Below, one piece after another: positions 1 to 64,000 of a DNA stretch of 64,000 nucleotides (its first letter is position 1; each line of letters opens with the position of its first letter). Both the position numbers and the translations under genes were made by a program. Under the pieces are notes generated by a model, which saw only the letters and a program-made list of their open reading frames with translations, made no database searches and had not been told where the DNA came from. The DNA lies in assembly GCF_000336575.1 (NCBI RefSeq), contig NZ_AOPO01000009.1:1-64000 (forward strand). Reading direction: 5' to 3'. Source of the DNA: Vreelandella titanicae BH1 (GTDB lineage Bacteria; Pseudomonadota; Gammaproteobacteria; Pseudomonadales; Halomonadaceae).

Positions 1-1
1 T

Positions 2-3000
2 CTTACCGCCTCGGAAGGCTTTAGCGGCGAGGTGGCTCTGGATCTCACTATTAATGGTACATCCGAGCCCCGCACGGTGGTCTTCACCGGCGGCATCGGC
101 AGTTTGACGGTTGACGTCGCCAACGATGATCAAGCTAATGGCCCGGAGCAGGTCAGTGTCATCCTAGCTGGGATTGCAGATGAGGCGTTTGCTATCGATC
201 CCGCTGCTACGACGGCGACGGGCACAGTGACAGAGGATGATGTTGGCCAAACGGTAATCGGTATTACCGACGCCGACCCAATGGTCGAAAACGGCGACGA
301 GGGCACCACCACGCTAAGCTTCGGCCTTACCGCCTCGGAAGGCTTTAGCGGCGAGGTAGCTCTGAGCGTGGATATTGATGGGGTGGTCGAGTCCCGCACG
401 GTGGTCTTCACTGGCGGCGTCGGCAGTTTGACGGTTGACGTCGCCAACGATGATCAAGCCAATGGCCCGGAGCAGGTCAGTGTGATCCTGAATGGGATTG
501 CAGATGAGGCGTTTGCTATCGATCCCGCTGCTGCAACGGCAACGGGCACAGTGGCAGAGGATGATGACGTCGCGCCAACAACACCCGTACGCCTCCAGGC
601 CGAGGACTTTACCACGGCAACCAATTACACCGTCGAGAACATCGGCGCAGCGGATGAGGGTCAAGGTATCCGGCTGCAGGGTGGCGAGTCGGGCACGGCC
701 AGCTACGCGCTAGCCGGTGCGGTTGCGGCGGGCACTTACACCGTGATTGTCGGGTATTTTGACGAAAACGACGGCGAAAGTACGGCGCAGTTGAGCATCG
801 GTAATGCCCAGGGTCAGAGCTTTAGCGGCGACTGGATCTTCGATAACGACGCCACCAGTGGCAATGCTGCCCAAGCTTCAAGCTTCCGCACGGTGACTTT
901 CGAAAACGTCACGGTGGGCGACGATGCTACTCTGGCGCTCTCTGCAACTGCGGCTACGCTGGAATACGCACGTATCGACTATATCGAGTTTGTGCCCGCG
1001 GGAATTGTCGAGCCACCGGCGCCGACCTTGATCGGCATTTCCGATGCTGATCCGATGGTCGAAAGCGGCGACGAGGGTGCCACCACGCTAAGTTTCGGCC
1101 TCACCGCTTCGGAAGGCTTCAGCGGCGAGGTGGCATTGGATCTCACTATTAATGGTACATCCGAGCCCCGCGCGGTGGTCTTCACCGGCGGCGTTGGCAG
1201 TTTGACGGTTGACGTCGCCAACGATGATCAAGCCAACGGCCCGGAGCAGGTCAGTGTCATCCTGAATGGGATTGCAGACGAGGCGTTTGCTATCGATCCC
1301 GCTGCTGCGACGGCAACGGGCACAGTGACAGAGGATGACGAGGTCGCACCAACAACGCCCGTACGCCTTCAGGCCGAGGACTTTACCACGGCAACCAATT
1401 ACACCGTCGAGAACATCGGCGCAGCGGATGAGGGTCAAGGTATCCGGCTGCAGGGTGGCGAGTCGGGCACGGCCAGTTACGCGCTAGCCGGTGCGGTTGC
1501 GGCGGGCACTTACACCGTGATTGTCGGGTATTTTGACGAAAACGACGGCGAAAGTACGGCGCAGTTGAGCATCGGTAATGCCCAGGGCCAGAGCTTCAGC
1601 GGCGACTGGATCTTCGATAACGACGCCACCAGTGGCAATGCTGCCCAAGCGTCAAGCTTCCGCACGGTGACTTTCGAAAATGTCACAGTGGGCGACGATG
1701 CTACTCTGGCGCTCTCTGCAACTGCGGCTACGCTGGAATACGCACGTATCGACTATATCGAGTTTGTGCCCGCGGGAATTGTCGAGCCACCGGCGCCGAC
1801 CTTGATCGGTATTTCCGATGCTGATCCGATGGTCGAAAGCGGCGACGAGGGTGCCACCACGCTAAGCTTCGGCCTTACCGCCTCGGAAGGCTTCAGCGGC
1901 GAGGTGGCATTGGATCTCACTATTAATGGTACATCCGAGCCCCGCACGGTGGTCTTCACCGGCGGCGTCGGCAGTTTGACGGTTGACGTCGCCAACGATG
2001 ATCAAGCCAATGGCCCGGAGCAGGTCAGTGTCATCCTAGCCGGGATTGCAGACGAGGCGTTTGCTATCGATCCCGCGGCTGCGACGGCAATGGGAACGGT
2101 GACGGAGGATGATATTACCAGCACCGATCCTGCGACGATCAATCTTGAATTCGATGAAGGTGAGACTCTACAAGGCTTATTTGACGGAGTGACTGAAGGT
2201 TCGGGTACTGACACAGAGGAAACCGGTACAGCTGAAATCATTAATGGAAATTTGGTTATTTCGGCCAGTGAGGGTGATGCTGGAGGCAGTAATAACGCCA
2301 ATGATAATTACTATACTAATGTGTCTGGAGGTGATGGTTTTACTGCTGAGCTTAAATTTGGCAACCCTTTCCCTTCGCTGCCTGCACAGTATTCGCAGCT
2401 GGGTCTTAATATAAGCCTCAGCCAGGACGAATATCTGAAGGTAACCTTCGGCAACGTCGGAGGCGGGCAAATTGAATACTCCTATGAGCTAGGAGGTTCA
2501 CAAAGCAAACAGACCTTCAGCCTGCCGCCAAGCATCAGCTTCGCGCAGATTGCTGATGTTGTTGTGGCTATCGAAGCCAGTGTTGATGGTGGCATGGCAA
2601 GTTTCTCGGGCACCATGACCTTCCTTGATGCATCAGGACAAAGTTTGGGAGATACGGCTCTGCCAGCACTGCTCCTACCGGATGGCCCTTTGAATACAGC
2701 CATTACTAGTGCGGGAGAAGAGTTCGGTGTTGGCGTAACCCAGACCTCGTTTGGTTCCGGTCCAGTTTTTGTTGCTAATTATGACTACTTGCGTATTCAG
2801 CAACAGGGCGAAGAATCCACTGACGATAACGACAAGCCGGTCGCGACGATTGCTATCCTACAGCCAGTCAACACCGACGCGGAACTTACGGTTGTTGTCA
2901 CTTACGCTGATGCCTCGGGCATCGCTACGGAGACGCTTGATAACAGTGACATCGCACTCATGCTGGATGGGGTTCCAGTTGCTGCCACGATCAGCTTCGA

Positions 3001-6000
3001 TGGCTTCAACGCAACGACGGGCGAAGCAACTTATGCGATCTCGTCTCCAGCTGGAGGTTGGAATGAAAATGGTAGTTATACGGTCTGGGTGGCTCAGGGG
3101 GCGGTCTCAGATGCCTCAGAGAATGCCAACCTTGTCGATTCAACGCCATCGACGAGCTTCATGATCGACTTTGATGAGGGCAGCCCGCTTGGCGGTTATG
3201 CCCCGGGTGATGACCTGGACGAAGATGGCACTGCCAATCAGGCGGATGAAGATATTGATGGTGATGGTGATGCCAATGTAGATGATGTCTTTGCTTATGA
3301 CGCCCAAAATGGGCAGCCTTTGGCCGACGGCGAAAGCATACGCCTTAATTTCGAAGTAAACGGCACTCCCTATCAGAACGGTTTCACCGGGGTTATGGCC
3401 AGTTCTGATGTGGCATTTCAGGACGAAGATACCGGCGCCGGCATCGTTGCCGATAATCAACTCAGGGTCACGACAACGAGTGGTGATACGGGGTCTGCAA
3501 ATACGCCACAGAATGATTATCACTTGGGCATTATTCGTGATGGAGGCTTCATCCTGGAGTCCGTGGTGGATAACCCCTTTGCTTCGGCTCCCGGTAGTTA
3601 TTCGCAGCTAGGGCTGGCGGTGAGTGTGAACAGTAATGATTTTGCCAAGCTGGTATTCGGCAGTGTTGGTCAGGACATTGAGTTTTCCTCGCGCGACAAC
3701 AACGCCGAAACCAAACTTGGGGCTGACTTCCCAGATGGTTATGGCTTTGGTGATTTTGCAAAAGCGAAGCTAGTACTCGATGTCAGTGTCAATAACGTCG
3801 GCAATACTATGGCGACGGCGACAGTCACTTTACTGGACGCATCAGGTGAACCTTTACCGGGTAATGCCAGCGTGACCATTAGCGGGTTGGAACTCACCGG
3901 AGCCCTTAAGGAGGCGATACTAGACCCTGCAGCTTCGGTCGGCGTAGGGATTACCCACACGCATGGTGCGGCGGAAGCCTTTACCGCTGCCTATGACTAC
4001 TTCGAGGTAAGTGCCAAGGAAGACACTAGCACTCCTTTGCCGGTGCCGGCGACCGAGATCGAAGAAATTTTTGCTGGTGCTAACCTCGAATTATCGGATA
4101 GCTATGATCAAGGTGATGTTGGCTCTGCATTGGTCACTGTGACTCCTGGCGGGAATGACGTACAGAGTTCCAATTACGGCAGTAACTCGTTCCAGGTGCA
4201 AAATACCGGAGATAAGAAGATCGCCGCGGTTTTCTTTGATGTGACGACAGCCCTCTATGGCGATAGCGTGTTTGATCCCGATGGCAAAGGTGGGGATGCG
4301 ACAGCCAAGGAGTGGGCGATCAACAGTGCCGGTAACACCGGGGCAATTCAGCCTGTGGGGTCGTCTGGCTACGAGCATTATTTCCTGCCGGGAATCGATC
4401 CTGAGCCTGAGAATTCAGATAATAATGGTGGTTACCGTGGGGCCTTGGTGAAATTTTCGGCCACTGCCAACGGTGGATTTACTAACGGTGAAACAGTTGG
4501 TTTCAGTGGTGATATGGATCCTAACTCGATTGCTGGCTTTACCAAATCCAGTGTCGATACGGGATCGATTCCCTTCTGGGATGTGGGGGGGATCTCAGGG
4601 GCGGAACTTATCGGCTCCAATGTGTATATCAAGTTTACTGATGGTAGTACTGCCAGCGGACAATTGATGAGCGATGGCAGCCAGGCTGGAGCACAAGTGC
4701 TGGTGAGTGAAACGCCACCTAACCTAGTTGCCGAATTGAGTGTCAACGGGCTTTCTGCCGGTAGTCAAGGGACCTACGGTGGTGAAGTACCTTCGGTAAT
4801 TGTTAGCGGGCCAGCTGGTGAATGGGTGCGAGTCGTCATGACTAAAGGGCACCAGCCAGTAACCAATAATCAGGATGGCATTGCCGATACTGTAAATGCC
4901 CGTCTAGCGGATAAGAATTTCCCTGCTAACAATGCTGCAGAGTTCCAGTTTGTAGATGTACAGCTGGGCGCCAGTGGCACAGCCGATGTTTCGCAGGAGT
5001 TTACCTATGGGGATTTCCTGAACGACACCTCCAGCTTCGATGGAGATGACACACTTCCGCTTGGTTTTGTTGCATCCGTCATTGATAACCCGAATACCTC
5101 TGATGGCTTGGGCTTGGGGCCGGTATCGCAGCCGATCTATCTAATTTCGAATGGTACGCCTGTTGTGGATGGCGATACGACAATCCCGTCGGAAGGTTAT
5201 TACCTTATGGAGGACAGTCGTCTTAAAGTACAGTTTGAGGATATAAATGGACCTGGTGGAGTAAACCCTCCTGGCAAATGGCAGTTCTTCGATGAGGCAG
5301 ACGAAAATGGTAACCAGGCGAACTTCCAGGGAGTTGGTTACTATCTCTGGGGCGATGAGGACAGTGAGGCTCTTAATGGGCCGCAGGCAGAACTGACCTA
5401 TACATTCGTCATTCCTGAGTCGGCAGCAGGGGAGTTTACCTTGCGAGTTCGGGGGACACGGGATCCAGGTGGGGCCAGCGATGCCCAGAATGATGTCTGG
5501 GTGAAGATAGATGACAATGCTGAAGAGCTTCTCGTTAGTAATGTCAATGCGATAGATAATAGTGGGTTTATAAAGCTGTATGGTAATGCAACAGGCGATT
5601 TTGGCTTCGCGAACTTTATCGATAGCACCTCGGATTCGGTACCGAATTTCCCAGCGGAGTTTGTGCTTGACGCCGGTGTTCATACGATTACTTTCGCAGG
5701 CCGTTCCGAAGGCTTCCATATTGACTTCTTTGAGCTTTACCAAGGCAATGCGCCAAGTATAAACGCGACGAACTCTACCTTTATACTTAGTGGTGATACC
5801 GAGCCTTTCGTTAATAACCCTCTTGAAGATCAGACGATCGAAGCTGAAGATGAGTTTTTCTTCGAGATTCCTGATGATACCTTTCGCGATCTGGATGGCG
5901 ATATATTGACCTATGAAGCCCTAAACATACCTGATGGAGTCTTCTTCGACGCACAAACGAAGACTTTCTCGGGGAGCCCTAGTGCAGGGGTAGGTAATTA

Positions 6001-6757
6001 CGCGCTGGAAGTTCAGGTAACCGATGAAGATGGTGCTACTGCGACAGCAGGTTTTGACTTGGTGGTGGTGCCAGAGGATCAAAACGAGCCAGATACTTAC
6101 TTTGTCGCCATGGTCGAGAGTGCTAATGGCGACATTGAACAGGGCTCATCTCTGTCTAGTCCTGATTTGGAGATAGGCTCATATGTTGTCGGTATTCAAT
6201 TTACCGTGCCTGATAATATTAATCTTGATGATAGTGAAACTATTGATAGTGCGATTATCAGCTGGGTATCTGATAGGACGCATTCTGCCAACTCGACGAT
6301 GACTTTCTCCGTAGAGAACTCACTCAACGGAGCGGGCTTCGGCTCAGTCACTAACCGAAATTATCTCTCTGAAGAGGAAGTGTGGCAGTCTACAGGTACA
6401 TGGCAGGATGGTGAAAATATAACTGTAGGTATTAACTTGGCAAATCAACTTAATTCGCTTATTGCTCAGGAGGGGCTTAACTCAGGAGATCTGATCACGG
6501 TCAAAATAGAAGGAACTGGTGGGACTCGCTTTGTCGAGGCGGCTGGAGGAGACCGGACTGCTCCAACGCTTGCTATTACTGTGGCTGATAACGCCAGTGC
6601 TAGCCAACTAAGTAATAATGCAACCCTTCTGTTCGAGAGTAACTCTATAAGTGATATGCCGGGAGATGATGAGTTTGGAACTCTCAATCCCTCATCAATG
6701 AGCCAAGAAGTTGGCCTAGTTGGTATTAATGATGAGTCAACGGTAGGAAGTTTTTGA
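2..6757 (+). CDS. Giant modular secreted/surface repeat protein (5' end outside window)
   Basis: The frame is open from base 2, so the real start and any signal peptide lie upstream; about 2251 residues are visible. Modules by residue, counted from base 2: Calx-beta-like repeats at about 1-83 (cut), 84-190, 341-450 and 599-705, with the recurring core LTASEGFSGEVAL. Two CBM6/35-like domains lie at about 196-335 and 454-593 (start VRLQAEDF, end ARIDYIEF). Two related unnamed beta domains follow at about 706-935 and 1110-1340. A Big-like domain (about 943-1053) precedes a calcium-binding thrombospondin-3-like stretch (about 1068-1100, DIDGDGDANVDD). Another CBM-like region (about 1738-1917) precedes a cadherin/He_PIG-like domain (about 1937-2025). 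No RTX nonapeptides and no LPxTG are visible. A cell-surface or matrix adhesin, or a polysaccharide-binding exoprotein, is the best inference; no catalytic domain was recognised. Confidence 0.85.
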   Translation, partial: LTASEGFSGEVALDLTINGTSEPRTVVFTGGIGSLTVDVANDDQANGPEQVSVILAGIADEAFAIDPAATTATGTVTEDDVGQTVIGITDADPMVENGDEGTTTLSFGLTASEGFSGEVALSVDIDGVVESRTVVFTGGVGSLTVDVANDDQANGPEQVSVILNGIADEAFAIDPAAATATGTVAEDDDVAPTTPVRLQAEDFTTATNYTVENIGAADEGQGIRLQGGESGTASYALAGAVAAGTYTVIVGYFDENDGESTAQLSIGNAQGQSFSGDWIFDNDATSGNAAQASSFRTVTFENVTVGDDATLALSATAATLEYARIDYIEFVPAGIVEPPAPTLIGISDADPMVESGDEGATTLSFGLTASEGFSGEVALDLTINGTSEPRAVVFTGGVGSLTVDVANDDQANGPEQVSVILNGIADEAFAIDPAAATATGTVTEDDEVAPTTPVRLQAEDFTTATNYTVENIGAADEGQGIRLQGGESGTASYALAGAVAAGTYTVIVGYFDENDGESTAQLSIGNAQGQSFSGDWIFDNDATSGNAAQASSFRTVTFENVTVGDDATLALSATAATLEYARIDYIEFVPAGIVEPPAPTLIGISDADPMVESGDEGATTLSFGLTASEGFSGEVALDLTINGTSEPRTVVFTGGVGSLTVDVANDDQANGPEQVSVILAGIADEAFAIDPAAATAMGTVTEDDITSTDPATINLEFDEGETLQGLFDGVTEGSGTDTEETGTAEIINGNLVISASEGDAGGSNNANDNYYTNVSGGDGFTAELKFGNPFPSLPAQYSQLGLNISLSQDEYLKVTFGNVGGGQIEYSYELGGSQSKQTFSLPPSISFAQIADVVVAIEASVDGGMASFSGTMTFLDASGQSLGDTALPALLLPDGPLNTAITSAGEEFGVGVTQTSFGSGPVFVANYDYLRIQQQGEESTDDNDKPVATIAILQPVNTDAELTVVVTYADASGIATETLDNSDIALMLDGVPVAATISFDGFNATTGEATYAISSPAGGWNENGSYTVWVAQGAVSDASENANLVDSTPSTSFMIDFDEGSPLGGYAPGDDLDEDGTANQADEDIDGDGDANVDDVFAYDAQNGQPLADGESIRLNFEVNGTPYQNGFTGVMASSDVAFQDEDTGAGIVADNQLRVTTTSGDTGSANTPQNDYHLGIIRDGGFILESVVDNPFASAPGSYSQLGLAVSVNSNDFAKLVFGSVGQDIEFSSRDNNAETKLGADFPDGYGFGDFAKAKLVLDVSVNNVGNTMATATVTLLDASGEPLPGNASVTISGLELTGALKEAILDPAASVGVGITHTHGAAEAFTAAYDYFEVSAKEDTSTPLPVPATEIEEIFAGANLELSDSYDQGDVGSALVTVTPGGNDVQSSNYGSNSFQVQNTGDKKIAAVFFDVTTALYGDSVFDPDGKGGDATAKEWAINSAGNTGAIQPVGSSGYEHYFLPGIDPEPENSDNNGGYRGALVKFSATANGGFTNGETVGFSGDMDPNSIAGFTKSSVDTGSIPFWDVGGISGAELIGSNVYIKFTDGSTASGQLMSDGSQAGAQVLVSETPPNLVAELSVNGLSAGSQGTYGGEVPSVIVSGPAGEWVRVVMTKGHQPVTNNQDGIADTVNARLADKNFPANNAAEFQFVDVQLGASGTADVSQEFTYGDFLNDTSSFDGDDTLPLGFVASVIDNPNTSDGLGLGPVSQPIYLISNGTPVVDGDTTIPSEGYYLMEDSRLKVQFEDINGPGGVNPPGKWQFFDEADENGNQANFQGVGYYLWGDEDSEALNGPQAELTYTFVIPESAAGEFTLRVRGTRDPGGASDAQNDVWVKIDDNAEELLVSNVNAIDNSGFIKLYGNATGDFGFANFIDSTSDSVPNFPAEFVLDAGVHTITFAGRSEGFHIDFFELYQGNAPSINATNSTFILSGDTEPFVNNPLEDQTIEAEDEFFFEIPDDTFRDLDGDILTYEALNIPDGVFFDAQTKTFSGSPSAGVGNYALEVQVTDEDGATATAGFDLVVVPEDQNEPDTYFVAMVESANGDIEQGSSLSSPDLEIGSYVVGIQFTVPDNINLDDSETIDSAIISWVSDRTHSANSTMTFSVENSLNGAGFGSVTNRNYLSEEEVWQSTGTWQDGENITVGINLANQLNSLIAQEGLNSGDLITVKIEGTGGTRFVEAAGGDRTAPTLAITVADNASASQLSNNATLLFESNSISDMPGDDEFGTLNPSSMSQEVGLVGINDESTVGSF
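255..2112 (+). repeat. 774-bp tandem repeat inside the giant gene (about 2.4 copies)
   Basis: Sequence at position n recurs at n+774 from about 255-1338 to 1029-2112. For example the CBM start GTACGCCT appears at 588 and 1362, and GATCCGATGGTCGAAAG appears near 1051 and 1825. Each unit encodes one Calx-beta-like plus one CBM6/35-like module (258 codons). Copies 2 and 3 are almost identical in DNA, including silent sites, while the first Calx module is more diverged. A second relation with a 324-bp offset links base 2 onward to base 326 onward, where two Calx modules abut without a CBM between them. Such repeats are prone to copy-number change and to assembly collapse. Confidence 0.9.
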
Positions 6758-6781
6758 TAAGTTAGTAGCTTAGTAGCATGA

Positions 6782-6810
6782 GGGGCTGGTTTCACCAGCC
6801 CCTTTTTTTT
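6782..6810 (+). terminator. Rho-independent terminator after the giant gene
   Basis: A 9-bp perfect stem (GGGGCTGGT/ACCAGCCCC) with loop TTC is followed directly by eight T residues. It sits 25 bases after the stop codon and separates the giant gene from the SapC-family gene. Confidence 0.95.
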
Positions 6811-6830
6811 GAAGAACAGTAGGTGCACTC

Positions 6831-7601
6831 ATGCTTGAATGGATCGCCATATCACGTACTCAGCATGTCAATAAACGATTCTGGTCACGTCAAGGCTATT
6901 TCTTTTCTGCAGAATATCATTTGGCTCCCATTCTTCTGAAAGAGCTAGCCAGTCTGGTACCCCATTATGTATTGGGCTTTATTTACCAGAATGAGGGTTA
7001 TCACCCAGTAGCAGTACTGGGATTTAACGAATGCAACTTGTATTTGCATCGCGATGGTCGTTGGCTGTGTGATTACGTGCCCGCGTCGCTGCGAGAGTAT
7101 CCGTTTACCTTGGCAAAGGCCGAGACGAATAAAAAAGTATTCTGCATAGAACGGCAGCACCTCACTGACGATTTGAACGCCGAGCCACTTTTTGGAGGGA
7201 AGGGAAATCTTGCTAATCAAGTCGAACAAACACTGAGTTTTCTCAAACAAAGCGAGTGTAACCGACACTTAACGACTGCTGCCTGCCAAGTATTAAGTGA
7301 AGCAGGCCTAATCGAGCCTTGGCCTCTACAGCTGACCTGGGGTGACAAGCAGGCGTCACTGCATATGCAGGGTTTACATTGTATTAATCAGCAAGCTCTG
7401 AACCAATTAGGAGAAGGAACGTTAGCTGATTTACATCGCCGTGGTGCCTTGCCGTTAGCCTACGCTCAACTATTCTCAATGAGTCAAGTAATTCAGTTAA
7501 CAGAACGAGTGAAATTCCATGCGCAAGAGCAGGCTAAACAGTCAAAGCTTGAAAATGATATTGATCTATTTTACGAAGACGGAGATGAGTTTAAATTTTG
7601 A
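6831..7601 (+). CDS. SapC family protein
   Basis: A 256-residue protein without a signal peptide. The N-terminal half carries the features of the SapC family (Pfam SapC, named after a Campylobacter fetus S-layer-linked gene): a PVAVLGF segment near residue 60, the DGRWLCDYVPASLREYPF stretch near residue 75, and a basal GL-containing C-terminal half. The biochemical role of SapC proteins is not established, and in many proteobacteria they lie next to very large repeat or cadherin-like exoproteins, as here. It follows the giant gene by 73 bp but is separated by a strong terminator, so it needs its own promoter or read-through. The C-terminus is acidic (LFYEDGDEFKF). Confidence 0.75.
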   Translation: MLEWIAISRTQHVNKRFWSRQGYFFSAEYHLAPILLKELASLVPHYVLGFIYQNEGYHPVAVLGFNECNLYLHRDGRWLCDYVPASLREYPFTLAKAETNKKVFCIERQHLTDDLNAEPLFGGKGNLANQVEQTLSFLKQSECNRHLTTAACQVLSEAGLIEPWPLQLTWGDKQASLHMQGLHCINQQALNQLGEGTLADLHRRGALPLAYAQLFSMSQVIQLTERVKFHAQEQAKQSKLENDIDLFYEDGDEFKF

Positions 7602-7778
7602 TTTTATTACGTAGTTGTTGGCTTCATTCTATCGAGCATCGAATTCAGCACCTCGTAACAATAAATAGCACTTAGTTAATGTGTACCTGTAATTTGATAA
7701 TCGCTGAGCTTTCTCCTGGATTAATGTATCCTCTAGGCTTGATCATCGTTCGACTGACTATTATCAAGGAAGCTCACC

Positions 7779-8267
7779 ATGTTTTTCTCTAAACGCGCTG
7801 CCCTCGGGCCACTTATGGTTATGTTGTCACTGCTGCCACCCACGCTATTCGCCCAGGATGCTCATATTGGCAGCGTGCGTACCGAGTTCAAGCTGCTTGG
7901 TCCGAACAACACCATTGAAGTGGAGCGCTTCGATGACCCGGACGTTCAGGGTATCTCCTGTTATCTCTCCTACTCACAGATTGGTGGGATCTCTGGTGCG
8001 GTGGGGCTTGCTGAGGAGGCTAGTGAGGCGAGCGTGGCGTGTCGGCAGACAGGGGAGGTTGTCTTCGATCCTGCTGAAGTAGAGGAGCAAGAGGTGATTT
8101 TTAGTCAACGCCGCTCGGCGCTTTTCAAGAATATGCGCGTCGTTCGCATGCATGACGCCGAAACCCAGACCTTTGTGTACCTGACGTATAGCACCAAGCT
8201 GGTCGATGGCTCGCCTAAAAACGCGATTACGGCTGTCCACTACGGTGAGCTAGGAGGCGGGCAATAA
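7779..8267 (+). CDS. creA: CreA family periplasmic protein
   Basis: A 162-residue protein with a cleavable signal peptide (hydrophobic core, LFA-QD cleavage near residue 25). It matches the CreA family along its length: IGSVRTEFKLLGPN, VERFDDPDVQGISCYLSY, the EASEASVACRQTG segment and the VDGSPKNAITAV end. Two conserved cysteines (SCYL and ACRQ) could form a disulfide. CreA's function is unknown, even in E. coli where it neighbours creBCD; no creBCD genes are here. The start has a good ribosome-binding site (AAGGAAGC). A short inverted repeat CTTGAT/ATCAAG (7738-7743 and 7763-7768) lies just upstream. The 3' end converges on the CAP gene with only 15 bp between. Confidence 0.85.
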   Translation: MFFSKRAALGPLMVMLSLLPPTLFAQDAHIGSVRTEFKLLGPNNTIEVERFDDPDVQGISCYLSYSQIGGISGAVGLAEEASEASVACRQTGEVVFDPAEVEEQEVIFSQRRSALFKNMRVVRMHDAETQTFVYLTYSTKLVDGSPKNAITAVHYGELGGGQ

Positions 8268-8282
8268 CTGACTCTTGGGCGC

Positions 8283-8858
8283 TTAGCGCGGGTTGCCTAA
8301 CGTTTGTGTCCAGTAGGTTGAGTAGCGCGACTCCGAATCCTCGGCTTTTGCCATGCCCATTTCGGTAAAGGCGTCATTCATGATGTTGCGGCAGTGGCCG
8401 GGGCTGTCTAGCCAGCCTTCCACTACGGCAGAGACCGAGGTGTAGCCAGCGGCGACATTCTCACCCACGGCTTGCCACACGTAATCCTGGTTACCCACCC
8501 GCTGCTCGATACCTGCGCCCTCCGGGTCGGTATGGCTAAAGTAGTCGTTCTCGGCCATGTCCTGGGAGTGGCTTTTGGCCGCTGCTTCCAGCTTGCAGCT
8601 CCATGCTAACGATTCTACGGCCTCAAACTGCTGGTCACCGCATTGTCTCGCTTGGCTACGCGCCTCGTTGATTTGAGACAGCATTGCCCGCTGCTGATCG
8701 TTGAGTTCGCATTCGCCTTGACTGGGAGCATTATCACTCTGGGACTGATCATTGGCCCATGAGGTGGATGAACCCATGAGCAGCATGGTAACGGTCAGGC
8801 CGTAAAGCGCCCCGGCAGCGGGGCGCTTGGGAAGGAAGTTACCCACCGAACTTTTCAT
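8283..8858 (-). CDS. Secreted CAP-domain (SCP/YkwD-like) protein
   Basis: About 191 residues from the chosen start at 8858, which gives a signal peptide (hydrophobic LTVTMLLMGSSTSWA). The longer frame to 8954 would add a basic tail lying wholly inside the upstream gene and is unlikely. The mature part is a CAP domain: an INEAR helix, AAAKSHSQDMAENDYFSH with the CAP histidine, the GENVAAGY motif, and WLDSPGHCRNIM with the second conserved histidine. Bacterial CAP proteins are secreted and mostly of unknown function. It overlaps the end of the PNPOx-like gene by 20 bp, which suggests co-transcription. Confidence 0.85.
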   Translation of the reverse strand: MKSSVGNFLPKRPAAGALYGLTVTMLLMGSSTSWANDQSQSDNAPSQGECELNDQQRAMLSQINEARSQARQCGDQQFEAVESLAWSCKLEAAAKSHSQDMAENDYFSHTDPEGAGIEQRVGNQDYVWQAVGENVAAGYTSVSAVVEGWLDSPGHCRNIMNDAFTEMGMAKAEDSESRYSTYWTQTLGNPR

Positions 8859-9327
8859 TCTCGCCAAGGTTCGGCGTGGCGTCCTTTTTGAGGTTGGCTT
8901 TGGCAATTTCGTAAAGCTGGAATGTCTTGCTCTCTTTGGCTTTCCAGTGCTCACCCATCTGCACTTTAATCTCTAGCAGGGCGACGTCTGGGTCGTCTTT
9001 ACCTTCCGGGAACCAGGCGGCGATGAAAGGGTTCCAGTATTTTTCGATCAGTTCACGGTTATCTGTCAGGTTGGCTTTACCCGATAGTGAAACGTAGACG
9101 CCATCTTCCTGGTCGGAGAAGCTAAGGCACACATCGTGGTCGCTTTTGGTTTCAAATACTTTTTCGGCACTGCGGCGGGTGAAGAACCACAGGGTGCCGT
9201 CATACTCATCTTGCACCAGGTGCATGGGACGGGCGCGCGGGGTGTCATGATCCAACGTCACGAGCATGCCGACTTTGATATCTTTGATCATCTTCCAGAT
9301 CTTCTGCTTATGTTCCGGGCTGGACAT
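8839..9327 (-). CDS. Pyridoxamine 5'-phosphate oxidase-related (general stress protein 26-like) flavin-binding protein
   Basis: A 162-residue protein of the split-barrel FMN-binding family related to general stress protein 26. Visible family features are the N-terminal helix followed by IKVGMLVTLDHDTPRARPM, the DGTLWFFTRR strand, the YVSLSGKANL strand and a C-terminal LLEIKVQMGEHW segment with the usual tryptophan. These proteins bind flavin or related cofactors and are linked to stress responses, but the substrate is unknown. The RBS is AAGGAGAGTGACGCT. It is the first gene of a two-gene unit with the CAP protein. Confidence 0.85.
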   Translation of the reverse strand: MSSPEHKQKIWKMIKDIKVGMLVTLDHDTPRARPMHLVQDEYDGTLWFFTRRSAEKVFETKSDHDVCLSFSDQEDGVYVSLSGKANLTDNRELIEKYWNPFIAAWFPEGKDDPDVALLEIKVQMGEHWKAKESKTFQLYEIAKANLKKDATPNLGENEKFGG

Positions 9328-9564
9328 AGCGTCACTCTCCTTATGAATACGATCCTGGCCTTATGAATTAGATACTAAAATAGTCATAGACAATGCTTGT
9401 ACATCGAAGATGACTAGCTACAGCCTAGCTACCATTTTCCATATCAGCAAACGCTCTATGGAATCATCATATCTCTTGCCTAGTAACATCCTGCTTGATG
9501 TGTCCGCGGTTACTCACCAGAATCAAAGTGACGCTGAACTGTATGCTCAGGGAGGGAGGTTCCA

Positions 9565-9819
9565 ATGCTTACAGGATCTATATACCGCTACGGCCCAATG
9601 ACAGTGCTACTAATGCTCGGCGGCTGTGCCACGGGCGGTGGTGACCCCAATTCTCAAAACCAGATGACCCAATACGCGGCTGAATACTGCAGAAGTGTCG
9701 GTGGGGAGAATGAAATTCGCGAAAGCAGCCTAGGCACTGGCCGCTATTGCCGCTTGCCTGATGGCCGGGTTGAAAATGAGTGGAAGTTATACCGTACAGA
9801 GCATCTCGATAATGACTAG
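9565..9819 (+). CDS. Small DUF333-type lipoprotein
   Basis: An 84-residue protein. A lipobox (LLMLGGC) puts the acylated cysteine near residue 22, so it is a lipoprotein anchored in a membrane. The mature part matches the DUF333 family (YCRSVGGENEIRES followed by RYCRLPDGRVENEWKLYR), sometimes annotated as putative hemolysin though without solid evidence for haemolysis. The start at 9565 is supported by a strong GGGAGGGAGG ribosome-binding site; an internal ATG at 9598 is also possible and would shorten the signal peptide. Confidence 0.8.
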   Translation: MLTGSIYRYGPMTVLLMLGGCATGGGDPNSQNQMTQYAAEYCRSVGGENEIRESSLGTGRYCRLPDGRVENEWKLYRTEHLDND

Positions 9820-9820
9820 C

Positions 9821-9860
9821 TGGCACCTTTGATGCCACCCAGGTCAGCCACTGGGTGCCA
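9821..9860. terminator. Hairpin between convergent genes
   Basis: Nested inverted repeats TGGCACC/GGTGCCA (outer) and CACCCAG/CTGGGTG (inner) fill the 46-bp gap between two convergent genes. There is no clear T tract, so a bidirectional terminator role is inferred from position alone. Confidence 0.4.
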
Positions 9861-9865
9861 AGGGC

Positions 9866-10189
9866 CTAGCTGTTTTTGGCTGTATGCCTTTTTTTAAAGC
9901 CAATCATAAGCGCTAGCAGCCCGCACGCCAGTGCTGGCAGCAGAACATCAAGCACTGAGTCTAACGTCCACCCACGCCAGACGCCCTCAAACATACCGAC
10001 CGGTAGCGTTTCGCTCCATGCCCAACCTCGTTGGATGCCTAGCCTGTATTCGTGCTGAGCGATCTCGCGGCCAAGCAGTATCGCCACCGGGATAACACCG
10101 GCCACGTAAGCAGAAACAAAGGGCAATAGTGAGAGCTGAATGATCAAAGCGATAACGACGTGCTCTAAATGTGTGACGTCCATTTCCAC
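9866..10189 (-). CDS. Small membrane protein of unknown function
   Basis: A 107-residue protein not recognised from any family. It has a hydrophobic helix at about residues 10-42 (VVIALIIQLSLLPFVSAYVA onward) and another near the C-terminus (about 78-97, SVLDVLLPALACGLLALMIG). Between them lies a tryptophan-rich polar stretch (RGWAWSETLPVGMFEGVWRG), and the end is basic (FKKRHTAKNS). The topology suggests two or more membrane spans. It lies 121 bp downstream of the GAK cassette on the same strand, and belonging to that cassette is possible but unproven. Confidence 0.55.
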   Translation of the reverse strand: MEMDVTHLEHVVIALIIQLSLLPFVSAYVAGVIPVAILLGREIAQHEYRLGIQRGWAWSETLPVGMFEGVWRGWTLDSVLDVLLPALACGLLALMIGFKKRHTAKNS

Positions 10190-10310
10190 GCTCCCATAGT
10201 CTTTCTCCCATAGCTTTCTTTCGTGAGCCTAAAGGGCTCAAGCGCGTACATGGGCATGATACTCCCACATTCATCGTGGGGGGCACAGGGTGTCTGGTGG
10301 AGCCTAACTC

Positions 10311-10592
10311 CTAGCGTTTACCCGCTTTTGTTTTAATTTTGGGAGGAGTGTCGGAAAGCTCTTTCTCTTTAGTGCGCCATTTAATCTTTACTTCCACCTC
10401 CTGCTTATCGCCTTCATCACTGGCGCGCAGGGAGACTTGCAGCAACTGCTGGGGGGAAAGTACCAGCTCACCTTCACTTTCCTGGAAGGCTAACTCGCCT
10501 TTATTGATCGCATTTGCCAGGGTAATCAGTAACTCTTGGGTTGACTGACGATCCAGCAGCGAATCGTGACTGAATTTCGTTTTTGACTTCAT
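10311..10592 (-). CDS. Amphi-Trp domain small protein (GAK cassette)
   Basis: A 93-residue soluble, highly charged protein. It has the pattern of the amphi-Trp domain named in NCBI/TIGRFAM models: an N-terminal SRQSTQELL-like helix (residues 13-30, ending NAINKGE), two amphipathic beta strands, and a late conserved tryptophan in VEVKIKW (W72). The tail is lysine-rich (IKTKAGKR). Its start overlaps the phosphatase stop by 4 bp (ATGA), so it is translationally coupled as the last gene of the cassette. No catalytic motif is visible. A target, carrier or scaffold role for the neighbouring kinase and ligase is inference. Confidence 0.8.
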   Translation of the reverse strand: MKSKTKFSHDSLLDRQSTQELLITLANAINKGELAFQESEGELVLSPQQLLQVSLRASDEGDKQEVEVKIKWRTKEKELSDTPPKIKTKAGKR

Positions 10593-11941
10593 TTAGCGGG
10601 CTCCACCAGTTTTCCTTTGCGGCCGGGCTTGAACACTTTTGCCTGAGGGTAATCGCAGCTAAGGCCGATCACCCCACGGTTTTTGTCGATTAACGTTACC
10701 CCTACACCGTAGCCATCGAGCCCCTCGTTTTTACGCGAGTGAGCGTCCAGGGTGATATCGGCTTCGATATGGATAAGCCCGTTTTTGAGCGTGACCCGCT
10801 GGCCAAAGTGTTGGTTGATATGGCCGTGAACCAGCACCTGAATGCCTGCCCGCCGGGCAATATAGGCGCCGCGAGGCGTAAGGGGGAGATCGGCTTTACG
10901 GTATTTGGTTCTAAAGGTATTGGCCAAAGAGCCATAATAAAAACTGAATAGGTTTTGGTGCATTAGGTTTTTTTTGAAAGCCCGATTGACATGTTTTACG
11001 CCGTACTTGGCCAGCAGTTCGGCCATATGATCATCGAGGCCGGCATGCAGAAACAGAAAGGAACCGCGCTTTTTAACCAACTGCATGCGGCGGAAAAACC
11101 AGCTAAATTCCCCCGATTTGTTAAGAAATAGCGAACGACACTTCATCGCGGCGGCGTAGACTTGGGTGAGCGACAGGCCGTTTTTTGCACAGTGCGCCTC
11201 GAAGCTCTGCGCCTTGGTGGTCATCTTGCTGATTTCACGCTCTATACCCTCGGGGGTGAGAAACCCGGCGGCATAGAAGGGGAAGTTTTCGAACCAGTCG
11301 TTGCCTGGAAACAGCGCCTGTCGGCACGCCTGCTCGGACGGTAATCCTTTGTCCCACTGGGTATCGGCTAGGTATTGATCGAATACCTCTTTAAACAGCG
11401 GTATGACCTTCTTGCCCATGCGCACAAAGAGATGTTGGCTACCGGCGTCAGTGTCGCGTTCCAACGATAGCAGCCCCATCAGCAAGCGGAGATCATGGTT
11501 ACCGGCCAGCAGAGTGATATCTGCTTTGAGGCGGTATAAATGGGCCAGGCTGCGCAGCATCATCAGATTGCTGGGGCCTTTGTCCAGGCAGTCTCCGCCC
11601 ACCACGATTTCGGCTTTTTTGCCGAATTTCGTCAGTGCATATTCACATAGGTGGGAGCCTTCGCGTTCGATCACGCCTGCAGCAATTAGCGAGGCTTCAA
11701 ATGCCTCGGCGTCCGCATGGGGATCTGAGATGAATGCCACTGGCTTTTTGGGCCAGGCGAAGCCTTTTTTTCGCGAGCGCTTAACAAAGGTGCTTAGCGC
11801 CTCATCGTGATTGACCGAAGTCGCGTCATCGGGCCAGGGCGCCCACTCTGTCGGAAGGCGCGTCAAGATGGCGTTGTGATACGGTTGTTTGCTTACCTTT
11901 GGAATAACATTGCACGCGGTCATAGAAGCCATCTTATTCAT
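10589..11941 (-). CDS. Metallophosphoesterase of PPP type (GAK cassette)
   Basis: A 450-residue calcineurin-like phosphoesterase. The full metal-site set of the PPP family is present: ISDPHAD (D73, H75), VGGDCLDKG (D117, D120), LLAGNHDL (N148, H149), FLHAGLDDH (H299) and VHGHINQHFG (H372, H374). The GNHD in place of GNHE and the long helical insert between residues 155 and 290 set it apart from classical Ser/Thr phosphatases. It could dephosphorylate a protein or a small molecule. The gene starts 9 bp after the histidine phosphatase stop and overlaps the amphi-Trp gene, placing it in the cassette operon. An ATG codon 3 residues in (MASM) is an alternative start. Confidence 0.85.
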   Translation of the reverse strand: MNKMASMTACNVIPKVSKQPYHNAILTRLPTEWAPWPDDATSVNHDEALSTFVKRSRKKGFAWPKKPVAFISDPHADAEAFEASLIAAGVIEREGSHLCEYALTKFGKKAEIVVGGDCLDKGPSNLMMLRSLAHLYRLKADITLLAGNHDLRLLMGLLSLERDTDAGSQHLFVRMGKKVIPLFKEVFDQYLADTQWDKGLPSEQACRQALFPGNDWFENFPFYAAGFLTPEGIEREISKMTTKAQSFEAHCAKNGLSLTQVYAAAMKCRSLFLNKSGEFSWFFRRMQLVKKRGSFLFLHAGLDDHMAELLAKYGVKHVNRAFKKNLMHQNLFSFYYGSLANTFRTKYRKADLPLTPRGAYIARRAGIQVLVHGHINQHFGQRVTLKNGLIHIEADITLDAHSRKNEGLDGYGVGVTLIDKNRGVIGLSCDYPQAKVFKPGRKGKLVEPAK

Positions 11942-11950
11942 CGCTATCGT

Positions 11951-12679
11951 CTAATCGAGAGGGTCTGCTGGCTGGCGCTGTTTCCAGTTTCCGTACAGTC
12001 GGTGCCAGCCTTGGTTATGCCGCTCGAAAACGACCGGATGACCATGAAACATACTTAACCGTTTAATATCGCTGAAGGGTATGACATTTAAATGATAGCT
12101 TGCGTGGCGAATGGAGGCGCCGTGGCCCACCACCAGCTGTAGTTGATTTAGGTGATTGAGTTGCTTGAGCTGATTCCGTTGCTTCGTTGTCTCAGGTCGC
12201 GGCTGTGGCTCTAAAAGTGCTTGTAAATGAGCAGCGACCCTTGCACCTGCCTCCAACAGCGATTCCGCGCCGTCGAAGGGCAGTCTGAAATCGCTGGCTG
12301 ATTTCCAGCCCTTAGGTAAGGGCTCAAGGCGAGGGTCGAGGGTGACGATCCGTTCTATTTCCTGAATGCTCAGATTGGCCAGCGCCCCAACGCTGCGTTC
12401 ACAAAGGGCCGAAAAGCTGCGCGAACGGGGTGGCTCCGCAAACAGCGGCGTTAGCTCTTCGCGGAAGATTTCAGCCGTTTGCCAGGCTCTTAGCAGCGTC
12501 GAGCAGTGTATCTCCGCATTGAGCTGATAGCCTGAAGTGGCTAGCCACGCGCCGAACCGACGCGCCTGCTCTCGAACGTCTTCCGCACCCTTTTCCGTGA
12601 GCGGGTAGGGCTGCAGGGCGCTGGGTGTATCCGCCAGTTGAGAATATTCACCGTGCCGAATCAGCGCCAGTGCCACCAT
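11951..12679 (-). CDS. Histidine phosphatase family protein (GAK cassette)
   Basis: A 242-residue branch of the phosphoglycerate mutase-like histidine phosphatase superfamily. The catalytic RHGEYSQL motif is at residues 8-15 with nucleophile H9, followed by a LLRAWQTAE arginine motif and the second histidine in VVGHGASIRH. SixA, CobC and phosphoglycerate mutases share this fold; the substrate here is unknown. Its ATG shares bases with the stop codon of the HprK-related kinase gene (one-base overlap). A second phosphatase of a different fold next to a kinase is notable. A glutamine/asparagine-rich patch (QRNQLKQLNHLNQLQ) precedes the second motif. Confidence 0.85.
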   Translation of the reverse strand: MVALALIRHGEYSQLADTPSALQPYPLTEKGAEDVREQARRFGAWLATSGYQLNAEIHCSTLLRAWQTAEIFREELTPLFAEPPRSRSFSALCERSVGALANLSIQEIERIVTLDPRLEPLPKGWKSASDFRLPFDGAESLLEAGARVAAHLQALLEPQPRPETTKQRNQLKQLNHLNQLQLVVGHGASIRHASYHLNVIPFSDIKRLSMFHGHPVVFERHNQGWHRLYGNWKQRQPADPLD

Positions 12680-13788
12680 CAGAGAATGCCTTTGGCTTGG
12701 AGTAGCGCAATGGCACGCTCAAAATCGATGGTACCGGTGAGGCGCAGCACTTCAACGCTCGCTAGATGTTCGGCATAGATCTTGGCAGATTGGGCTTGCT
12801 CGGTGGGAAAGTGGCCATCCACGTGCTGAAAAAATGGCCCTGGGCTTTTGCGCAAGCCCTCAAGCGCCTCAGGTGTTTGGGTGATATCCACGCTACTCTG
12901 GGCTGTCGGGGCGGTAGCGTCTAATGCCCAGTCCAGCAGTATTAGGTGTTTGAGCGTGCCGGAGAGAGCGGTTTTACCCTCGCCATAGGCGTTAGGAATC
13001 AACACATCGTACTTCTGCTCAATATCCCATAGCTGGCTTTTGGGCATGTCGGTAAATCGGTCGCGCTCTTCAGTAGGCAGTATGTCGATTAATCGCTCAG
13101 AATGGATCAGCGTGCCCGGGTTAACGCGAGGATGTTTGGCGACACCGAGAACGCTTACCCAGCCGTTTTCGGGCTTAAACAGAATCCGGTCATTGGAGAG
13201 AAAGCGCGCCGTTGCGGTTTCCAGCGCTTTCAGCATTAGCGTCGATTTACCACCACCGGAGCTGGCGGCAATGGCCGTGACGTTGCCATCGATATCAAAG
13301 GCCGAGGCGTGGCCGAGCAGGTAACCATCGCGTTGATGATGATTGAGGAACTGGTTGTTAATAAAGTTGATGACTTGCGATGAGTGCTTGTTTAACTCGC
13401 CAATCGCAGCTGGCGCCGTTAACGATTGGAACAGCGCCATCCCCGTGCGTACTTTATGAATCCAGCGCCCTTGAGGAGTATCCACGTAGGCCTCTTTCAG
13501 CCCCAGAGCGCTGGTTTTGGCCCGTGTTACCGCTGTCCACTCGCGGCCGCTGGTATCCGCTTGCTGATCCAACAGCCATACCGGTAGTTCTGGCTGGTCA
13601 AGGGTATGGACTTCTTTCGGGAGCAAACCAGACGCCGTTAAACCAGCATAGTAAACCTCAAGATGGTCAAGAATGGCTGGGTGGTCGGCCAGCACGCGAA
13701 TTGTTAAACCATTGAACGTCAGCGGTAACGCATAGGTACAGGCGGCCTTAGCCCCGTTGATTTGCTGATTATCAAAAAGGTTGATCAT
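12679..13788 (-). CDS. HprK-related kinase B (GAK cassette)
   Basis: A 369-residue protein related to the C-terminal kinase domain of HPr kinase/phosphorylase. The P-loop is AASSGGGKST at residues 174-183, preceded by the typical HASAFDIDGNV strand, and FLSNDRILF (197-205) fits the second nucleotide/metal motif. The first glycine of the usual Walker A is replaced by alanine. The N-terminal 130 residues are not the HPr kinase N domain. There is no HPr or PTS gene nearby, so a PTS role is unlikely. NCBI/TIGRFAM names this family HprK-related kinase B and ties it to the GAK system. It overlaps the ATP-grasp gene by 4 bp. Which protein or metabolite it phosphorylates is unknown. Confidence 0.85.
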   Translation of the reverse strand: MINLFDNQQINGAKAACTYALPLTFNGLTIRVLADHPAILDHLEVYYAGLTASGLLPKEVHTLDQPELPVWLLDQQADTSGREWTAVTRAKTSALGLKEAYVDTPQGRWIHKVRTGMALFQSLTAPAAIGELNKHSSQVINFINNQFLNHHQRDGYLLGHASAFDIDGNVTAIAASSGGGKSTLMLKALETATARFLSNDRILFKPENGWVSVLGVAKHPRVNPGTLIHSERLIDILPTEERDRFTDMPKSQLWDIEQKYDVLIPNAYGEGKTALSGTLKHLILLDWALDATAPTAQSSVDITQTPEALEGLRKSPGPFFQHVDGHFPTEQAQSAKIYAEHLASVEVLRLTGTIDFERAIALLQAKGIL

Positions 13789-14711
13789 TCACCTGCCTCT
13801 GCTGTCTCTGTCTCTGCTGTCTCGGCCTCAAGCTGGCTAAGCACATAATCACACAGCTTCTCAGCAGCATCGATACCACAGCCTTTTTTCGCGCCGCTAA
13901 ATCCACCGAAGGCCGAGACCTCAAAGACCACGGGCCCTTCATCGGTCAATGCAATGTCTACAGTGGTAAAGCTTAGATCGAAGCATGACTGGGCTTTTAG
14001 GCCAAGTTCAATCAGCTCAGGGCTTGCATCAAAGGTTCGATATTTGCCCCCGCTGTGTATCGTTGTATTCCACGATTTGTCATCGCCGACACGGGCATAG
14101 GTGCACAGGTACTTGCCGCCTAGAAATACCATGCCTAGATCTTGACCGCCCAGGTTGACGAATTTCTGAAGGTAAAAAAGGCCATGCTTAGCCTTAAATT
14201 TATTCAGTATTTGGGTGTTGGCTTTAACACCATCTGCCGCTTTTAACACCACCATGCCGCGGGCTTTGGTTGAGTAGAGCGGTTTTAGGATCAACTTCCC
14301 GAACGTTTGGATAGCCTCCAGCGCTGCATCAGTGCTCTCGGTTACTCGGGTCGCGGGCAGCGGGATACCGCCGGATGCCAGGGCGGCGGTGCCCTCAAGA
14401 CGATTAATCAGGCGCCCCACCTGGCTTGGCGAGCTGAAACAGCGCACCCCGTCCGCTTCAAGGGTTTTGAGCATGCGCAGTCGGTCGTCGGCGGCAGGGG
14501 AGTAGGTTTCGCTTATTTTTTTGATGATCACCCCGTCAAGCGTGTTGAGCAAGGTGTCCCGATAACGTAACTCGCCGGTTTCAAGTTCCAGCACTACGTC
14601 AGCCATATCGATAACGCAGCGGTAGCCGGTGCGCTGTTCCAAATGATTCGCCAATACTTCGGTTGACCATTTGCCAGGTATCCCAATGACCGCAATTCGC
14701 TTATTAATCAC
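13785..14711 (-). CDS. ATP-grasp enzyme, GAK system type
   Basis: A 308-residue RimK-like ATP-grasp protein. ATP-grasp landmarks are LILKPLYSTKARGM (ATP lysine K143 and the glycine-rich loop), LFYLQKFV (adenine-contact segment near 178-185), and VDIALTDEGPVVFEVSAFG with magnesium ligands D252 and E264. The position normally occupied by Asn in the ExN motif is Ser here. RimK-like enzymes ligate a carboxylate to an amine; the acceptor here is unknown. The C-terminal tail is a run of Glu/Thr/Ala (AETAETETAEAGE). It overlaps genes on both sides (4 bp and 8 bp). This is the G (grasp) component of the cassette. Confidence 0.85.
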   Translation of the reverse strand: MINKRIAVIGIPGKWSTEVLANHLEQRTGYRCVIDMADVVLELETGELRYRDTLLNTLDGVIIKKISETYSPAADDRLRMLKTLEADGVRCFSSPSQVGRLINRLEGTAALASGGIPLPATRVTESTDAALEAIQTFGKLILKPLYSTKARGMVVLKAADGVKANTQILNKFKAKHGLFYLQKFVNLGGQDLGMVFLGGKYLCTYARVGDDKSWNTTIHSGGKYRTFDASPELIELGLKAQSCFDLSFTTVDIALTDEGPVVFEVSAFGGFSGAKKGCGIDAAEKLCDYVLSQLEAETAETETAEAGE

Positions 14712-16323
14712 TAAAAATATCCTCTAGGGGAAGCCTGTACTTCTCTATTTTCTCAGGGGTTAGAAGTGTTATGGCCTCTAGCAGGTAGCTCGCTCTAAGG
14801 GCGAGTCGGTTGGCAAAACGTTTGTCGTAGATAAAGCGCGTAGAGGTGGCAAAGGAGCGCCCCAGCGCGATGGCTAGCCGCGCATCAAAGCTTACATCGT
14901 TATTCTCTTTGGCGAACCGGCGCGCAAACTGATAGAGCTGTCTGATCAATCCCATTAGTTCGGCTCTAGGGGCCGCATCCATAATGGGCAGCCGATAAAT
15001 TGACGCCATCAGAACGGATAAATCCTGAACATAATCAGAATAGGAGGCGCGATGTAGGTCGATAAAGTAGATGCGATTTTTGAGTTCGTCATAGATGAGG
15101 TTGTCGACGTTAAAGTCGCCGTGGATCAGCACGGAAAATGGCGCCCTAAGCTGACGCTCTAGGGGCTCTACGCGATCGATCAACTCATCAAAACTGGGGC
15201 GGGGCAGTCCGCAAATGGTTTGGTGTGTATGAAACAGTGTCGGGTGCGTGTGACGGGTTTCGGGCATGCGTTTACGCAACTGCTGCATATACTCGGGCTG
15301 AGCCGGCTCGTTGGTACGTGATGTCTTCCAGATCTTTCTCAACGTCCGTTGGAGTGTGTGGGCAAGTTGCTTGGCGGATTTCCACTGGTCGTTTAACAGT
15401 AGTGACTCAAGCGTTCGACCGGGGAGGTGTTCGATCACCATTGAACCCAGTTCATCCCCCTGCTCGACATGGTGCGAGAGAACCGTTGGAGCCACCTTAG
15501 GATAGACCCGTTTCCATTGATCTACCCCGTAAAGTTCTTCAATGACTTTCTGGCTTTCACCCTCTTTGTAGACTGCCATCATCTTGCCAGAGGTGGCGTG
15601 CTCGGCTCTCAGTGTGGCAATGGTGCTGCCGCTGCGGGTAAGCGCAAGCCGCTCAACGGTAAAGTCGTCATTCTGGGCGGTCATCGCGTGGGCGGCATTT
15701 TTCAGTTGCTTGTAGTTTTGCAAGCGTACGGCAGGGCCGAAGTTGGCGGCGAGTAGGGCGTCGGCAAGCTCCGAAAGCAGATGGATCATACGGTTAAGCT
15801 GAAAATCCACCACGGCGCTGTTACGCATGCCTGAAGCGTCCTGCTCAAAAGCAGTGGTTAAGCGGGCGGTTATTTTGGGAATTCGGCGTCCAATTTTCAG
15901 GCCTTGGCGAGTGTTTGCATCATCGATATTAATGATCACCAGCTTCAATGATTTACCCACCAATCGAATGAGCTTGGCGTACTCTTTTCGCGATTTATCG
16001 GGAAGCTGCTTTAGGGCCTTGATGGCGGTGAATTCAAGGCAGGATTGGCCTAACTGGTCAAGTAGTCGGGCTAAGCGCTCAAGGGATTTGGATTGCTGAA
16101 AACCCTGCCCATCGACTTTGCGTCGCTGCACATCCATGGCGACGGCGAGCTCAACTTTCTCCACCAGCGTGTTCCTATAGCCTTTGCGATTGATCAGGCG
16201 CCGAGAAACGGATTCACTTGGCTGAGTCACATAAACTTCAACTAACTCGAAGTGATTTTCAACTTCGAATCGTAGAAAATAGAAATGCTCCAAAATCGAC
16301 GTATTGATACGCTGCCTCACCAA
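14704..16323 (-). CDS. PhoU-like domain fused to APH-type kinase (GAK cassette)
   Basis: A 539-residue two-part protein. Residues about 1-200 are helical and resemble PhoU-type bundles (LEFTAIKALKQLPDKSRKEY region and RMIHLLSELADALLA). Residues about 220-530 form an aminoglycoside/choline-kinase-like fold: the nucleotide lobe has AVYKEGESQKV (K253 as the likely ATP lysine), the catalytic loop is HGDFNVDN (401-408) and the metal motif is IDLHR (421-425). Antibiotic resistance is unlikely given the fusion and the neighbours; a protein or metabolite kinase is more likely. It is the first gene of the minus-strand cassette, divergent from the CofD-like gene. Confidence 0.8.
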   Translation of the reverse strand: MVRQRINTSILEHFYFLRFEVENHFELVEVYVTQPSESVSRRLINRKGYRNTLVEKVELAVAMDVQRRKVDGQGFQQSKSLERLARLLDQLGQSCLEFTAIKALKQLPDKSRKEYAKLIRLVGKSLKLVIINIDDANTRQGLKIGRRIPKITARLTTAFEQDASGMRNSAVVDFQLNRMIHLLSELADALLAANFGPAVRLQNYKQLKNAAHAMTAQNDDFTVERLALTRSGSTIATLRAEHATSGKMMAVYKEGESQKVIEELYGVDQWKRVYPKVAPTVLSHHVEQGDELGSMVIEHLPGRTLESLLLNDQWKSAKQLAHTLQRTLRKIWKTSRTNEPAQPEYMQQLRKRMPETRHTHPTLFHTHQTICGLPRPSFDELIDRVEPLERQLRAPFSVLIHGDFNVDNLIYDELKNRIYFIDLHRASYSDYVQDLSVLMASIYRLPIMDAAPRAELMGLIRQLYQFARRFAKENNDVSFDARLAIALGRSFATSTRFIYDKRFANRLALRASYLLEAITLLTPEKIEKYRLPLEDIFSD

Positions 16324-16422
16324 GATAACGTGCGCTTAGGTGGTTACTGCTTCTGAGAGTCAACAGTATAAGTAACAGTGCCATCGTTTACGTTACATGT
16401 TTCTTACAGTTCAAAGAGTTGT
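16324..16422. promoter_or_regulatory. Divergent promoter region of the GAK cassette
   Basis: This 99-bp gap must hold the start signals for both arms of the cassette. Three copies of the half-site GTTAC/GTAAC lie at 16343-16347, 16372-16376 and 16392-16396, the first two and last two in opposite orientation. A TATAAG at 16366-16371 is a possible -10 for the rightward gene. No known regulator motif was recognised. Confidence 0.4.
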
Positions 16423-17658
16423 ATGAAAAAAAGACGTTTTATCGGTACCCGAATGTGCCTGCCCCGTGAGATTGGCAAGGGGTTGGATCTGCGTCTGGCC
16501 AGATACCGAAAAGCCCCCGAGTTAGGGCCGAAAATACTCTTCTTTAGTGGCGGCACGGCACTAAGACATTTTTCTGAGGTGTTGACGGACTATACCCATA
16601 ACTCCATTCATCTGGTTACCCCTTTTGATTCAGGAGGCAGCTCGGCAGAGTTACGCCGGGCCTTCGCGATGCCTGCGGTGGGCGACCTAAGGGCACGCCT
16701 GCTTGCTCTGGCTGATGATTCTGTCACCGGGCACCCAGAGGTGGCTGCGCTTTTTTCACATCGGCTATCGGCAAGGGAGGGGGAAGACGCGACGGCAAAG
16801 ACAGCACTTGAGCAAAGTCTGCAGGCCCTTGTCAGTGCTAAGCATCCGCTGCTCAAGGCAATTGCTGAGCCCATGCGGTCGCTGATCCAGAGCTATATCG
16901 CCGCATTCTACAAACATATGCCCAAAGATTTTAACCTCGCTGGTGCCAGTGTGGGGAACCTGATCTTGACCGGCGGTTATCTGATTCATGATCGCTCTCT
17001 GGATCCGATCGCCTTTCTCTTTGGTCAACTGATCAAGACCCGCGGCACCGTTCGGACAACGACGGATGCCAACCTTCAACTGGAGGTATTGTTAGAGAGC
17101 GGTCGAACGATTATTGGCCAACACTGCTTTACCGGCAAAGAGACGGCTCAAATCGATTCGCCTATCAGAGCGATAAAATTATCAGGCGAGGCGGACGATA
17201 TCGATACCTTGGATGCCTCCAAAGTATGTAAAGAGACCCGTAAGCTCATTGATTCGGCAGAGCTGTTGGTTTTCCCGCCGGGCAGTTTTTATAGCAGTGT
17301 CATTGCCAACCTGCTGCCCAAGGGGGTTGATAAGGCATTGGCTAAAAACCCGTCACCCAAAGTGTATGTGCCCAGCCTGGGCACTGATCTTGAAACGCTT
17401 GGCATGACGTTGGTGGATCAGGTGCAAGTGCTCAATGAGCATTTGTCTGGCACACTCGAACCCTTATCGTCTAAGCGGTCTTCAATCGATTTTTTACTGT
17501 TTGATTCGCAGCTTCTGAGTGTTTCGGCTGATCAGATTGAGACGCTACGCGATGAAATGGGTATTCAAATTATTGATCTAGACCTTGCGCCGGAGAATGC
17601 TGATACCCAACGTTACGATGACGTTAAGCTGGCTGAAGCGCTGCTTGGGTTGACCTGA
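16423..17658 (+). CDS. CofD-like protein, GAK system type
   Basis: About 411 residues from the chosen start at 16423 (MKKRRF, preceded by AAAGAG); an upstream ATG at 16378 would add 15 residues. Motifs of the CofD/YvcK superfamily are clear: FFSGGTALRHFS (nucleotide-sugar-like binding loop), PFDSGGSSAELRRAF, a SVGNLILTGG segment near residue 185, and PPGSFYSSVIANLLP near residue 300. True CofD makes the F420 precursor, but no other F420 gene is present and NCBI/TIGRFAM has a separate CofD-related GAK family. It lies divergent to the rest of the cassette. Only 16 bp separate it from the next gene cdhR, so some read-through is possible. Confidence 0.85.
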   Translation: MKKRRFIGTRMCLPREIGKGLDLRLARYRKAPELGPKILFFSGGTALRHFSEVLTDYTHNSIHLVTPFDSGGSSAELRRAFAMPAVGDLRARLLALADDSVTGHPEVAALFSHRLSAREGEDATAKTALEQSLQALVSAKHPLLKAIAEPMRSLIQSYIAAFYKHMPKDFNLAGASVGNLILTGGYLIHDRSLDPIAFLFGQLIKTRGTVRTTTDANLQLEVLLESGRTIIGQHCFTGKETAQIDSPIRAIKLSGEADDIDTLDASKVCKETRKLIDSAELLVFPPGSFYSSVIANLLPKGVDKALAKNPSPKVYVPSLGTDLETLGMTLVDQVQVLNEHLSGTLEPLSSKRSSIDFLLFDSQLLSVSADQIETLRDEMGIQIIDLDLAPENADTQRYDDVKLAEALLGLT

Positions 17659-17674
17659 CACCGATATACTCTAA

Positions 17675-18682
17675 ATGACCTTGGGCATTGCTATGCGTCT
17701 TAGTTACCAGGGCCCGCTGCCTGAAATGGTGGGGTTTTTGCTACTGCCGCAGTATTCGATGATGGCCTTCTTTGCGGCGGTGGAGCCGCTGCGAATTGCC
17801 AACCGCATTGCCCATCGACCGCTGTTCGACTGGACGTTGATTAGCGCTGATGGCGGGCCGGTGACGGCGTCGAACGGTATGACCTTGATGGTGGATCACG
17901 CAACGGCGGATGTTCACCATTTACCCTCGCTGGCGGTATGCAGCGGTTTTACCCCCGAGGCGCATCTTACCCGGCCGTTAATGGCCTGGCTTCATCAGTT
18001 GGATCAAGCAGGCTGCTGTTTGGGTGGCATTGATACCGGAGCGTTTCTGCTCGCCGCCACCGGGTTGTTAAAGCACGAGCGGGTGGCTCTGCACTGGGAG
18101 AGTCTGCCCGCGTTTCGTGAGCGCTTTCCGGGTATTGACACTACCGATGAGCTTTACGAGTTGGGCGAGCGGCGCTTCTCCTGTGCGGGTGGGGCAGCGG
18201 CGATGGATATGGCGCTGGAAGTGATTGCCCGGCGGCATGGCGCAAAGTTGGCTATTGATGTCTCCGAGCAACTGATCCATGACCGAATTCGCACCCGCAG
18301 CGATCAGCAGCGCATGGCGTTGGTGAAGCGCTTAGGCACGCATAACCGGCGTGTTGTGGAGGCGGTTGCGCTGATGGAGCAGAACCTGGAAGAACCGCTC
18401 CCCCTTGACGAGATAGCCAGCCAGGTAGAGGTATCGGTGCGCCAGTTGCAGCGTCTGTTTGAGCAGGAGCTAAACGTGACCCCGCGTCAATGGTATTTGC
18501 AACTGCGTGTTAAGCGCGCCCGGCGGCTGCTGGCCGAGACTGACTTAGCGGTATTAGAAGTGGGCGTGGCCTGTGGGTTTAGTTCGTCGTCGAGCTTTGC
18601 GCGTACGTTTCGTGCGCATTACGGCTACTCGCCTCGGCAGGTGCGTTCTGCCATAGCGGAGAAGGCCTTTAAAGCGCAATGA
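17675..18682 (+). CDS. cdhR: GlxA/GbdR-family AraC regulator, probable CdhR
   Basis: A 335-residue regulator. Residues about 20-190 form a DJ-1/PfpI-like ligand domain with the GGIDTGAFLLA motif typical of the glycine betaine/carnitine regulators GbdR and CdhR. Residues about 230-330 are an AraC-type double helix-turn-helix (PLDEIASQVEVSVRQLQRLF, then VGVACGFSSSSSFARTFRAHYG). It lies next to caiX and opposite cdhCAB, the arrangement known around the Pseudomonas aeruginosa carnitine regulator, so activation by carnitine is inferred. Met at 17693 is an alternative start. The phased TGTC repeats just downstream (18684-18718) are the likely target. Confidence 0.85.
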   Translation: MTLGIAMRLSYQGPLPEMVGFLLLPQYSMMAFFAAVEPLRIANRIAHRPLFDWTLISADGGPVTASNGMTLMVDHATADVHHLPSLAVCSGFTPEAHLTRPLMAWLHQLDQAGCCLGGIDTGAFLLAATGLLKHERVALHWESLPAFRERFPGIDTTDELYELGERRFSCAGGAAAMDMALEVIARRHGAKLAIDVSEQLIHDRIRTRSDQQRMALVKRLGTHNRRVVEAVALMEQNLEEPLPLDEIASQVEVSVRQLQRLFEQELNVTPRQWYLQLRVKRARRLLAETDLAVLEVGVACGFSSSSSFARTFRAHYGYSPRQVRSAIAEKAFKAQ

Positions 18683-18683
18683 G

Positions 18684-18718
18684 TGTCGCTTAATGTCTGA
18701 TAAGCGTCGCTTAGTGTC
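18684..18718 (+). promoter_or_regulatory. Phased TGTC repeats upstream of caiX (putative CdhR operator)
   Basis: Two direct copies of YGTCGCTTARTGTC start at 18684 and 18705. They place TGTC-like cores at 18684, 18694, 18705 and 18715, about one helical turn apart, as expected for an AraC-family dimer. A near-identical element (TGTCGCTTTATGAC) lies upstream of cdhC on the other strand. A possible -10 (CATACT) is at 18741-18746. Confidence 0.6.
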
Positions 18719-18779
18719 TAGTGATAGGAGAGTAGCCGCGCATACTAGCTAAACCCAACTAATAAAGAGGTTTAGCCAA

Positions 18780-19748
18780 ATGTCGGTCACAACTAGCTTC
18801 GCCACTACCAGCCCTACCACTACTAAGACGCTGTCGTTGACAGCGGGCTTTTTACTCGCTGCGTTTGCTGCCACACCCGCCATGGCAGAGCTTGATGAAC
18901 TGCGCTTTGGGGTGCCGCCGTGGCCTGGGGTGACGGTAAAGTCCGAAGTGGCGGCCCAGCTACTTGAGGCCATGGGGTACGAGACCCGGCAGCAAGATTT
19001 AGCTGTGAGCGTTATCCTCGAAGGCTTAACGCGGAACGACCTGGAAATTTATCTAGGCGGCTGGTATCCCGTTCAGACTGATATGGTCGAGCCCCTGGTG
19101 GCCGACGGTAAAGTCGAAAAAGTGGTTTCCAATATCCGCGGCGCCAATTCCGGGCTAGTGGTTCCCCAGTATGTTTACGATGCAGGCGTCACCACGGTGG
19201 CTGAGCTGGCAGAGCATCATGACCGCTTCGATGGTGAAATTCAGGGGATTGAAGCGGGCACCGGTATTAACGACGCGATTCTCAATGCCATCGATAACGA
19301 CCTTGCGGGGCTGGGCGATTGGCAGCTCCGCGAAAGCTCTACATCGGCCATGCTGGCCCAGGCTGAGCAAAAAATGGCTGATGAAGAGTGGGTGACCTTT
19401 GTCGGCTGGGAGCCTCACTGGATGAACGTGAGCTTCGATCTGGCCTATTTAGCCGATAGCGATGACGCGGGCGTGGCCTCCATTGAAAGCACGGTATGGA
19501 CAATTACCCCTGCCAGCCTGGCTGAAGAAGCGCCTGAAGTTCACCGTTTCCTTTCGCAGTATGTGATCGATATCGAAGACCAGAACGAATGGGTACACGA
19601 GTATAGCTACGAAGAGCGCCCGGCGGATGAAGTGGCTAATGAGTGGATTGGCAACAACCTGGATACCGTTGCCGAGTGGCTGGAGGGTGTTGAAACCCGC
19701 GATGGGGAATCCGCCATCGAGCAAGTTCGGGCCCAATACGGTTCTTAA
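18780..19748 (+). CDS. caiX: Carnitine/betaine ABC transporter substrate-binding protein, probable CaiX
   Basis: A 322-residue periplasmic binding protein of the glycine betaine type. A long signal peptide ends at PAMA-EL (about residue 37). The mature domain has the OpuAC/ProX-type pattern: FGVPPWPGVTVKSE near the start and the ligand-box tryptophans in YLGGWYPVQTD and FVGWEPHWMN. In Pseudomonas, CaiX is an orphan carnitine-binding protein that uses the Cbc transporter core; here too no permease or ATPase is adjacent, which fits that model. The start has a clear AAAGAGG ribosome-binding site. It ends just before a strong terminator shared with the convergent operon. Confidence 0.85.
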   Translation: MSVTTSFATTSPTTTKTLSLTAGFLLAAFAATPAMAELDELRFGVPPWPGVTVKSEVAAQLLEAMGYETRQQDLAVSVILEGLTRNDLEIYLGGWYPVQTDMVEPLVADGKVEKVVSNIRGANSGLVVPQYVYDAGVTTVAELAEHHDRFDGEIQGIEAGTGINDAILNAIDNDLAGLGDWQLRESSTSAMLAQAEQKMADEEWVTFVGWEPHWMNVSFDLAYLADSDDAGVASIESTVWTITPASLAEEAPEVHRFLSQYVIDIEDQNEWVHEYSYEERPADEVANEWIGNNLDTVAEWLEGVETRDGESAIEQVRAQYGS

Positions 19749-19804
19749 TAGTTAAGCTCGGCTCTTAATCACACGATTCGTAAAGCCTAAGCAGCGATAA
19801 TGCC

Positions 19805-19835
19805 AAACAGCGCCTTATTAATTAAGGCGCTGTTT
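19805..19835. terminator. Bidirectional terminator between caiX and the carnitine operon
   Basis: A 13-bp perfect stem (AAACAGCGCCTTA/TAAGGCGCTGTTT) with loop TTAAT is flanked by T-rich sequence on the plus side and A-rich on the other. It overlaps the stop codon of the minus-strand hydrolase. Confidence 0.9.
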
Positions 19836-20636
19836 TAGTTTTTGGCAAAAGTCCTGCCAAGCCGCACTCATATCGGGTAGCAGCGCGTGGGCGTGAAGGG
19901 AGGCGTGAACCATGTTCGGGGCGCAGAGATAGCCTACCGAGGCACCTTCCTCGCACCAATTGGCTATTGCGGCTTCGATGGGTAGTGTCAGTGGATCCCT
20001 CTCCACGGTAAGCATTTCAATGCTTGCGGCAGGAGGGCGGCGATCACGCTGGGTAGCAATGATGTCAGGACACTGTTGACGAATGCCGAGCACATCATCC
20101 CGTGAAAGTAGCGGCGCACCTTCTCCCAAGCATTCAAGGGAAAGCGCGCCAACGGTTGGGTAGATCAATCCTAGCGGTGGCGCTTCATTGCGCTGATGGG
20201 CAAGGTCAATGGCTAATCGCCCGCCCGCGCTGTCACCCACCAGTGCGACAGGTTGAACCGCTTCTAACACTGTTCGGCAGTCTGCCAGCATTGCCGGGTA
20301 AGCTACTTCTGGCGCAAGCCGATAGTTTACGCTGACCACCTCACGCGCTAACGCTTGCGCCAAGCTGGCGGCGGGGCCGTGGTGGCTCTCTGTTGAGCCG
20401 ATGGTAAAACCGCCGCCATGGATAAACAGCACGCAGCCTGGTGTGCGCTGCTGGGGAATAAAACGGCGCACGCTAACACCACCCAAAGCGCTATTTTCGA
20501 TCCGCATTCCTGTCGGGTCGGGTGGGGCGAACGTTTGGCAAAGCTCAACGTAGGCGCGCCGTGCTTGGAGTAATGGCAGCTCCTGCATCTTTGCCAGCCC
20601 GGCGCTAAAGCGCTGAATAAAGTCGTCCACGTTCAT
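19818..20636 (-). CDS. Alpha/beta hydrolase in the carnitine operon
   Basis: About 272 residues from MNVDDF at 20636, which has AGGAT upstream; the frame extends to 20693 but that would run into cdhB. It is of hormone-sensitive-lipase type: an oxyanion HGGGFTIGS motif and nucleophile elbow GDSAGG are visible, and the histidine in PNMVHASLH is a likely triad member. It follows cdhB by 14 bp in the operon. A hydrolase gene occupies the same operon place in Pseudomonas carnitine clusters. Releasing carnitine from short-chain acylcarnitines is a plausible role but is inference. Confidence 0.75.
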   Translation of the reverse strand: MNVDDFIQRFSAGLAKMQELPLLQARRAYVELCQTFAPPDPTGMRIENSALGGVSVRRFIPQQRTPGCVLFIHGGGFTIGSTESHHGPAASLAQALAREVVSVNYRLAPEVAYPAMLADCRTVLEAVQPVALVGDSAGGRLAIDLAHQRNEAPPLGLIYPTVGALSLECLGEGAPLLSRDDVLGIRQQCPDIIATQRDRRPPAASIEMLTVERDPLTLPIEAAIANWCEEGASVGYLCAPNMVHASLHAHALLPDMSAAWQDFCQKLKQRLN

Positions 20637-20650
20637 CGCTACTGTAATCC

Positions 20651-21106
20651 TTAGCGCCGAATGCCAATGGTGCGGCTGGCAAGCTCCGGCCAAGCGTCTT
20701 TATGGGCTTGGGGTAGTTCTGTCACGCGACTTGCGACCGCTTCTGGAAACGGGCTTGGGCGCCCAGAGGCTTGTTTCATGCCCATCAACATCTGCTCGCT
20801 GGTCGCGATCAGGTTATCTTCGTCATCGAACAGGGTGAAAAAGACGTGCAGGCGCTTTGTGTCGCTATCCAGTAGCGTCAGACTGACGTTCAGGGCTTGG
20901 CCTTGGTGGGCCTCGCGGCGGTAGCAAAGATGCGTTTCCAGGGTATAGATCGTGTAGCCATAGTGTTCTCGGCCCGCTTCATCCAACCCAATGGTGTCGA
21001 TAAGCGCCTCGCAGGCTAGAGAGAAGACGCGGGCGTACTCCGCGTCGTTCATATGCCCGTTGTAGTCGACCCACTCGGGAGCGACGTGGGTTTTATAAAT
21101 AATCAT
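20651..21106 (-). CDS. cdhB: Betainyl-CoA thioesterase, hotdog fold, probable CdhB
   Basis: A 151-residue 4HBT-type thioesterase from MIIYK at 21106, whose ATG overlaps the cdhA stop (TAATG); the longer frame to 21142 is rejected. The hotdog active-site region VDYNGHMNDAEY (about residues 10-21) and a central ETHLCYRREAHQG strand are family features. In L-carnitine degradation CdhB splits betainyl-CoA to glycine betaine and CoA, which would give this halophile a compatible solute. Linked on both sides to cdhA and the hydrolase. Confidence 0.85.
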   Translation of the reverse strand: MIIYKTHVAPEWVDYNGHMNDAEYARVFSLACEALIDTIGLDEAGREHYGYTIYTLETHLCYRREAHQGQALNVSLTLLDSDTKRLHVFFTLFDDEDNLIATSEQMLMGMKQASGRPSPFPEAVASRVTELPQAHKDAWPELASRTIGIRR

Positions 21107-22059
21107 TAAATGCGCCCCTGTAAGCCTTCGGCTTCCGGCCAATATTTTTGCACCACCTCGAGCAGCTCGACTAAAAAGTCATCCCGGCGCCGGTCAAGCG
21201 TGGCCACTGATCGTCCTGCCGCTTGATGCTCACACCCCTCGACGACTTTATCAATCAGTTCGTCGGTGAGTTCCGGGGCCTCCAGCTTTGTCCAGGGCAG
21301 TTTTAGCGCTGGGCCAAACTGCTCCAGCATATGGCGCATGCCTGGCTCGCCGCCCGCTAGGTGGAAGGTTAAGAACGTGCCCATTAACGGCCAGCGGAGT
21401 CCACAGCCGTAAACCACGGCGGCATCGATCTCTTCGGTGGTCGCCACGCCATCGTTAACCAGATGCAGGGCTTCCCGCCACAGCGCTTCCATTAAGCGGT
21501 CGGCGATGTGGCCCTCAATTTCACGGCGAACCACCAGTGGGCGCATGGCGAGCGCCTGATACAGCCCTTGGGCGCTGGCAATCTGTATAGGCCGGGTGGC
21601 CTTACCGCCAACAAGCTCGACCAATGGCAGTAAATACACCGGGTTGAAGGGGTGAGCGACGATCACGCGCCCAGGCGCTTGTTGGCACTGCTGCTGCAGG
21701 TCGGTGGGCTTAAAGCCGGAGGTAGACGAACCAATAATGACGTTCGGTGAGGCAGCAGCGTCAATAGCGGCTAAAATCTCTTGCTTTAGCGGTAGGCGCT
21801 CGGGCACGTTTTCCTGAATCAGGTCAGCGCCATTCACGGCTTTTTCAATCGTATCCGCAAAGGTTAGCCGCTCAGGGCTAGCATCGGGTGCTAAACCGAG
21901 CTGGGTTAACGAGGACCAGGCATTGTCGATAAACGCTTGGGTACGCGCTGGCGCCTTGGGATCTGGGTCAAAGGCCACTACGTCCCACCCCTGGGCGAGG
22001 GCACGGGCAATCCAGCCGTTGCCAATCACGCCGGTACCGATGACGGCTAAGCGGCTCAT
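21106..22059 (-). CDS. cdhA: L-carnitine dehydrogenase, CdhA
   Basis: A 317-residue NAD-dependent enzyme of the 3-hydroxyacyl-CoA dehydrogenase fold. The Rossmann loop GTGVIG is at residues 8-13 with the acidic VAFDPDP end of strand 2 (NAD preference). [14 protein letters not shown] and [17 protein letters not shown] carry the conserved Ser and His of the family. It oxidises L-carnitine to 3-dehydrocarnitine. The length matches characterised bacterial enzymes that are not fused to the thioesterase. Its start overlaps the cdhC stop by 4 bp (ATGA). Confidence 0.9.
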
Positions 22060-22976
22060 ACATCACCTCCGAATGCGTTACCCATGATACGTCTGGTCAT
22101 CGGGTCGCGTAGTTTGAGATGAGTGCGGGTTTCTGCAGGCGTCATTACTCGGGCGCCGAGGTTTTCAATAATGGTCGACGCTTTCTCGACCAGTTGGCCG
22201 TTGCTAGCCAGCACGCCTTTCTCTAAAAACAGGTTATCTTCCAACCCAACCCGAGCGTGGCCACCCAGCAGCAACGCCTGGGCGACCATGGGCATTTGAT
22301 GTCGACCAATGCCAAAAGCGGCCCAGTTAGCATTGGCAGGTAATTTGTTGCGCATAGCCAACATCGTTTCGGTGTCCGCTTCAGCACCCCAGGGAATACC
22401 CAGACAGAGCTGATAGAGCGGGTCGCCATCAATCAAGCCCTCTTGCTGAAGCTGGCGAGCAAACCAGACATGGCCCAAATCAAAGCACTCCAATTCCGGC
22501 TTAACGCCTGCGGCCTGAACCAGGCGGGCGTGCTCGCGCAGCCAATCTGCAGGGTTTACGTAGACCATATCGCCAAAATTGAGGCTGCCGCAGTCCAGCG
22601 TGCACAGTTCGGGGAGCAGCTCGCCGACCGGCGCATGGCGTTCGGCGGGTGTTTGGATATCGGTGCCTGGGCCGCCGCGCGTTGGGTCGGTGGCATCGGG
22701 TATCCAGTCGCCGCCGCCACCAGCGGTGATGTTCATCACAATATCCACATCGGCCTCGCGTACGCGCTCCATCACTTCGCGGAACTGCTCAGTAGAGTGG
22801 CTGATGCCGCCGGTCTCCGGGTCGCGAACATGGATATGCGCGATGCTGGCCCCGGCATGCGCCGCTTCAATGCAGGAAGCTGCAATGGCCTTGGGTGTAA
22901 CAGGCACATTGGGGTTTTTTGCGGTGGTATCTCCCGCGCCCGTCACGGCACAGGTAAGAATGACATTGCGGTTCAT
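22056..22976 (-). CDS. cdhC: Dehydrocarnitine cleavage enzyme (BKACE family), CdhC
   Basis: A 306-residue member of the beta-keto acid cleavage enzyme family (formerly DUF849). The zinc site shows as [11 protein letters not shown] (H47, H49) and the core has GGGGDW, SLNFGD and GLEDNLFL motifs. It condenses 3-dehydrocarnitine with acetyl-CoA to give betainyl-CoA and acetoacetate, the step before CdhB. It is the first gene of the operon and is preceded by the shared phased TGWC site. The RBS is GAGAG at about 10 bp. Confidence 0.9.
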
Positions 22977-23029
22977 GGCGTGCTCTCTAGTCAGCAGTTT
23001 ATTCGCTTACTAGTGTGTCGCCGTGTGCA

Positions 23030-23053
23030 GACATTAGTTGTCATAAAGCGACA
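23030..23053 (-). promoter_or_regulatory. Phased TGWC repeats upstream of cdhC (putative CdhR operator)
   Basis: Read on the minus strand, TGTC, TGAC and TGTC begin at offsets 0, 10 and 20. The first 14 bases (TGTCGCTTTATGAC) match 12 of 14 bases of the element before caiX. The site ends 54 bp upstream of the cdhC ATG. Confidence 0.6.
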
Positions 23054-23091
23054 TTCGCTATACATAAGATGCGATTTTTGATCTCGGCTAA

Positions 23092-24264
23092 TTAATACCC
23101 GGTCATTTCCAAATAACCCTCGCCAAGCGGTTCGCCGCTGGCGCGGTCGTTGACCACCACTTCACCTTCCCAGTAGGGCACGCTGGTGGTCATCCAGCGG
23201 TTGGCGTGGGGCGCTTCGATGTTGATGTCGATCCCTACTGACGGTATTTCCAGCCGCCATTGGGTGGGCACATTGCGACCGGCGACAGCCGACGTTGCCA
23301 GCGGCGTCAGCGTAATGTCATTGGTTGCTAAGGGCGTGGCGTCGCCTTGGGGAGTAATCCAGGTGCCGGAGCGGTAGTCGGCGTTTTGAGCGGAGCCACC
23401 TCGTAGTTGAAACGCCATCAGCTTGTGGCCGTCATCAAGGTGGATCGAGAACCAGTCCCAGCCTGATTGGCGGGCATCAAGCAGTTGGCTGCTCCACTCA
23501 CGATCCAGCCAGCCGCGTCCGCTAACGGGTTTTGTCTTGCCGTTGATGGTTACTTCGCCGTTTATCTGCCAGAAGGGCTGGCTGTAGTACATGGAGCCCT
23601 GGCCATTGGCGGCTTTCTGGCTAAAACCCTGTTCGCCGTGAAGCACCAGCGGCCCCTCTGCAGTCAGTTCTAAACGGTAGCCAAAACGCGATGCACCCTC
23701 GCCGCTGTAGGCGGTTAGTGTGAGGTGATTAAAATCGCTGCTATCGGCTTCTTCGTTAGCTTTAAGCTGCCAATCATCCAGCCAGGCATAAAAGGGGCTA
23801 ATCATTACGCCTGCTTGGCTGTCCTGGGGAGTGTTCAATGGGGCCTGTGAGTGGCTGCGTCCAAAACGTTCGGCCACTTGATGCTGCTCGCCTTGGGAGA
23901 TCGCCATATGGGCCATCCACAGTTGATCGGCTGCCCAAGGAGTAGGCGCGGGGCGTTTGCTGGGTGGCATCAGCGCCTGGCGAAATAGCGTCCACTGCAG
24001 GCCGACGGGCTCTCCTGCGGTATCTTCAAGGTTGGCGGTGATATACCACCATTCAATGCGGTAGTCCGGGTGGGCGGCGTGCTCTTGTGGAAAACTGAGC
24101 GGCTGATTAGGCTCGGCATGCCTAAAACCATCGGCGTCTTGTCCTAAACCGGCAAAGCCTGTGCTGTTGGTTTCGGTTTGATTCTCTTCGTCACAGCCGA
24201 AAAGTGTCAGCGCCACAGTGGCTATCAGTAGAAGACGCAAGGTTAGTCGAAGCCTTAAGCTCAT
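23092..24264 (-). CDS. Lipocalin-like (AttH/CrtC-type) lipoprotein
   Basis: A 390-residue lipoprotein: the lipobox TLFGC puts the lipidated cysteine at residue 24. The body matches the AttH/hydroxyneurosporene-synthase-like family: FPQEHAAHPDYRIEWWY near the start, LQWTLFRQAL, WLDREWSSQLL, WDWFSIHLDDG and MAFQLRG. In known clusters this protein accompanies an ABC exporter-type permease and ATPase (AttEFG), exactly as here. The substrate of the system is unknown. It overlaps the permease gene by 4 bp. Confidence 0.85.
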   Translation of the reverse strand: MSLRLRLTLRLLLIATVALTLFGCDEENQTETNSTGFAGLGQDADGFRHAEPNQPLSFPQEHAAHPDYRIEWWYITANLEDTAGEPVGLQWTLFRQALMPPSKRPAPTPWAADQLWMAHMAISQGEQHQVAERFGRSHSQAPLNTPQDSQAGVMISPFYAWLDDWQLKANEEADSSDFNHLTLTAYSGEGASRFGYRLELTAEGPLVLHGEQGFSQKAANGQGSMYYSQPFWQINGEVTINGKTKPVSGRGWLDREWSSQLLDARQSGWDWFSIHLDDGHKLMAFQLRGGSAQNADYRSGTWITPQGDATPLATNDITLTPLATSAVAGRNVPTQWRLEIPSVGIDINIEAPHANRWMTTSVPYWEGEVVVNDRASGEPLGEGYLEMTGY

Positions 24265-26762
24265 TGATTGGCCTCTTCTGCTAGTAAGGCCCGCGGTGAG
24301 GCGCGCCAGAAACGCAGCGTGGGCAGGGCTGCTGCCAGGAGTGCCACACCAACGGCGGTGGCCAGAGTAACGGCCATTTCCCCAGGAAATAGATAGAGCG
24401 GTAGTCGCCAGCCGAAGGCGGCCACATTAATAATCGCCACTAATCCCCAGGTAATCGCGATACCCAGTGGAATGGCCAGCAGGCCGGTGGCTAATGCGGC
24501 ACCGCTCAGTTGTGCCAGATTTAATTGTGCCAGCTGTGCTCGGGGAACGCCCAGCGCCCATAGCGGCGCTAACTGTTGGCGTCGGCTGCGTGCCTGGGTC
24601 AGCAGGCTGGCGAGAAGCGCTAGTGCCGCTACTGCTAGGGTTAATGCATTGAGCGCGCGGGTAATGGTAAAGGTACGCTCAAAAATCTCGGTGGCAATAC
24701 GCTTGATCTCGCGCTGATCGCTCAGCGCATCGCTGCCGAGGTCAAAGCGTTCTAGCAGGGTAGCACGCAGGGTATCAACATCAGCCTCGTCACTCAGCAC
24801 TAACCCCATGGAGCTAGGCGGGGCATCAAAACGAGCGGCAAGCTGGGGCGATGCCATTAGCACCTGCCCGCTGGGGTTGCCGTAGTCGGGATAAATAGCG
24901 GCGATGGTCAGCGTTTCATTGGCGCCGGGCGCGTTCAGCGTCAGGCGATCACCGGGGGAGAGGTTCTCTGCAGTGGCAAGTTGCTCGTTAATAAAAATCG
25001 CGCCATCACTAAAGGCTGCCCAGGCGGATGAGCGGTCTTGTTGGGTTGCCAGCAGCGGCCAGTGCGGAGTGAGTGATTCGCCAGGGGTAATGCCGTAAAG
25101 CTCGATAGGCGTGCCTATCGAGCGGCTGCCTTCCGGCGTTGTAGCGGCCTGTAGTGTTGCATCGCTACGCCGTGTGAGCAGGCGCTCGAAGACCTCCGGG
25201 CGATCAGCCAGCCAAGCATCAATATCCGCATATTGCTCGGCGGGGGCATTCAAGTAGAGTGGGGCGACCAAGCGCTGATCGAGCCAGTCTAAAAACGTCA
25301 GGCGAAAGCCGCCGACCATGCTACCGACCCCCAGATTGGTCGCCAGGGCGATAAGTAGTGCCATCATGGCCAGTGACAGCCTAGGTAGCTGAAGCTGCAT
25401 ATCTGCCAGTGCCCAGTGAATAAGCGGGCGCCGCCGGGCGAGGTGCGTCAGCGCTTTTAGTAGCAGTGCTAAAAAGGGTGGCAGCCACAGTGCGCTAGCC
25501 AGAAGTAACGCCGCTACCAGCGTAAAGCCTGTCACTAATCCATCGCCAGGGGACTGAAAGCGAAGCCAAACATACAATGCTAGCGCAACGCCCATCGCGA
25601 AAGCGCCGCCGATGCTCATTAGCGATAATTGGCGGCGGTAACCGCTACGCCAGGCCTGCATCTGACCTAACTTCAACATGTTTAAGCGGGCCGCGCGCCA
25701 TAGCACGCCGCTGCCTGCCAGCAGTAGTCCGCCAAGGCTAACCGCCAGCCCACCGACCCAGTAATGCCAGGGCAGGTTGAGCTCTTGCCCGATGCCTGCG
25801 CCATAAAGTGAGCCCAGGGTTGCCGCGACATCGGGCAGTAACAAACGTGCCAGCCATACGCCGCTGGCAATACCGGCAAGTGCTCCGATTAGGCCGAGCA
25901 GGAGCAGCTCTAAGCTGAGCGCTAGCACTAAACTGCGCCCTGATACACCCAGCACTCGCAGGGTGCGCAGCATGCCCAGGCGTTGCTCCAACGCTAGGCC
26001 TAGCGCTGCTTGAACGATGAATAGCCCCACGACCCAGGCAAGTAGCCCCAGTGCGGTAAGGTTCAGGTGAAAGCTTTCGGTCAGTTGACCAGGGGAGGCA
26101 AGCGTGGTGGCGCGGGTGAGCGTTAATCCTGGGGGCGCTTCAGTGAGTGCCCCCGGGGCGGCCACGATGCGCGTAAGCTGGTCGCCGCTTTCAAGCAACC
26201 GCGCTGCGGCGGCAATATCCATGATCAGCGTGTCTGGGGGTAGTGCTGGCGCTAAAACGAGCGGCGGGAGTGTTTTGCCATCTGCCAAGGTCGGGGTGGC
26301 AGCCGATGCATTCTCGCGCGTTATCCCTAGGGCTTCCAAAGCGTCAGGCGCTACGCGTGTTTGCCACGGGGGCGTTAGAAAGTCACTTAACGACGCGGAG
26401 GTGTTGGCTTGAGCCAGCGCGTTATCGTTGGAAAGGGTCAGTGGGTCAATGCCGATCAGAGTTAGCCGGGTGCCATCTTGGGTAACGACTTCACCCTTTA
26501 GCATGGGCGATACGGGCAAGCCTGCTTGACGCAGGGCGTGATACTCGGCACGACTGAATGGCATGCCATCGCGCCGCTCAAGCTGATCCAGCTGGGTGTC
26601 AAACAGCGCATCGGCGCGGGCGTAGCTGTCGCGAGCGGTGGCGTTGATCGCCTGGATGCCACTCCATAGGGCACTAGCCACCCATAGTCCGAGCAGCAGC
26701 ATTATCAGTTGGCCGGGGTGGCGCCGGTAGTGGCTAAGTAGCGTGGATAGCACCCGGGTCAT
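24261..26762 (-). CDS. ABC transporter permease, FtsX/MacB-type (AttF/G-like fused)
   Basis: An 833-residue permease with two FtsX-like halves. One N-terminal helix (MLLLGLWVASALW) is followed by a MacB-type periplasmic domain, then a four-helix FtsX block at about 235-465, a second periplasmic domain (about 500-690) and a final three-helix FtsX block (about 705-825, with LALLASLLTQARSRRQQLAPL). At this length it combines what are two genes (AttF and AttG) in some clusters. Such mechanotransmission-type permeases usually move lipids or lipoproteins rather than pump solutes. Start and stop overlap both neighbours by 4 bp. Confidence 0.85.
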   Translation of the reverse strand: MTRVLSTLLSHYRRHPGQLIMLLLGLWVASALWSGIQAINATARDSYARADALFDTQLDQLERRDGMPFSRAEYHALRQAGLPVSPMLKGEVVTQDGTRLTLIGIDPLTLSNDNALAQANTSASLSDFLTPPWQTRVAPDALEALGITRENASAATPTLADGKTLPPLVLAPALPPDTLIMDIAAAARLLESGDQLTRIVAAPGALTEAPPGLTLTRATTLASPGQLTESFHLNLTALGLLAWVVGLFIVQAALGLALEQRLGMLRTLRVLGVSGRSLVLALSLELLLLGLIGALAGIASGVWLARLLLPDVAATLGSLYGAGIGQELNLPWHYWVGGLAVSLGGLLLAGSGVLWRAARLNMLKLGQMQAWRSGYRRQLSLMSIGGAFAMGVALALYVWLRFQSPGDGLVTGFTLVAALLLASALWLPPFLALLLKALTHLARRRPLIHWALADMQLQLPRLSLAMMALLIALATNLGVGSMVGGFRLTFLDWLDQRLVAPLYLNAPAEQYADIDAWLADRPEVFERLLTRRSDATLQAATTPEGSRSIGTPIELYGITPGESLTPHWPLLATQQDRSSAWAAFSDGAIFINEQLATAENLSPGDRLTLNAPGANETLTIAAIYPDYGNPSGQVLMASPQLAARFDAPPSSMGLVLSDEADVDTLRATLLERFDLGSDALSDQREIKRIATEIFERTFTITRALNALTLAVAALALLASLLTQARSRRQQLAPLWALGVPRAQLAQLNLAQLSGAALATGLLAIPLGIAITWGLVAIINVAAFGWRLPLYLFPGEMAVTLATAVGVALLAAALPTLRFWRASPRALLAEEANQ

Positions 26763-27424
26763 AGTGCCGCTTCTAGTAGATGACCGTGGCTTAGACGTAG
26801 GCAGCGATCAAGCGGAGCCGCCACTTGGGGGCTGTGGGTGACAATGAGTAGGGCGCACTGAGTTTCGCGAACCAGGCTCAATAGCAGTTCAAGCACTTCA
26901 CCTGCGGTGGTTTCATCCAAATTGCCCGTGGGTTCATCGGCAAGCAGCAGAGGTGGGCGCGGCGCCAGAGCACGGCCAATGGCTAAGCGCTGTTGCTGCC
27001 CGCCAGAGAGCTGCTCCGGATAACGTTTTTCCATGCCATGCAGCCCAAGCCGCTCAATTAAGTGGTCTGTCCAGGCGACATTGTCGCGTTTGGCTAAGCG
27101 CGCCTGTAAGCGCAGATTGTCGATTACCGTTAAGCTGGGCACTAAGTGGAATTGCTGGAAGACTAAACCCAGTTGCTCGCGGCGTAGCTTGGCGCGCGTG
27201 GGCTCAGGTAGAGACGCGACATTCTGGTTTTCGAAGCTAACTGTTCCTTGGTCGGGAAGATCTAAACCGGCGGCAAGATGCAGTAGGGTGGATTTGCCGC
27301 TCCCAGATTCTCCCATTAGCGCCAGGCTTTCTCCTGCCGCGAGACGAAGGGAGACATCGTTGAGCACGTTCAGCGGCCCTTGTGGCGTCGTGTAGGTTTT
27401 ATGTACCTGATGAAATTCCAGCAT
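26759..27424 (-). CDS. ABC transporter ATP-binding protein (LolD/MacB type)
   Basis: A 221-residue ATPase. Walker A is GESGSGKST near residue 38, the Q-loop is [12 protein letters not shown], the signature is [15 protein letters not shown], and Walker B is [13 protein letters not shown], followed by the H-switch VTHSP. The LolD-type spacing and the partner FtsX permease point to a MacB/Lol-type machine. It is the promoter-proximal gene of the three-gene operon with the permease and the lipocalin-like lipoprotein. Confidence 0.9.
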
Positions 27425-27464
27425 GGCTGCCTTTGTTGTCCATTAAGGTAGAGGCTAGTTGATG

Positions 27465-29018
27465 CTAGTTTGGGGCCCCTGGCGCACCGCGCTCCCCATA
27501 TACTGCTATTCCACCCCTGCCCGTGCGTTTAATGAAATACATACTTTTATCCGCGGCATCAATAAGCTCGCCCGCATCGCCAAATCCGCCATCGTTCAGG
27601 CAGGCAATGCCAATCGAAACGGAGACATAGATAGGGTGCTGGTCGTTGTGAGCCATGGGCGTTTTTTCTAAACGCTGGGCAATACGTTTGGCGAATACTT
27701 GAGCTGCCTGGGCATCTTCATCTGGCAAAATGACCAGGAACTCTTCGCCTCCCCAGCGCCCCGCAAGATCGCCTTCACGAATAAGCGACTGCAGCGTTTT
27801 GCCGAATTTTTGCAGCACGTTGTCGCCCATTTGGTGGCCGTATTGATCGTTGAGCTTCTTAAAGTGGTCAAGGTCAATAAATACCACTGACATGATGCGA
27901 GACTGTTCCTGGCATAAGGCAAAGCGCTTATGCATCTGCTCTTCAAGCCAGGATCGGTTGGCAAGACCGGTGAGCATATCGGTTCGTGAACGCTCTTCTA
28001 ACTCTTCTTGTCGTTGACGCAGGGAGGCGAGCTCTACTTGTTGCGTTTCAAAGCGCGCTTTGAGCTGTAACGTCTGTTGAAACAACAGCTGTTGGGCCTC
28101 GGCAAGCAACGATTCGTTATCCTGCAAAGGGGGGGCCGTCATTTGCAGCATGTCCGCCAGCGCTGGCAACTGTTCCTGAATATTCTCTAACAAAAGCCGT
28201 AATGAGATCGCATGGGCGCCCTGGTAGGTTTCAAACTCTCGTACCACGGCGACGAGCGACTGCGCAGGATGTGAAGAGAGCCAGGCGTCGGCGATGGGCC
28301 CAGACAGCTGAATGCAAAGCCTATCGGCGGCGGTAATGTCGTACTCATTGTGGCTATCGCAGATACGCTGAGCGAGCGGTGTTGGAACACCCCATTTGGC
28401 AGCGAGCCAAGCACCTACTTGAGAGTGATCGCAGCCAAAAAGGCGCTGTTCCGACTCGGATAACTGTCGATGAGAGAGTGCGGCTTCAGCATACAACTCA
28501 TTGCTCTCTTTAGGGTATGTCGCCCTTAAAGCCATGATGCCAATGTCTTGTAGTAAGGCGGCAGTGAAAACGGGCCCCGCCATGTCCGGGCAAAGCTGTA
28601 TGGCAAGGTGTCGTGCTGCTAACGAGGCGATGATAGAGCGCATCCATACCCGCTGGTAATGGGCGTCAATACCTCTGTTTTGAAGCAGGCTGAAGCTCAT
28701 TACCGCTGCCAGCGTGGTGTCTAACCCCAAACGTGCCGTTGCTTCTTGGCACGCATGTACCTTTATATGACTACGTGAGAAAAAAGCGCTATTGGCAAGG
28801 GTAATGATACGCATGCTCAAGGCAGGATCACGCTCGATAGCATTGGCGTAGTCGTTTACCGACGGATGCTCAGTACGCGCCACTTTTAAAACGTTAACGG
28901 CGACAGCAGGGAGGGTAGGTAAGTTTGGACACTTGAGTAGATCAGCTATCAAAAATAACGGTAATTCTGTCGTTAAGACCAGGTCTTTCGAATTATCCTT
29001 TGCCTGGATGGCCTGCAT
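27465..29018 (-). CDS. HDOD plus GGDEF diguanylate cyclase
   Basis: About 517 residues from MQAIQ at 29018, chosen because AAGGAGAGAATA precedes it; the frame runs on to 29108 without an RBS. Residues about 25-270 are an HDOD domain (LPTLPAVAVNVLKVA, DPALSMRIITLANSAFF). A coiled linker (300-345) joins a GGDEF domain at 345-505 with an intact active site GGEEF (423-427) and an RxxD inhibitory site (R414 to D417) five residues before it. An active c-di-GMP synthase under product inhibition is therefore likely; the HDOD input is unknown. It lies upstream of the ABC operon by 40 bp. Confidence 0.9.
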   Translation of the reverse strand: MQAIQAKDNSKDLVLTTELPLFLIADLLKCPNLPTLPAVAVNVLKVARTEHPSVNDYANAIERDPALSMRIITLANSAFFSRSHIKVHACQEATARLGLDTTLAAVMSFSLLQNRGIDAHYQRVWMRSIIASLAARHLAIQLCPDMAGPVFTAALLQDIGIMALRATYPKESNELYAEAALSHRQLSESEQRLFGCDHSQVGAWLAAKWGVPTPLAQRICDSHNEYDITAADRLCIQLSGPIADAWLSSHPAQSLVAVVREFETYQGAHAISLRLLLENIQEQLPALADMLQMTAPPLQDNESLLAEAQQLLFQQTLQLKARFETQQVELASLRQRQEELEERSRTDMLTGLANRSWLEEQMHKRFALCQEQSRIMSVVFIDLDHFKKLNDQYGHQMGDNVLQKFGKTLQSLIREGDLAGRWGGEEFLVILPDEDAQAAQVFAKRIAQRLEKTPMAHNDQHPIYVSVSIGIACLNDGGFGDAGELIDAADKSMYFIKRTGRGGIAVYGERGAPGAPN

Positions 29019-29372
29019 TATTCTCTCCTTACGCGTATTTAGCTTGCAGCAGCCGTGAGCCATCCATGGCAATTGCCGTATTGGGCAGTATTCAGTCGTT
29101 TGTCTCAAACCATTTTAGGTGATTCGTCTGCTAAATACTCGCGTTTGAATGCCGATTTTATTACAGCTCAAAGTTCAAAAAATACGCTAAACCGAGAGGT
29201 TATGTAAGATATTTCTCAGAACCAGCTAAGAAGTTGGCTATTAGATGTCCGGCGCGACATGCGACTAAAGGGTATAGCGATGAGCCTTTTTTTATCTCAA
29301 TTCAACTACCATACTAGTCATATCAGTTTCTGACGCTATCGTCTCGGGCTTCTCTAATTAGGATCAGGTGCA
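29019..29372. other. Intergenic region between divergent genes
   Basis: This 354-bp gap separates the minus-strand HDOD-GGDEF gene from the plus-strand GntR gene and should hold both promoters. No open frame, RNA gene or strong hairpin was recognised. An ATCATACTAGTCAT-like stretch around 29311-29322 contains the palindrome ACTAGT and might be an operator, but the evidence is weak. Confidence 0.5.
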
Positions 29373-30104
29373 ATGCACACGACATTACAAACGCTTTGGC
29401 AGGGAACCCACGAAGGGGAATCGGTTCGCCAACGGCTATTTCATGTGCTGAGGCAGTCGATTATTCAGATGGTACTGGCGCCGGGGCAGGCGCTATCGGA
29501 AAAGGAGCTTGCCGACACTTTTTCGGTGAGCCGTCAGCCAGTGCGGGAAGCTTTCATAAGGCTCTCAGAGTCAGGCTTGGTGGAAGTTCGCCCTCAAAGG
29601 GGAACCTATGTTGTACGCATTTCGCGCCAAGCGGTGCTAGAGGCACGATTTATTCGTGAGTCGCTTGAGGTGTCAATCGTACGCGAAGCCACCAAGCAAC
29701 CCCTTCAGTCTGGCGTGCTAATGGAGCTTAACGAGCTTATTGATCGACAGCGTAGCTGCATCGAGCGACAAGACCATGACCGCTTCTTCTTTCTTGATGA
29801 AATGTTTCATCGCACCTTGGCATTGGCTACGGGACAAACCATGGCGTGGAATGTGATTGAAGACGTCAAAGCACAATTAGACAGAGTACGGTATTTGAGT
29901 ATTCCTGATTCTACGCCTATTCCGAAATTGGCCGATCAGCATCAGGCCATCGTGGATGCGATATCTGCTGGAGATACTGACGCGGCAGTTCAGGCAATGA
30001 GTATTCATCAATGTGAAATACTCCACTCTCTGCCTGAATTAGAGCATCGCTTTCCGGAGCTGTTTGAAGGTGTGAGCATGAATGTTCATGCGCTAACTAT
30101 ATAA
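29373..30104 (+). CDS. GntR family regulator, FCD type
   Basis: A 243-residue regulator. The winged helix lies at about residues 20-85 (LSEKELADTFSVSRQPVREAFIRLSESGLVEVRPQRGTY, read in two parts) and an FCD ligand domain follows at about 95-225 with its metal-type histidines (DEMFHRTLA, HQAIVDAI, HQCEIL). FCD regulators often sense sugar acids. It stands directly before TRAP system 1 and uxaC on the same strand, so control of hexuronate uptake and use is the natural inference, comparable to ExuR/UxuR. Confidence 0.85.
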   Translation: MHTTLQTLWQGTHEGESVRQRLFHVLRQSIIQMVLAPGQALSEKELADTFSVSRQPVREAFIRLSESGLVEVRPQRGTYVVRISRQAVLEARFIRESLEVSIVREATKQPLQSGVLMELNELIDRQRSCIERQDHDRFFFLDEMFHRTLALATGQTMAWNVIEDVKAQLDRVRYLSIPDSTPIPKLADQHQAIVDAISAGDTDAAVQAMSIHQCEILHSLPELEHRFPELFEGVSMNVHALTI

Positions 30105-30152
30105 AACCCACTAATGAGTACAACAAAGCTGCACAAGTTGCATGAAGTAGAT

Positions 30153-30170
30153 CCAGCCAGAACTGGCTGG
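30153..30170. promoter_or_regulatory. Short perfect hairpin/operator upstream of TRAP system 1
   Basis: CCAGCCAG, a two-base AA centre, then CTGGCTGG: 8-bp perfect arms, 41 bp before the dctP start. No T tract follows, so an operator for the adjacent GntR regulator or an mRNA 5' hairpin is more likely than a terminator. Confidence 0.45.
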
Positions 30171-30210
30171 TGAATTATCAACAATAAATAGATGTCTTTA
30201 GGAGCCCTAC

Positions 30211-31170
30211 ATGAAACTCACAAAATTACTGCCTGCTGTTGCATTGGTTGTCGCAAGCCATTCGGCTCACGCTGCTTACCAGCTTAATGTCTCAATTGCG
30301 TTGAGTCCTCAGGATCCCATTGCTCAGGCGATGGAGAGCGCTAAAGAGGCGATTGATGAGCGCTCAGAAGGAGAGCTGACCATTCAGATTTTCCCAAACA
30401 GCCAGCTTGGTTCTGACGAAGACGTGATCGAACAAATTCGTAGTGGTGCCAATATCGCGATCTTAGTCGATGCAGGGCGTTTATCGGAGTATCAACCTGA
30501 GTTGGGTATCTTAAGTGCCCCTTATTTAGTTGAAGACTATCGTGACTATGACCAAATCACAACATCTCCGCTTTACCTTGATTGGGTCGAAAGTATGGCA
30601 GAAACCAGTGGTTTACGATTACTCAATTATAACTGGTTTCAAGGGTCACGGCAGATGCTGACTCAAAATGAAGTGAAGACACCTGATGATTTGAGTGGTG
30701 TGCGTGTGCGGACTATCAACTCACCAGTATGGGTGAAAACCGTCGAAGCGATGGGCGCTACTCCAACACCGCTGCCTTGGTCAGAAGTTTACTCAGCGCT
30801 ACAGCTAGGGTCGATCGACGGGGCTGAAGCACAACTAACCGCCGCTGAAGGCCAAAATCTGCATGAAGTTATTACTCATGTGGCACTAACAAACCATATT
30901 CATTTGATGACCGGTATTGCGACTTCTGAACAGTGGTATCAAGCATTACCTGATGAGCTGCGCTCTATTCTTGATGAAGAACTGCTAAAAGCTGGTGAAG
31001 CTGCTAGTCAAGCAACCGCAGCGGCTCAAGCCTCAGTGCGCGCGCGGATGGTAGCGGAGGGCGTTACGTTTTCTCAAGTGGATATGGGCGTATTCAGAGA
31101 TCGAATGGGCAGCGTTTATGAAGAGCTAGGTTACAACCAGTATCGTGATCAATTGCTTTCTTCAGAGTGA
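30211..31170 (+). CDS. TRAP transporter substrate-binding protein (system 1)
   Basis: A 319-residue DctP-family protein with a signal peptide (cleavage near SAHA-AY, residue 22). The typical carboxylate-contacting region is visible as GSRQMLTQNEVKTPDDLSGVRVRT with its conserved arginines near residues 145-170. It binds an organic acid in the periplasm and hands it to the sodium-driven QM membrane pair. Together with uxaC, manD and uxuB the ligand is probably a hexuronate or aldonate. The RBS is TTTAGGAG. Confidence 0.85.
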   Translation: MKLTKLLPAVALVVASHSAHAAYQLNVSIALSPQDPIAQAMESAKEAIDERSEGELTIQIFPNSQLGSDEDVIEQIRSGANIAILVDAGRLSEYQPELGILSAPYLVEDYRDYDQITTSPLYLDWVESMAETSGLRLLNYNWFQGSRQMLTQNEVKTPDDLSGVRVRTINSPVWVKTVEAMGATPTPLPWSEVYSALQLGSIDGAEAQLTAAEGQNLHEVITHVALTNHIHLMTGIATSEQWYQALPDELRSILDEELLKAGEAASQATAAAQASVRARMVAEGVTFSQVDMGVFRDRMGSVYEELGYNQYRDQLLSSE

Positions 31171-31174
31171 GTCT

Positions 31175-31213
31175 CAGCCCTCTGCTCGCCAGGGCGGGGG
31201 CTGCACCCTTTTT
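31175..31213 (+). terminator. Putative attenuator hairpin between dctP and dctQ (system 1)
   Basis: CAGCCC (31175-31180) pairs with GGGCTG (31198-31203) around an inner GCCCT/AGGGC pairing, followed by CACCCTTTTT. The T tract is weak, so partial termination that lowers dctQM relative to dctP is the likely effect. Confidence 0.5.
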
Positions 31214-31267
31214 GTCTTTTGCTATTACTTAACTGTCCGGATGCCCGTATAGGGCGAGGAATGCTGT

Positions 31268-31762
31268 ATGTGGCATTGGTACGATAAAGGTGAGGAGTGG
31301 CTGGCTATTATGCTACTCGGTGGTACCTCTCTCACCATGTTAGTTAGCTCAACGGCTAGGGCAATAGGGAATCCTTTTGCAGGGGGCGCTGAGCTTGCAC
31401 AATTTTTGTTTATTTGGACTGCTGTATTAGGGGCTGATATTACCCTGCGCCAGGGAGGCCAGGTGCGAATTGATGCCCTTGTCATTCGTTTACCTCTTAA
31501 GTTACAGCTCATGATTACCAGCCTATGTGTTGGGATGATGATGCTCTTTCTGGCTCTTTTAATCTGGTATGGCTTCGTTCTAGCAGCTTCAAACTGGCAG
31601 CGTCCCATGGGAGTGGCAGGACTTAGTTATGGGTATATCACTCTGGCACTTCCTGTCGGGGCATTGTTAATGATGCTTTCACTGGTACGCCGCTTGTTCG
31701 CTAAGGGCGTCATCGGGAGTTTGGTTGTTGACGATGATGACATTGTGGAGGAGGCGCTATGA
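31268..31762 (+). CDS. TRAP transporter small permease (DctQ, system 1)
   Basis: A 164-residue protein with four hydrophobic helices, as usual for DctQ: about 12-35, 45-68 (AQFLFIWTAVLGADITLRQGG, the family core), 88-112 and 125-150. It forms the Q part of the sodium-dependent importer. Its stop overlaps the DctM start by 4 bp. Confidence 0.85.
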   Translation: MWHWYDKGEEWLAIMLLGGTSLTMLVSSTARAIGNPFAGGAELAQFLFIWTAVLGADITLRQGGQVRIDALVIRLPLKLQLMITSLCVGMMMLFLALLIWYGFVLAASNWQRPMGVAGLSYGYITLALPVGALLMMLSLVRRLFAKGVIGSLVVDDDDIVEEAL

Positions 31763-33048
31763 CGGCAGCTCTGTTATTAGGATTCGGTCTGCTTCTCATG
31801 GCGATAGGTATGCCCGTTGCCTTTGCTATTGGAATTGCGGGTTTCTCCTATTTCTTATTGCCAGAAACATTTTTACCGACAAGCATTGCCGTCCAGCGCA
31901 TTGTATCTTCGACGCAATCATTTCCACTATTAGCTGTGCCGTTGTTTATTTTCATCGGCCATTTAATGAACGCCAGCGGTATTACCCCCCGTTTGGTTCA
32001 CCTTTCTACTCTATTAGCAGGATGGATGAGCGGTGGTTTAGCCCAGGCAAGTATCGTGTTGAGCACCTTAATGGGCGGGGTTTCCGGTTCTGCCGTGGCG
32101 GATGCCGCAATGCAATCCAGGGTGCTGGGAAAAAGCATGATCAAGGGAGGCTATTCAGCGGGGTTTACTGGGGCGGTGCTCTCTATTGGGGGGCTGATTA
32201 CTGCGACCATTCCACCGAGTATCGGTTTGATCCTTTACGGCTATCTCGGCGAAGTTTCGATAGGGCGGCTATTTATCGCAGGCCTCGTGCCGGGCTTCTT
32301 GCTAATGGTGGCGCTGATGCTGACCACTTACATCATGGCTAAACGGCGGGGCTATCAGCCAGTAAGGGAGCGGTTACCCACCGGCCGTGAAGTGCTTAAG
32401 GCCCTACGTGGCAGTATCTGGGCAATTCTCTTCCCTGTATGGCTCTTGGTGGGTATTCGCTATGGACTTTTTACCCCCTCCGAAGCAGGTGCTTTTGCGG
32501 TTGCTTATGCCTTGTTGGTGGGCTGCGTAATACACCGAGAAATGGGTATTAAAGAGATACTTAATGCCATGCGTGCCAGCGTAAGAGATATTGGCATGAT
32601 AATGCTGATTATTATGTTCTCAGGCATTATTGGTTATGTCGTCTCTTTCGAAAGGGTGCCGCAAACAATAGCAGAGCTAACACTCGGCGTATTCTCTAGT
32701 CATATAACACTGTTGCTGGCAGTTTCCGTAATACTTGTTTTTCTAGGTATGTTGTTAGAAGCCACGGTTGTTGTCATGTTGTTAACCCCCATCTTGGTGC
32801 CCGTTATTAAAGCCGCAGGTGTTGATCCTGTTCATTTTGGGCTGTTAATGATGACGCTGGTTACGTTCGGTGGCATGACACCTCCTGTGGGTATTTCAAT
32901 GTATACCGTGTGCGGAATATTACGATGCTCTTTTTATGAGTATAGCCGTGAGTTACTGCCTTTTGCCTTTGCTGTATTTGTGGTTGTGCTGGGCATTCTC
33001 TTCTTCCCCAATGTAGTGCTGTTTTTGCCTAATTTATTGCTGGGCTAA
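31759..33048 (+). CDS. TRAP transporter large permease (DctM, system 1)
   Basis: A 429-residue multi-span protein. Family landmarks: FPLLAVPLFIFIGHLMNASG, GGVSGSAVADAAMQSRVLG, TATIPPSIGLILYG, TPSEAGAFAVAYAL and GGMTPPVGISMYTVC. It is the main sodium/solute translocation subunit. An out-of-frame reading (31725-32342) is a shadow and not a gene. uxaC follows after 33 bp. Confidence 0.9.
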   Translation: MTAALLLGFGLLLMAIGMPVAFAIGIAGFSYFLLPETFLPTSIAVQRIVSSTQSFPLLAVPLFIFIGHLMNASGITPRLVHLSTLLAGWMSGGLAQASIVLSTLMGGVSGSAVADAAMQSRVLGKSMIKGGYSAGFTGAVLSIGGLITATIPPSIGLILYGYLGEVSIGRLFIAGLVPGFLLMVALMLTTYIMAKRRGYQPVRERLPTGREVLKALRGSIWAILFPVWLLVGIRYGLFTPSEAGAFAVAYALLVGCVIHREMGIKEILNAMRASVRDIGMIMLIIMFSGIIGYVVSFERVPQTIAELTLGVFSSHITLLLAVSVILVFLGMLLEATVVVMLLTPILVPVIKAAGVDPVHFGLLMMTLVTFGGMTPPVGISMYTVCGILRCSFYEYSRELLPFAFAVFVVVLGILFFPNVVLFLPNLLLG

Positions 33049-33081
33049 ATCTGCCTATGACACTCTCATAATGAAGGAGCG

Positions 33082-34506
33082 ATGATGGAGTTTAATGATA
33101 ATGTTGAGTTCATGGGCAAAGACTTTCTGTTAGAAAATGAAGCAGCCCGACGGCTTTATCATGAGCACGCAGCGATCATGCCGATTTGCGATTATCACTC
33201 GCACTTAGATCCAGTCGAAATAGCTCATAATACCCAGTTCGATAATTTAACCCAGCTATGGCTAAAAGGGGATCACTATAAATGGCGTGCAATGCGCTGC
33301 GCGGGTGTTGCTGAGCAGCGTATAACCGGAGATGTCAGTGACCGAGAACGCTTTCAAGCATGGGCGGAAACCGTACCCGACTGCTTAGGCAATCCACTCT
33401 ATCATTGGACGCATCTTGAGCTTAAGAAGCCGTTAGGGATCGACAATATTCTCCTCTCTGCACAGACAGCTGAGGAGATATGGCACCTATCTAAACAGCG
33501 GCTAGCAACTCCACAGCTTAGTGCTCAAGGGATTTTGGAGCGCTTTAACGTGCGTACTATTTGTACCACGGATGATCCTGTGGATAGCTTGGAAACCCAT
33601 CAACGGCACGCGAAGGCGAACACTGGGCCGACTATGCTGCCGACATTTCGAGCTGATGCGGTTCTCAAAATAGAACAGCCAGCGTTTGTCGATTATCTCG
33701 CTACGCTCGAAGTTGCCAGTGGCGTGACGATACAGCGTTTCGATGATTTGCTGGCTGCTCTGTACCAGCGTCTCGAACATTTCGAAAGTTTAGGTTGCTG
33801 CCTTTCCGACCATAGCCTTGAGAAGCCCGTTTTTGTTGAGCCTCCTGCAGCTTATGAGCTGGATCGGATACTCGACCGCAGAAAGCGCGGAAATGAACTG
33901 AGTAGTGATGATGTGCACGGCTTTACCACAGCGGTGCTGCTATGGCTCGGTAAGGAGTATGCACGCCGGGGCTGGGTCATGCAGCTTCACATTGGCGCTT
34001 TGCGCGATTTAAGCCAGCGGGGGCGTCGTGACATAGGCGCTAACAGTGGTTTCGATGCGATTGGCGATATCACCTACGCAGAACCTTTAGCGGCGCTGTT
34101 GGATGCGCTGGATAGCCAGCATCAACTGCCGCGCACCGTGCTTTATAACCTTAACCCGCGGGATAACGAAATGCTCGCTGGGCTGGCCGGTTCCTTTCAA
34201 GGTGATGGAATCCCCGGAAAAGTGCAGTTTGGAGCCGCATGGTGGTTTAACGACCAGCGTGATGGCATGGAACGCCAGCTAACTACCCAGATGCAGTTTG
34301 GTTTGCTGCGCCACTTTGTGGGCATGCTGACTGATTCTCGTAGCCTTCTATCGTTTTCTCGTCATGAGTATTTTCGGCGTATTTTTTGCCAAATGCTGGG
34401 GACTCAAATGACCCGCGGCGAGTTACCCAACGATATTGACCGAGTTGGCGAGCTGGTTCGTGCGGTGTGCTACCACAATGTGCAGCGCTACCTATTTGAG
34501 CGTTAA
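33082..34506 (+). CDS. uxaC: Glucuronate isomerase (uronate isomerase)
   Basis: A 474-residue UxaC. The amidohydrolase-like metal site shows as CDYHSHLDP (H39, H41) near the start and the family segments TICTTDDPVDSLETH and GAAWWFNDQRDGMERQL near 400. It converts D-glucuronate to D-fructuronate and D-galacturonate to D-tagaturonate. Two ATG codons are adjacent (33082 and 33085) behind AAGGAG. As UxuB but no tagaturonate reductase is present, glucuronate is the likely substrate. Confidence 0.95.
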   Translation: MMEFNDNVEFMGKDFLLENEAARRLYHEHAAIMPICDYHSHLDPVEIAHNTQFDNLTQLWLKGDHYKWRAMRCAGVAEQRITGDVSDRERFQAWAETVPDCLGNPLYHWTHLELKKPLGIDNILLSAQTAEEIWHLSKQRLATPQLSAQGILERFNVRTICTTDDPVDSLETHQRHAKANTGPTMLPTFRADAVLKIEQPAFVDYLATLEVASGVTIQRFDDLLAALYQRLEHFESLGCCLSDHSLEKPVFVEPPAAYELDRILDRRKRGNELSSDDVHGFTTAVLLWLGKEYARRGWVMQLHIGALRDLSQRGRRDIGANSGFDAIGDITYAEPLAALLDALDSQHQLPRTVLYNLNPRDNEMLAGLAGSFQGDGIPGKVQFGAAWWFNDQRDGMERQLTTQMQFGLLRHFVGMLTDSRSLLSFSRHEYFRRIFCQMLGTQMTRGELPNDIDRVGELVRAVCYHNVQRYLFER

Positions 34507-34536
34507 CTTCTTTTTACTTCTTGTGATGGATTTACC

Positions 34537-35748
34537 ATGATCATTAGCGATGCATATTTAATCGTAACGTCCCCAGGCCGCAACTTTGTCACGCTGAAAA
34601 TTGTTACCGAATCAGGAGTGTATGGGATCGGCGATGCCACATTAAATGGCCGCGAGCTGTCGGTGGTCGCCTACCTGGAAGAACATGTGTTACCAACATT
34701 AATTGGTCGCGATGCTAGCCGCATTGAAGATATCTGGCACTTTCTGTATCGCGGCGCTTACTGGCGTCGTGGGCCAGTAACGATGACGGCTATTGCAGCA
34801 GTGGACGTAGCCCTATGGGACATCAAAGCAAAGCTTGCGGGTATGCCGCTTTACCAGCTGTTGGGTGGTAAGAGTCGCGATCGGGTGATGGTCTACGGTC
34901 ATGCGACAGGGCGTGATATTGAAGCATGTCTGGAAGAGGTCGCCCGCCATGTGGATGAAGGCTACAGAGCGGTACGCGTTCAAGCTGGTGTGCCAGGCAT
35001 TGCCAGCATTTATGGTGTCGCCAAAAAAGAGGGTGAGCCCTATGAACCTGCAGATTCTGATTTGCCCGCAGAGCATGTGTGGAGTACCAGTAAATACTTA
35101 AACCATGTGCCTAAACTATTTGCCGCCGTACGTGAGCGCTTCGGCGATGATTTGCACGTGCTACACGATGTTCATCATCGCCTGACGCCCATCGAGGCTG
35201 CTCGCTTAGGTAAAGAAGTGGAGCCCTACCATCTCTTTTGGCTTGAAGACTGCGTACCGGCTGAGAACCAGGAGGCGTTTGGTCTTATCCGCCAGCACAC
35301 CACCACGCCGCTGGCGGTGGGCGAAGTCTTTAACAGCCTGTTTGACGCCAAAGCGTTGATCGAGAATCAGTGGATTGACTATATACGCGCCACTTTAACC
35401 CACGCCGGGGGGATCACCCACGTACGGCGCATTGCCGATTTGGCGGGTCTTTACCATGTGCGTACCGGCTTCCACGGGCCAACGGATCTTTCGCCGGTTT
35501 GCTTGGGGGCGGCGATTCACTTTGACACCTGGGTACCCAACTTCGGCATCCAGGAGTATATGCCGCATACCAGTGCTACTGACGAGGTATTCCCCCACGA
35601 TTATCGCTTTGAAGATGGGCATTTCATTGTCGGTGAAAAGCCGGGGCATGGCGTCGATATCGATGAAGAGTTAGCCAAGCAATACCCCTATAAGCGTGCC
35701 AGCCTGCCGGTGAACCGGTTAGAAGACGGCACCTTGTGGCACTGGTGA
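34537..35748 (+). CDS. manD: D-mannonate dehydratase, enolase superfamily (ManD/RspA)
   Basis: A 403-residue enolase-superfamily enzyme. Metal and catalytic residues of the ManD subgroup are in place: R147 and Y159 (catalytic region [14 protein letters not shown]), D211 and H213 in HDVHHRL, E237 in WLEDCVPAE and E263 in VGEVFNS, plus [12 protein letters not shown]. It dehydrates D-mannonate to 2-keto-3-deoxy-D-gluconate and here replaces the unrelated UxuA. High-activity ManD from the halophile Chromohalobacter is known, and the gene sits in a matching cluster. Confidence 0.92.
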
Positions 35749-35762
35749 AGGAGTTCATCTAG

Positions 35763-36785
35763 ATGAAAGCATTCCAGGTAAAGGCGCCCCATGACTACCA
35801 GGTCGCGGAAGTTGATCCGCCCAAGGTGGCCGCTGGTGAAGCGTTGGTACGCGTAGCATTTGCCGGTATCTGCGGCTCGGATATGCACATTATCCATGGC
35901 GACAACGCCTTTGTGCGCTTTCCGCGCATCACCGGCCATGAGTTCGCCGGGGTAGTGGAGGCGGTAGGGGAAGGCGTGGCTGACGTAGCCGTTGGGGATC
36001 GCGTGTGCATTGACCCCGTTATCAGCTGTGGTGAGTGCTACCCCTGTCGGATTGGCCGTCCCAACGTGTGCAGTTCGCTTGAAGTGATCGGTGTGCATCG
36101 CGATGGTGGTTTTGAAGAGTTTGTGGCCGTACCCGCGGCTAACGTACACCACCTACCTGAGCATATCGGGCTAGACGCCGCTGCCTTAGTTGAGCCTTAT
36201 ACCATTGCCGCCAACGTACTTGATCGTATGCAGCCGCACCCTGGTGATCGACTAATGATTCTGGGCGCCGGCGTTATTGGCCTTACGATCCTGCAAATGG
36301 CTTTGGCCAAGGGGATTGAAGAGGTCATCGTCACTGATGTTATTAACGAGCGATTAGTGGCGGCAAAACAGCTTGGGGCAACGCAGGTATTTAATAGCCG
36401 CGAGCAGGATGTGGAAAAAGAGGTGCTTGCCTTAACCCAGGGGGAAGGCGTGCCGCTGATTGCCGATGCGGCCTGCGTGCCAGCGCTGTTACCGCAAATG
36501 CTGCGTTTAGCGTCGCCAGCAGGGCGCATTGGTCTACTGGGCTTTAGCGTTCAGCCCAGCGAGCTAGTGCAGTTAGAGGTGATTAAGAAAGAGCTGACCC
36601 TGGTCGGGTCGCGGCTCAACAACCGTAAGTTTCCGGAGGTGCTAAAGCTAATGGCAAGTGGGCAGTTGGATCCGTTGGCGTTAGTCAGCCACCGGTTGCC
36701 GCTAAGCGACATGCCCAGCGCCATCGACATGCTTGACCACCGGCCAGAAGAGGCCCGCAAGGTGCTGATTCAAATCAGTGCTTGA
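35763..36785 (+). CDS. Zinc-dependent sugar-acid dehydrogenase (RspB / L-gulonate 5-dehydrogenase-like)
   Basis: A 340-residue medium-chain dehydrogenase. Catalytic zinc ligands C37 and H59-E60 (GICGSD, TGHEFAG), a structural zinc set C89, C92, C95 and C103, and the NAD loop GAGVIG are all present. RspA/ManD-linked relatives oxidise L-gulonate, L-idonate or L-galactonate at C5 to 5-keto acids such as D-fructuronate, which UxuB then takes. L-gulonate 5-dehydrogenase is the best guess from context; the exact sugar acid cannot be read from sequence. 14 bp after manD. Confidence 0.8.
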   Translation: MKAFQVKAPHDYQVAEVDPPKVAAGEALVRVAFAGICGSDMHIIHGDNAFVRFPRITGHEFAGVVEAVGEGVADVAVGDRVCIDPVISCGECYPCRIGRPNVCSSLEVIGVHRDGGFEEFVAVPAANVHHLPEHIGLDAAALVEPYTIAANVLDRMQPHPGDRLMILGAGVIGLTILQMALAKGIEEVIVTDVINERLVAAKQLGATQVFNSREQDVEKEVLALTQGEGVPLIADAACVPALLPQMLRLASPAGRIGLLGFSVQPSELVQLEVIKKELTLVGSRLNNRKFPEVLKLMASGQLDPLALVSHRLPLSDMPSAIDMLDHRPEEARKVLIQISA

Positions 36786-36871
36786 GGGATGCTACTCCAA
36801 CCCACGCCAACCCACGCGAAATTAATAGCTGCAATAAACAACTAACAACACCTGTGTGCAGGAGAAAGACA

Positions 36872-37840
36872 ATGATCAAACAACTTATCACCAGCGCTGT
36901 TCTTGGGGCCGCCATGCTAGGCAGTCACTCACTAATGGCGGCAGACTTTACCCTGCGTTTTGGCCATTTAGCCAATGAGCAGAACATTTGGCACCAGGCC
37001 GCTGAGAAATTTAAACAGGAGGTCGAAGCAAACTCTGACGGGCAGATCGAAGTACGCCTCTATCCCAGTGAGCAGCTTGGGAACGAGATGGACGTGATCA
37101 ACAGTATCCAACTGGGCACGGCGGATATGACTATTACCGGTGAAAGCTTACAGAACTGGGCGCCGAAAGCCGCGATGATGGCGGTACCGTACGCCTTTAG
37201 AGATTCCGAACACCTCCATGCCGCCGTTAACGGCGATATTGGTGCTGAGATTGAAGCGCAAATCACTGAACGCACTAACCTGGTACCTTTGGCGTGGTTT
37301 GAGCGTGGCCCCCGTGAGCTGACCTCCAATCGTCCTATCCGCACGCCTGATGAGCTGGATGGGTTACGTCTTCGCGTTCCTAACGTGCCGCTATTCGTTG
37401 ATACATGGCAGGCAATGGGGGCACGTCCAACCCCAATGGCGTTTAGCGAAGTGTTCACTGCGCTGCAGCAAAACACCCTGGAAGGTCAAGAGAACCCGCT
37501 TAGTCTGATCGAAAGCGCCAGCTTTAATGAGGTGCAGGACTACGTCAACATGACCGGCCATGTGCGCAGCTGGATCTACGTGGTGATTGGCCGTAACCAG
37601 TTGGAAAGTATGCCGGAAGAACTTCAGCAAGTGGTGCGAGACGCTGCTCAAACGATGCAGGAGTATCAAGCCGAGCTTTTCGTTGATGACCAAGCACGTC
37701 TTGAGCAAGCGCTACAGGAGCGTGGCATGGAGTTCGTGGAAGTCGATGTCGATGCCTTTGCAGAGAAAGCTCGCCCCGCCGTGCTTGAGGCCTTAACCGA
37801 AGAGCAGCGTGAACTCTTTGACGCTATCCAAGACCTGTAA
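36872..37840 (+). CDS. TRAP transporter substrate-binding protein (system 2)
   Basis: About 322 residues from MIKQL at 36872, which follows a strong GCAGGAGAAAGAC ribosome-binding site; the longer frame from 36782 is rejected. Signal peptide cleaves near LMAA-DF. DctP features: FGHLANEQNIWHQAAEKF, YPSEQLGNEMDVINSIQLG, and the arginine region RTPDELDGLRLRVPNVP. It differs clearly from system 1, so a second organic acid (mannonate, gulonate or a galactonate) is likely. Confidence 0.85.
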   Translation: MIKQLITSAVLGAAMLGSHSLMAADFTLRFGHLANEQNIWHQAAEKFKQEVEANSDGQIEVRLYPSEQLGNEMDVINSIQLGTADMTITGESLQNWAPKAAMMAVPYAFRDSEHLHAAVNGDIGAEIEAQITERTNLVPLAWFERGPRELTSNRPIRTPDELDGLRLRVPNVPLFVDTWQAMGARPTPMAFSEVFTALQQNTLEGQENPLSLIESASFNEVQDYVNMTGHVRSWIYVVIGRNQLESMPEELQQVVRDAAQTMQEYQAELFVDDQARLEQALQERGMEFVEVDVDAFAEKARPAVLEALTEEQRELFDAIQDL

Positions 37841-37870
37841 GCTCGGATTTGTGGTCAATTGATAATGACA

Positions 37871-37898
37871 ATGGGCTGGCCGTGCGCCAGTCCATTTT
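37871..37898 (+). terminator. Attenuator hairpin between dctP and dctQ (system 2)
   Basis: ATGGGCTGGC pairs with GCCAGTCCAT (one G-U pair) around loop CGTGC and is followed by TTTTC. It lies 30 bp after the dctP stop. The short T tract suits partial termination, giving more binding protein than permease. Confidence 0.6.
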
Positions 37899-37935
37899 CT
37901 AACGATACAAGCAGCTTGCCCATGAGGATACGGTT

Positions 37936-38514
37936 ATGAACTCGGATCACAAAGCGCTTGAACAGCAAGCGTTGGAGAGTCTGGATTCAATGTCGGTGGT
38001 GCCTAAATTTAAAGGCCCCATTGGGCGCGTCATTGGCTGGGTGGACACGTGCTTTCTGACGTTGGCTGTTACGGCGCTGATTGCGATTGCCGCCACGGTA
38101 CTGCTGCAAATTTGTTCACGGCTATTTTTGCCGTTTTCGATAGCCTGGACCGAAGAACTCTCGCGCTATCTGTTTATTTATATGGTGGCACTATCTGTTG
38201 GTGTGGTGCTGCGACAGAACCGAAACATCAGCGTTGAGCTTTTCCATCATCTACTGGGGCCGCGCATACAGGCAGCCTTTCAAGTGTTGATCTGTGCGCT
38301 GATTGGCCTGTTTGCCTTTTTGGTGCTGCCTTACGCTTGGCAGTATGCGCAAAACGGCGCTTGGCAAACCTCGCCCACGCTGCATGTTCCCATGCTGTAT
38401 ATCTTTTTCTCAACGGTAGTCACCTTTGCGCTTCTCCTGGTTTATAGCTTGCTGGGGTGTCTTGAGGGAATGATCGCAATGTGTCACTCCTCTGCCTCCC
38501 TTCCGGAGTCGTAA
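37936..38514 (+). CDS. TRAP transporter small permease (DctQ, system 2)
   Basis: A 192-residue protein with a 38-residue polar N-terminal extension before four hydrophobic helices (about 42-65, 75-100 with AWTEELSRYLFIYMVALSVG, 115-140 and 155-178). The EELSRYLF core is typical of DctQ. The stop lies 2 bp before the dctM start. Confidence 0.85.
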   Translation: MNSDHKALEQQALESLDSMSVVPKFKGPIGRVIGWVDTCFLTLAVTALIAIAATVLLQICSRLFLPFSIAWTEELSRYLFIYMVALSVGVVLRQNRNISVELFHHLLGPRIQAAFQVLICALIGLFAFLVLPYAWQYAQNGAWQTSPTLHVPMLYIFFSTVVTFALLLVYSLLGCLEGMIAMCHSSASLPES

Positions 38515-38516
38515 GC

Positions 38517-39797
38517 ATGGAAGTTATTATCCTCTTTAGCGTTTTCTTGGTTTTGCTCTTGGTGGGAATGCCCATTGCGTTTGCGCTGGGGTTAGCCTCG
38601 CTCTCTTATCTGCTGCTTGAAGGCATTTCATTAACCATCGTGCCGCAGCGCATGTATGCGGGTATCGACACCTTCGTGCTGCTGTGTATTCCCGGCTTTG
38701 TGCTGGCCGGCAATTTAATGAACGTGGGCAATATCACTGATCATATTGTGCGTTTTTCCAATGCTCTGTTAGGCCACATTCGCGGCGGTCTTGGCTTGGC
38801 CAATGTGGCAGGGTCGATGATTTTCGGTGGTATCTCCGGCACGGCGGTTGCAGATTCAGCCAGCATCGGTTCGGTGATGATTCCCGGTATGGCTCGCTCA
38901 GGCTATGACAAGCCGTTTGCTGCTGCGGTGACCGCCGCCTCGTCAACCGTTGGGCCGATTATACCGCCCAGCGTACCCATGATCATTGCCGGTTCGCTCA
39001 GCGGGATTTCGGTCGGACGGATGTTCCTGGCAGGTGCCGTACCGGGGCTTCTAATGGGCCTCGCCATGATGATTACGGTGTATATTCTGGCCGTTCGGCG
39101 TGGGTATCCCAAAGAGCAGCGGGTACCTTTTTTGCAACTGCTGCGCGAAGCCAAAACGGCCTTCTGGGCACTGCTGATGACCGTGATTATTCTCTACGGC
39201 ATTATTGGCGGGTTCTTTACCCCTACCGAAGCTTCTATTGTGGCTTGCCTCTATGCCTTGGTCGTCGGCATGTATGTGTATAAAGGCCTGTCGTGGAAAA
39301 AGCTTCCGGCGATTTTGTCAGACACCGTATTAACCTCTTCGGCACTACTGCTGATGGTGGGGTTAGCCAACCTGTTTGGCTGGATACTCACCAGTGAGCA
39401 GATCCCTCAGATGATAGCCTCACTGATTCTCTCCATTAGCGATAACCCGCTCATTGTCTTACTCATCCTTAACCTGATTCTTTTGTTTGTTGGCGCTTTT
39501 ATGGAGACCATTGCCGCGCTGATTATTCTTTTCCCGGCCTTGGTGGGAGTCGCCACTGGCGTGGGTGTCGATCCGGTTCACTTTGCGGTAATCGCGGTGT
39601 TGAACCTGATGATTGGGCTGACAACCCCGCCGGTGGGGGTCTGCCTATTCGTGGTAGCGGGGATTGGCAAGCTACCTATGTTGACGGTGGCAAAAGCCAT
39701 CGTGCCTTTTTTACTGTGCAACTTGGCGGTACTGTTGTTGGTGACCTATGTCCCCGCGATTTCGCTTTGGTTGCCTAACTTGCTGATGGGAGAGTAG
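38517..39797 (+). CDS. TRAP transporter large permease (DctM, system 2)
   Basis: About 426 residues from MEVII at 38517; the frame opens at 38481 but that start lies inside dctQ. DctM landmarks: FVLLCIPGFVLAGNLMNVGN, GGISGTAVADSASIGSVMI, IIPPSVPMIIAG, TPTEASIVACLYAL and TTPPVGVCLFVVAG. It is followed by uxuB with 3 bp between. Confidence 0.9.
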   Translation: MEVIILFSVFLVLLLVGMPIAFALGLASLSYLLLEGISLTIVPQRMYAGIDTFVLLCIPGFVLAGNLMNVGNITDHIVRFSNALLGHIRGGLGLANVAGSMIFGGISGTAVADSASIGSVMIPGMARSGYDKPFAAAVTAASSTVGPIIPPSVPMIIAGSLSGISVGRMFLAGAVPGLLMGLAMMITVYILAVRRGYPKEQRVPFLQLLREAKTAFWALLMTVIILYGIIGGFFTPTEASIVACLYALVVGMYVYKGLSWKKLPAILSDTVLTSSALLLMVGLANLFGWILTSEQIPQMIASLILSISDNPLIVLLILNLILLFVGAFMETIAALIILFPALVGVATGVGVDPVHFAVIAVLNLMIGLTTPPVGVCLFVVAGIGKLPMLTVAKAIVPFLLCNLAVLLLVTYVPAISLWLPNLLMGE

Positions 39798-39800
39798 TTG

Positions 39801-41276
39801 ATGATGGCTCCAAAGCTTATTGAAGCAAAGCCAAGAAGTGGTCGGATCGGGATTGTCCATCTGGGGTTAGGCGCTTTTCACCGCGCCCACCAAGCGGTCT
39901 ATTTAGAACGTTATCGCCAACGCAGTGGCGATGGTGAGTGGGGCGTTTGCAGCGCGAATTTACGCTCTAGCGTTGGTTTAGTCGACGGCTTACGTGCGGC
40001 AGGGCAGCGCTATCATGTAGCGGAGTACGCCGATAGTGACAGCGTCACGCTGCGTGAAATTGGCGTTATTGAAGAGACGCTATTCTCGGGCCGTGATGGC
40101 GCGGACGAAGGTATGGATAGCTGGGGGCGAGACCGAGAGGCGCTACTGGCGCGAATGGCGTCTGCGGATACCCGTGTTGTTACGTTAACAGTCACTGAGA
40201 AGGGCTACTTTTTAAACCCCGCGAGCGGTGAGTTAAAAATCGATGACCCGATGATCATCGGCGATATGGTCTCGCCCCAACAGCCGCGAACTGCCCCTGG
40301 ACTATTGGTAGAAGCGTTAGCTCAGCGGCGTGAGGCTGGTCTTGCTCCCTTTACCGTTCTCTCTTGCGACAACATGCCGGATAACGGTAAGCGAACACGC
40401 CAAGCGGTGGTCCAACTGGCCGAGCATCGAGACGCAGCGTTGGCCAGTTGGATTGCCAGAGAAGTGGCGTTTCCCTGCAGCATGGTGGATCGCATCGTCC
40501 CTGCGATGACCGACGCCGATTTTGAGCGCTTAGCGGCACTGGGCGTTTCCGATCAAAATGCCGTGGTATGCGAAGCGTTCACGCAGTGGGTGGTTGAAGA
40601 TAACTTCCCCCAGGGTCGACCCGGCTGGGAAGCTGAGGGGGTTGAGATGGTGGCAGATGTGGCGCCGTTTGAAACCATGAAGCTGCGCATGCTCAATGGC
40701 AGCCACTCCTTGCTTGCCTATCTGGGTGCGCTTGCAGGTATCGAAACGGTTTATGACGGCATCAATCACGTCGATCTTCGGGCGCTGCTGCGCCGCTATA
40801 TGCTTGAAGAAGCGGCGCCTACACTTGAGATGCCCAAGGGAATCGATTTAGACGCTTATGCTGACTCGCTGCTGGCACGCTTTGCCAATGACAGTTTGCG
40901 TCATCGTCTGCAGCAGATCGCTATGGATGGTAGCCAAAAGCTTCCACAGCGCTGGCTTTCCGGCGCGCTGGAACGTAGTGCCGCTGGTCAAACTTCGCCC
41001 TGCGTGGCGCTGGGGGTGGCGGCCTGGATTCGCTATACCGCGGGTCAAGACCTGCAAGGAAATAGTTACCCCGTGGATGATCCGCTAGCCAAGCGCTTTG
41101 CAGAGCTGCACCAGATGCATGGTAGCGATCCCCGCGCGCTGGTAGCGGCCTATTTAGCCATGGACGATGTGGTGCCCAACGCATTGGCACAAGACGATGC
41201 GTTTGCACAGGCGGTGCTGGTGGCATATCAAACACTCACCCAGGGCGGGTTGCGTGAGGCACTAGCGGGCTTATAA
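39801..41276 (+). CDS. uxuB: D-mannonate oxidoreductase (fructuronate reductase)
   Basis: About 491 residues; ATG at 39801 (or 39804) behind GGGAG is preferred over the TTG at 39798. It belongs to the long-chain mannitol dehydrogenase family: VHLGLGAFHRAHQAVY at the N-terminal Rossmann part, TVTEKGYFLN, SCDNMPDNGKR, CSMVDRIVPA and the catalytic-lysine segment METMKLRMLNGSHS-like FETMKLRMLNGSHS near 295. It reduces D-fructuronate to D-mannonate, linking UxaC (and the RspB-like enzyme) to ManD. A strong terminator follows. Confidence 0.9.
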   Translation: MMAPKLIEAKPRSGRIGIVHLGLGAFHRAHQAVYLERYRQRSGDGEWGVCSANLRSSVGLVDGLRAAGQRYHVAEYADSDSVTLREIGVIEETLFSGRDGADEGMDSWGRDREALLARMASADTRVVTLTVTEKGYFLNPASGELKIDDPMIIGDMVSPQQPRTAPGLLVEALAQRREAGLAPFTVLSCDNMPDNGKRTRQAVVQLAEHRDAALASWIAREVAFPCSMVDRIVPAMTDADFERLAALGVSDQNAVVCEAFTQWVVEDNFPQGRPGWEAEGVEMVADVAPFETMKLRMLNGSHSLLAYLGALAGIETVYDGINHVDLRALLRRYMLEEAAPTLEMPKGIDLDAYADSLLARFANDSLRHRLQQIAMDGSQKLPQRWLSGALERSAAGQTSPCVALGVAAWIRYTAGQDLQGNSYPVDDPLAKRFAELHQMHGSDPRALVAAYLAMDDVVPNALAQDDAFAQAVLVAYQTLTQGGLREALAGL

Positions 41277-41289
41277 TCCCGTTAAGTTC

Positions 41290-41326
41290 AAAACCCCACT
41301 GATTGAATCAATCAGTGGGGTTTTTT
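41290..41326. terminator. Bidirectional terminator after uxuB
   Basis: A long stem (CCCCACTGATTG/CAATCAGTGGGG, loop AAT) flanked by AAAA on the left and TTTTTT on the right. It can stop both uxuB and the convergent symporter transcript. Confidence 0.95.
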
Positions 41327-41348
41327 AGTGCGCACTAATGGCTAACGA

Positions 41349-42848
41349 TTAGCGAGGTGCAGCGGGCGCTTCAGCGTTCGTGAGAGTCGGTTCGGGCACT
41401 TGCTCCATACGCTTGCGCTCTTGGTCAAGAATTGCCAGTGCCTGGGCAGAAGTCACGCGTGAGGCGGGCGTCACTAGGCTTACAATCACACCCGCTACCA
41501 GCGCTACTAGCACAGCGGGGATGCTTGGGTTACCCCAGAAGGCTGTCCAGTCGCTATTGGCAATAATCGTTAAGGAGGTCACCGAGGCGCAAATTAACGT
41601 GGCGATGGCACCTTGCCAGTTATAACGTGACCAGAAACGGCCCAGCATGGCACTCACAAACAGTCCTGACAGAATCGTCGAGATCATACGGGTGATGTAG
41701 GTGATGACATTGTCTGAGGCCAGCGCGAACAGCAGCGCCAGACCAATGGTTGCCACTAGCGCAATACGCGAGAAGCGCACTACATTTCGCGCTGAGGGCG
41801 TGCGGCCCGTTGCCAGCACATATAGATCGCGAATCAGCGTGGAAACACCGGCAATGGCATCGGAGCTCGCGCTAGACATCGTAGCGGAAAGACCCGCTAC
41901 CAATAGCAGTAGTCCTAATCCTAGGGGCATAATTTCAGTGGCCAGGAAAGGGAAGGCGAAGTTGCTATTTTCAAGCCCAGGGTTAAGGGCGTGGGTGGCC
42001 ATACCAATAATCGCGGGAATGATCGAAAAGCCCAGGTAAAGAACGCCGGTGATTAAGAACGAGCGGCGTACCGATTTGACTGATTTTCCTGAATAAATGC
42101 GCTGACGAAAGGAGGGCGTAGCAAGCACGCCAATGGCAATGACGGCAGCCAGTGACAGCGCTGGCAGCGCACCAATTTGACCAATACCCAGAAAGCTAGT
42201 GGCCCCCGCATCCATACCTGCCGTAAGGCCTGAGAAGCCGCCAACCTCCACTAGCGCCAGCACCGCCATCAAAATAAAACCCGCAAACAGCACAACCGCT
42301 TGAATGGTGTCAGTCCAGATAACCGCAAAATAACCCCCTACCACGCAGTAAATGCCGAAGCCTAACGCCACCAGAATACGTGCGGTGGTTAGATCGATAT
42401 CCGCCATCCAGGAGAGGTAGAGACCACCGCCAAGAATATGCGCGCCCAACCAGCCTATACAGGCAATATAGATAAGTAGCGCGACCACATTACGTACCAG
42501 CCGATTCGCACCGACGTAATAGGCGAGTTCCTCACTCATGGTCATAAAGCGAAGTTTACGTACGGGAGCAAAACAGACCGCGAGCAGTAGAATACCCACG
42601 GCGCCTCCAAGCCCGTATAAGGCACCCGCCCAGCCGTTGGCGTAACCGAACCCAACGGCGCCCATGCTGGAGCCGGTGCCCACCATGGTCGCGACCGTAG
42701 TACCTACGGTGAGAAATAGCGGTACGCTTCGCCCGCCGAGTAGAAAGTCGTCGCCGCTGCCCCGTTTGTGTCTTGAAATCCACCAGCCAAAAACAATCAT
42801 GGCGACAATGTAGAGCACGAAGGTAATAAGGAATAGTTGGCTGTTCAT
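41349..42848 (-). CDS. Sodium:solute symporter (SSS family)
   Basis: A 499-residue LeuT-fold transporter with about 13 hydrophobic helices. SSS features: an N-terminal GWWISRHKRGSGDDFLLGGRS, a GTGSSMGAVGFGY sodium-site loop, FGIYCVVGGYFAVIWTD and LLVAGLSATMSSASSDAIAG near residue 320. The substrate is unclear; the gene order after ridA and an N-acyl-D-amino-acid deacylase suggests amino acids or acylated amino acids. A 157-bp leader with two hairpins separates it from ridA. Confidence 0.85.
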   Translation of the reverse strand: MNSQLFLITFVLYIVAMIVFGWWISRHKRGSGDDFLLGGRSVPLFLTVGTTVATMVGTGSSMGAVGFGYANGWAGALYGLGGAVGILLLAVCFAPVRKLRFMTMSEELAYYVGANRLVRNVVALLIYIACIGWLGAHILGGGLYLSWMADIDLTTARILVALGFGIYCVVGGYFAVIWTDTIQAVVLFAGFILMAVLALVEVGGFSGLTAGMDAGATSFLGIGQIGALPALSLAAVIAIGVLATPSFRQRIYSGKSVKSVRRSFLITGVLYLGFSIIPAIIGMATHALNPGLENSNFAFPFLATEIMPLGLGLLLLVAGLSATMSSASSDAIAGVSTLIRDLYVLATGRTPSARNVVRFSRIALVATIGLALLFALASDNVITYITRMISTILSGLFVSAMLGRFWSRYNWQGAIATLICASVTSLTIIANSDWTAFWGNPSIPAVLVALVAGVIVSLVTPASRVTSAQALAILDQERKRMEQVPEPTLTNAEAPAAPR

Positions 42849-42908
42849 GTTAACCTCTTATCGTTGTTTATCCGGCCGTTGCCGCGGCCGAAGGTAGGCA
42901 ATGGAAGC

Positions 42909-42947
42909 GATTACCGCGGGGCTTTTTATCCTAATCACGCGGTAATC
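42909..42947. repeat. Inverted repeat in the symporter leader
   Basis: GATTACCGCG (42909-42918) and CGCGGTAATC (42938-42947), perfect 10-bp arms with a 19-base spacer, about 60-100 bp upstream of the symporter start. It could be an operator pair or an mRNA hairpin; no T tract follows on the minus strand. Confidence 0.5.
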
Positions 42948-42949
42948 TG

Positions 42950-42985
42950 GCGCTGCGCCCTTGCCGGGGTGCGGCGCTTTTTTTT
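42950..42985 (+). terminator. Plus-strand terminator without an upstream plus-strand gene
   Basis: GCGCTGCGCCC pairs with GGGTGCGGCGC (two G-U pairs), loop TTGCCG, followed by eight T on the plus strand. The genes on both sides are on the minus strand, so it would stop antisense transcription running towards ridA. Confidence 0.6.
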
Positions 42986-43005
42986 GGGTACTTAAAGCTG
43001 GGTGT

Positions 43006-43398
43006 CTAGACGCGATCAGCGCGGAAGCACTTCACGTCAACCTCGACTTTGCAATCCACCACCAGGTCTTGAACGCTGCAGATGCGTGCCGGTGGGTTGT
43101 CGCCAAAGACCTCCTTAAACACCTTGTTGAACGAGGTGAAATAGCGCGCATCGGTGAGCACGGTGGTGACATGCACGACGTCTTCAACGCCGAAACCTGC
43201 TTCTTGCATGATGGCCAGGCAGTTATCGAAGGCGAGGCGGGTCTGCTCAACAATGCCGCCTTCAACGACTTCGCCGTCGGTCATGGGTGTTTGTCCGGAG
43301 ACGTATAGCCAGCCACCTGCCTCTACGGCGCGGGCAAAGGGCAGTTTCTGACCGCCGGTGCCTACGCCGCCTTCCGTGCCGTATCGAGTAATGCTCAT
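43006..43398 (-). CDS. ridA: RidA/YjgF family enamine/imine deaminase
   Basis: A 130-residue YjgF/Rid protein. Family features are LPFARAVEAGGWLYVSGQTP, the AFDNCLAIMQEAG helix, the TTVLTDARYFTSFNKVF segment and the active-site arginine in PPARICSVQDLVVDCKVEVD. Rid proteins hydrolyse reactive enamines and imines such as 2-aminoacrylate formed by PLP dehydratases. Translational coupling to the deacylase (4-bp overlap) and the nearby PLP enzyme fit a role in D-amino-acid breakdown. Whether it is RidA proper or another Rid subgroup is not certain. Confidence 0.88.
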   Translation of the reverse strand: MSITRYGTEGGVGTGGQKLPFARAVEAGGWLYVSGQTPMTDGEVVEGGIVEQTRLAFDNCLAIMQEAGFGVEDVVHVTTVLTDARYFTSFNKVFKEVFGDNPPARICSVQDLVVDCKVEVDVKCFRADRV

Positions 43399-44882
43399 GA
43401 TGTTTGCTCCTTGTTGGGTTGAAAGGTGGGGATCGATTGAGAAATGCGTTCTGTTCTGCGCAGCATCCTGCCCGCGCGTTGGTCTGAAATTGCGCCTTGG
43501 TGATAGGCGATTTTGCCGTTCACTATGACCATTTCGATGCCTTTAGCGGCCGCGATGGGGGTCTCGTAATTGGCCGTATCTTCAAGCATCGTCAAATCAA
43601 AAAGGGTGAGGTCTGCGTAGGCGCCTATGCGGATCACGCCGCGATCCGTTAAACCGAAATTGGCTGCCGAAAGACTGGTCATCTTGCGTACCGCTTCGGC
43701 CAGTGGCATTAGCTTTAAATCGCGGCTGTAGTGGGCCAGCACACGCGGAAAGGCTCCCCAAAGGCGCGGGTGGGGGTGCGGGTCGTTCGGTAATCCATCG
43801 GAACCCACCATGGAGAGCGGATGCGCTAACACTTGCTGCATATCCGCTTCACTCATGTTGTGGTAAACCGCCCCCGCCGGCTGTAGCTGCTTGGCCGCAT
43901 CTAACAGTGATACCCCCCATTCGGCGGCGATCTCTTTTAACGGGCGACGTGCCTGCTCAGGGTGCGGTGTCGACCAGGTAATGGTGATCTCGATTTCGTC
44001 TGTGACCTGGCCCAGATCGAGAGTGGAGGAGCCTGCGGTGTAGGGGTAGCAGTCGCAGTGGGCATGCTGGTGCTGGGCGGCAGACTCCAATTTACCCAGC
44101 GCTTTACCAGCGCCTCCCCAATTGCCCGCGCCTGCGCATTTAAGGTGCGAGATCACCAGAGGCACCTGGCCATTGCGAGCGGTGGAAAATGCTTCGTCCA
44201 TGGCACCCAGCAGGCCCGCAAACTCATCTCGAAGATGGGTGGTATATACGCCGCCTGATTGGCCAACGGCTGCCACCAGTGGGGCCATCTCGGCGGTCGG
44301 CGCGTGTATCGCGTTACGATAGGCCAGCCCTGAACTAAGCCCTAGGGCGCCCTCATCCAGCGCTTGGCTTAGCAGCACCTCCATTTGTGCAATTTCTTCA
44401 GCAGTGGCAGGCCGGGCAAAGCTGTCCATCACCTGGCTGCGCAGACTGGTATGCCCCACCAAGGCGGCGACGTTAATACTGGGTGCGGCAGCGTCTACGG
44501 CGTTGGCATAGGCGCTGAAGCTTGAGTAGCGGAAGTCTTCTAGCCTGCCCAGTAAATTCATGGGATCGGGGACTTCGCTGGCGAGTGTCACGGGGCTCGC
44601 ACTGATCCCACAGTTACCCACCACCACCGTCGTTATTCCTTGTGTCAGCTTCGGCAGCATCTCTGGGGTACGAATGACATTGGTGTCGTCGTGAGTGTGG
44701 ACATCGATAAAGCCAGGCGTCAGATAGCGCCCTTCGGCGTCAATCATGGTGGTGGCGGTGGCGTAGGGCATGTCACCGATGGCGCAGATACGCTCGCCTT
44801 GAATAGCCACATCGGCACGAAAATGGGCTGCGCCGGAGCCATCCAGTACGCTGGCGTTACGAATCAGCAGGTCGTAAACCAT
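43395..44882 (-). CDS. N-acyl-D-amino-acid deacylase
   Basis: A 495-residue amidohydrolase. The D-aminoacylase pattern is present: N-terminal beta domain LLIRNASVLDGSG, metal motif FIDVHTHDD (H62, H64), VVVGNCGISASP with the conserved C91, the THLRDE segment, ISHLKCAGAGNWG near 245 and MVGSDGLPNDPHPHPRLWG near 355. It hydrolyses N-acyl-D-amino acids to the free D-amino acid and a carboxylate. 1 bp separates it from the RpiR gene upstream. Confidence 0.9.
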   Translation of the reverse strand: MVYDLLIRNASVLDGSGAAHFRADVAIQGERICAIGDMPYATATTMIDAEGRYLTPGFIDVHTHDDTNVIRTPEMLPKLTQGITTVVVGNCGISASPVTLASEVPDPMNLLGRLEDFRYSSFSAYANAVDAAAPSINVAALVGHTSLRSQVMDSFARPATAEEIAQMEVLLSQALDEGALGLSSGLAYRNAIHAPTAEMAPLVAAVGQSGGVYTTHLRDEFAGLLGAMDEAFSTARNGQVPLVISHLKCAGAGNWGGAGKALGKLESAAQHQHAHCDCYPYTAGSSTLDLGQVTDEIEITITWSTPHPEQARRPLKEIAAEWGVSLLDAAKQLQPAGAVYHNMSEADMQQVLAHPLSMVGSDGLPNDPHPHPRLWGAFPRVLAHYSRDLKLMPLAEAVRKMTSLSAANFGLTDRGVIRIGAYADLTLFDLTMLEDTANYETPIAAAKGIEMVIVNGKIAYHQGAISDQRAGRMLRRTERISQSIPTFQPNKEQTS

Positions 44883-44883
44883 C

Positions 44884-45747
44884 TTAATCTCCTAGTGGCT
44901 GGCGGTTGTCGCCACCGCGATGGTCATCGAGGCTAAGCTTGAGACGACGCAATTTAGTCCGTGAACGCTCTCGGTGGCGCATGGCAAGTTCAAGCGCTAA
45001 CACATCGATGACCGCCAGCATGGCGTAGCGGGAAGCTGAAGGGTGATAGATGAAGTCGGTTTCCCGCGAGGTAATCGGGAGCACAATGTCGGATGTATCG
45101 GCTAAAGGAGAATTCAGGGCGGTGATGGCAATCACTTTTGCGCCGTACTGCCTGGCAATTTGTGCCGACTCCACCATCTCCGGGGTATAGCCAGTGACCG
45201 ATAGCACAACCACTACGTCATTTGGCTCAAGGGTTGACGCTACCATGCGGGGTAAGAGTGCTTGAGGGTAAGCGCAGATCGCATAGCCAAGACGGACTAA
45301 ACGGAATTGAAACTCTTGGCAGAGAATGCTGGAACCGCCCCCTGCGCCAAATACCAATATCTGGCGCGCTTTATCCAGCTGTTCGACCGCGCCTGCCACA
45401 TCGGCCTGGGCGAGCAAGTCACGGTTAAGCGCGAGGGTTTGTGTGGCAATGTCATACACCACGCTTGAGCTGTCTTCGGGGGTCGCTTCTTGTATAAAAC
45501 GGCGACCTGCTGCTAAAGCGCGTGTTAAGCGCGTTTTTAAGTCACGCACGTTAGTACAGCCGATAGCGCGTGCAAATCGGGTGACACTGGCATCACTTAC
45601 CCCCGCGCGCTGGGCGATGTCACCGATGCTTGCTTCGGTGACAAACTCGATGTCAGCAAATATCAGCTCGGCGACTTTTTTTTCAGCTTCACGCAAGGCA
45701 GCAAAGTCAGTGGTAATACGTGACAAGATGTCGATTTCCTGGCTCAC
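44884..45747 (-). CDS. MurR/RpiR family regulator (HTH plus SIS)
   Basis: A 287-residue regulator. The N-terminal HTH_6 domain (about 10-85) shows ATIGDIAQ-like ASIGDIAQRAGVSDASVTRFARAIG, read in two parts, and a SIS domain follows (about 130-255: ILVFGAGGGSSILCQEF, DVVVVLSVTGYTPEMVE). RpiR relatives in D-amino-acid deacylase clusters are common. It is divergent from the PLP enzyme gene with a 113-bp gap holding repeated AAAGTAT/CTAAC elements. Confidence 0.88.
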   Translation of the reverse strand: MSQEIDILSRITTDFAALREAEKKVAELIFADIEFVTEASIGDIAQRAGVSDASVTRFARAIGCTNVRDLKTRLTRALAAGRRFIQEATPEDSSSVVYDIATQTLALNRDLLAQADVAGAVEQLDKARQILVFGAGGGSSILCQEFQFRLVRLGYAICAYPQALLPRMVASTLEPNDVVVVLSVTGYTPEMVESAQIARQYGAKVIAITALNSPLADTSDIVLPITSRETDFIYHPSASRYAMLAVIDVLALELAMRHRERSRTKLRRLKLSLDDHRGGDNRQPLGD

Positions 45748-45776
45748 CGTGGACTCCTAATGGTTGCCTGATTTAA

Positions 45777-45826
45777 AAAGTATGTTAGTTTCTAACCTTA
45801 AGTCAATAGTTGTGAAAGTATCTAAC
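45777..45826. promoter_or_regulatory. Putative RpiR operator in the divergent region
   Basis: AAAGTAT occurs at 45777-45783 and 45815-45821, each followed by a TTAG/CTAAC core. The left one continues into the palindrome GTTAGTTTCTAAC (45784-45796), and CTAAC recurs at 45822-45826. The position between divergent genes suits control of both. Confidence 0.5.
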
Positions 45827-45860
45827 ATAGATGCTTTATTAAAAAAGAGGATATGGGCGA

Positions 45861-47069
45861 ATGCAGACAATGGCGTTAGCGATGGATAAAGGCGGTGAGG
45901 AATTGGGATCAAACCTTCTATCAGGTGTCAGCCTTCCCGCCGCCGTGGTGCATGAAGGCCCACTGGCTCATAACGTAGAGTGGATGCAACGATTCGCAGA
46001 GGCTCACGGTGCTCGCTTGGCGCCCCATGGCAAAACCACCATGACGCCCGCGCTTTTCCATCGACAGCTCCAGGCAGGTGCGTGGGGTATCACACTTGCC
46101 ACTGCGCCCCAGTGTCGTGCGGCTTTCGCCAATGGCGTTACCCGAATATTGATGGCGAACCAACTGGTGGGTCAGGCAAATATGGCCATTATCGCCAGTC
46201 TGATCGAACAGGGCGCTGCGTTTTATTGTGTGGTCGATAGCCATGAGAATGCGCGCCAGCTCGGGCGCTTTTTTGCTGAGCGGGGCTTGACGTTATCGGT
46301 GCTTATTGAGATAGGCGTGGAGGGTGGCCGCTGTGGCTGCCGCAATCAGCAGCAAATTCTTTCGCTGGCGGAGGTGATTGCTAGTGAACCAGCACTTTCT
46401 CTGGTGGGCCTGGAGGGCTATGAGGGTGTGGTTCACGGGGATAATCCCGAATCTGGTATTCGTACCTATGCTAAATACCTGGTGGATGTTGCCGTAGAGC
46501 TCGAAGCTGCTGGACGCTTTGCTGAAGAGAACCCGATTGTCACCGCGTCAGGTTCCGCCTGGTATGATGTGATTGCAGAGGCCTTTCAGGGCGCACCGCT
46601 TCAGGGAAGATTTACCCCCGTGCTACGCCCAGGTTGCTACATCGTCCACGACCATGGGCTTTATCGTGAAGCGCAATCAGCGGTATTAGGCCGCCGGCCG
46701 GATTTGCAGCAGGGGCTTGAGCCTGCCCTGGAAGTCTTTGCCCAGGTGCAGTCGCTTCCCGAACCTGGGCTTGCCATTGTGGCGCTAGGTAAGCGTGATA
46801 TCGGTCATGACCAGCTACCTATTGCCCTGCGTCGGTTCCGGGAAGGAGGTGACCCCTCGCAGCCATTGCCGGTGACTGGTTGGGAAGTGACGAAAATTAT
46901 GGATCAGCACACCTTTGTGGGCCTTCCGGAAGGGGCTCAAGATGTCGAGGTCGGTGATATTGTCGCGTTTGGCGCCTCTCATCCTTGTTTAACCTTCGAT
47001 AAATGGCGCCAGATATTGTTAGTGGATGATCAACTAAACGTTAAAGAGCGTATGGCGACCTACTTTTAG
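45861..47069 (+). CDS. Fold-type III PLP enzyme: D-serine dehydratase / D-threonine aldolase family
   Basis: A 402-residue alanine-racemase-N-fold enzyme. The PLP lysine is in LAPHGKTTMTP (K58), with VDSHENARQL and IEIGVEGGRCGCR as barrel motifs. The C-terminal metal pair of the DSD1-like family is in FGASHPCLTFDKW (H374, C376), which separates it from alanine racemase. Members deaminate D-serine or cleave D-threonine/D-3-hydroxy amino acids. Paired with the deacylase it would use the released D-amino acid, and RidA would clear the enamine. Confidence 0.85.
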   Translation: MQTMALAMDKGGEELGSNLLSGVSLPAAVVHEGPLAHNVEWMQRFAEAHGARLAPHGKTTMTPALFHRQLQAGAWGITLATAPQCRAAFANGVTRILMANQLVGQANMAIIASLIEQGAAFYCVVDSHENARQLGRFFAERGLTLSVLIEIGVEGGRCGCRNQQQILSLAEVIASEPALSLVGLEGYEGVVHGDNPESGIRTYAKYLVDVAVELEAAGRFAEENPIVTASGSAWYDVIAEAFQGAPLQGRFTPVLRPGCYIVHDHGLYREAQSAVLGRRPDLQQGLEPALEVFAQVQSLPEPGLAIVALGKRDIGHDQLPIALRRFREGGDPSQPLPVTGWEVTKIMDQHTFVGLPEGAQDVEVGDIVAFGASHPCLTFDKWRQILLVDDQLNVKERMATYF

Positions 47070-47107
47070 CGCCCTGTTATTGAGAAAACCGTTATAGAGA
47101 ACATCAT

Positions 47108-47902
47108 TTAGCTCGTCGTACCTGCTGGTAGGCGCCCACCAATAGCCAGTGTCAGGGCGTCTGCCAGCTCCCCTAGCTGTTCCCGGCAGCGGTCGATGCT
47201 GGGAACTTCCCGATGCATCGCTTCTGGAATCAGAGTGAGATAAGGGATGGTGATAACGGCTTCGATAACGTCATGAACCCCAAAGACAGGGAAGCTGATA
47301 TTGGTTAACCCTTGGACTTGAGGGCTTGGCCCCACGTGGTAGCCCTGCTGGCGAATCGGATCAAATAGCGCCCGCGTTCGGTCAACCTCTTGTTGCGTTG
47401 CATCGCTGGCGGCGAGAATGCGCTCCCGGCGTGGCTCATCCAGAAAGGCCAGCATGACGGCCCCAGAACCGGAGCCGCATATATCGATGTTGGCCCCCAG
47501 GCGCAGCCCAAAGCCCATCTTGTCGGGGTTTTCGTACTGGGCCACTACCAATAGATGGCCAGGACGAGCAACGCTAAGATGACACGACTGGGAGATTTCA
47601 TGGCACAGCTCTTCCATGCGCGGTAGTGCGGCCTGTACTAACCGCTTGGTGGGCGGGAAGCGGTGGGCCATCTCAAACATCTTTAGCGTTAGCTGATAGC
47701 GGCTACCGCTATCATCCATGCTGACGTAGCCACGATCTCGCAGCACCATCAGCATGCGGTACATCTCATTGGTTTTACGGCCGATCTGTTCGGCAATCGC
47801 TTGGGTGCTTAGCGGCTGGGGAGATTGGGCAAGCAGCTCCAAAATATCCAACCCTTTCTCTAAGGCAGGGGCGTGGTACTGCGTTTCAGCCTTCTCCTTC
47901 AT
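47108..47902 (-). CDS. IclR family regulator (KdgR-like)
   Basis: A 264-residue regulator with an N-terminal winged helix (about 10-70: KGLDILELLAQSPQPLSTQAIAEQIG in two parts, then NEMYRMLMVLRDRGYVSMDD) and an IclR effector domain (about 85-250: LCHEISQSCHLSV, GFGLRLGANIDICGSGSG, GLTNISFPVFG). Last gene of the TRAP3-kduI-kduD run, 61 bp after kduD. By position it most resembles KdgR, the repressor of pectate/KDG genes, and its probable site is at 52470-52498. Confidence 0.85.
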   Translation of the reverse strand: MKEKAETQYHAPALEKGLDILELLAQSPQPLSTQAIAEQIGRKTNEMYRMLMVLRDRGYVSMDDSGSRYQLTLKMFEMAHRFPPTKRLVQAALPRMEELCHEISQSCHLSVARPGHLLVVAQYENPDKMGFGLRLGANIDICGSGSGAVMLAFLDEPRRERILAASDATQQEVDRTRALFDPIRQQGYHVGPSPQVQGLTNISFPVFGVHDVIEAVITIPYLTLIPEAMHREVPSIDRCREQLGELADALTLAIGGRLPAGTTS

Positions 47903-47963
47903 TCAAGCTCCCTTACGTGATTGCCAATCGCTCGTTGATCGTGGCGTTAACCAAAACGCTTGG

Positions 47964-48716
47964 TTAGCGTGCCAGCCAGCCGCCGTCTACCGCCAGGGTA
48001 TGTCCATGCACGTAGCGGGCGGCATCGGAGCATAAGAATATCACAGCGCCGGCTAAGTCTTCTGGCGTGCCCCAGCGTCCGGCGGGGATTCGGCCAAGAA
48101 TTTCAGCATGGCGCTGGGGATCGTCGCGCAATGCTTGGGTGTTGTCGGTGGCCATATAGCCAGGGGCGATGCCATTAACGTTGATGTCATGGCCCGCCCA
48201 CTCATTGGCGAGCAGGCGCGTTAAGCCGAGAATGCCGCTTTTGCTGGTGGTGTAGGAGGGCACGCGAATGCCGCCCTGAAACGACAGTAATGAAGCGATA
48301 TTGACGATCTTGCCCGGCGCTTTGCGCTCGATAAGGTGTTTGGCAACCTGCTGTGCGAGAAAGAAAGCGGCTTTTAAGTTAACGTCAATGACGTCATCCC
48401 AATCTTGCTCTGAAAATTCAACGGCTGCTGCCCGGCGAATAATCCCCGCATTGTTGACCAGGATATCCACCTTGCCCGCTTGCGCGATCGCCTGTGAGAC
48501 AATCTCGCTAGGCGCTTGGCTGCCCAGCTCCGCCGTAATGTCGTAAAACTGGCGCCCTAGGGCCTCGACCTGCTGGCGGGTGTCATCAGCAGGGCTGCGG
48601 TTGACCCCCACGATATCGGCACCCGCCTGTGCCAGTGCAATGGCAATTCCCTGGCCCAACCCTTTGTTGCAACCCGTCACCATGGCAACTTGTCCGTTCA
48701 GCGAAAATAGCTTCAT
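47964..48716 (-). CDS. kduD: 2-deoxy-D-gluconate 3-dehydrogenase
   Basis: A 250-residue classical SDR: TGCNKGLGQG (15-24), NNAG (88-91), S142, and YTTSK with Y155 and K159. The sequence follows KduD closely (LFSLNGQVAMVTG, QGGIRVPSYTTSKSG, INVNGIAPGYMATDNT). It reduces 2,5-diketo-3-deoxygluconate to KDG in the breakdown of pectin-type unsaturated uronates. 24 bp after kduI. Confidence 0.92.
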   Translation of the reverse strand: MKLFSLNGQVAMVTGCNKGLGQGIAIALAQAGADIVGVNRSPADDTRQQVEALGRQFYDITAELGSQAPSEIVSQAIAQAGKVDILVNNAGIIRRAAAVEFSEQDWDDVIDVNLKAAFFLAQQVAKHLIERKAPGKIVNIASLLSFQGGIRVPSYTTSKSGILGLTRLLANEWAGHDINVNGIAPGYMATDNTQALRDDPQRHAEILGRIPAGRWGTPEDLAGAVIFLCSDAARYVHGHTLAVDGGWLAR

Positions 48717-48740
48717 TGGTCACTCTCCCTGGGTAGTGGT

Positions 48741-49571
48741 TTAGCGCAGCTCTTTAGAAGCGATAAAGTCCATATCATCGTAGGTCAGGTTTTCACCGCA
48801 CATACCCCAAATAAAGGTGTAGCGGCGAGTGCCAAAGCCGCAGTGAATCGACCAGCTGGGGTGAATCACGGCTTGTTCGTTGGCAACCACGATATGCCGG
48901 GTCTCTTGGGGTTCACCACACAGGTGGAACACCACATCGTCTTCACTCAAGTCAAAGTAGAAGTACACTTCCATGCGCCGTTCGTGGGTATGGCAGGGCA
49001 TGGTGTTCCACATACTGCCGGGCTCTAACTGGGTAAGCCCCATGGAGAGCTGGCAGGTATCCAGTACATCGGTATGTAGGTACTTATTAATGGTACGCAC
49101 ATTTCCGGTTTCGGGGTCGCCAAGGGTGGTGGGCGAGGCATCTTCCGGGCGGATATGGCGAAGCTGGTAACGTACATGGGCAGGCGTTGAGTTGATATAA
49201 AAGCGCGCAGGCTTGGTCGCATCGAGGCTCTCAAAGCTGACTTCACGGCTCTCTTTGGGAATATACAAGCCGTGGTGGGTGCCCAGCTCGACCGTTTCAC
49301 CGTCGACAGTAATGCGCCCGGGCGCGCCAATGTTGATAACGCCCATTTCCCGCCGCTCTAGAAAATAGTCAACGCCAAGTTCTTTGCCACCGCTCAGGGT
49401 AAGCGGTGAATCAGTGGGTACCGCGCCACCGACAATAATGCGGTCAACGTGGCTGTAGGTTAGCGACAGTTGCCCAGGCTCCATAATCTTGGTGACCAGC
49501 ATTTTGTCACGCAGGCCCTGGGTATCGAGGGTTTTAAAATGATCGCTATGAAGCGCTTGGCGAATATCCAT
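48741..49571 (-). CDS. kduI: 5-dehydro-4-deoxy-D-glucuronate isomerase
   Basis: A 276-residue cupin-type isomerase. The zinc site is [18 protein letters not shown] with H194, H196 and E201, and a further histidine is in [17 protein letters not shown]. It converts 5-keto-4-deoxyuronate (from unsaturated galacturonides or glucuronides) to 2,5-diketo-3-deoxygluconate, the substrate of KduD. Its length and motifs match E. coli KduI. It lies 33 bp downstream of the dctM of TRAP system 3. Confidence 0.95.
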
Positions 49572-49604
49572 ATGAATTTCCTTTAATAGTAAAAGTAAAT
49601 GGGC

Positions 49605-50879
49605 TCACGAGAACAGCGTGAGCGGCCACAGGGTGATAGCCGGAAAGACAATGACCAGCAGTATCACCAGGAGATTTGCGAGCAGGAACGGCAGGGCGCC
49701 GCGGAAAATACGCCCAATCGAGAGGCCAGTGATGGATGAGCAGACGTTCAGGCACATGCCCACCGGCGGCGTGACCAAGCCAATAGCCAAGCCACTGATC
49801 AACAGGACACCAAACTGCACAGGTGAAATATTGGCCAGGGCAAGCACCGGCAGCACCACTGGGGTAATCAGCAAAATCGCGGGGGTCACATCAATAAAGG
49901 TGCCGATCAGTAGCACGGCAGCTGCAATCACCAGCAGAAGCAATATCGGGGTAAGATCCAGCCCGCCTAAAAAGCCTGCCAACAGCTGGGGAATCTGCTC
50001 CATCGAGAGAATCCACACGTACAGCTGGCTCATGGCAATAATGATCATCACCGTTGCGCTGGTCATTACGGCAGAGCGAAACAGTGCGGGCAGTTCACGC
50101 AGTTTGAGGCTTTTAAATACCACCAAGGCCAGAAACAGCGCATAGCCCACGCCTAACGCGGCGGACTCAGTGGCTGTAGCGACACCGCCGACCACCGCAC
50201 CCACTACAAACAGAGGAATTAATAGCGCGAGTACCGCACGCTGAATCACCTGGCGGCGCTGTTGCGGGTTTAATCCTGCGTGGGCACGGGGGTAGCCTTG
50301 ACGACCGGCCATTAGCGCAATGATGCCCATCATCAGCAGGCCAATGAGTAAACCTGGCACAAGGCTCGCCATAAACATGGTGCCGATAGACTGCTGCGCG
50401 GTAACAGCGTAGATCACCATGGGCACACTGGGAGGAATGATCATGCCCATGGTGGAAGATGCCACGGTAATACCGCTGGCGGTTTCTACGCTGTATCCCT
50501 TGCGTGCCATCTCCGGAATCATGGCGGAACCCACCGACGCCGTATCAGACACAGAAGAGCCCGATATGCCGCCAAAGATCATCGATGTCGAGATATTGAC
50601 GTGCCCCAGCCCACCTGGAAAACGGCCTACCAACATCAAACAGAAGTCGATCAAGCGAGCGGTAATGCCTGAGGCGTTCATCACCAGCCCCATCAAAATG
50701 AACAGCGGCAGGGCAATCATGGTGTACAGATCCATACCGGACAGTACCCGCTGGGGCAGCACGCCAATCAAGCCTGGTTGCATGATCAAAAAGTAAACCA
50801 ACCCCGAAAGCCCTAACGAGTAGGCGATGGGTACCCCAATCAGCAACAGCACCATCAGGCTAACAAGCAGTAAAATCAT
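49605..50879 (-). CDS. TRAP transporter large permease (DctM, system 3)
   Basis: About 424 residues from MILLLV at 50879; the frame runs to 50999 but that part lies within dctQ. Landmarks: YTMIALPLFILMGLVMNASG, GGISGSSVSDTASVGSAMI, IIPPSVPMVIYA, TATESAALGVGYAL and TPPVGMCLNVCSS. Overlaps dctQ by 4 bp. Likely imports unsaturated uronate monomers or related 4-deoxy keto-uronates for KduI/KduD. Confidence 0.9.
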   Translation of the reverse strand: MILLLVSLMVLLLIGVPIAYSLGLSGLVYFLIMQPGLIGVLPQRVLSGMDLYTMIALPLFILMGLVMNASGITARLIDFCLMLVGRFPGGLGHVNISTSMIFGGISGSSVSDTASVGSAMIPEMARKGYSVETASGITVASSTMGMIIPPSVPMVIYAVTAQQSIGTMFMASLVPGLLIGLLMMGIIALMAGRQGYPRAHAGLNPQQRRQVIQRAVLALLIPLFVVGAVVGGVATATESAALGVGYALFLALVVFKSLKLRELPALFRSAVMTSATVMIIIAMSQLYVWILSMEQIPQLLAGFLGGLDLTPILLLLVIAAAVLLIGTFIDVTPAILLITPVVLPVLALANISPVQFGVLLISGLAIGLVTPPVGMCLNVCSSITGLSIGRIFRGALPFLLANLLVILLVIVFPAITLWPLTLFS

Positions 50880-51418
50880 GCCTGGCCCTCCTGCGCGTCT
50901 TCTCGTTGAGCGGAGGGCCGCTCGCCACCCATTAGCACCGCCAAAGAAAATAGAATGACCAGTAGCGCGCCAATGGGGACACTGATTTGCACTACCCAAT
51001 TAGGCACATCCAGCACGGCGGAGCGGAAACGACCCACTTGCCCAATCCAGCTGATACTGAGCCATGCCAAATAGCCATTGAATAACATCACAAGACAGTG
51101 GCGTAAGCGGTTCAGCCAGACGGCTATTGCCGAAGGCAGTGCATCCACAAGCACGCTGATACGGATATGCTCGCCGCGCAAAATGGCGACCGATGCCCCC
51201 AGTGCGGTGGAATACACAAATAGAAAGCGCATCACTTCTTCAGCACCGGCAAAGCCAATGCTGAATACGTAGCGCAGTATCACCAGTGCCAAGCAGAGCA
51301 GGAAAACCGCCGCAATTAATGCGGCGATCAGATTTTCCAGCAGGCTAGCGAAGCGGCGCATTACCCGCATCAAGGCGGTATCTTCCGCCATCGGCTGCGC
51401 CAGTGGAGGTGGATTCAT
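50876..51418 (-). CDS. TRAP transporter small permease (DctQ, system 3)
   Basis: A 180-residue protein with four hydrophobic helices (about 28-50, 58-80 with AEEVMRFLFVYSTALGASVA, 95-120 and 140-162). Its stop overlaps dctM by 4 bp and its start overlaps the dctP stop by one base (TAATG), so the three genes are tightly coupled, unlike systems 1 and 2. Confidence 0.85.
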   Translation of the reverse strand: MNPPPLAQPMAEDTALMRVMRRFASLLENLIAALIAAVFLLCLALVILRYVFSIGFAGAEEVMRFLFVYSTALGASVAILRGEHIRISVLVDALPSAIAVWLNRLRHCLVMLFNGYLAWLSISWIGQVGRFRSAVLDVPNWVVQISVPIGALLVILFSLAVLMGGERPSAQREDAQEGQA

Positions 51419-52416
51419 TACTCCAGTACCTCGGCTTGATCAGTCAGGGCGAGCACTTGCTCTAACTGCTCCTGGCTAAAGTCACCACGCTCAACAAAGT
51501 GCTCCCAGACAGGAACGACGGCATCTACAAAACCTTGGCGGTGTTCGTCGGCGATGTCATTAATGCTCATGTGCTCGCCAAGGGTTTCGAGGTAGTTGGC
51601 TTCGGAGGCTAGCCAAATTTCGTTGGAGCGCGTCATCGTCTCCTGAGCGACGTCGTCGACGATCATCTGCAACTCTTCAGGTAGCTGGTCGTACCACTGG
51701 GCGCTGATAAAGAAGGGGTCAGGATGGATTTGCCAGTTCAGTAATGACATGTACTCCTGAGCTTCATGGAATTTCATATCGGCGATATTGGAGGGCGGGT
51801 TTTCTTGCCCATCGACCACGCCTGTGCGTAGCGCCATATAGGTTTCGGTGTAAGGCACTTGCTGGGGGGAGGCTCCCAGCGCTTCAAACGCCCGCAGCGT
51901 GGGAGCCAGTGGCGGGGTGCGAATCTTCAAGCCACGGAGGTCATCAACTTGATTAACGGCGCGAACGTTATTGGTTAACTGGCGCATACCGCCTGCAACG
52001 CCGGTCACCGGTATATGCAGCTGGCTTTCACGTGCGCCTTCATTAATGGCCTGGCCAAGCTCGCCCTCCATTACGTCAATAGCCTGCTCCGGCGTGGTGA
52101 ACAGGAACGGCATGGTATAGATCAGGTAGGCGGGGTTAGCTTGGGCAAACAAACCACCGCGATAGCCCTGAATAAGCCCCATTTGAACTTGCTGAAGTAC
52201 GTCCTCCTCCTTCCCCAGGGTGCCATTGAAATAGAGTTCGACGGCGATACGCCCATCACTGCGCTCTTCAAGCGCTTCTTTGAAGTAGCGCATGGACTCA
52301 GAACGCGGCGCCTCATCGGTTTGCGAATGAGCATACTTGAAGGTGAAATCGGCAGCTTGGAGCGACGTGGTGAAGCCAATAGCGAGGCTGGCCATCATTA
52401 AGTGGGTTAGGCGCAT
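51418..52416 (-). CDS. TRAP transporter substrate-binding protein (system 3)
   Basis: A 332-residue DctP protein with a signal peptide ending near LQAA-DF (residue 22). Features: FKYAHSQTDEAPRSESMRYF, LYFNGTLGKEEDVLQQVQMG, the arginine segment DLRGLKIRTPPLAP and VVDGQENPPSNI. The RBS is GGAGAACC. The gene leads the TRAP3-kduI-kduD operon and is preceded by a long inverted repeat, the likely operator. Confidence 0.88.
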   Translation of the reverse strand: MRLTHLMMASLAIGFTTSLQAADFTFKYAHSQTDEAPRSESMRYFKEALEERSDGRIAVELYFNGTLGKEEDVLQQVQMGLIQGYRGGLFAQANPAYLIYTMPFLFTTPEQAIDVMEGELGQAINEGARESQLHIPVTGVAGGMRQLTNNVRAVNQVDDLRGLKIRTPPLAPTLRAFEALGASPQQVPYTETYMALRTGVVDGQENPPSNIADMKFHEAQEYMSLLNWQIHPDPFFISAQWYDQLPEELQMIVDDVAQETMTRSNEIWLASEANYLETLGEHMSINDIADEHRQGFVDAVVPVWEHFVERGDFSQEQLEQVLALTDQAEVLE

Positions 52417-52469
52417 GGAAGGTTCTCCGTTTTATTGTGATGTTCTTGTTGCGATGCGATAGCTGTTTC

Positions 52470-52498
52470 TCAAATATAAAATCTGTTTTTATATTTGA
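52470..52498. promoter_or_regulatory. 29-bp inverted repeat operator upstream of TRAP system 3
   Basis: Arms TCAAATATAAA and TTTATATTTGA surround ATCTGTT; 13 of 14 pairs match. It sits 54-82 bp before the dctP ATG. Upstream on the minus strand, TTGACC and TAAGCT with a 16-bp spacer could be the promoter. The AT-rich TAAAA..TTTTA core resembles KdgR-type sites of the IclR family. Confidence 0.65.
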
Positions 52499-52701
52499 TG
52501 TGAGGCCAAGCTTAACGTCATTCCTGCATAGGTCAATGCTTGGGCTATGCGACATTGGTCGCGATGCATATTTTCAGTACAGAGTGAGGGGGTTATAAGC
52601 ACGCAGGCGGTGTCGTCGGCAGGCACGGGAAACATGCCTGTCGAGGGCGGGCGTTGGAGAGTTGATTAGCGGCGGTTAATCAGTTAACCAAGCAACCGCG
52701 A

Positions 52702-53379
52702 TCAGAAGTGTAGGCGCGCAATGGCGGTGGGAAGCTCGCTGGCGTGGTGGATACCAATCGCCCCTTCGGGGGTGAGTTCTTCATTAGGGAAGTGGTTGAG
52801 GTGAATCACGTGCATGCCCGCCGCTAGCCCCGCTTCCACACCCACCGCCGCGTCATCGATCACCACGCACTGCTGAGGAGCATGGCCCATAGCGGCGGCA
52901 GCTTTACGGTACAGCTCGGGGTCGGGTTTCCAGACATTGAGGGTATAGGCGCTAAAGAGCTTGTCAGCAAAGTGATGGCCTAGTTCGGTGCTTTCCAGCG
53001 CACAGCGAATTTTGCGCTCGGGGCCATTAGAGACCACGGCCTTGGGGTGGCTACTTAACTGTTCCAGTGCGGCGACCATACCAGGAATCGCCACCAGCTC
53101 GGCACGCATACGGGCTTCCATACGCGCCCGCATACCTGCCTCAAGCTGGGAAAATGCATCTTCTGCTAATGTTTGAAAACGCTTTTCCAGGGTTTGGACG
53201 ATCGTCTGGAAACGCACCCCGCGAAATTCATCCATATACTGACGCGCTGAAAAGGGTAAGCCGAATTCGGGAAGAATATCCCCCATCACCTCGGCAAGCA
53301 GTATTTCGCTATCCACCAAGGTGCCATCGCAATCGAACAGTAAGCATATTGACGTGGAGGGGGGCGCGGCAGGCTTCAT
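52702..53379 (-). CDS. HAD phosphatase, YieH-like (6-phosphogluconate phosphatase type)
   Basis: A 225-residue HAD superfamily IA enzyme. Motifs I to IV: FDCDGTLVDSE (nucleophile Asp), VVSNGP, K in WKPDPELY, and VVIDDAAVGVEAG. The SNGPERK, FADKLFSAYTLNVWKPDP pattern is close to E. coli YieH, which acts on 6-phosphogluconate. Here a phosphorylated sugar acid is therefore likely. The start overlaps the dehydrogenase stop by 4 bp. A 285-bp gap follows before the TRAP3 operon. Confidence 0.8.
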   Translation of the reverse strand: MKPAAPPSTSICLLFDCDGTLVDSEILLAEVMGDILPEFGLPFSARQYMDEFRGVRFQTIVQTLEKRFQTLAEDAFSQLEAGMRARMEARMRAELVAIPGMVAALEQLSSHPKAVVSNGPERKIRCALESTELGHHFADKLFSAYTLNVWKPDPELYRKAAAAMGHAPQQCVVIDDAAVGVEAGLAAGMHVIHLNHFPNEELTPEGAIGIHHASELPTAIARLHF

Positions 53380-54350
53380 TGATAGGTTTCCTCGTTGACT
53401 AAGCTAATTGGCCGCTCACCCTGGAGTGCTAGACGAATATTATCCACCGCTCGCTGGGCCATGGCGTCGCGGGTTTCATGGGTTGCAGAGCCGATATGCG
53501 GCAGGGCGACCACATTGGGCATCTTCGTCAGCGGTGACGCAGCGCGTAGTGGCTCCTGCTCAAATACATCCAGCCCTGCTGCTTGAATAACGCTGGTTTC
53601 CAAGGCGTGTATTAAGGCGCTTTCATCGACGACTTTGCCGCGGGCGATATTGATAAAAATGCCTGAAGGCTTCATCAGCGCAAACTCTTGGGCACCGATC
53701 AAATGCTCGGTCTCGGCGGTAAGCGGCACAGTGACACAGACGAAATCGGCTTCAGCCAATAGCTCGTTGAGTTCGCGGCGCTGCGCACCAAGCTCACTCT
53801 CTAAATCGGGCTTGGGTGAAGCGTTGGAGTAGAGCACCTGCATACCAAAGCCCAGGGCTCCGCGCCTGGCAACGGCTTGACCGATGCGCCCAAACCCCAC
53901 CATGCCTAGGGTTTTACCATGCACATCGCTGCCAAACAGTGCCGGGCCAATGCTGGCTTGCCATTTGTCCGCTTTGACCCACTCGGCTAGTTCAACCACC
54001 CGGCGCGCCGCGGCCATGATCAACGCAAAGCCGGTGTCGGCAGTGGTTTCGGTAAGCACATCAGGCGTATTGCACAGCATAATGCCGCGCTTAGTAAGTT
54101 CATCAACAGGGATGTTGTCGTAGCCAACAGAGATGGTCGCTATGACTTTCAAGTTGGGCGCTGCGTCCAGCAACTGGGGGGTAATGGCTAAGCCGGAACC
54201 GATAATGCCGTGTGTCTCCGCTAATAGAGCGCGATTTTCAGGGGCATCAAGCGAGCTGGTTTTCGGCAACACATCCACTTCAAACAAATCGCTAAGTTCA
54301 GTCTGTTGAGCGTCGCTGAGTCGTCCTTGAATCACTAGACGTTTTTTCAT
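53376..54350 (-). CDS. D-2-hydroxyacid dehydrogenase (2-ketogluconate/hydroxypyruvate reductase type)
   Basis: About 324 residues from MKKRLV at 54350 behind GGAGATAACA; a start at 54362 is possible but poorer. The NAD loop is GMVGFGRIGQAVARR, the catalytic set is R in NIARGKVVDE, E in the FEQEPL region and H in LPHIGSATHETR. GhrB-type enzymes reduce glyoxylate, hydroxypyruvate and 2-keto sugar acids. Placement with kdgK and a sugar-acid phosphatase suggests a 2-ketoaldonate substrate. Confidence 0.85.
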   Translation of the reverse strand: MKKRLVIQGRLSDAQQTELSDLFEVDVLPKTSSLDAPENRALLAETHGIIGSGLAITPQLLDAAPNLKVIATISVGYDNIPVDELTKRGIMLCNTPDVLTETTADTGFALIMAAARRVVELAEWVKADKWQASIGPALFGSDVHGKTLGMVGFGRIGQAVARRGALGFGMQVLYSNASPKPDLESELGAQRRELNELLAEADFVCVTVPLTAETEHLIGAQEFALMKPSGIFINIARGKVVDESALIHALETSVIQAAGLDVFEQEPLRAASPLTKMPNVVALPHIGSATHETRDAMAQRAVDNIRLALQGERPISLVNEETYQ

Positions 54351-54428
54351 TGTTATCTCCATGGTGAAAAGCCTGTTATCTAAAACCTGTTATTTAAAAC
54401 CTGCTATTTAAAAAATAGTGTGTGGCGA

Positions 54429-55412
54429 TTAGCCAATGGGTTGGTCGACTTCAAGCGCTAGTAGTTGCTCGCGATTAGGCAGACCTTCCATATCACCCAC
54501 TACCTGGATGGCTTGGGCGCCAATGAGGTTGCCGCGTTGGGCGGCTTGACGCGCCGTTCTTCCGTCAAGCAGAGCGCTAATGACACCGACGGCGAAGCCA
54601 TCGCCTGCACCTACGGTATCCACCACCTCAGCAACGTGGCAACCGGCCACTGTAAAGCTCTCTTCTTGCCCATCCAGGTTGCCACGGTAATAGCTACCTT
54701 CGGGGCCCAGCTTGATGATCACAGCCGAGGCACCTTGATCCAGATAATAGCCTGCTATGTCGTAAGGCGTCTTCTGCCCGGTGAGAAGCTGGCCCTCTGA
54801 AAGCCCAGGCAACACCCAGTCGGCGCGGCTGGCGAGTTCATTAAGGGTCGACCGCATAACGTTTTCGCTAGGCCAAAGTGACGGCCGCAAATTGGGGTCA
54901 AAGGAAATACTAGCGCCGTGGGCGCGGGCCCCTTCCATCAAATGATGGCTAAGTTGGCAGGCGCTTTCAGATAACGCTGGGGTAATGCCCGTCGCGTGAA
55001 GGTGGTTAAGTGCCTGAAAGTCGACATCCCGGGCGTCCTCAATAGTGAGATGGCTGGCGGCACTGCCACGTCTAAAATATTCAACTCGCGGGTCGGCGCC
55101 GTTCTGGGCACGTTCTTTAAAGAGCAGCCCGGTGGGGTGCTGTGCATCGGCGTGAATATAGCGATCATCGATACCTTCCGCTGTTAATGCCGCCTGAATA
55201 AACCCTCCAAAGCTATCGGTTCCCACTCGACTTAACCAGCCCACGTGGAAACCCAGCCTGGAGAGGCCGATAGCGACATTATTATCGGCGCCTGCCAAGC
55301 GGCGGTGGAAACGCTCAATGTTGGATAAGTCGCCTGGTGAATCAGCGACAAACATAGCCATGGCTTCGCCGAAGGTGAGAATTTCTGGTGGGTTAGAGAA
55401 GGAGTGGGGCAT
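54429..55412 (-). CDS. kdgK: 2-keto-3-deoxygluconate kinase
   Basis: About 327 residues from MPHSFSNPP at 55412 (AAGAGAT upstream); the frame runs to 55595, overlapping lacI, and is rejected. PfkB family: LTFGEAMAMFV with GAMA-type start, RRLAGADNNVAIGLSRLG, and the catalytic DTVGAGDGFAVGV near the C-terminus. It phosphorylates KDG to KDPG, the common end of the UxaC-UxuB-ManD and KduI-KduD routes. The aldolase (Eda) is not in the window. Confidence 0.9.
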   Translation of the reverse strand: MPHSFSNPPEILTFGEAMAMFVADSPGDLSNIERFHRRLAGADNNVAIGLSRLGFHVGWLSRVGTDSFGGFIQAALTAEGIDDRYIHADAQHPTGLLFKERAQNGADPRVEYFRRGSAASHLTIEDARDVDFQALNHLHATGITPALSESACQLSHHLMEGARAHGASISFDPNLRPSLWPSENVMRSTLNELASRADWVLPGLSEGQLLTGQKTPYDIAGYYLDQGASAVIIKLGPEGSYYRGNLDGQEESFTVAGCHVAEVVDTVGAGDGFAVGVISALLDGRTARQAAQRGNLIGAQAIQVVGDMEGLPNREQLLALEVDQPIG

Positions 55413-55447
55413 AGTCAGTAATCTCTTCGAGTTGTTCATTATCATCC

Positions 55448-55465
55448 AATGGGAACGATACCATT
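55448..55465. promoter_or_regulatory. LacI-type operator before kdgK
   Basis: AATGGGAACGATACCATT: 16 of 18 bases are symmetric about a central CG, the hallmark of LacI/GalR operators. It lies 36-53 bp upstream of the kdgK start and just after the lacI-family gene. Confidence 0.7.
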
Positions 55466-55498
55466 TTTGTGGCAATTTTTTAGCACCGACTAAAAAAA

Positions 55499-56515
55499 TT
55501 AGCGTTGAGTAGAACCTCGTTCGATCAGAGTAGGTGAAAAATTCAGCGCCGCTGGCATTGATGATACGTGGGGCGCAATGCGATGCATCAAGCATTGAAC
55601 AGCCGTTTTACCCATTGCATCGGTGGGTTGGGCAAGCGTGGTAATGCCGGGAGAGATCAAAGCGCACCAATCGAGTTCATCAATCCCCATCAAGCCTACC
55701 TTGCCAAGCGGTAAGTCCAACTGCTGAAACAGGCGGGTCACGGTTAGGGTGGCAGTGCCATTGCCGCACAAGACAGCGCAAGCGTGCTGTTGGTGGGCGG
55801 CTAAAAAGTCGCTTAGTGCTTGAAGCGTTGCAGTGCCATCTGAGTTAGCAAGCAGGGAGGATGAATGGATAAGCCCCAACTGCTCGGCAGTGTGGTTAAA
55901 GCGGGCCAAGCGTTTTTGTCGCGTGCTCGATTGCTGGGGAACTTCGCTGACATACAGTACGGCCTGGTAGCCCTGATCGGCCAAGTGTTCTAGCGCCATA
56001 TCGATCGCCAGGTGATTATCGAGTCCAACCACCTCCGCTTCCACATGATCGACTTCGCGGTCTAGCAGCACAATGGGTGTCCCCTGGCTGATGAAAGTAT
56101 GTAGTTGGCGTTCAGGGCTGCCGGATGCATTTACCACGAGACCTTCCACCTGATAGGCACCCAACAGGTCTAAATGCTGGCGCTCCTGTTCTGGGTCGTT
56201 ATCAGTATTACATACTACCAATGAGTAGCCGTATTGGCGGCACGCTTGCTCTACACCATGTGTGATAGCCACTGAAAATGGGTTGCGGATATCTGCCACC
56301 AACATACCTAACAATTTAGAGCGACCACCTTTTAACCCGCGTGCCATTTGATTTGGCTGGTAGCCAAGGGTACCTGCCGCATGGGCGATGCGCGCTTGAA
56401 GTGAGGGCGAGAGCCGATCACGCTCTTCGCCAAAATAGCGCGATACGCTGGTTTTAGAGGCACCAGCGAGGCGGGCTACTTCAAGAATGGTGGAACGGCG
56501 CGGTGTAGGTGGCAT
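55499..56515 (-). CDS. LacI family regulator
   Basis: A 338-residue repressor. The helix-turn-helix and hinge are at about residues 7-60 (TILEVARLAGASKTSVSRYF, GTLGYQPNQMARGLKGG), and the periplasmic-binding-like core follows (LLGMLVADIRNPFSVAITHG, GLMGIDELDWCALISPGITT). It resembles GntR/IdnR-type gluconate and KDG regulators. It stands upstream of kdgK on the same strand; the CG-centred palindrome at 55448 is its likely target. Confidence 0.88.
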   Translation of the reverse strand: MPPTPRRSTILEVARLAGASKTSVSRYFGEERDRLSPSLQARIAHAAGTLGYQPNQMARGLKGGRSKLLGMLVADIRNPFSVAITHGVEQACRQYGYSLVVCNTDNDPEQERQHLDLLGAYQVEGLVVNASGSPERQLHTFISQGTPIVLLDREVDHVEAEVVGLDNHLAIDMALEHLADQGYQAVLYVSEVPQQSSTRQKRLARFNHTAEQLGLIHSSSLLANSDGTATLQALSDFLAAHQQHACAVLCGNGTATLTVTRLFQQLDLPLGKVGLMGIDELDWCALISPGITTLAQPTDAMGKTAVQCLMHRIAPHVSSMPAALNFSPTLIERGSTQR

Positions 56516-56568
56516 AGTGTACTTTAAAATAGAGTGCTTAAATAAATAGCGTTTTGCGTTAAAGTGTC

Positions 56569-56593
56569 TTCCGTTACATTGTGATTAACGGAA
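56569..56593. promoter_or_regulatory. 25-bp inverted repeat upstream of the lacI-family gene
   Basis: TTCCGTTA and TAACGGAA, perfect 8-bp arms with a 9-base spacer, 54-78 bp upstream of the regulator start. No T tract follows on the minus strand. Autoregulatory operator or other binding site. Confidence 0.45.
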
Positions 56594-56649
56594 TGAAAGT
56601 AGCTCAATTTTGGGTGTTTGCTAGGCCAAAAGCAACGGCGTGCGAGCCG

Positions 56650-58389
56650 CTAAGGGTGATTGGCCATATGAATATTGTAGTCTGTGGGGTTCACCGTGCC
56701 CTCAAGACGTCCAATTTGAGTAAAGTCATTATTTTCAAGAACCGTGTCAATAGATGTGTCTCTAAAGGAGAGGTTTTTAATAACGTTAACTTTACACGGC
56801 ATTCCCTTTGCATCTACATCCATTATCCATGCTAAGAAACCGTTTGAGAACTTTGCTAAGCTACCGATAGGGTATAAGCCAAAGTGTTGGATATACTCTA
56901 CAAGTAATGACTTTTCATAAATAGTTGGGCAGTTATTAACCCAGCGGTAGGCATCAAGAGGTTGCCGTGGATGCTGACCATTTCGCTCATGGGTTAATTT
57001 ATTGATTATTTTAATAACACTGATTAGTCGAACACGCTCGGATAACTCTGCAGCCTGCTTTCCAGCTGGATAGCCGCTGCCATCGAGCCGTTCGTTGGCA
57101 TTGAGGATAATGTCATGGCAGGCTGGGCTGGCGACCCAGCCCAGTGCTGTTAGCTTGTTATTCAGTGCAACAACATGTTCTTTGAGTAGCTCGGCTTGCG
57201 ATGGAGACATGCGAATTTTAAGTGAGGGGAGCTGTTCGCTAATCAGCAGTGGTTTACCCATGGTGTGTAGTAGGGCGCCCGCCACTGTTTCCCGTGTCTG
57301 TGACGCGTATGGGTCACGACTGATCAGGATCATTGCTAGCTGGCTACTCACTTGTATGGCATGGCGCACCCACTCGGGTTCATCATGCAAAAAAGCCAGT
57401 GCATACTGAAGCCCCCTTCGGTCTTGAGTGACCATATAAAGAAGGCTGTCGACACACTCATAGAGGCTCTCTTCTGGAAATAAATCCTTGTTTTTAGTAA
57501 ACATTAACATGACTTGTAGCTGGTGAGCGACTTCAAGAACACCGCGTAACAGAGGAGATCGTTGGCTACTCTTGGTTTGATCATGCTCTTCTTTGTGCTG
57601 CATTTTCTTCTCTTTGGCATCTGCGATGAAAAGCCGTGACTTAGCTCGAGAGGAGCTATCCTGTATACCTGAGCGAAAAGCAGCTTCGAACTCAGATTCC
57701 GATACATAATGGAAAAGAGTCTCAGTCATCGTGGCTGACATATTAATAAACTCAATACCGATAGCCGCATAGTCATGGCTCCCAAAAGGTCGCATATGAC
57801 AAATACGTCCTTGAGTGTTGAATATTTCTCCGTTTGGAAACTCGAGAGTGACCTCCGGCAGTACCTGATTAATGCTAAGAGCCATGCTATCTTCCAGTCT
57901 GACATACACCATGCAGCCACCTACTGAAAGGTTACGCACTTTACCTTCCACGTTGAGCTCATGGGCAAATACTTCCAAGTGCACACGTGCGTGCATACCC
58001 AGAATGAAGGGTACACGCAAAGCTCTTCGATTATCGGAGGAAAAAATAGAGCCGGGAAGCTGGCACTCTAAATGGTAAGTGCAGGTATCTATTTTAATGA
58101 CGTGTGCCGGCACTTGTTCAATATTATAAATTTCTTCTTCTATACCTGGCGTAGGATGGGAAGCTTCTATGTCAAAGCAAATGGTGTCGTTTTGCAAATA
58201 AGGAGAAAGCGAGCTACCTGTGTAATGTATCGCTAACGTTATTTTACCACTGTCCAATTCTATCTTAATAGCCTTCGCCTCTATGGCGTAGGCCGCTTCT
58301 TTTGAAAAAATAGAAATAGTATGTTCTTTTTTTAGCAAAGACCGTATTATTTGCCCAGTGGTATTTTGGTTCGCCGTATTGATAATCAT
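56650..58389 (-). CDS. PilZ domain protein with degenerate HD-GYP domain
   Basis: A 579-residue protein. Residues about 1-110 form a YcgR-like N domain; the PilZ domain (about 117-235) keeps both c-di-GMP motifs, RRALR (121-125) and NLSVGG (153-158). Residues about 280-510 follow an HD-GYP layout but the metal and GYP residues are altered: LLHTMGK (375-376 is HT, not HD) and NANERLDGSGYP (430-441) in place of HHERxDGxGYP. It should bind c-di-GMP but is unlikely to degrade it. Monocistronic by position. Confidence 0.82.
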   Translation of the reverse strand: MIINTANQNTTGQIIRSLLKKEHTISIFSKEAAYAIEAKAIKIELDSGKITLAIHYTGSSLSPYLQNDTICFDIEASHPTPGIEEEIYNIEQVPAHVIKIDTCTYHLECQLPGSIFSSDNRRALRVPFILGMHARVHLEVFAHELNVEGKVRNLSVGGCMVYVRLEDSMALSINQVLPEVTLEFPNGEIFNTQGRICHMRPFGSHDYAAIGIEFINMSATMTETLFHYVSESEFEAAFRSGIQDSSSRAKSRLFIADAKEKKMQHKEEHDQTKSSQRSPLLRGVLEVAHQLQVMLMFTKNKDLFPEESLYECVDSLLYMVTQDRRGLQYALAFLHDEPEWVRHAIQVSSQLAMILISRDPYASQTRETVAGALLHTMGKPLLISEQLPSLKIRMSPSQAELLKEHVVALNNKLTALGWVASPACHDIILNANERLDGSGYPAGKQAAELSERVRLISVIKIINKLTHERNGQHPRQPLDAYRWVNNCPTIYEKSLLVEYIQHFGLYPIGSLAKFSNGFLAWIMDVDAKGMPCKVNVIKNLSFRDTSIDTVLENNDFTQIGRLEGTVNPTDYNIHMANHP

Positions 58390-58668
58390 ATAAAACCCAC
58401 CGTATTTATTTTGTTATAATTAATATCGACTTGGTGGTGACTGCTATATGCTTCTATTGCTTGTCACTCCTACCATGATAGGACATTTTTCCTGTGTCGA
58501 TTAGCTATTATTTCGCTCCAGTTTGCAAACCTATTTATATCGATTTTAAGAGTCATTTGTAATGATTTGATAATTTTTGTTTATGTTTGATGCAGGCCAG
58601 GCCGCCATTCGGACGGGTAGGGATAATCAGGTAAACTGCACGCTTTCTTTTACAGCGATGCTCGCGGC

Positions 58669-59508
58669 ATGCCCTCAAATCCTAAATCACTCCATTCTCA
58701 ATCGAGCAGCTATGAATTAACGCCGTCTGGCGATCGCTATTTCGATGGCCTAGCCGAGAAATTCTCCCGTTCGCTCTATCAGGCGCCCCGGGGCGAGCTG
58801 CGTCTCGCAATGCTCGACTACCTGCTACCGGAAATGCTGAATCTAGAGGGGCAGTGCGTGCTGGACGTGGGCGGTGGCCTGGGCCAGCAGGCGGCATGGT
58901 TTGCTGAGCGGGGGCACGATGTCACGATGACTGAACCCTCAGCAGATATGTTGAGCTACGCCAAAACCTGGCACCGGGACGTTAAAACGTTACCGGAAGA
59001 GGCTATTACTTATCTGCAGGCGCCGCTACAACTGTTAACAGAACAAGCTCCTGGCCCATGGCCTCTGATTACCTGCCATGCAGTGTTGGAGTGGTTAGGT
59101 GACCCGCAAGCAGCGCTGTCCACATTGAGCGATTTATTGGCACCTGGCGGCCAGCTTAGCTTGATGGTGTTTAATCGCGATGCACTGCGCTTTTCCAACG
59201 CGGTCAAAGGCAATCTTGAGAAGGCGTTGAGCGACCGCTTAGCGGGGAAGGGCAAGCGACAACGATTGACGCCTATTTCGCCTGTTAGTCATGCCGAGGT
59301 TGAGCAGTGGAGTGCAGATAACGGCTTAGTGATAGATGCAGTCGCCGGTATCCGCGTTTTTCAAGATTACTTGCGCCACCCTCCCACCACGCCAGCAGAA
59401 ACTGAAACGCTGCTGGCGCTGGAAAAAAAGTATTGTCGCCATGACCCCCACTGGCGCCTGGGCCGCTACCTGCTTTATACATTAATTAAACCGGAGATCG
59501 TTGAATGA
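58669..59508 (+). CDS. cmoM: tRNA 5-carboxymethoxyuridine methyltransferase
   Basis: A 279-residue class I SAM methyltransferase. The N-terminal DRYFDGLAEKFSRSLYQAPRG block is the CmoM (formerly SmtA) signature, followed by SAM motif I VLDVGGGLGQQAAWFAERGH. It methylates cmo5U34 of tRNA to mcmo5U. The C-terminal part ends with DPHWRLGRYLLY, also typical. The ribosome-binding site is weak. The stop overlaps rsmC by 4 bp. Confidence 0.9.
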   Translation: MPSNPKSLHSQSSSYELTPSGDRYFDGLAEKFSRSLYQAPRGELRLAMLDYLLPEMLNLEGQCVLDVGGGLGQQAAWFAERGHDVTMTEPSADMLSYAKTWHRDVKTLPEEAITYLQAPLQLLTEQAPGPWPLITCHAVLEWLGDPQAALSTLSDLLAPGGQLSLMVFNRDALRFSNAVKGNLEKALSDRLAGKGKRQRLTPISPVSHAEVEQWSADNGLVIDAVAGIRVFQDYLRHPPTTPAETETLLALEKKYCRHDPHWRLGRYLLYTLIKPEIVE

Positions 59509-60509
59509 GTGCCCAGTCCCCAGCATGCCAGCTGTTAGAGCGCCAAAAAGATAACTATGTAGCGCTGTGGGTCATTGGCCCGCCAGTCGATAGCTGGCTT
59601 ATTGACCAATCGACGGGTGTGGTCAGTGGCGATTTTGACGTACTGCGTGAGTGGCAGGCGCAAGGCAAGCAGGCCCGAACGCCTTTTAACTTGGCAGTGG
59701 ACGAGTCATTCGGCAAAGAGATGGTGCTGTTTTGGCCGAAGGCGCATCAGTTAGGTATTTGGTGGCTCAAGTGGTTATGTGAGCAGCTACCTGAAGGGAC
59801 TCCCATTGAAATTGTCGGCGAGCATCAAGGTGGCATTAAACGTGTTCCCAAGATGCTGGATGAGCTGGGGATGCCTTGGGATAAGCGCGACAACGCCCGG
59901 CGCTGTTCACTCTTTGCCACCCAAACCGTGGCATTGGATTCGACTAGCGATAGCGCTTGGCAGCAATTCGAGACATTAGGACTGACGCTGAACAGCCACC
60001 CGGGCGTATTTGGCCACGGCAAAGTCGATGAAGGAACGCTGTTACTGTTGGAAAGCATTGAGAATAGCTTGCCGAAAAAACCGCTCAAAGTGCTGGATAT
60101 GGGCTGTGGCGATGGGATTATTAGCGCTTGGTTGGCCCAGCGTGGCCATCATGTGACCGCGGTGGACGTCAGCGCTTTTGCGGTAGAGGCGTGTAAGCGC
60201 ACCTTGGCGGCGAATGGGCTAGAGGGGCGGGTACTCTGCAGTGATGTATTCAGTGCACTTGAAGGTGAGCAGTTTGACTGGATTGTTAGCAACCCGCCTT
60301 TCCATAAAGAGCGTGATATCAGTTATGGCCCTAGCCAGCGTTTGATCAGCGCAGCGCCAGAGCATCTCAATGCGGGCGGGCGGTTAATCCTGGTGGCAAA
60401 TGGCTTTTTGCCCTATCCAGACCTCTTGCAGCGGGCATTTCAAGACTTCCAGACCCTGGCGGATAATCGCCGCTTCAAGGTTTACGGTGCGATTAAGTCA
60501 CAGCGCTAG
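59505..60509 (+). CDS. rsmC: 16S rRNA m2G1207 methyltransferase
   Basis: A 334-residue protein with the two-domain RsmC layout: a degenerate N-terminal methyltransferase-like domain (about 1-160) and a C-terminal catalytic domain (LKVLDMGCGDGIISAWLAQR, the NPPFHKERDI catalytic motif and LVANGFLPYPDLL). The tail FKVYGAIKS matches RsmC. The related RlmG is the main alternative, but the LPYP and FKVY segments favour RsmC. Coupled to cmoM. Confidence 0.88.
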   Translation: MSAQSPACQLLERQKDNYVALWVIGPPVDSWLIDQSTGVVSGDFDVLREWQAQGKQARTPFNLAVDESFGKEMVLFWPKAHQLGIWWLKWLCEQLPEGTPIEIVGEHQGGIKRVPKMLDELGMPWDKRDNARRCSLFATQTVALDSTSDSAWQQFETLGLTLNSHPGVFGHGKVDEGTLLLLESIENSLPKKPLKVLDMGCGDGIISAWLAQRGHHVTAVDVSAFAVEACKRTLAANGLEGRVLCSDVFSALEGEQFDWIVSNPPFHKERDISYGPSQRLISAAPEHLNAGGRLILVANGFLPYPDLLQRAFQDFQTLADNRRFKVYGAIKSQR

Positions 60510-60532
60510 GTCTACGGCATTTGATGAGGCAC

Positions 60533-61288
60533 TTACTCAGCAAAGAAAACATTAAGTACGTGATCCAGATGCACTTCCATAGCACGACGAGCAGCCGCCG
60601 GGTCACGTTCTTCAATGGCTTCAACGATGCGCTTATGGTCATCCTGGGAGCGCTGCGGCATATCTGTTTCCATAAAGAGTTCCTGGAGTCGACGAAACAT
60701 GGCGCCGTACTTGTGGCCAAGCAGATGCTTGATGACAAGTGCGTAGGCCGCGTTGCCTGAGGCCTCAGCAATACGAATATGCAGTAATCGATCTCCGGCG
60801 CAGTTGCGCCCGCCATTGGCGTTGTCAGACACATTCCGCTCAAATGCCAAACGGATCGCTTTCATATCCTCTTCAGTGGCGTTCATGGCTGCTAACGCGG
60901 CAATTTCCGGTTCCAGATAGCGGCGCGTCTGGAGAAGTGAAAAGGGCGGGATCTCTTCGTCCAGATTGAGCTCAATTTCGCTCTCGAACTCTGGGTCTAT
61001 TGCCCAGGGCTCGGTTCGAGCGGCTGCGCGCATCACCGACTCCATGGGAGTGGAACGCGATTCAAGCACCACGACACCATGGCCGACTCGAACAGCTACC
61101 TGCCCAACCACTTCGAGAGCAATCAAGGCCTCTCTCACTGAAGCCCGACTAACGCCAAGAGCTTGGGCAAGCTCTCGCTCGGGGGGTAACAGCGTTCCTG
61201 GGGGAAACTCACCATCATTGATTAACTGCTGTAATTGATCAGCAATCTGGCGATAGAGGCGCTGCGAGCGGATGGTTTGAATCGGCAT
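60533..61288 (-). CDS. GntR family regulator, FadR/FCD type
   Basis: A 251-residue regulator. The winged helix is at about 8-75 (PPERELAQALGVSRASVREA, LIALEVVGQVAVRVGHG) and the FCD domain at about 95-240 (RRYLEPEIAALAAMNATEED, DRLLHIRIAEASGN, DDHKRIVEAIEERD). It is divergent from the SDR-FAH-dehydrogenase operon, with 248 bp between, and probably regulates it. Confidence 0.88.
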   Translation of the reverse strand: MPIQTIRSQRLYRQIADQLQQLINDGEFPPGTLLPPERELAQALGVSRASVREALIALEVVGQVAVRVGHGVVVLESRSTPMESVMRAAARTEPWAIDPEFESEIELNLDEEIPPFSLLQTRRYLEPEIAALAAMNATEEDMKAIRLAFERNVSDNANGGRNCAGDRLLHIRIAEASGNAAYALVIKHLLGHKYGAMFRRLQELFMETDMPQRSQDDHKRIVEAIEERDPAAARRAMEVHLDHVLNVFFAE

Positions 61289-61422
61289 TCGTGGTGTTTC
61301 CTATCCGTTTCACTGGTGTTTTTCGACTAAAGTTGATGGCTACTAAAGTTTATTCCCAAAAGCTGCTATTTGGCCTTTTGAGGCTTGTCAGGGTCAAAGT
61401 TTCTCGCTCATACTCGGCTCAT

Positions 61423-61433
61423 TGGTCAGGCCA
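61423..61433. promoter_or_regulatory. FadR-type operator in the divergent region
   Basis: TGGTCAGGCCA is an imperfect TGGTC-N-GACCA palindrome, the form typical for FCD-type GntR regulators. Next to it CATTAGG (61432-61438) and CCTAATG (61455-61461) form a second inverted pair. Confidence 0.5.
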
Positions 61434-61536
61434 TTAGGTGTCTGGATGATTTGGCCTAATGTATGTTCCCACTCTTTTCAAGGTCGTGCCACAGCTTTTA
61501 GGGGCGCGCCTTAGCCGTTAGGGATGTGCAAATAAC

Positions 61537-62277
61537 ATGAGACTCAAGAACAAAACTGCACTGATCACCGCCGCTGCAAACGGCATTGGGCGTGCTAGCG
61601 TCGAGCGCTTTGTTGCCGAGGGCGCACGCGTATTCGCGACAGATATCGATATTGCCAGCTTAGAAGGTATACCGGGTGTTGAAGCTTATCGCCTGGACGT
61701 CACGGATAGCCAAGCGATCCACCATTTAGCCGCTTCACTGCCAGCCTTGGATGTACTGTTTAACTGCGCCGGTATGGTGGCAGGTGGCAGCGTACTCGAA
61801 TGCGACGAGGCCACTTGGCAGCGATCGATGGATCTGAATGTCACTTCAATGTTTCATACCTTGCAGGCTTTTTTACCGGGCATGTTGGCAAAAGAGAGTG
61901 GCAGCATCATCAACATGGCTTCCCTGGCATCTAGCATTAAAGGAGTTGCTAATCGCTGCGCTTACGGTACCTCTAAAGCCGCGGTGATCGGACTGACCAA
62001 GTCAGTCGCCGCCGACTTTATGACCCAGGGAATTCGCTGCAATGCGATCTGCCCTGGCACCGTTGAGTCTCCCTCTCTCAAACAGCGTATTGCTGAGCAG
62101 GCACGTAAAGAGGGGCGCAGTGATGCAGAGGTGCTAGCCTCTTTTATTGCCCGTCAGCCAATGGGTAGGCTGGGGCGAGTGGAGGAAGTGGCTGCGCTGG
62201 CGGCTTTCCTGGCTTGTGATGAATCGCAGTTTATTACCGGCACCACGCAATTGATCGATGGTGGTTGGGCTAACTGA
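61537..62277 (+). CDS. SDR, probable 2-keto-3-deoxy-L-fuconate dehydrogenase
   Basis: A 246-residue classical SDR: nucleotide loop TAAANGIGRA (11-20), VFATDID acidic end (NAD preference), NCAG, S129, and YGTSK with Y143 and K147. GVANRCAYGTSKAAVIGLTK and CPGTVESPSLKQRI closely fit the 2-keto-3-deoxy-L-fuconate dehydrogenase group. It would oxidise the C4 hydroxyl to give 2,4-diketo-3-deoxy-L-fuconate, the substrate for the next gene. Confidence 0.82.
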   Translation: MRLKNKTALITAAANGIGRASVERFVAEGARVFATDIDIASLEGIPGVEAYRLDVTDSQAIHHLAASLPALDVLFNCAGMVAGGSVLECDEATWQRSMDLNVTSMFHTLQAFLPGMLAKESGSIINMASLASSIKGVANRCAYGTSKAAVIGLTKSVAADFMTQGIRCNAICPGTVESPSLKQRIAEQARKEGRSDAEVLASFIARQPMGRLGRVEEVAALAAFLACDESQFITGTTQLIDGGWAN

Positions 62278-62299
62278 TTACTTCAGAAGGAATAACAAT

Positions 62300-63142
62300 A
62301 TGAAACTTTTACGCTTTGGAACGCTGGGCCAGGAAAAGCCGGGCATTCTCGATAGTCAGGGTAAGGTGCGTGATCTGTCCGCTCTCGTTAGCGATGTTGC
62401 CGGTGATGTATTGAGCGACGAAGGGTTGCAGAAACTTCGCGATGTGGATCTCTCTATATTGCCAGAGGTCGCGGCTGATGTACGTCTGGGGCCTTGTGTT
62501 GGTCAGGTGGGCAAGTTTATTTGTATTGGTCTCAACTACTCCGATCACGCAGCAGAAACCGGCGCCGAGGTTCCCCCTGAGCCGGTCATTTTCAATAAGT
62601 GGACAAGCGCTATCTGTGGTCCCAATGACAATGTGGAGATCCCCCGTGGCTCCAAAAAGACCGATTGGGAAGTCGAGCTTGGGGTAATTATTGGAAAGGG
62701 TGGTCGTTACATTGATGAAGCTGAGGCGATGTTACATGTGGCGGGGTTCTGCATAGTTAATGATGTGTCTGAACGCGAGTTTCAGTTGGAGCGCAGTGGT
62801 ACTTGGGACAAGGGCAAAGGCTGCGATACGTTTGGCCCCTTAGGGCCCTGGTTAGTTACCCGTGATGAGATTGCTGACCCACACCAGTTAGGTATGTGGC
62901 TTGAGGTAGACGGCCAGCGTTACCAGGACGGCAATACGCGCACCATGGTGTATCAAGTGCCTTTTCTGATCAGTTACTTGAGCCGTTTTATGAGTTTGCA
63001 GCCTGGCGATGTTATCTCCACCGGCACACCTCCCGGTGTGGGTATGGGCCAGAAGCCCGCCGTTTACCTTCGTGATGGACAGCAAATGCGTTTAGGTATT
63101 GAGGGCTTAGGTGTGCAGCGGCAGCGGGTCGTTCAGGCCTAA
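62300..63142 (+). CDS. Fumarylacetoacetate hydrolase family protein (2,4-diketo-3-deoxy-L-fuconate hydrolase type)
   Basis: About 280 residues from MKLLRF at 62300 behind GAAGGAATAAC; the frame opens at 62258 inside the SDR gene. FAH motifs: FICIGLNYSDHAAETG, the metal ligands in WEVELGVIIGKGGRYI, DVSEREFQ and STGTPPGVGMG. Such enzymes hydrolyse acylpyruvates; here pyruvate plus L-lactate from the SDR product is the likely reaction. 22 bp after the SDR. Confidence 0.85.
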   Translation: MKLLRFGTLGQEKPGILDSQGKVRDLSALVSDVAGDVLSDEGLQKLRDVDLSILPEVAADVRLGPCVGQVGKFICIGLNYSDHAAETGAEVPPEPVIFNKWTSAICGPNDNVEIPRGSKKTDWEVELGVIIGKGGRYIDEAEAMLHVAGFCIVNDVSEREFQLERSGTWDKGKGCDTFGPLGPWLVTRDEIADPHQLGMWLEVDGQRYQDGNTRTMVYQVPFLISYLSRFMSLQPGDVISTGTPPGVGMGQKPAVYLRDGQQMRLGIEGLGVQRQRVVQA

Positions 63143-63165
63143 ACATAACGAGGAGAAGCGCGCTT

Positions 63166-64000
63166 ATGGAAGTGCTTATCTGTTCAAAGCCGCAACATCT
63201 GGAGCTGCGTCACGCTTCTAAGCCAGAGTGTGCCTCTGGGCATGCCGTGGTACGGATACGCCGTATCGGTATCTGCGGAACGGATATTCATGCATATGGT
63301 GGCAATCAACCCTATTTTGAATATCCCAGGGTGTTAGGCCATGAGCTTGCCGGTGAGATAGTCGAAGTCGCTGATGACCATGACCAGCACTTACTGGGCA
63401 AGCAGGTTTATGTCATACCCTACCTGCATTGTGGTGAATGCCGTGCCTGCCAGCAGCATAAAACCAACTGCTGCCAGAACATGCAGGTTATTGGCGTACA
63501 TCAAGATGGTGGCATGGCGGAGTACCTGACCGTACCTACCACTCACTTAGTGGTATCTGAAACCCTTAGCATCGATCAATTGGCCCTGGTGGAGTGCATG
63601 GCAATTGGTGCTCACGCTGTAAGGCGTAGCGTGCTACAAGCGGATGAATTAGCCGTCATCGTGGGTGCGGGGCCTATTGGTATGGGCGTACTCCAGGTCG
63701 CTAAAAGCCAGGGGGCGCGTACCTTGATGGTGGATACCAATCCATCACGTCTGGCTTTTTGCCGTGACGTACTGGGTGCCGATGCGGTGGCGAACCCTCA
63801 GGAAGTGGAAGTGGCTGCACAGATCAGCAAGCTAAATGGCGGTGCGTTAGCAGATGTGGTGTTTGATGCCACAGGGAGCCCTCGTGCTATGGAGGCTGGG
63901 TTCGATCTGGTGGGGCATGGCGGTTGCTATGTTCTGGTGAGTATAGTCAAAGCAGATATTACCTTCAGTGATCCTGATTTCCACAAGAAAGAGTTGACCT
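63166..64000 (+). CDS. Zinc-dependent sugar/alcohol dehydrogenase (3' end outside window)
   Basis: The frame is open from ATG 63166 (RBS AGGAGAAGCG) to the window end, so 278 residues are visible of an expected 340. Catalytic zinc ligands C37 and H59-E60 (GICGTD, LGHELAG), structural cysteines C89, C92, C95 and C103, and the NAD loop GAGPIG are present. Its place after the SDR and FAH genes suggests oxidation of a 6-deoxy sugar or sugar acid such as L-fucose or L-galactonate. Confidence 0.85.
   Translation, partial: MEVLICSKPQHLELRHASKPECASGHAVVRIRRIGICGTDIHAYGGNQPYFEYPRVLGHELAGEIVEVADDHDQHLLGKQVYVIPYLHCGECRACQQHKTNCCQNMQVIGVHQDGGMAEYLTVPTTHLVVSETLSIDQLALVECMAIGAHAVRRSVLQADELAVIVGAGPIGMGVLQVAKSQGARTLMVDTNPSRLAFCRDVLGADAVANPQEVEVAAQISKLNGGALADVVFDATGSPRAMEAGFDLVGHGGCYVLVSIVKADITFSDPDFHKKELT

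Follow-up and report, generated by a model that had tools for sequence, protein, structure and literature searches.

What the GAK system does is the question raised by seven genes at positions 10311-17658 of the window, by which we mean the whole 64,000-nucleotide stretch of Vreelandella titanicae BH1 DNA that was analysed. GAK has so far been mainly a name, the cassette itself is not new, and a full-text literature search, most subscription journals lying outside its reach, found no published function, as an earlier note on this DNA had said. We propose, with a probability of about one half, that GAK is a system for phosphate starvation which is controlled by PhoB, gated by PhoU, and both builds and takes apart a phosphorylated small molecule. 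Such a link gives a specific condition under which to seek a GAK phenotype and product, which makes the function testable, and phosphate is often limiting for the marine bacteria in which GAK recurs. If the product did turn out to be a new phosphorylated messenger, bacterial phosphate signalling would gain a layer beyond PhoBR.

The cassette is complete within the window, and all seven reading frames were found where the earlier note had placed them. Six genes lie on the minus strand, encoding an amphi-Trp domain protein (10311..10592, 93 aa; TIGR04354, 60.7 bits against a curated cut-off of 31), a calcineurin/PPP-like metallophosphoesterase (10589..11941, 450 aa; Pfam Metallophos, 30.3 against 21.5), a branch 1 histidine phosphatase (11951..12679, 242 aa; Pfam His_Phos_1, 60.6 against 21.7), HprK-related kinase B (HprKB; 12679..13788, 369 aa; TIGR04355, HprK_rel_B, 246.8 against 200), the GAK ATP-grasp enzyme (13785..14711, 308 aa, GTG start; TIGR04356, grasp_GAK, 414.1 against 300), and a fusion of a PhoU domain with an APH-type kinase (14704..16320; Pfam APH, 60.7 against 23.2). 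The divergent plus-strand arm is a GAK CofD-like (YvcK/GlmR-like) protein (16423..17658; TIGR04357, CofD_rel_GAK, 450.1 against 340). The profiles TIGR04354-TIGR04357 had been set beforehand as a refutation test and all four hit above cut-off, which bears out the claim of a complete GAK cassette of seven genes in two divergent arms; the claim of two unrelated phosphatases holds as well. As also claimed, the minus-strand joints all overlap or lie within 9 bp, from the amphi-Trp end: a 4 bp overlap, a 9 bp gap, and overlaps of 1, 4, and 8 bp. Judged from aligned upstream regions, the conserved GTG at 16320 is the more likely kinase start over TTG 16323, the mechanical ORF start, and the CofD-like gene likely starts at ATG 16423, not at the mechanical GTG 16378; these corrections leave ~100 bp between the two arms. 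The window cassette is an intact member of a named, functionally unexplained family. Adjoining CofD, at 17675-19748, are a GbdR-like AraC regulator and a choline-type ABC binding protein, families whose recurrence is almost confined to close relatives, and elsewhere in the window a 2241-aa open frame (32-6757) is followed by a SapC-family gene (6831-7601).

In the window's family, grasp_GAK scored above cut-off in 20 of 151 genomes, window genome included. Among 398 phylum genomes it was found at E<=1e-70 in 14 (13 of these above cut-off), all of which also belong to the 18 genomes that match HprK_rel_B at E<=1e-10, so the association is far from chance; the remaining four HprK_rel_B genomes carry matches at contig edges (G287, G331) or short ones of ~45 bits (G262, G448). 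Amphi-Trp was found in 21 of the 398, including 12 of the 14 (the other two, G183 and G303, have a contig break inside the cassette), and CofD_GAK above cut-off in six, five of them among the 14. The best 80 of 432 relatives from a scan of named genomes include Halomonas and kin, Marinobacter, Marinomonas, Marinobacterium, Neptunomonas, Enterovibrio, Rhodobacterales, Roseibium, Thalassospira, Thiomicrorhabdus, and others, genera that, judged by their names, are presumably mostly marine or salt-loving. Five of 72,556 plasmid records carry the cassette, each with grasp and HprKB and all from marine-type Rhodobacterales genera; in three plasmid copies examined, the core order is identical to that of the window under NCBI GAK names, with CofD adjoining in two.

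Gene content was compared across 96 loci, the window among them, after removal of four duplicates; each has 6 kb or more on both sides of the grasp gene. The kinase and grasp genes were present in all 96, HprKB and amphi-Trp in 95 each, the metallophosphatase in 93, the histidine phosphatase in 84, CofD within 6.5 kb in 44, a SixA-Nudix fusion in 25, and a second Nudix gene in 11. The full six-gene core occurs in 84 of the 96, in line with the earlier expectation that the neighbours are conserved together in other genomes. Pairwise distances of the components correlate (r 0.82-0.97), as expected of inheritance as a unit, to which species descent contributes too. Compared with the GAK system as named through TIGR04354-TIGR04357, the window is alike in matching all four models in a cluster and in sharing its core order with the annotated plasmid copies, and different in that the core here comprises six genes, to which SixA-Nudix and Nudix genes are optional additions, and in a proposed tie to phosphate. 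That tie and the two recurrent genes had been missed by the earlier reading, which is partly supported. Among individual loci, a Halomonas olivaria record (L092) has CofD, HprKB, and the metallophosphatase each split in two pieces, through either sequencing errors or decay; a record named Enemella evansiae, an actinobacterium (L152), carries a cassette resembling Rhodobacterales ones and is probably contaminated or misnamed; and in one Marinomonas group (L103, L104, L105, L108, L119), BtuC-/BtuF-like cobalamin-uptake-type genes, below cut-offs, follow the cassette.

One pointer to phosphate is the region between the arms. Upstream of the kinase operon, on the minus strand, a Pho-box-like direct repeat, CTGTAAGAAACATGTAAC (16392..16409), matches 9 of 14 letters of what we take to be the Pho-box consensus, CTGTCAT-N4-CTGTCAT. 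In the aligned upstream regions a -10-like TATACT lies downstream of it (16365..16370, minus strand); no sigma-70 promoter with a -35 element was found in 16200-16500. The element recurs in 10 of 16 aligned rows of the window's genus (one locus counted twice), and this shared element is followed by TTATACT. The window's own box by itself proves nothing, since 422 of 1272 control regions score as high; a sequence bound by PhoB, counted by us in the same way, also reaches 9/14. This is TTGACACTCCATTGTTAT from Halomonas sp. HAL1, for which one study reports binding in EMSA, together with a Pho box layout of two 7-bp repeats and a 4-bp spacer (PMC4563254).

Across cassettes, boxes of at least 11/14 within 300 bp upstream on either strand were found in 29 of 111 cassettes versus 70 of 1262 other genes, and within 180 bp in gene orientation in 27 of 111 versus 22 of 1272 (Fisher 1.4e-18, uncorrected for kinship), where shuffles expect 0.8. 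When one random cassette was drawn per genus, a mean of 6.0 of 39 genera scored versus 1.2, a contrast that weakens at 12/14 or more (2.2 versus 0.6 genera); genus labels were assigned by hand with Halomonas, Vreelandella, and Halovibrio lumped, and kinase-less loci and four duplicates were omitted. As a positive control, the cassette test gave 7 of 24 for pstS-like genes of 12 genomes (two being pieces of one gene, L185 and L189), so a box turns up upstream of cassettes about as frequently as in front of known phosphate genes. A looser control, which accepted a box on either strand anywhere within ~3.8 kb and scored 18 of 24 pstS-type loci, was dropped, as chance alone would yield many. In Marinomonas, 13 of 16 box sites begin 67-75 bp before the mechanical start, positions that are approximate because ORF starts are mechanical. 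Several findings weigh against the proposal. At 11/14 or more the box is absent from 84 of the 111 cassettes; in a wider scan of 29 loci, mainly alphaproteobacterial ones and others poor in boxes, most lacked one near the start, and unlinked CofD genes (L066, L068, L069) had none at 10/14 or more. Phosphate-transport genes were recognised in only four of 118 loci (L065, L066, L067, L142).

A second pointer to phosphate is the kinase protein, in which a PhoU fold covers residues ~1-202, upholding that part of the earlier description, and a kinase fold ~200-539. H401-G-D403-F-N-x-D-N408 and I-D422-L-H are invariant in 44 copies; the roles of invariant residues here and in the other cassette proteins rest on family knowledge. 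The fold is shared with PhoU phosphate signalling proteins, from which the GAK version differs in being fused to a kinase and in that the PhoU metal-binding motif, E(D)xxxD, is absent among the conserved columns of residues 1-215 in the 44 copies. Also weighing against the proposal, the PhoU-like slices at the C-termini of two symporters gave no match to the N-terminal profile.

We picture the following sequence of events only as a proposal. To judge by the sequence statistics, PhoB would at low phosphate activate the operon from the divergent promoter, and the PhoU domain, going by the domain architecture, would report phosphate status and gate the fused APH-type kinase. Judging from families and invariant catalytic residues, this kinase would phosphorylate a small metabolite, the ATP-grasp enzyme and HprK-like kinase would add further groups, and the PPP-like and histidine phosphatases, in relatives also SixA-Nudix and the second Nudix protein, would remove them. 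The GlmR-like CofD, which is optional, may sense nucleotide sugars or act as a nucleotidyl transferase, and amphi-Trp may be a partner with a structural or ligand-binding role. As a net outcome, the cell would adjust its level of a phosphorylated small molecule and thereby fit its metabolism to the phosphate supply, and the many removing enzymes suggest that this level is set in both directions. We favour a small-molecule substrate on two counts: enzymes of the APH, Nudix, and MptN-like families work chiefly on metabolites, and no acceptor residue of amphi-Trp is fully invariant.

Reversible protein modification, with RimK-like aminoacylation and HprK-/APH-like protein phosphorylation reversed by the PPP-like and histidine phosphatases, strikes us as rather unlikely, and the ATP-grasp enzyme speaks on both sides. 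It belongs to the ATP-grasp family, as the RimK/MptN ligases do, and RimK is its best PDB sequence match; its RimK_fam score is 123.7 bits, below the 143.4 cut-off. It also differs from those ligases in its residues: E264-V-S266, invariant in 51 copies, has Ser266 in place of the Asn of RimK's E-V-N, an E-x-N set of metal ligands, and N215 and T217, kept in at least 93% of the 51, replace the Arg and Asn of RimK's substrate loop. From these changes we infer that the substrate, or even the reaction, is likely to differ from RimK's. HprK is a protein kinase family, and HprKB retains the P-loop and downstream Asp of HPr kinase/phosphorylase (GGGKST and N-D200-R) within segments invariant in 50 copies (G178-G-G-K-S-T183, N199-D-R201, and P220-R-x-N-P-G-T226); no HPr kinase family model scored above cut-off, and the only HprK-named matches at E<=0.1 were HprK_rel_A and HprK_rel_B.

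Also in favour of protein modification, the metallophosphatase has a PPP-like set of residues invariant in 51 copies (D73-x-H75, G116-D117, G147-N148-H149-D150, H299-A-G, G373-H374), and the SixA-like N-terminal half of the fusion belongs to a phospho-histidine phosphatase family; against it, the Nudix partners are mostly metabolite enzymes. The histidine phosphatase keeps R8, H9, R64, E94, H186, and G187 in all 50 copies. The one small protein that could serve as acceptor is amphi-Trp, in which only F7 and W72 are invariant among 39 aligned copies. The carrier modification suggested earlier is thereby weakened for amphi-Trp, while H9, present in 36 of the 39, may still carry a phospho-histidine. 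Its predicted structure (pLDDT 76) has a helix at 15-31 followed by four strands, with no confident PDB match. At another locus (L210, 3060-4691), amphi-Trp stands alone, facing a gene that resembles an exopolyphosphatase (TIGR03706, 195 bits, below the cut-off of 307).

We also consider it quite unlikely that GAK makes a cofactor or natural product bearing an F420-like tail, for which CofD would transfer a phospho-group and an MptN/CofF-like ATP-grasp enzyme would add an amino acid. The ATP-grasp enzyme scores 154.6 bits against MptN and a weak 30.3 against CofF, below the respective cut-offs of 350 and 300, and CofD matches its Pfam model at 130 bits. The alignment of the latter carries YvcK/GlmR-type motifs, D-x-G-G-S-S (D84-S-G-G-S-S89, invariant in 26 copies) and G-P-G-S-x-Y, at 126.1 bits against YvcK TIGR01826, below the cut-off of 196. 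GlmR is reported to form UDP-GlcNAc in vitro from UTP and GlcNAc-1P, an activity that drops ~100-fold in the triple mutant D40A/D41A/N198A (PMC10128056). By our own residue matching, the first Asp of the active-site Asp-Asp pair is D84 in 26 of 26 copies, the Asn is N311 in 24 of 26, and GlmR D41 is Ser85 in 26 of 26; the GAK protein is thus like the YvcK/GlmR UDP-GlcNAc protein (PMC5482804, PMC10128056) in motifs, first Asp, and mostly Asn, and unlike it in the second Asp and the family score. The transferase of the earlier reading is present in the window yet stands outside the invariant core: only 44 of the 96 loci have CofD within 6.5 kb, and CofD_GAK was not found at E<=1e-50 in 9 of the 14 GAK genomes of the phylum set, so any CofD transfer step is not obligatory. 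In G289, G305, G030, G068, and G079, CofD lies elsewhere in the genome, away from the cassette.

By analogy, GAK could also be the bacterial equivalent of inositol-pyrophosphate signalling of phosphate in eukaryotes, which we consider a long shot: a phosphate messenger built on a polyol or nucleotide would be charged by a PhoU-gated, protein-kinase-like kinase and the ATP-grasp enzyme, and discharged by a DIPP-like Nudix protein and histidine phosphatases. Both systems combine a protein-kinase-like kinase, an ATP-grasp enzyme, a DIPP-like Nudix, a histidine phosphatase, and a phosphate link; in GAK the ATP-grasp enzyme is ligase-like, nothing found here points to inositol, and the Nudix fusion occurs in only 25 of 96 loci. 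This optional fusion sits mostly between HprKB and the histidine phosphatase, and in several alphaproteobacteria upstream on the opposite strand. For the Nudix half of one copy (L067), human DIPP1-3 are the best matches, followed by Ndx1 and Ap4A hydrolases, and in others (L074, L076, L078, L079, L138, L139, L149, L154) the SixA half lacks the RHG histidine and the Nudix half is conserved. The second Nudix gene lies immediately upstream of the kinase in 14 loci. A SixA-CHAD fusion (L084, 1408-2868) is encoded elsewhere in the window's genome.

Compared with the small-molecule system for phosphate starvation, anti-phage defence or another mobile conflict system is highly improbable: the patchy spread noted above, including the few plasmid records, would fit, but scanning the seven proteins against PADLOC gave a single match (E 0.008) in which no stretch passed, and Pho boxes are unexpected in such systems. 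Arsenate tolerance at low phosphate is scarcely plausible, for arsJ and an ArsJ-associated GAPDH lie between pst-phoU and a reduced cassette in one locus only (L065, 6107-8352). That reduced cassette consists of the kinase, grasp, and metallophosphatase genes only.
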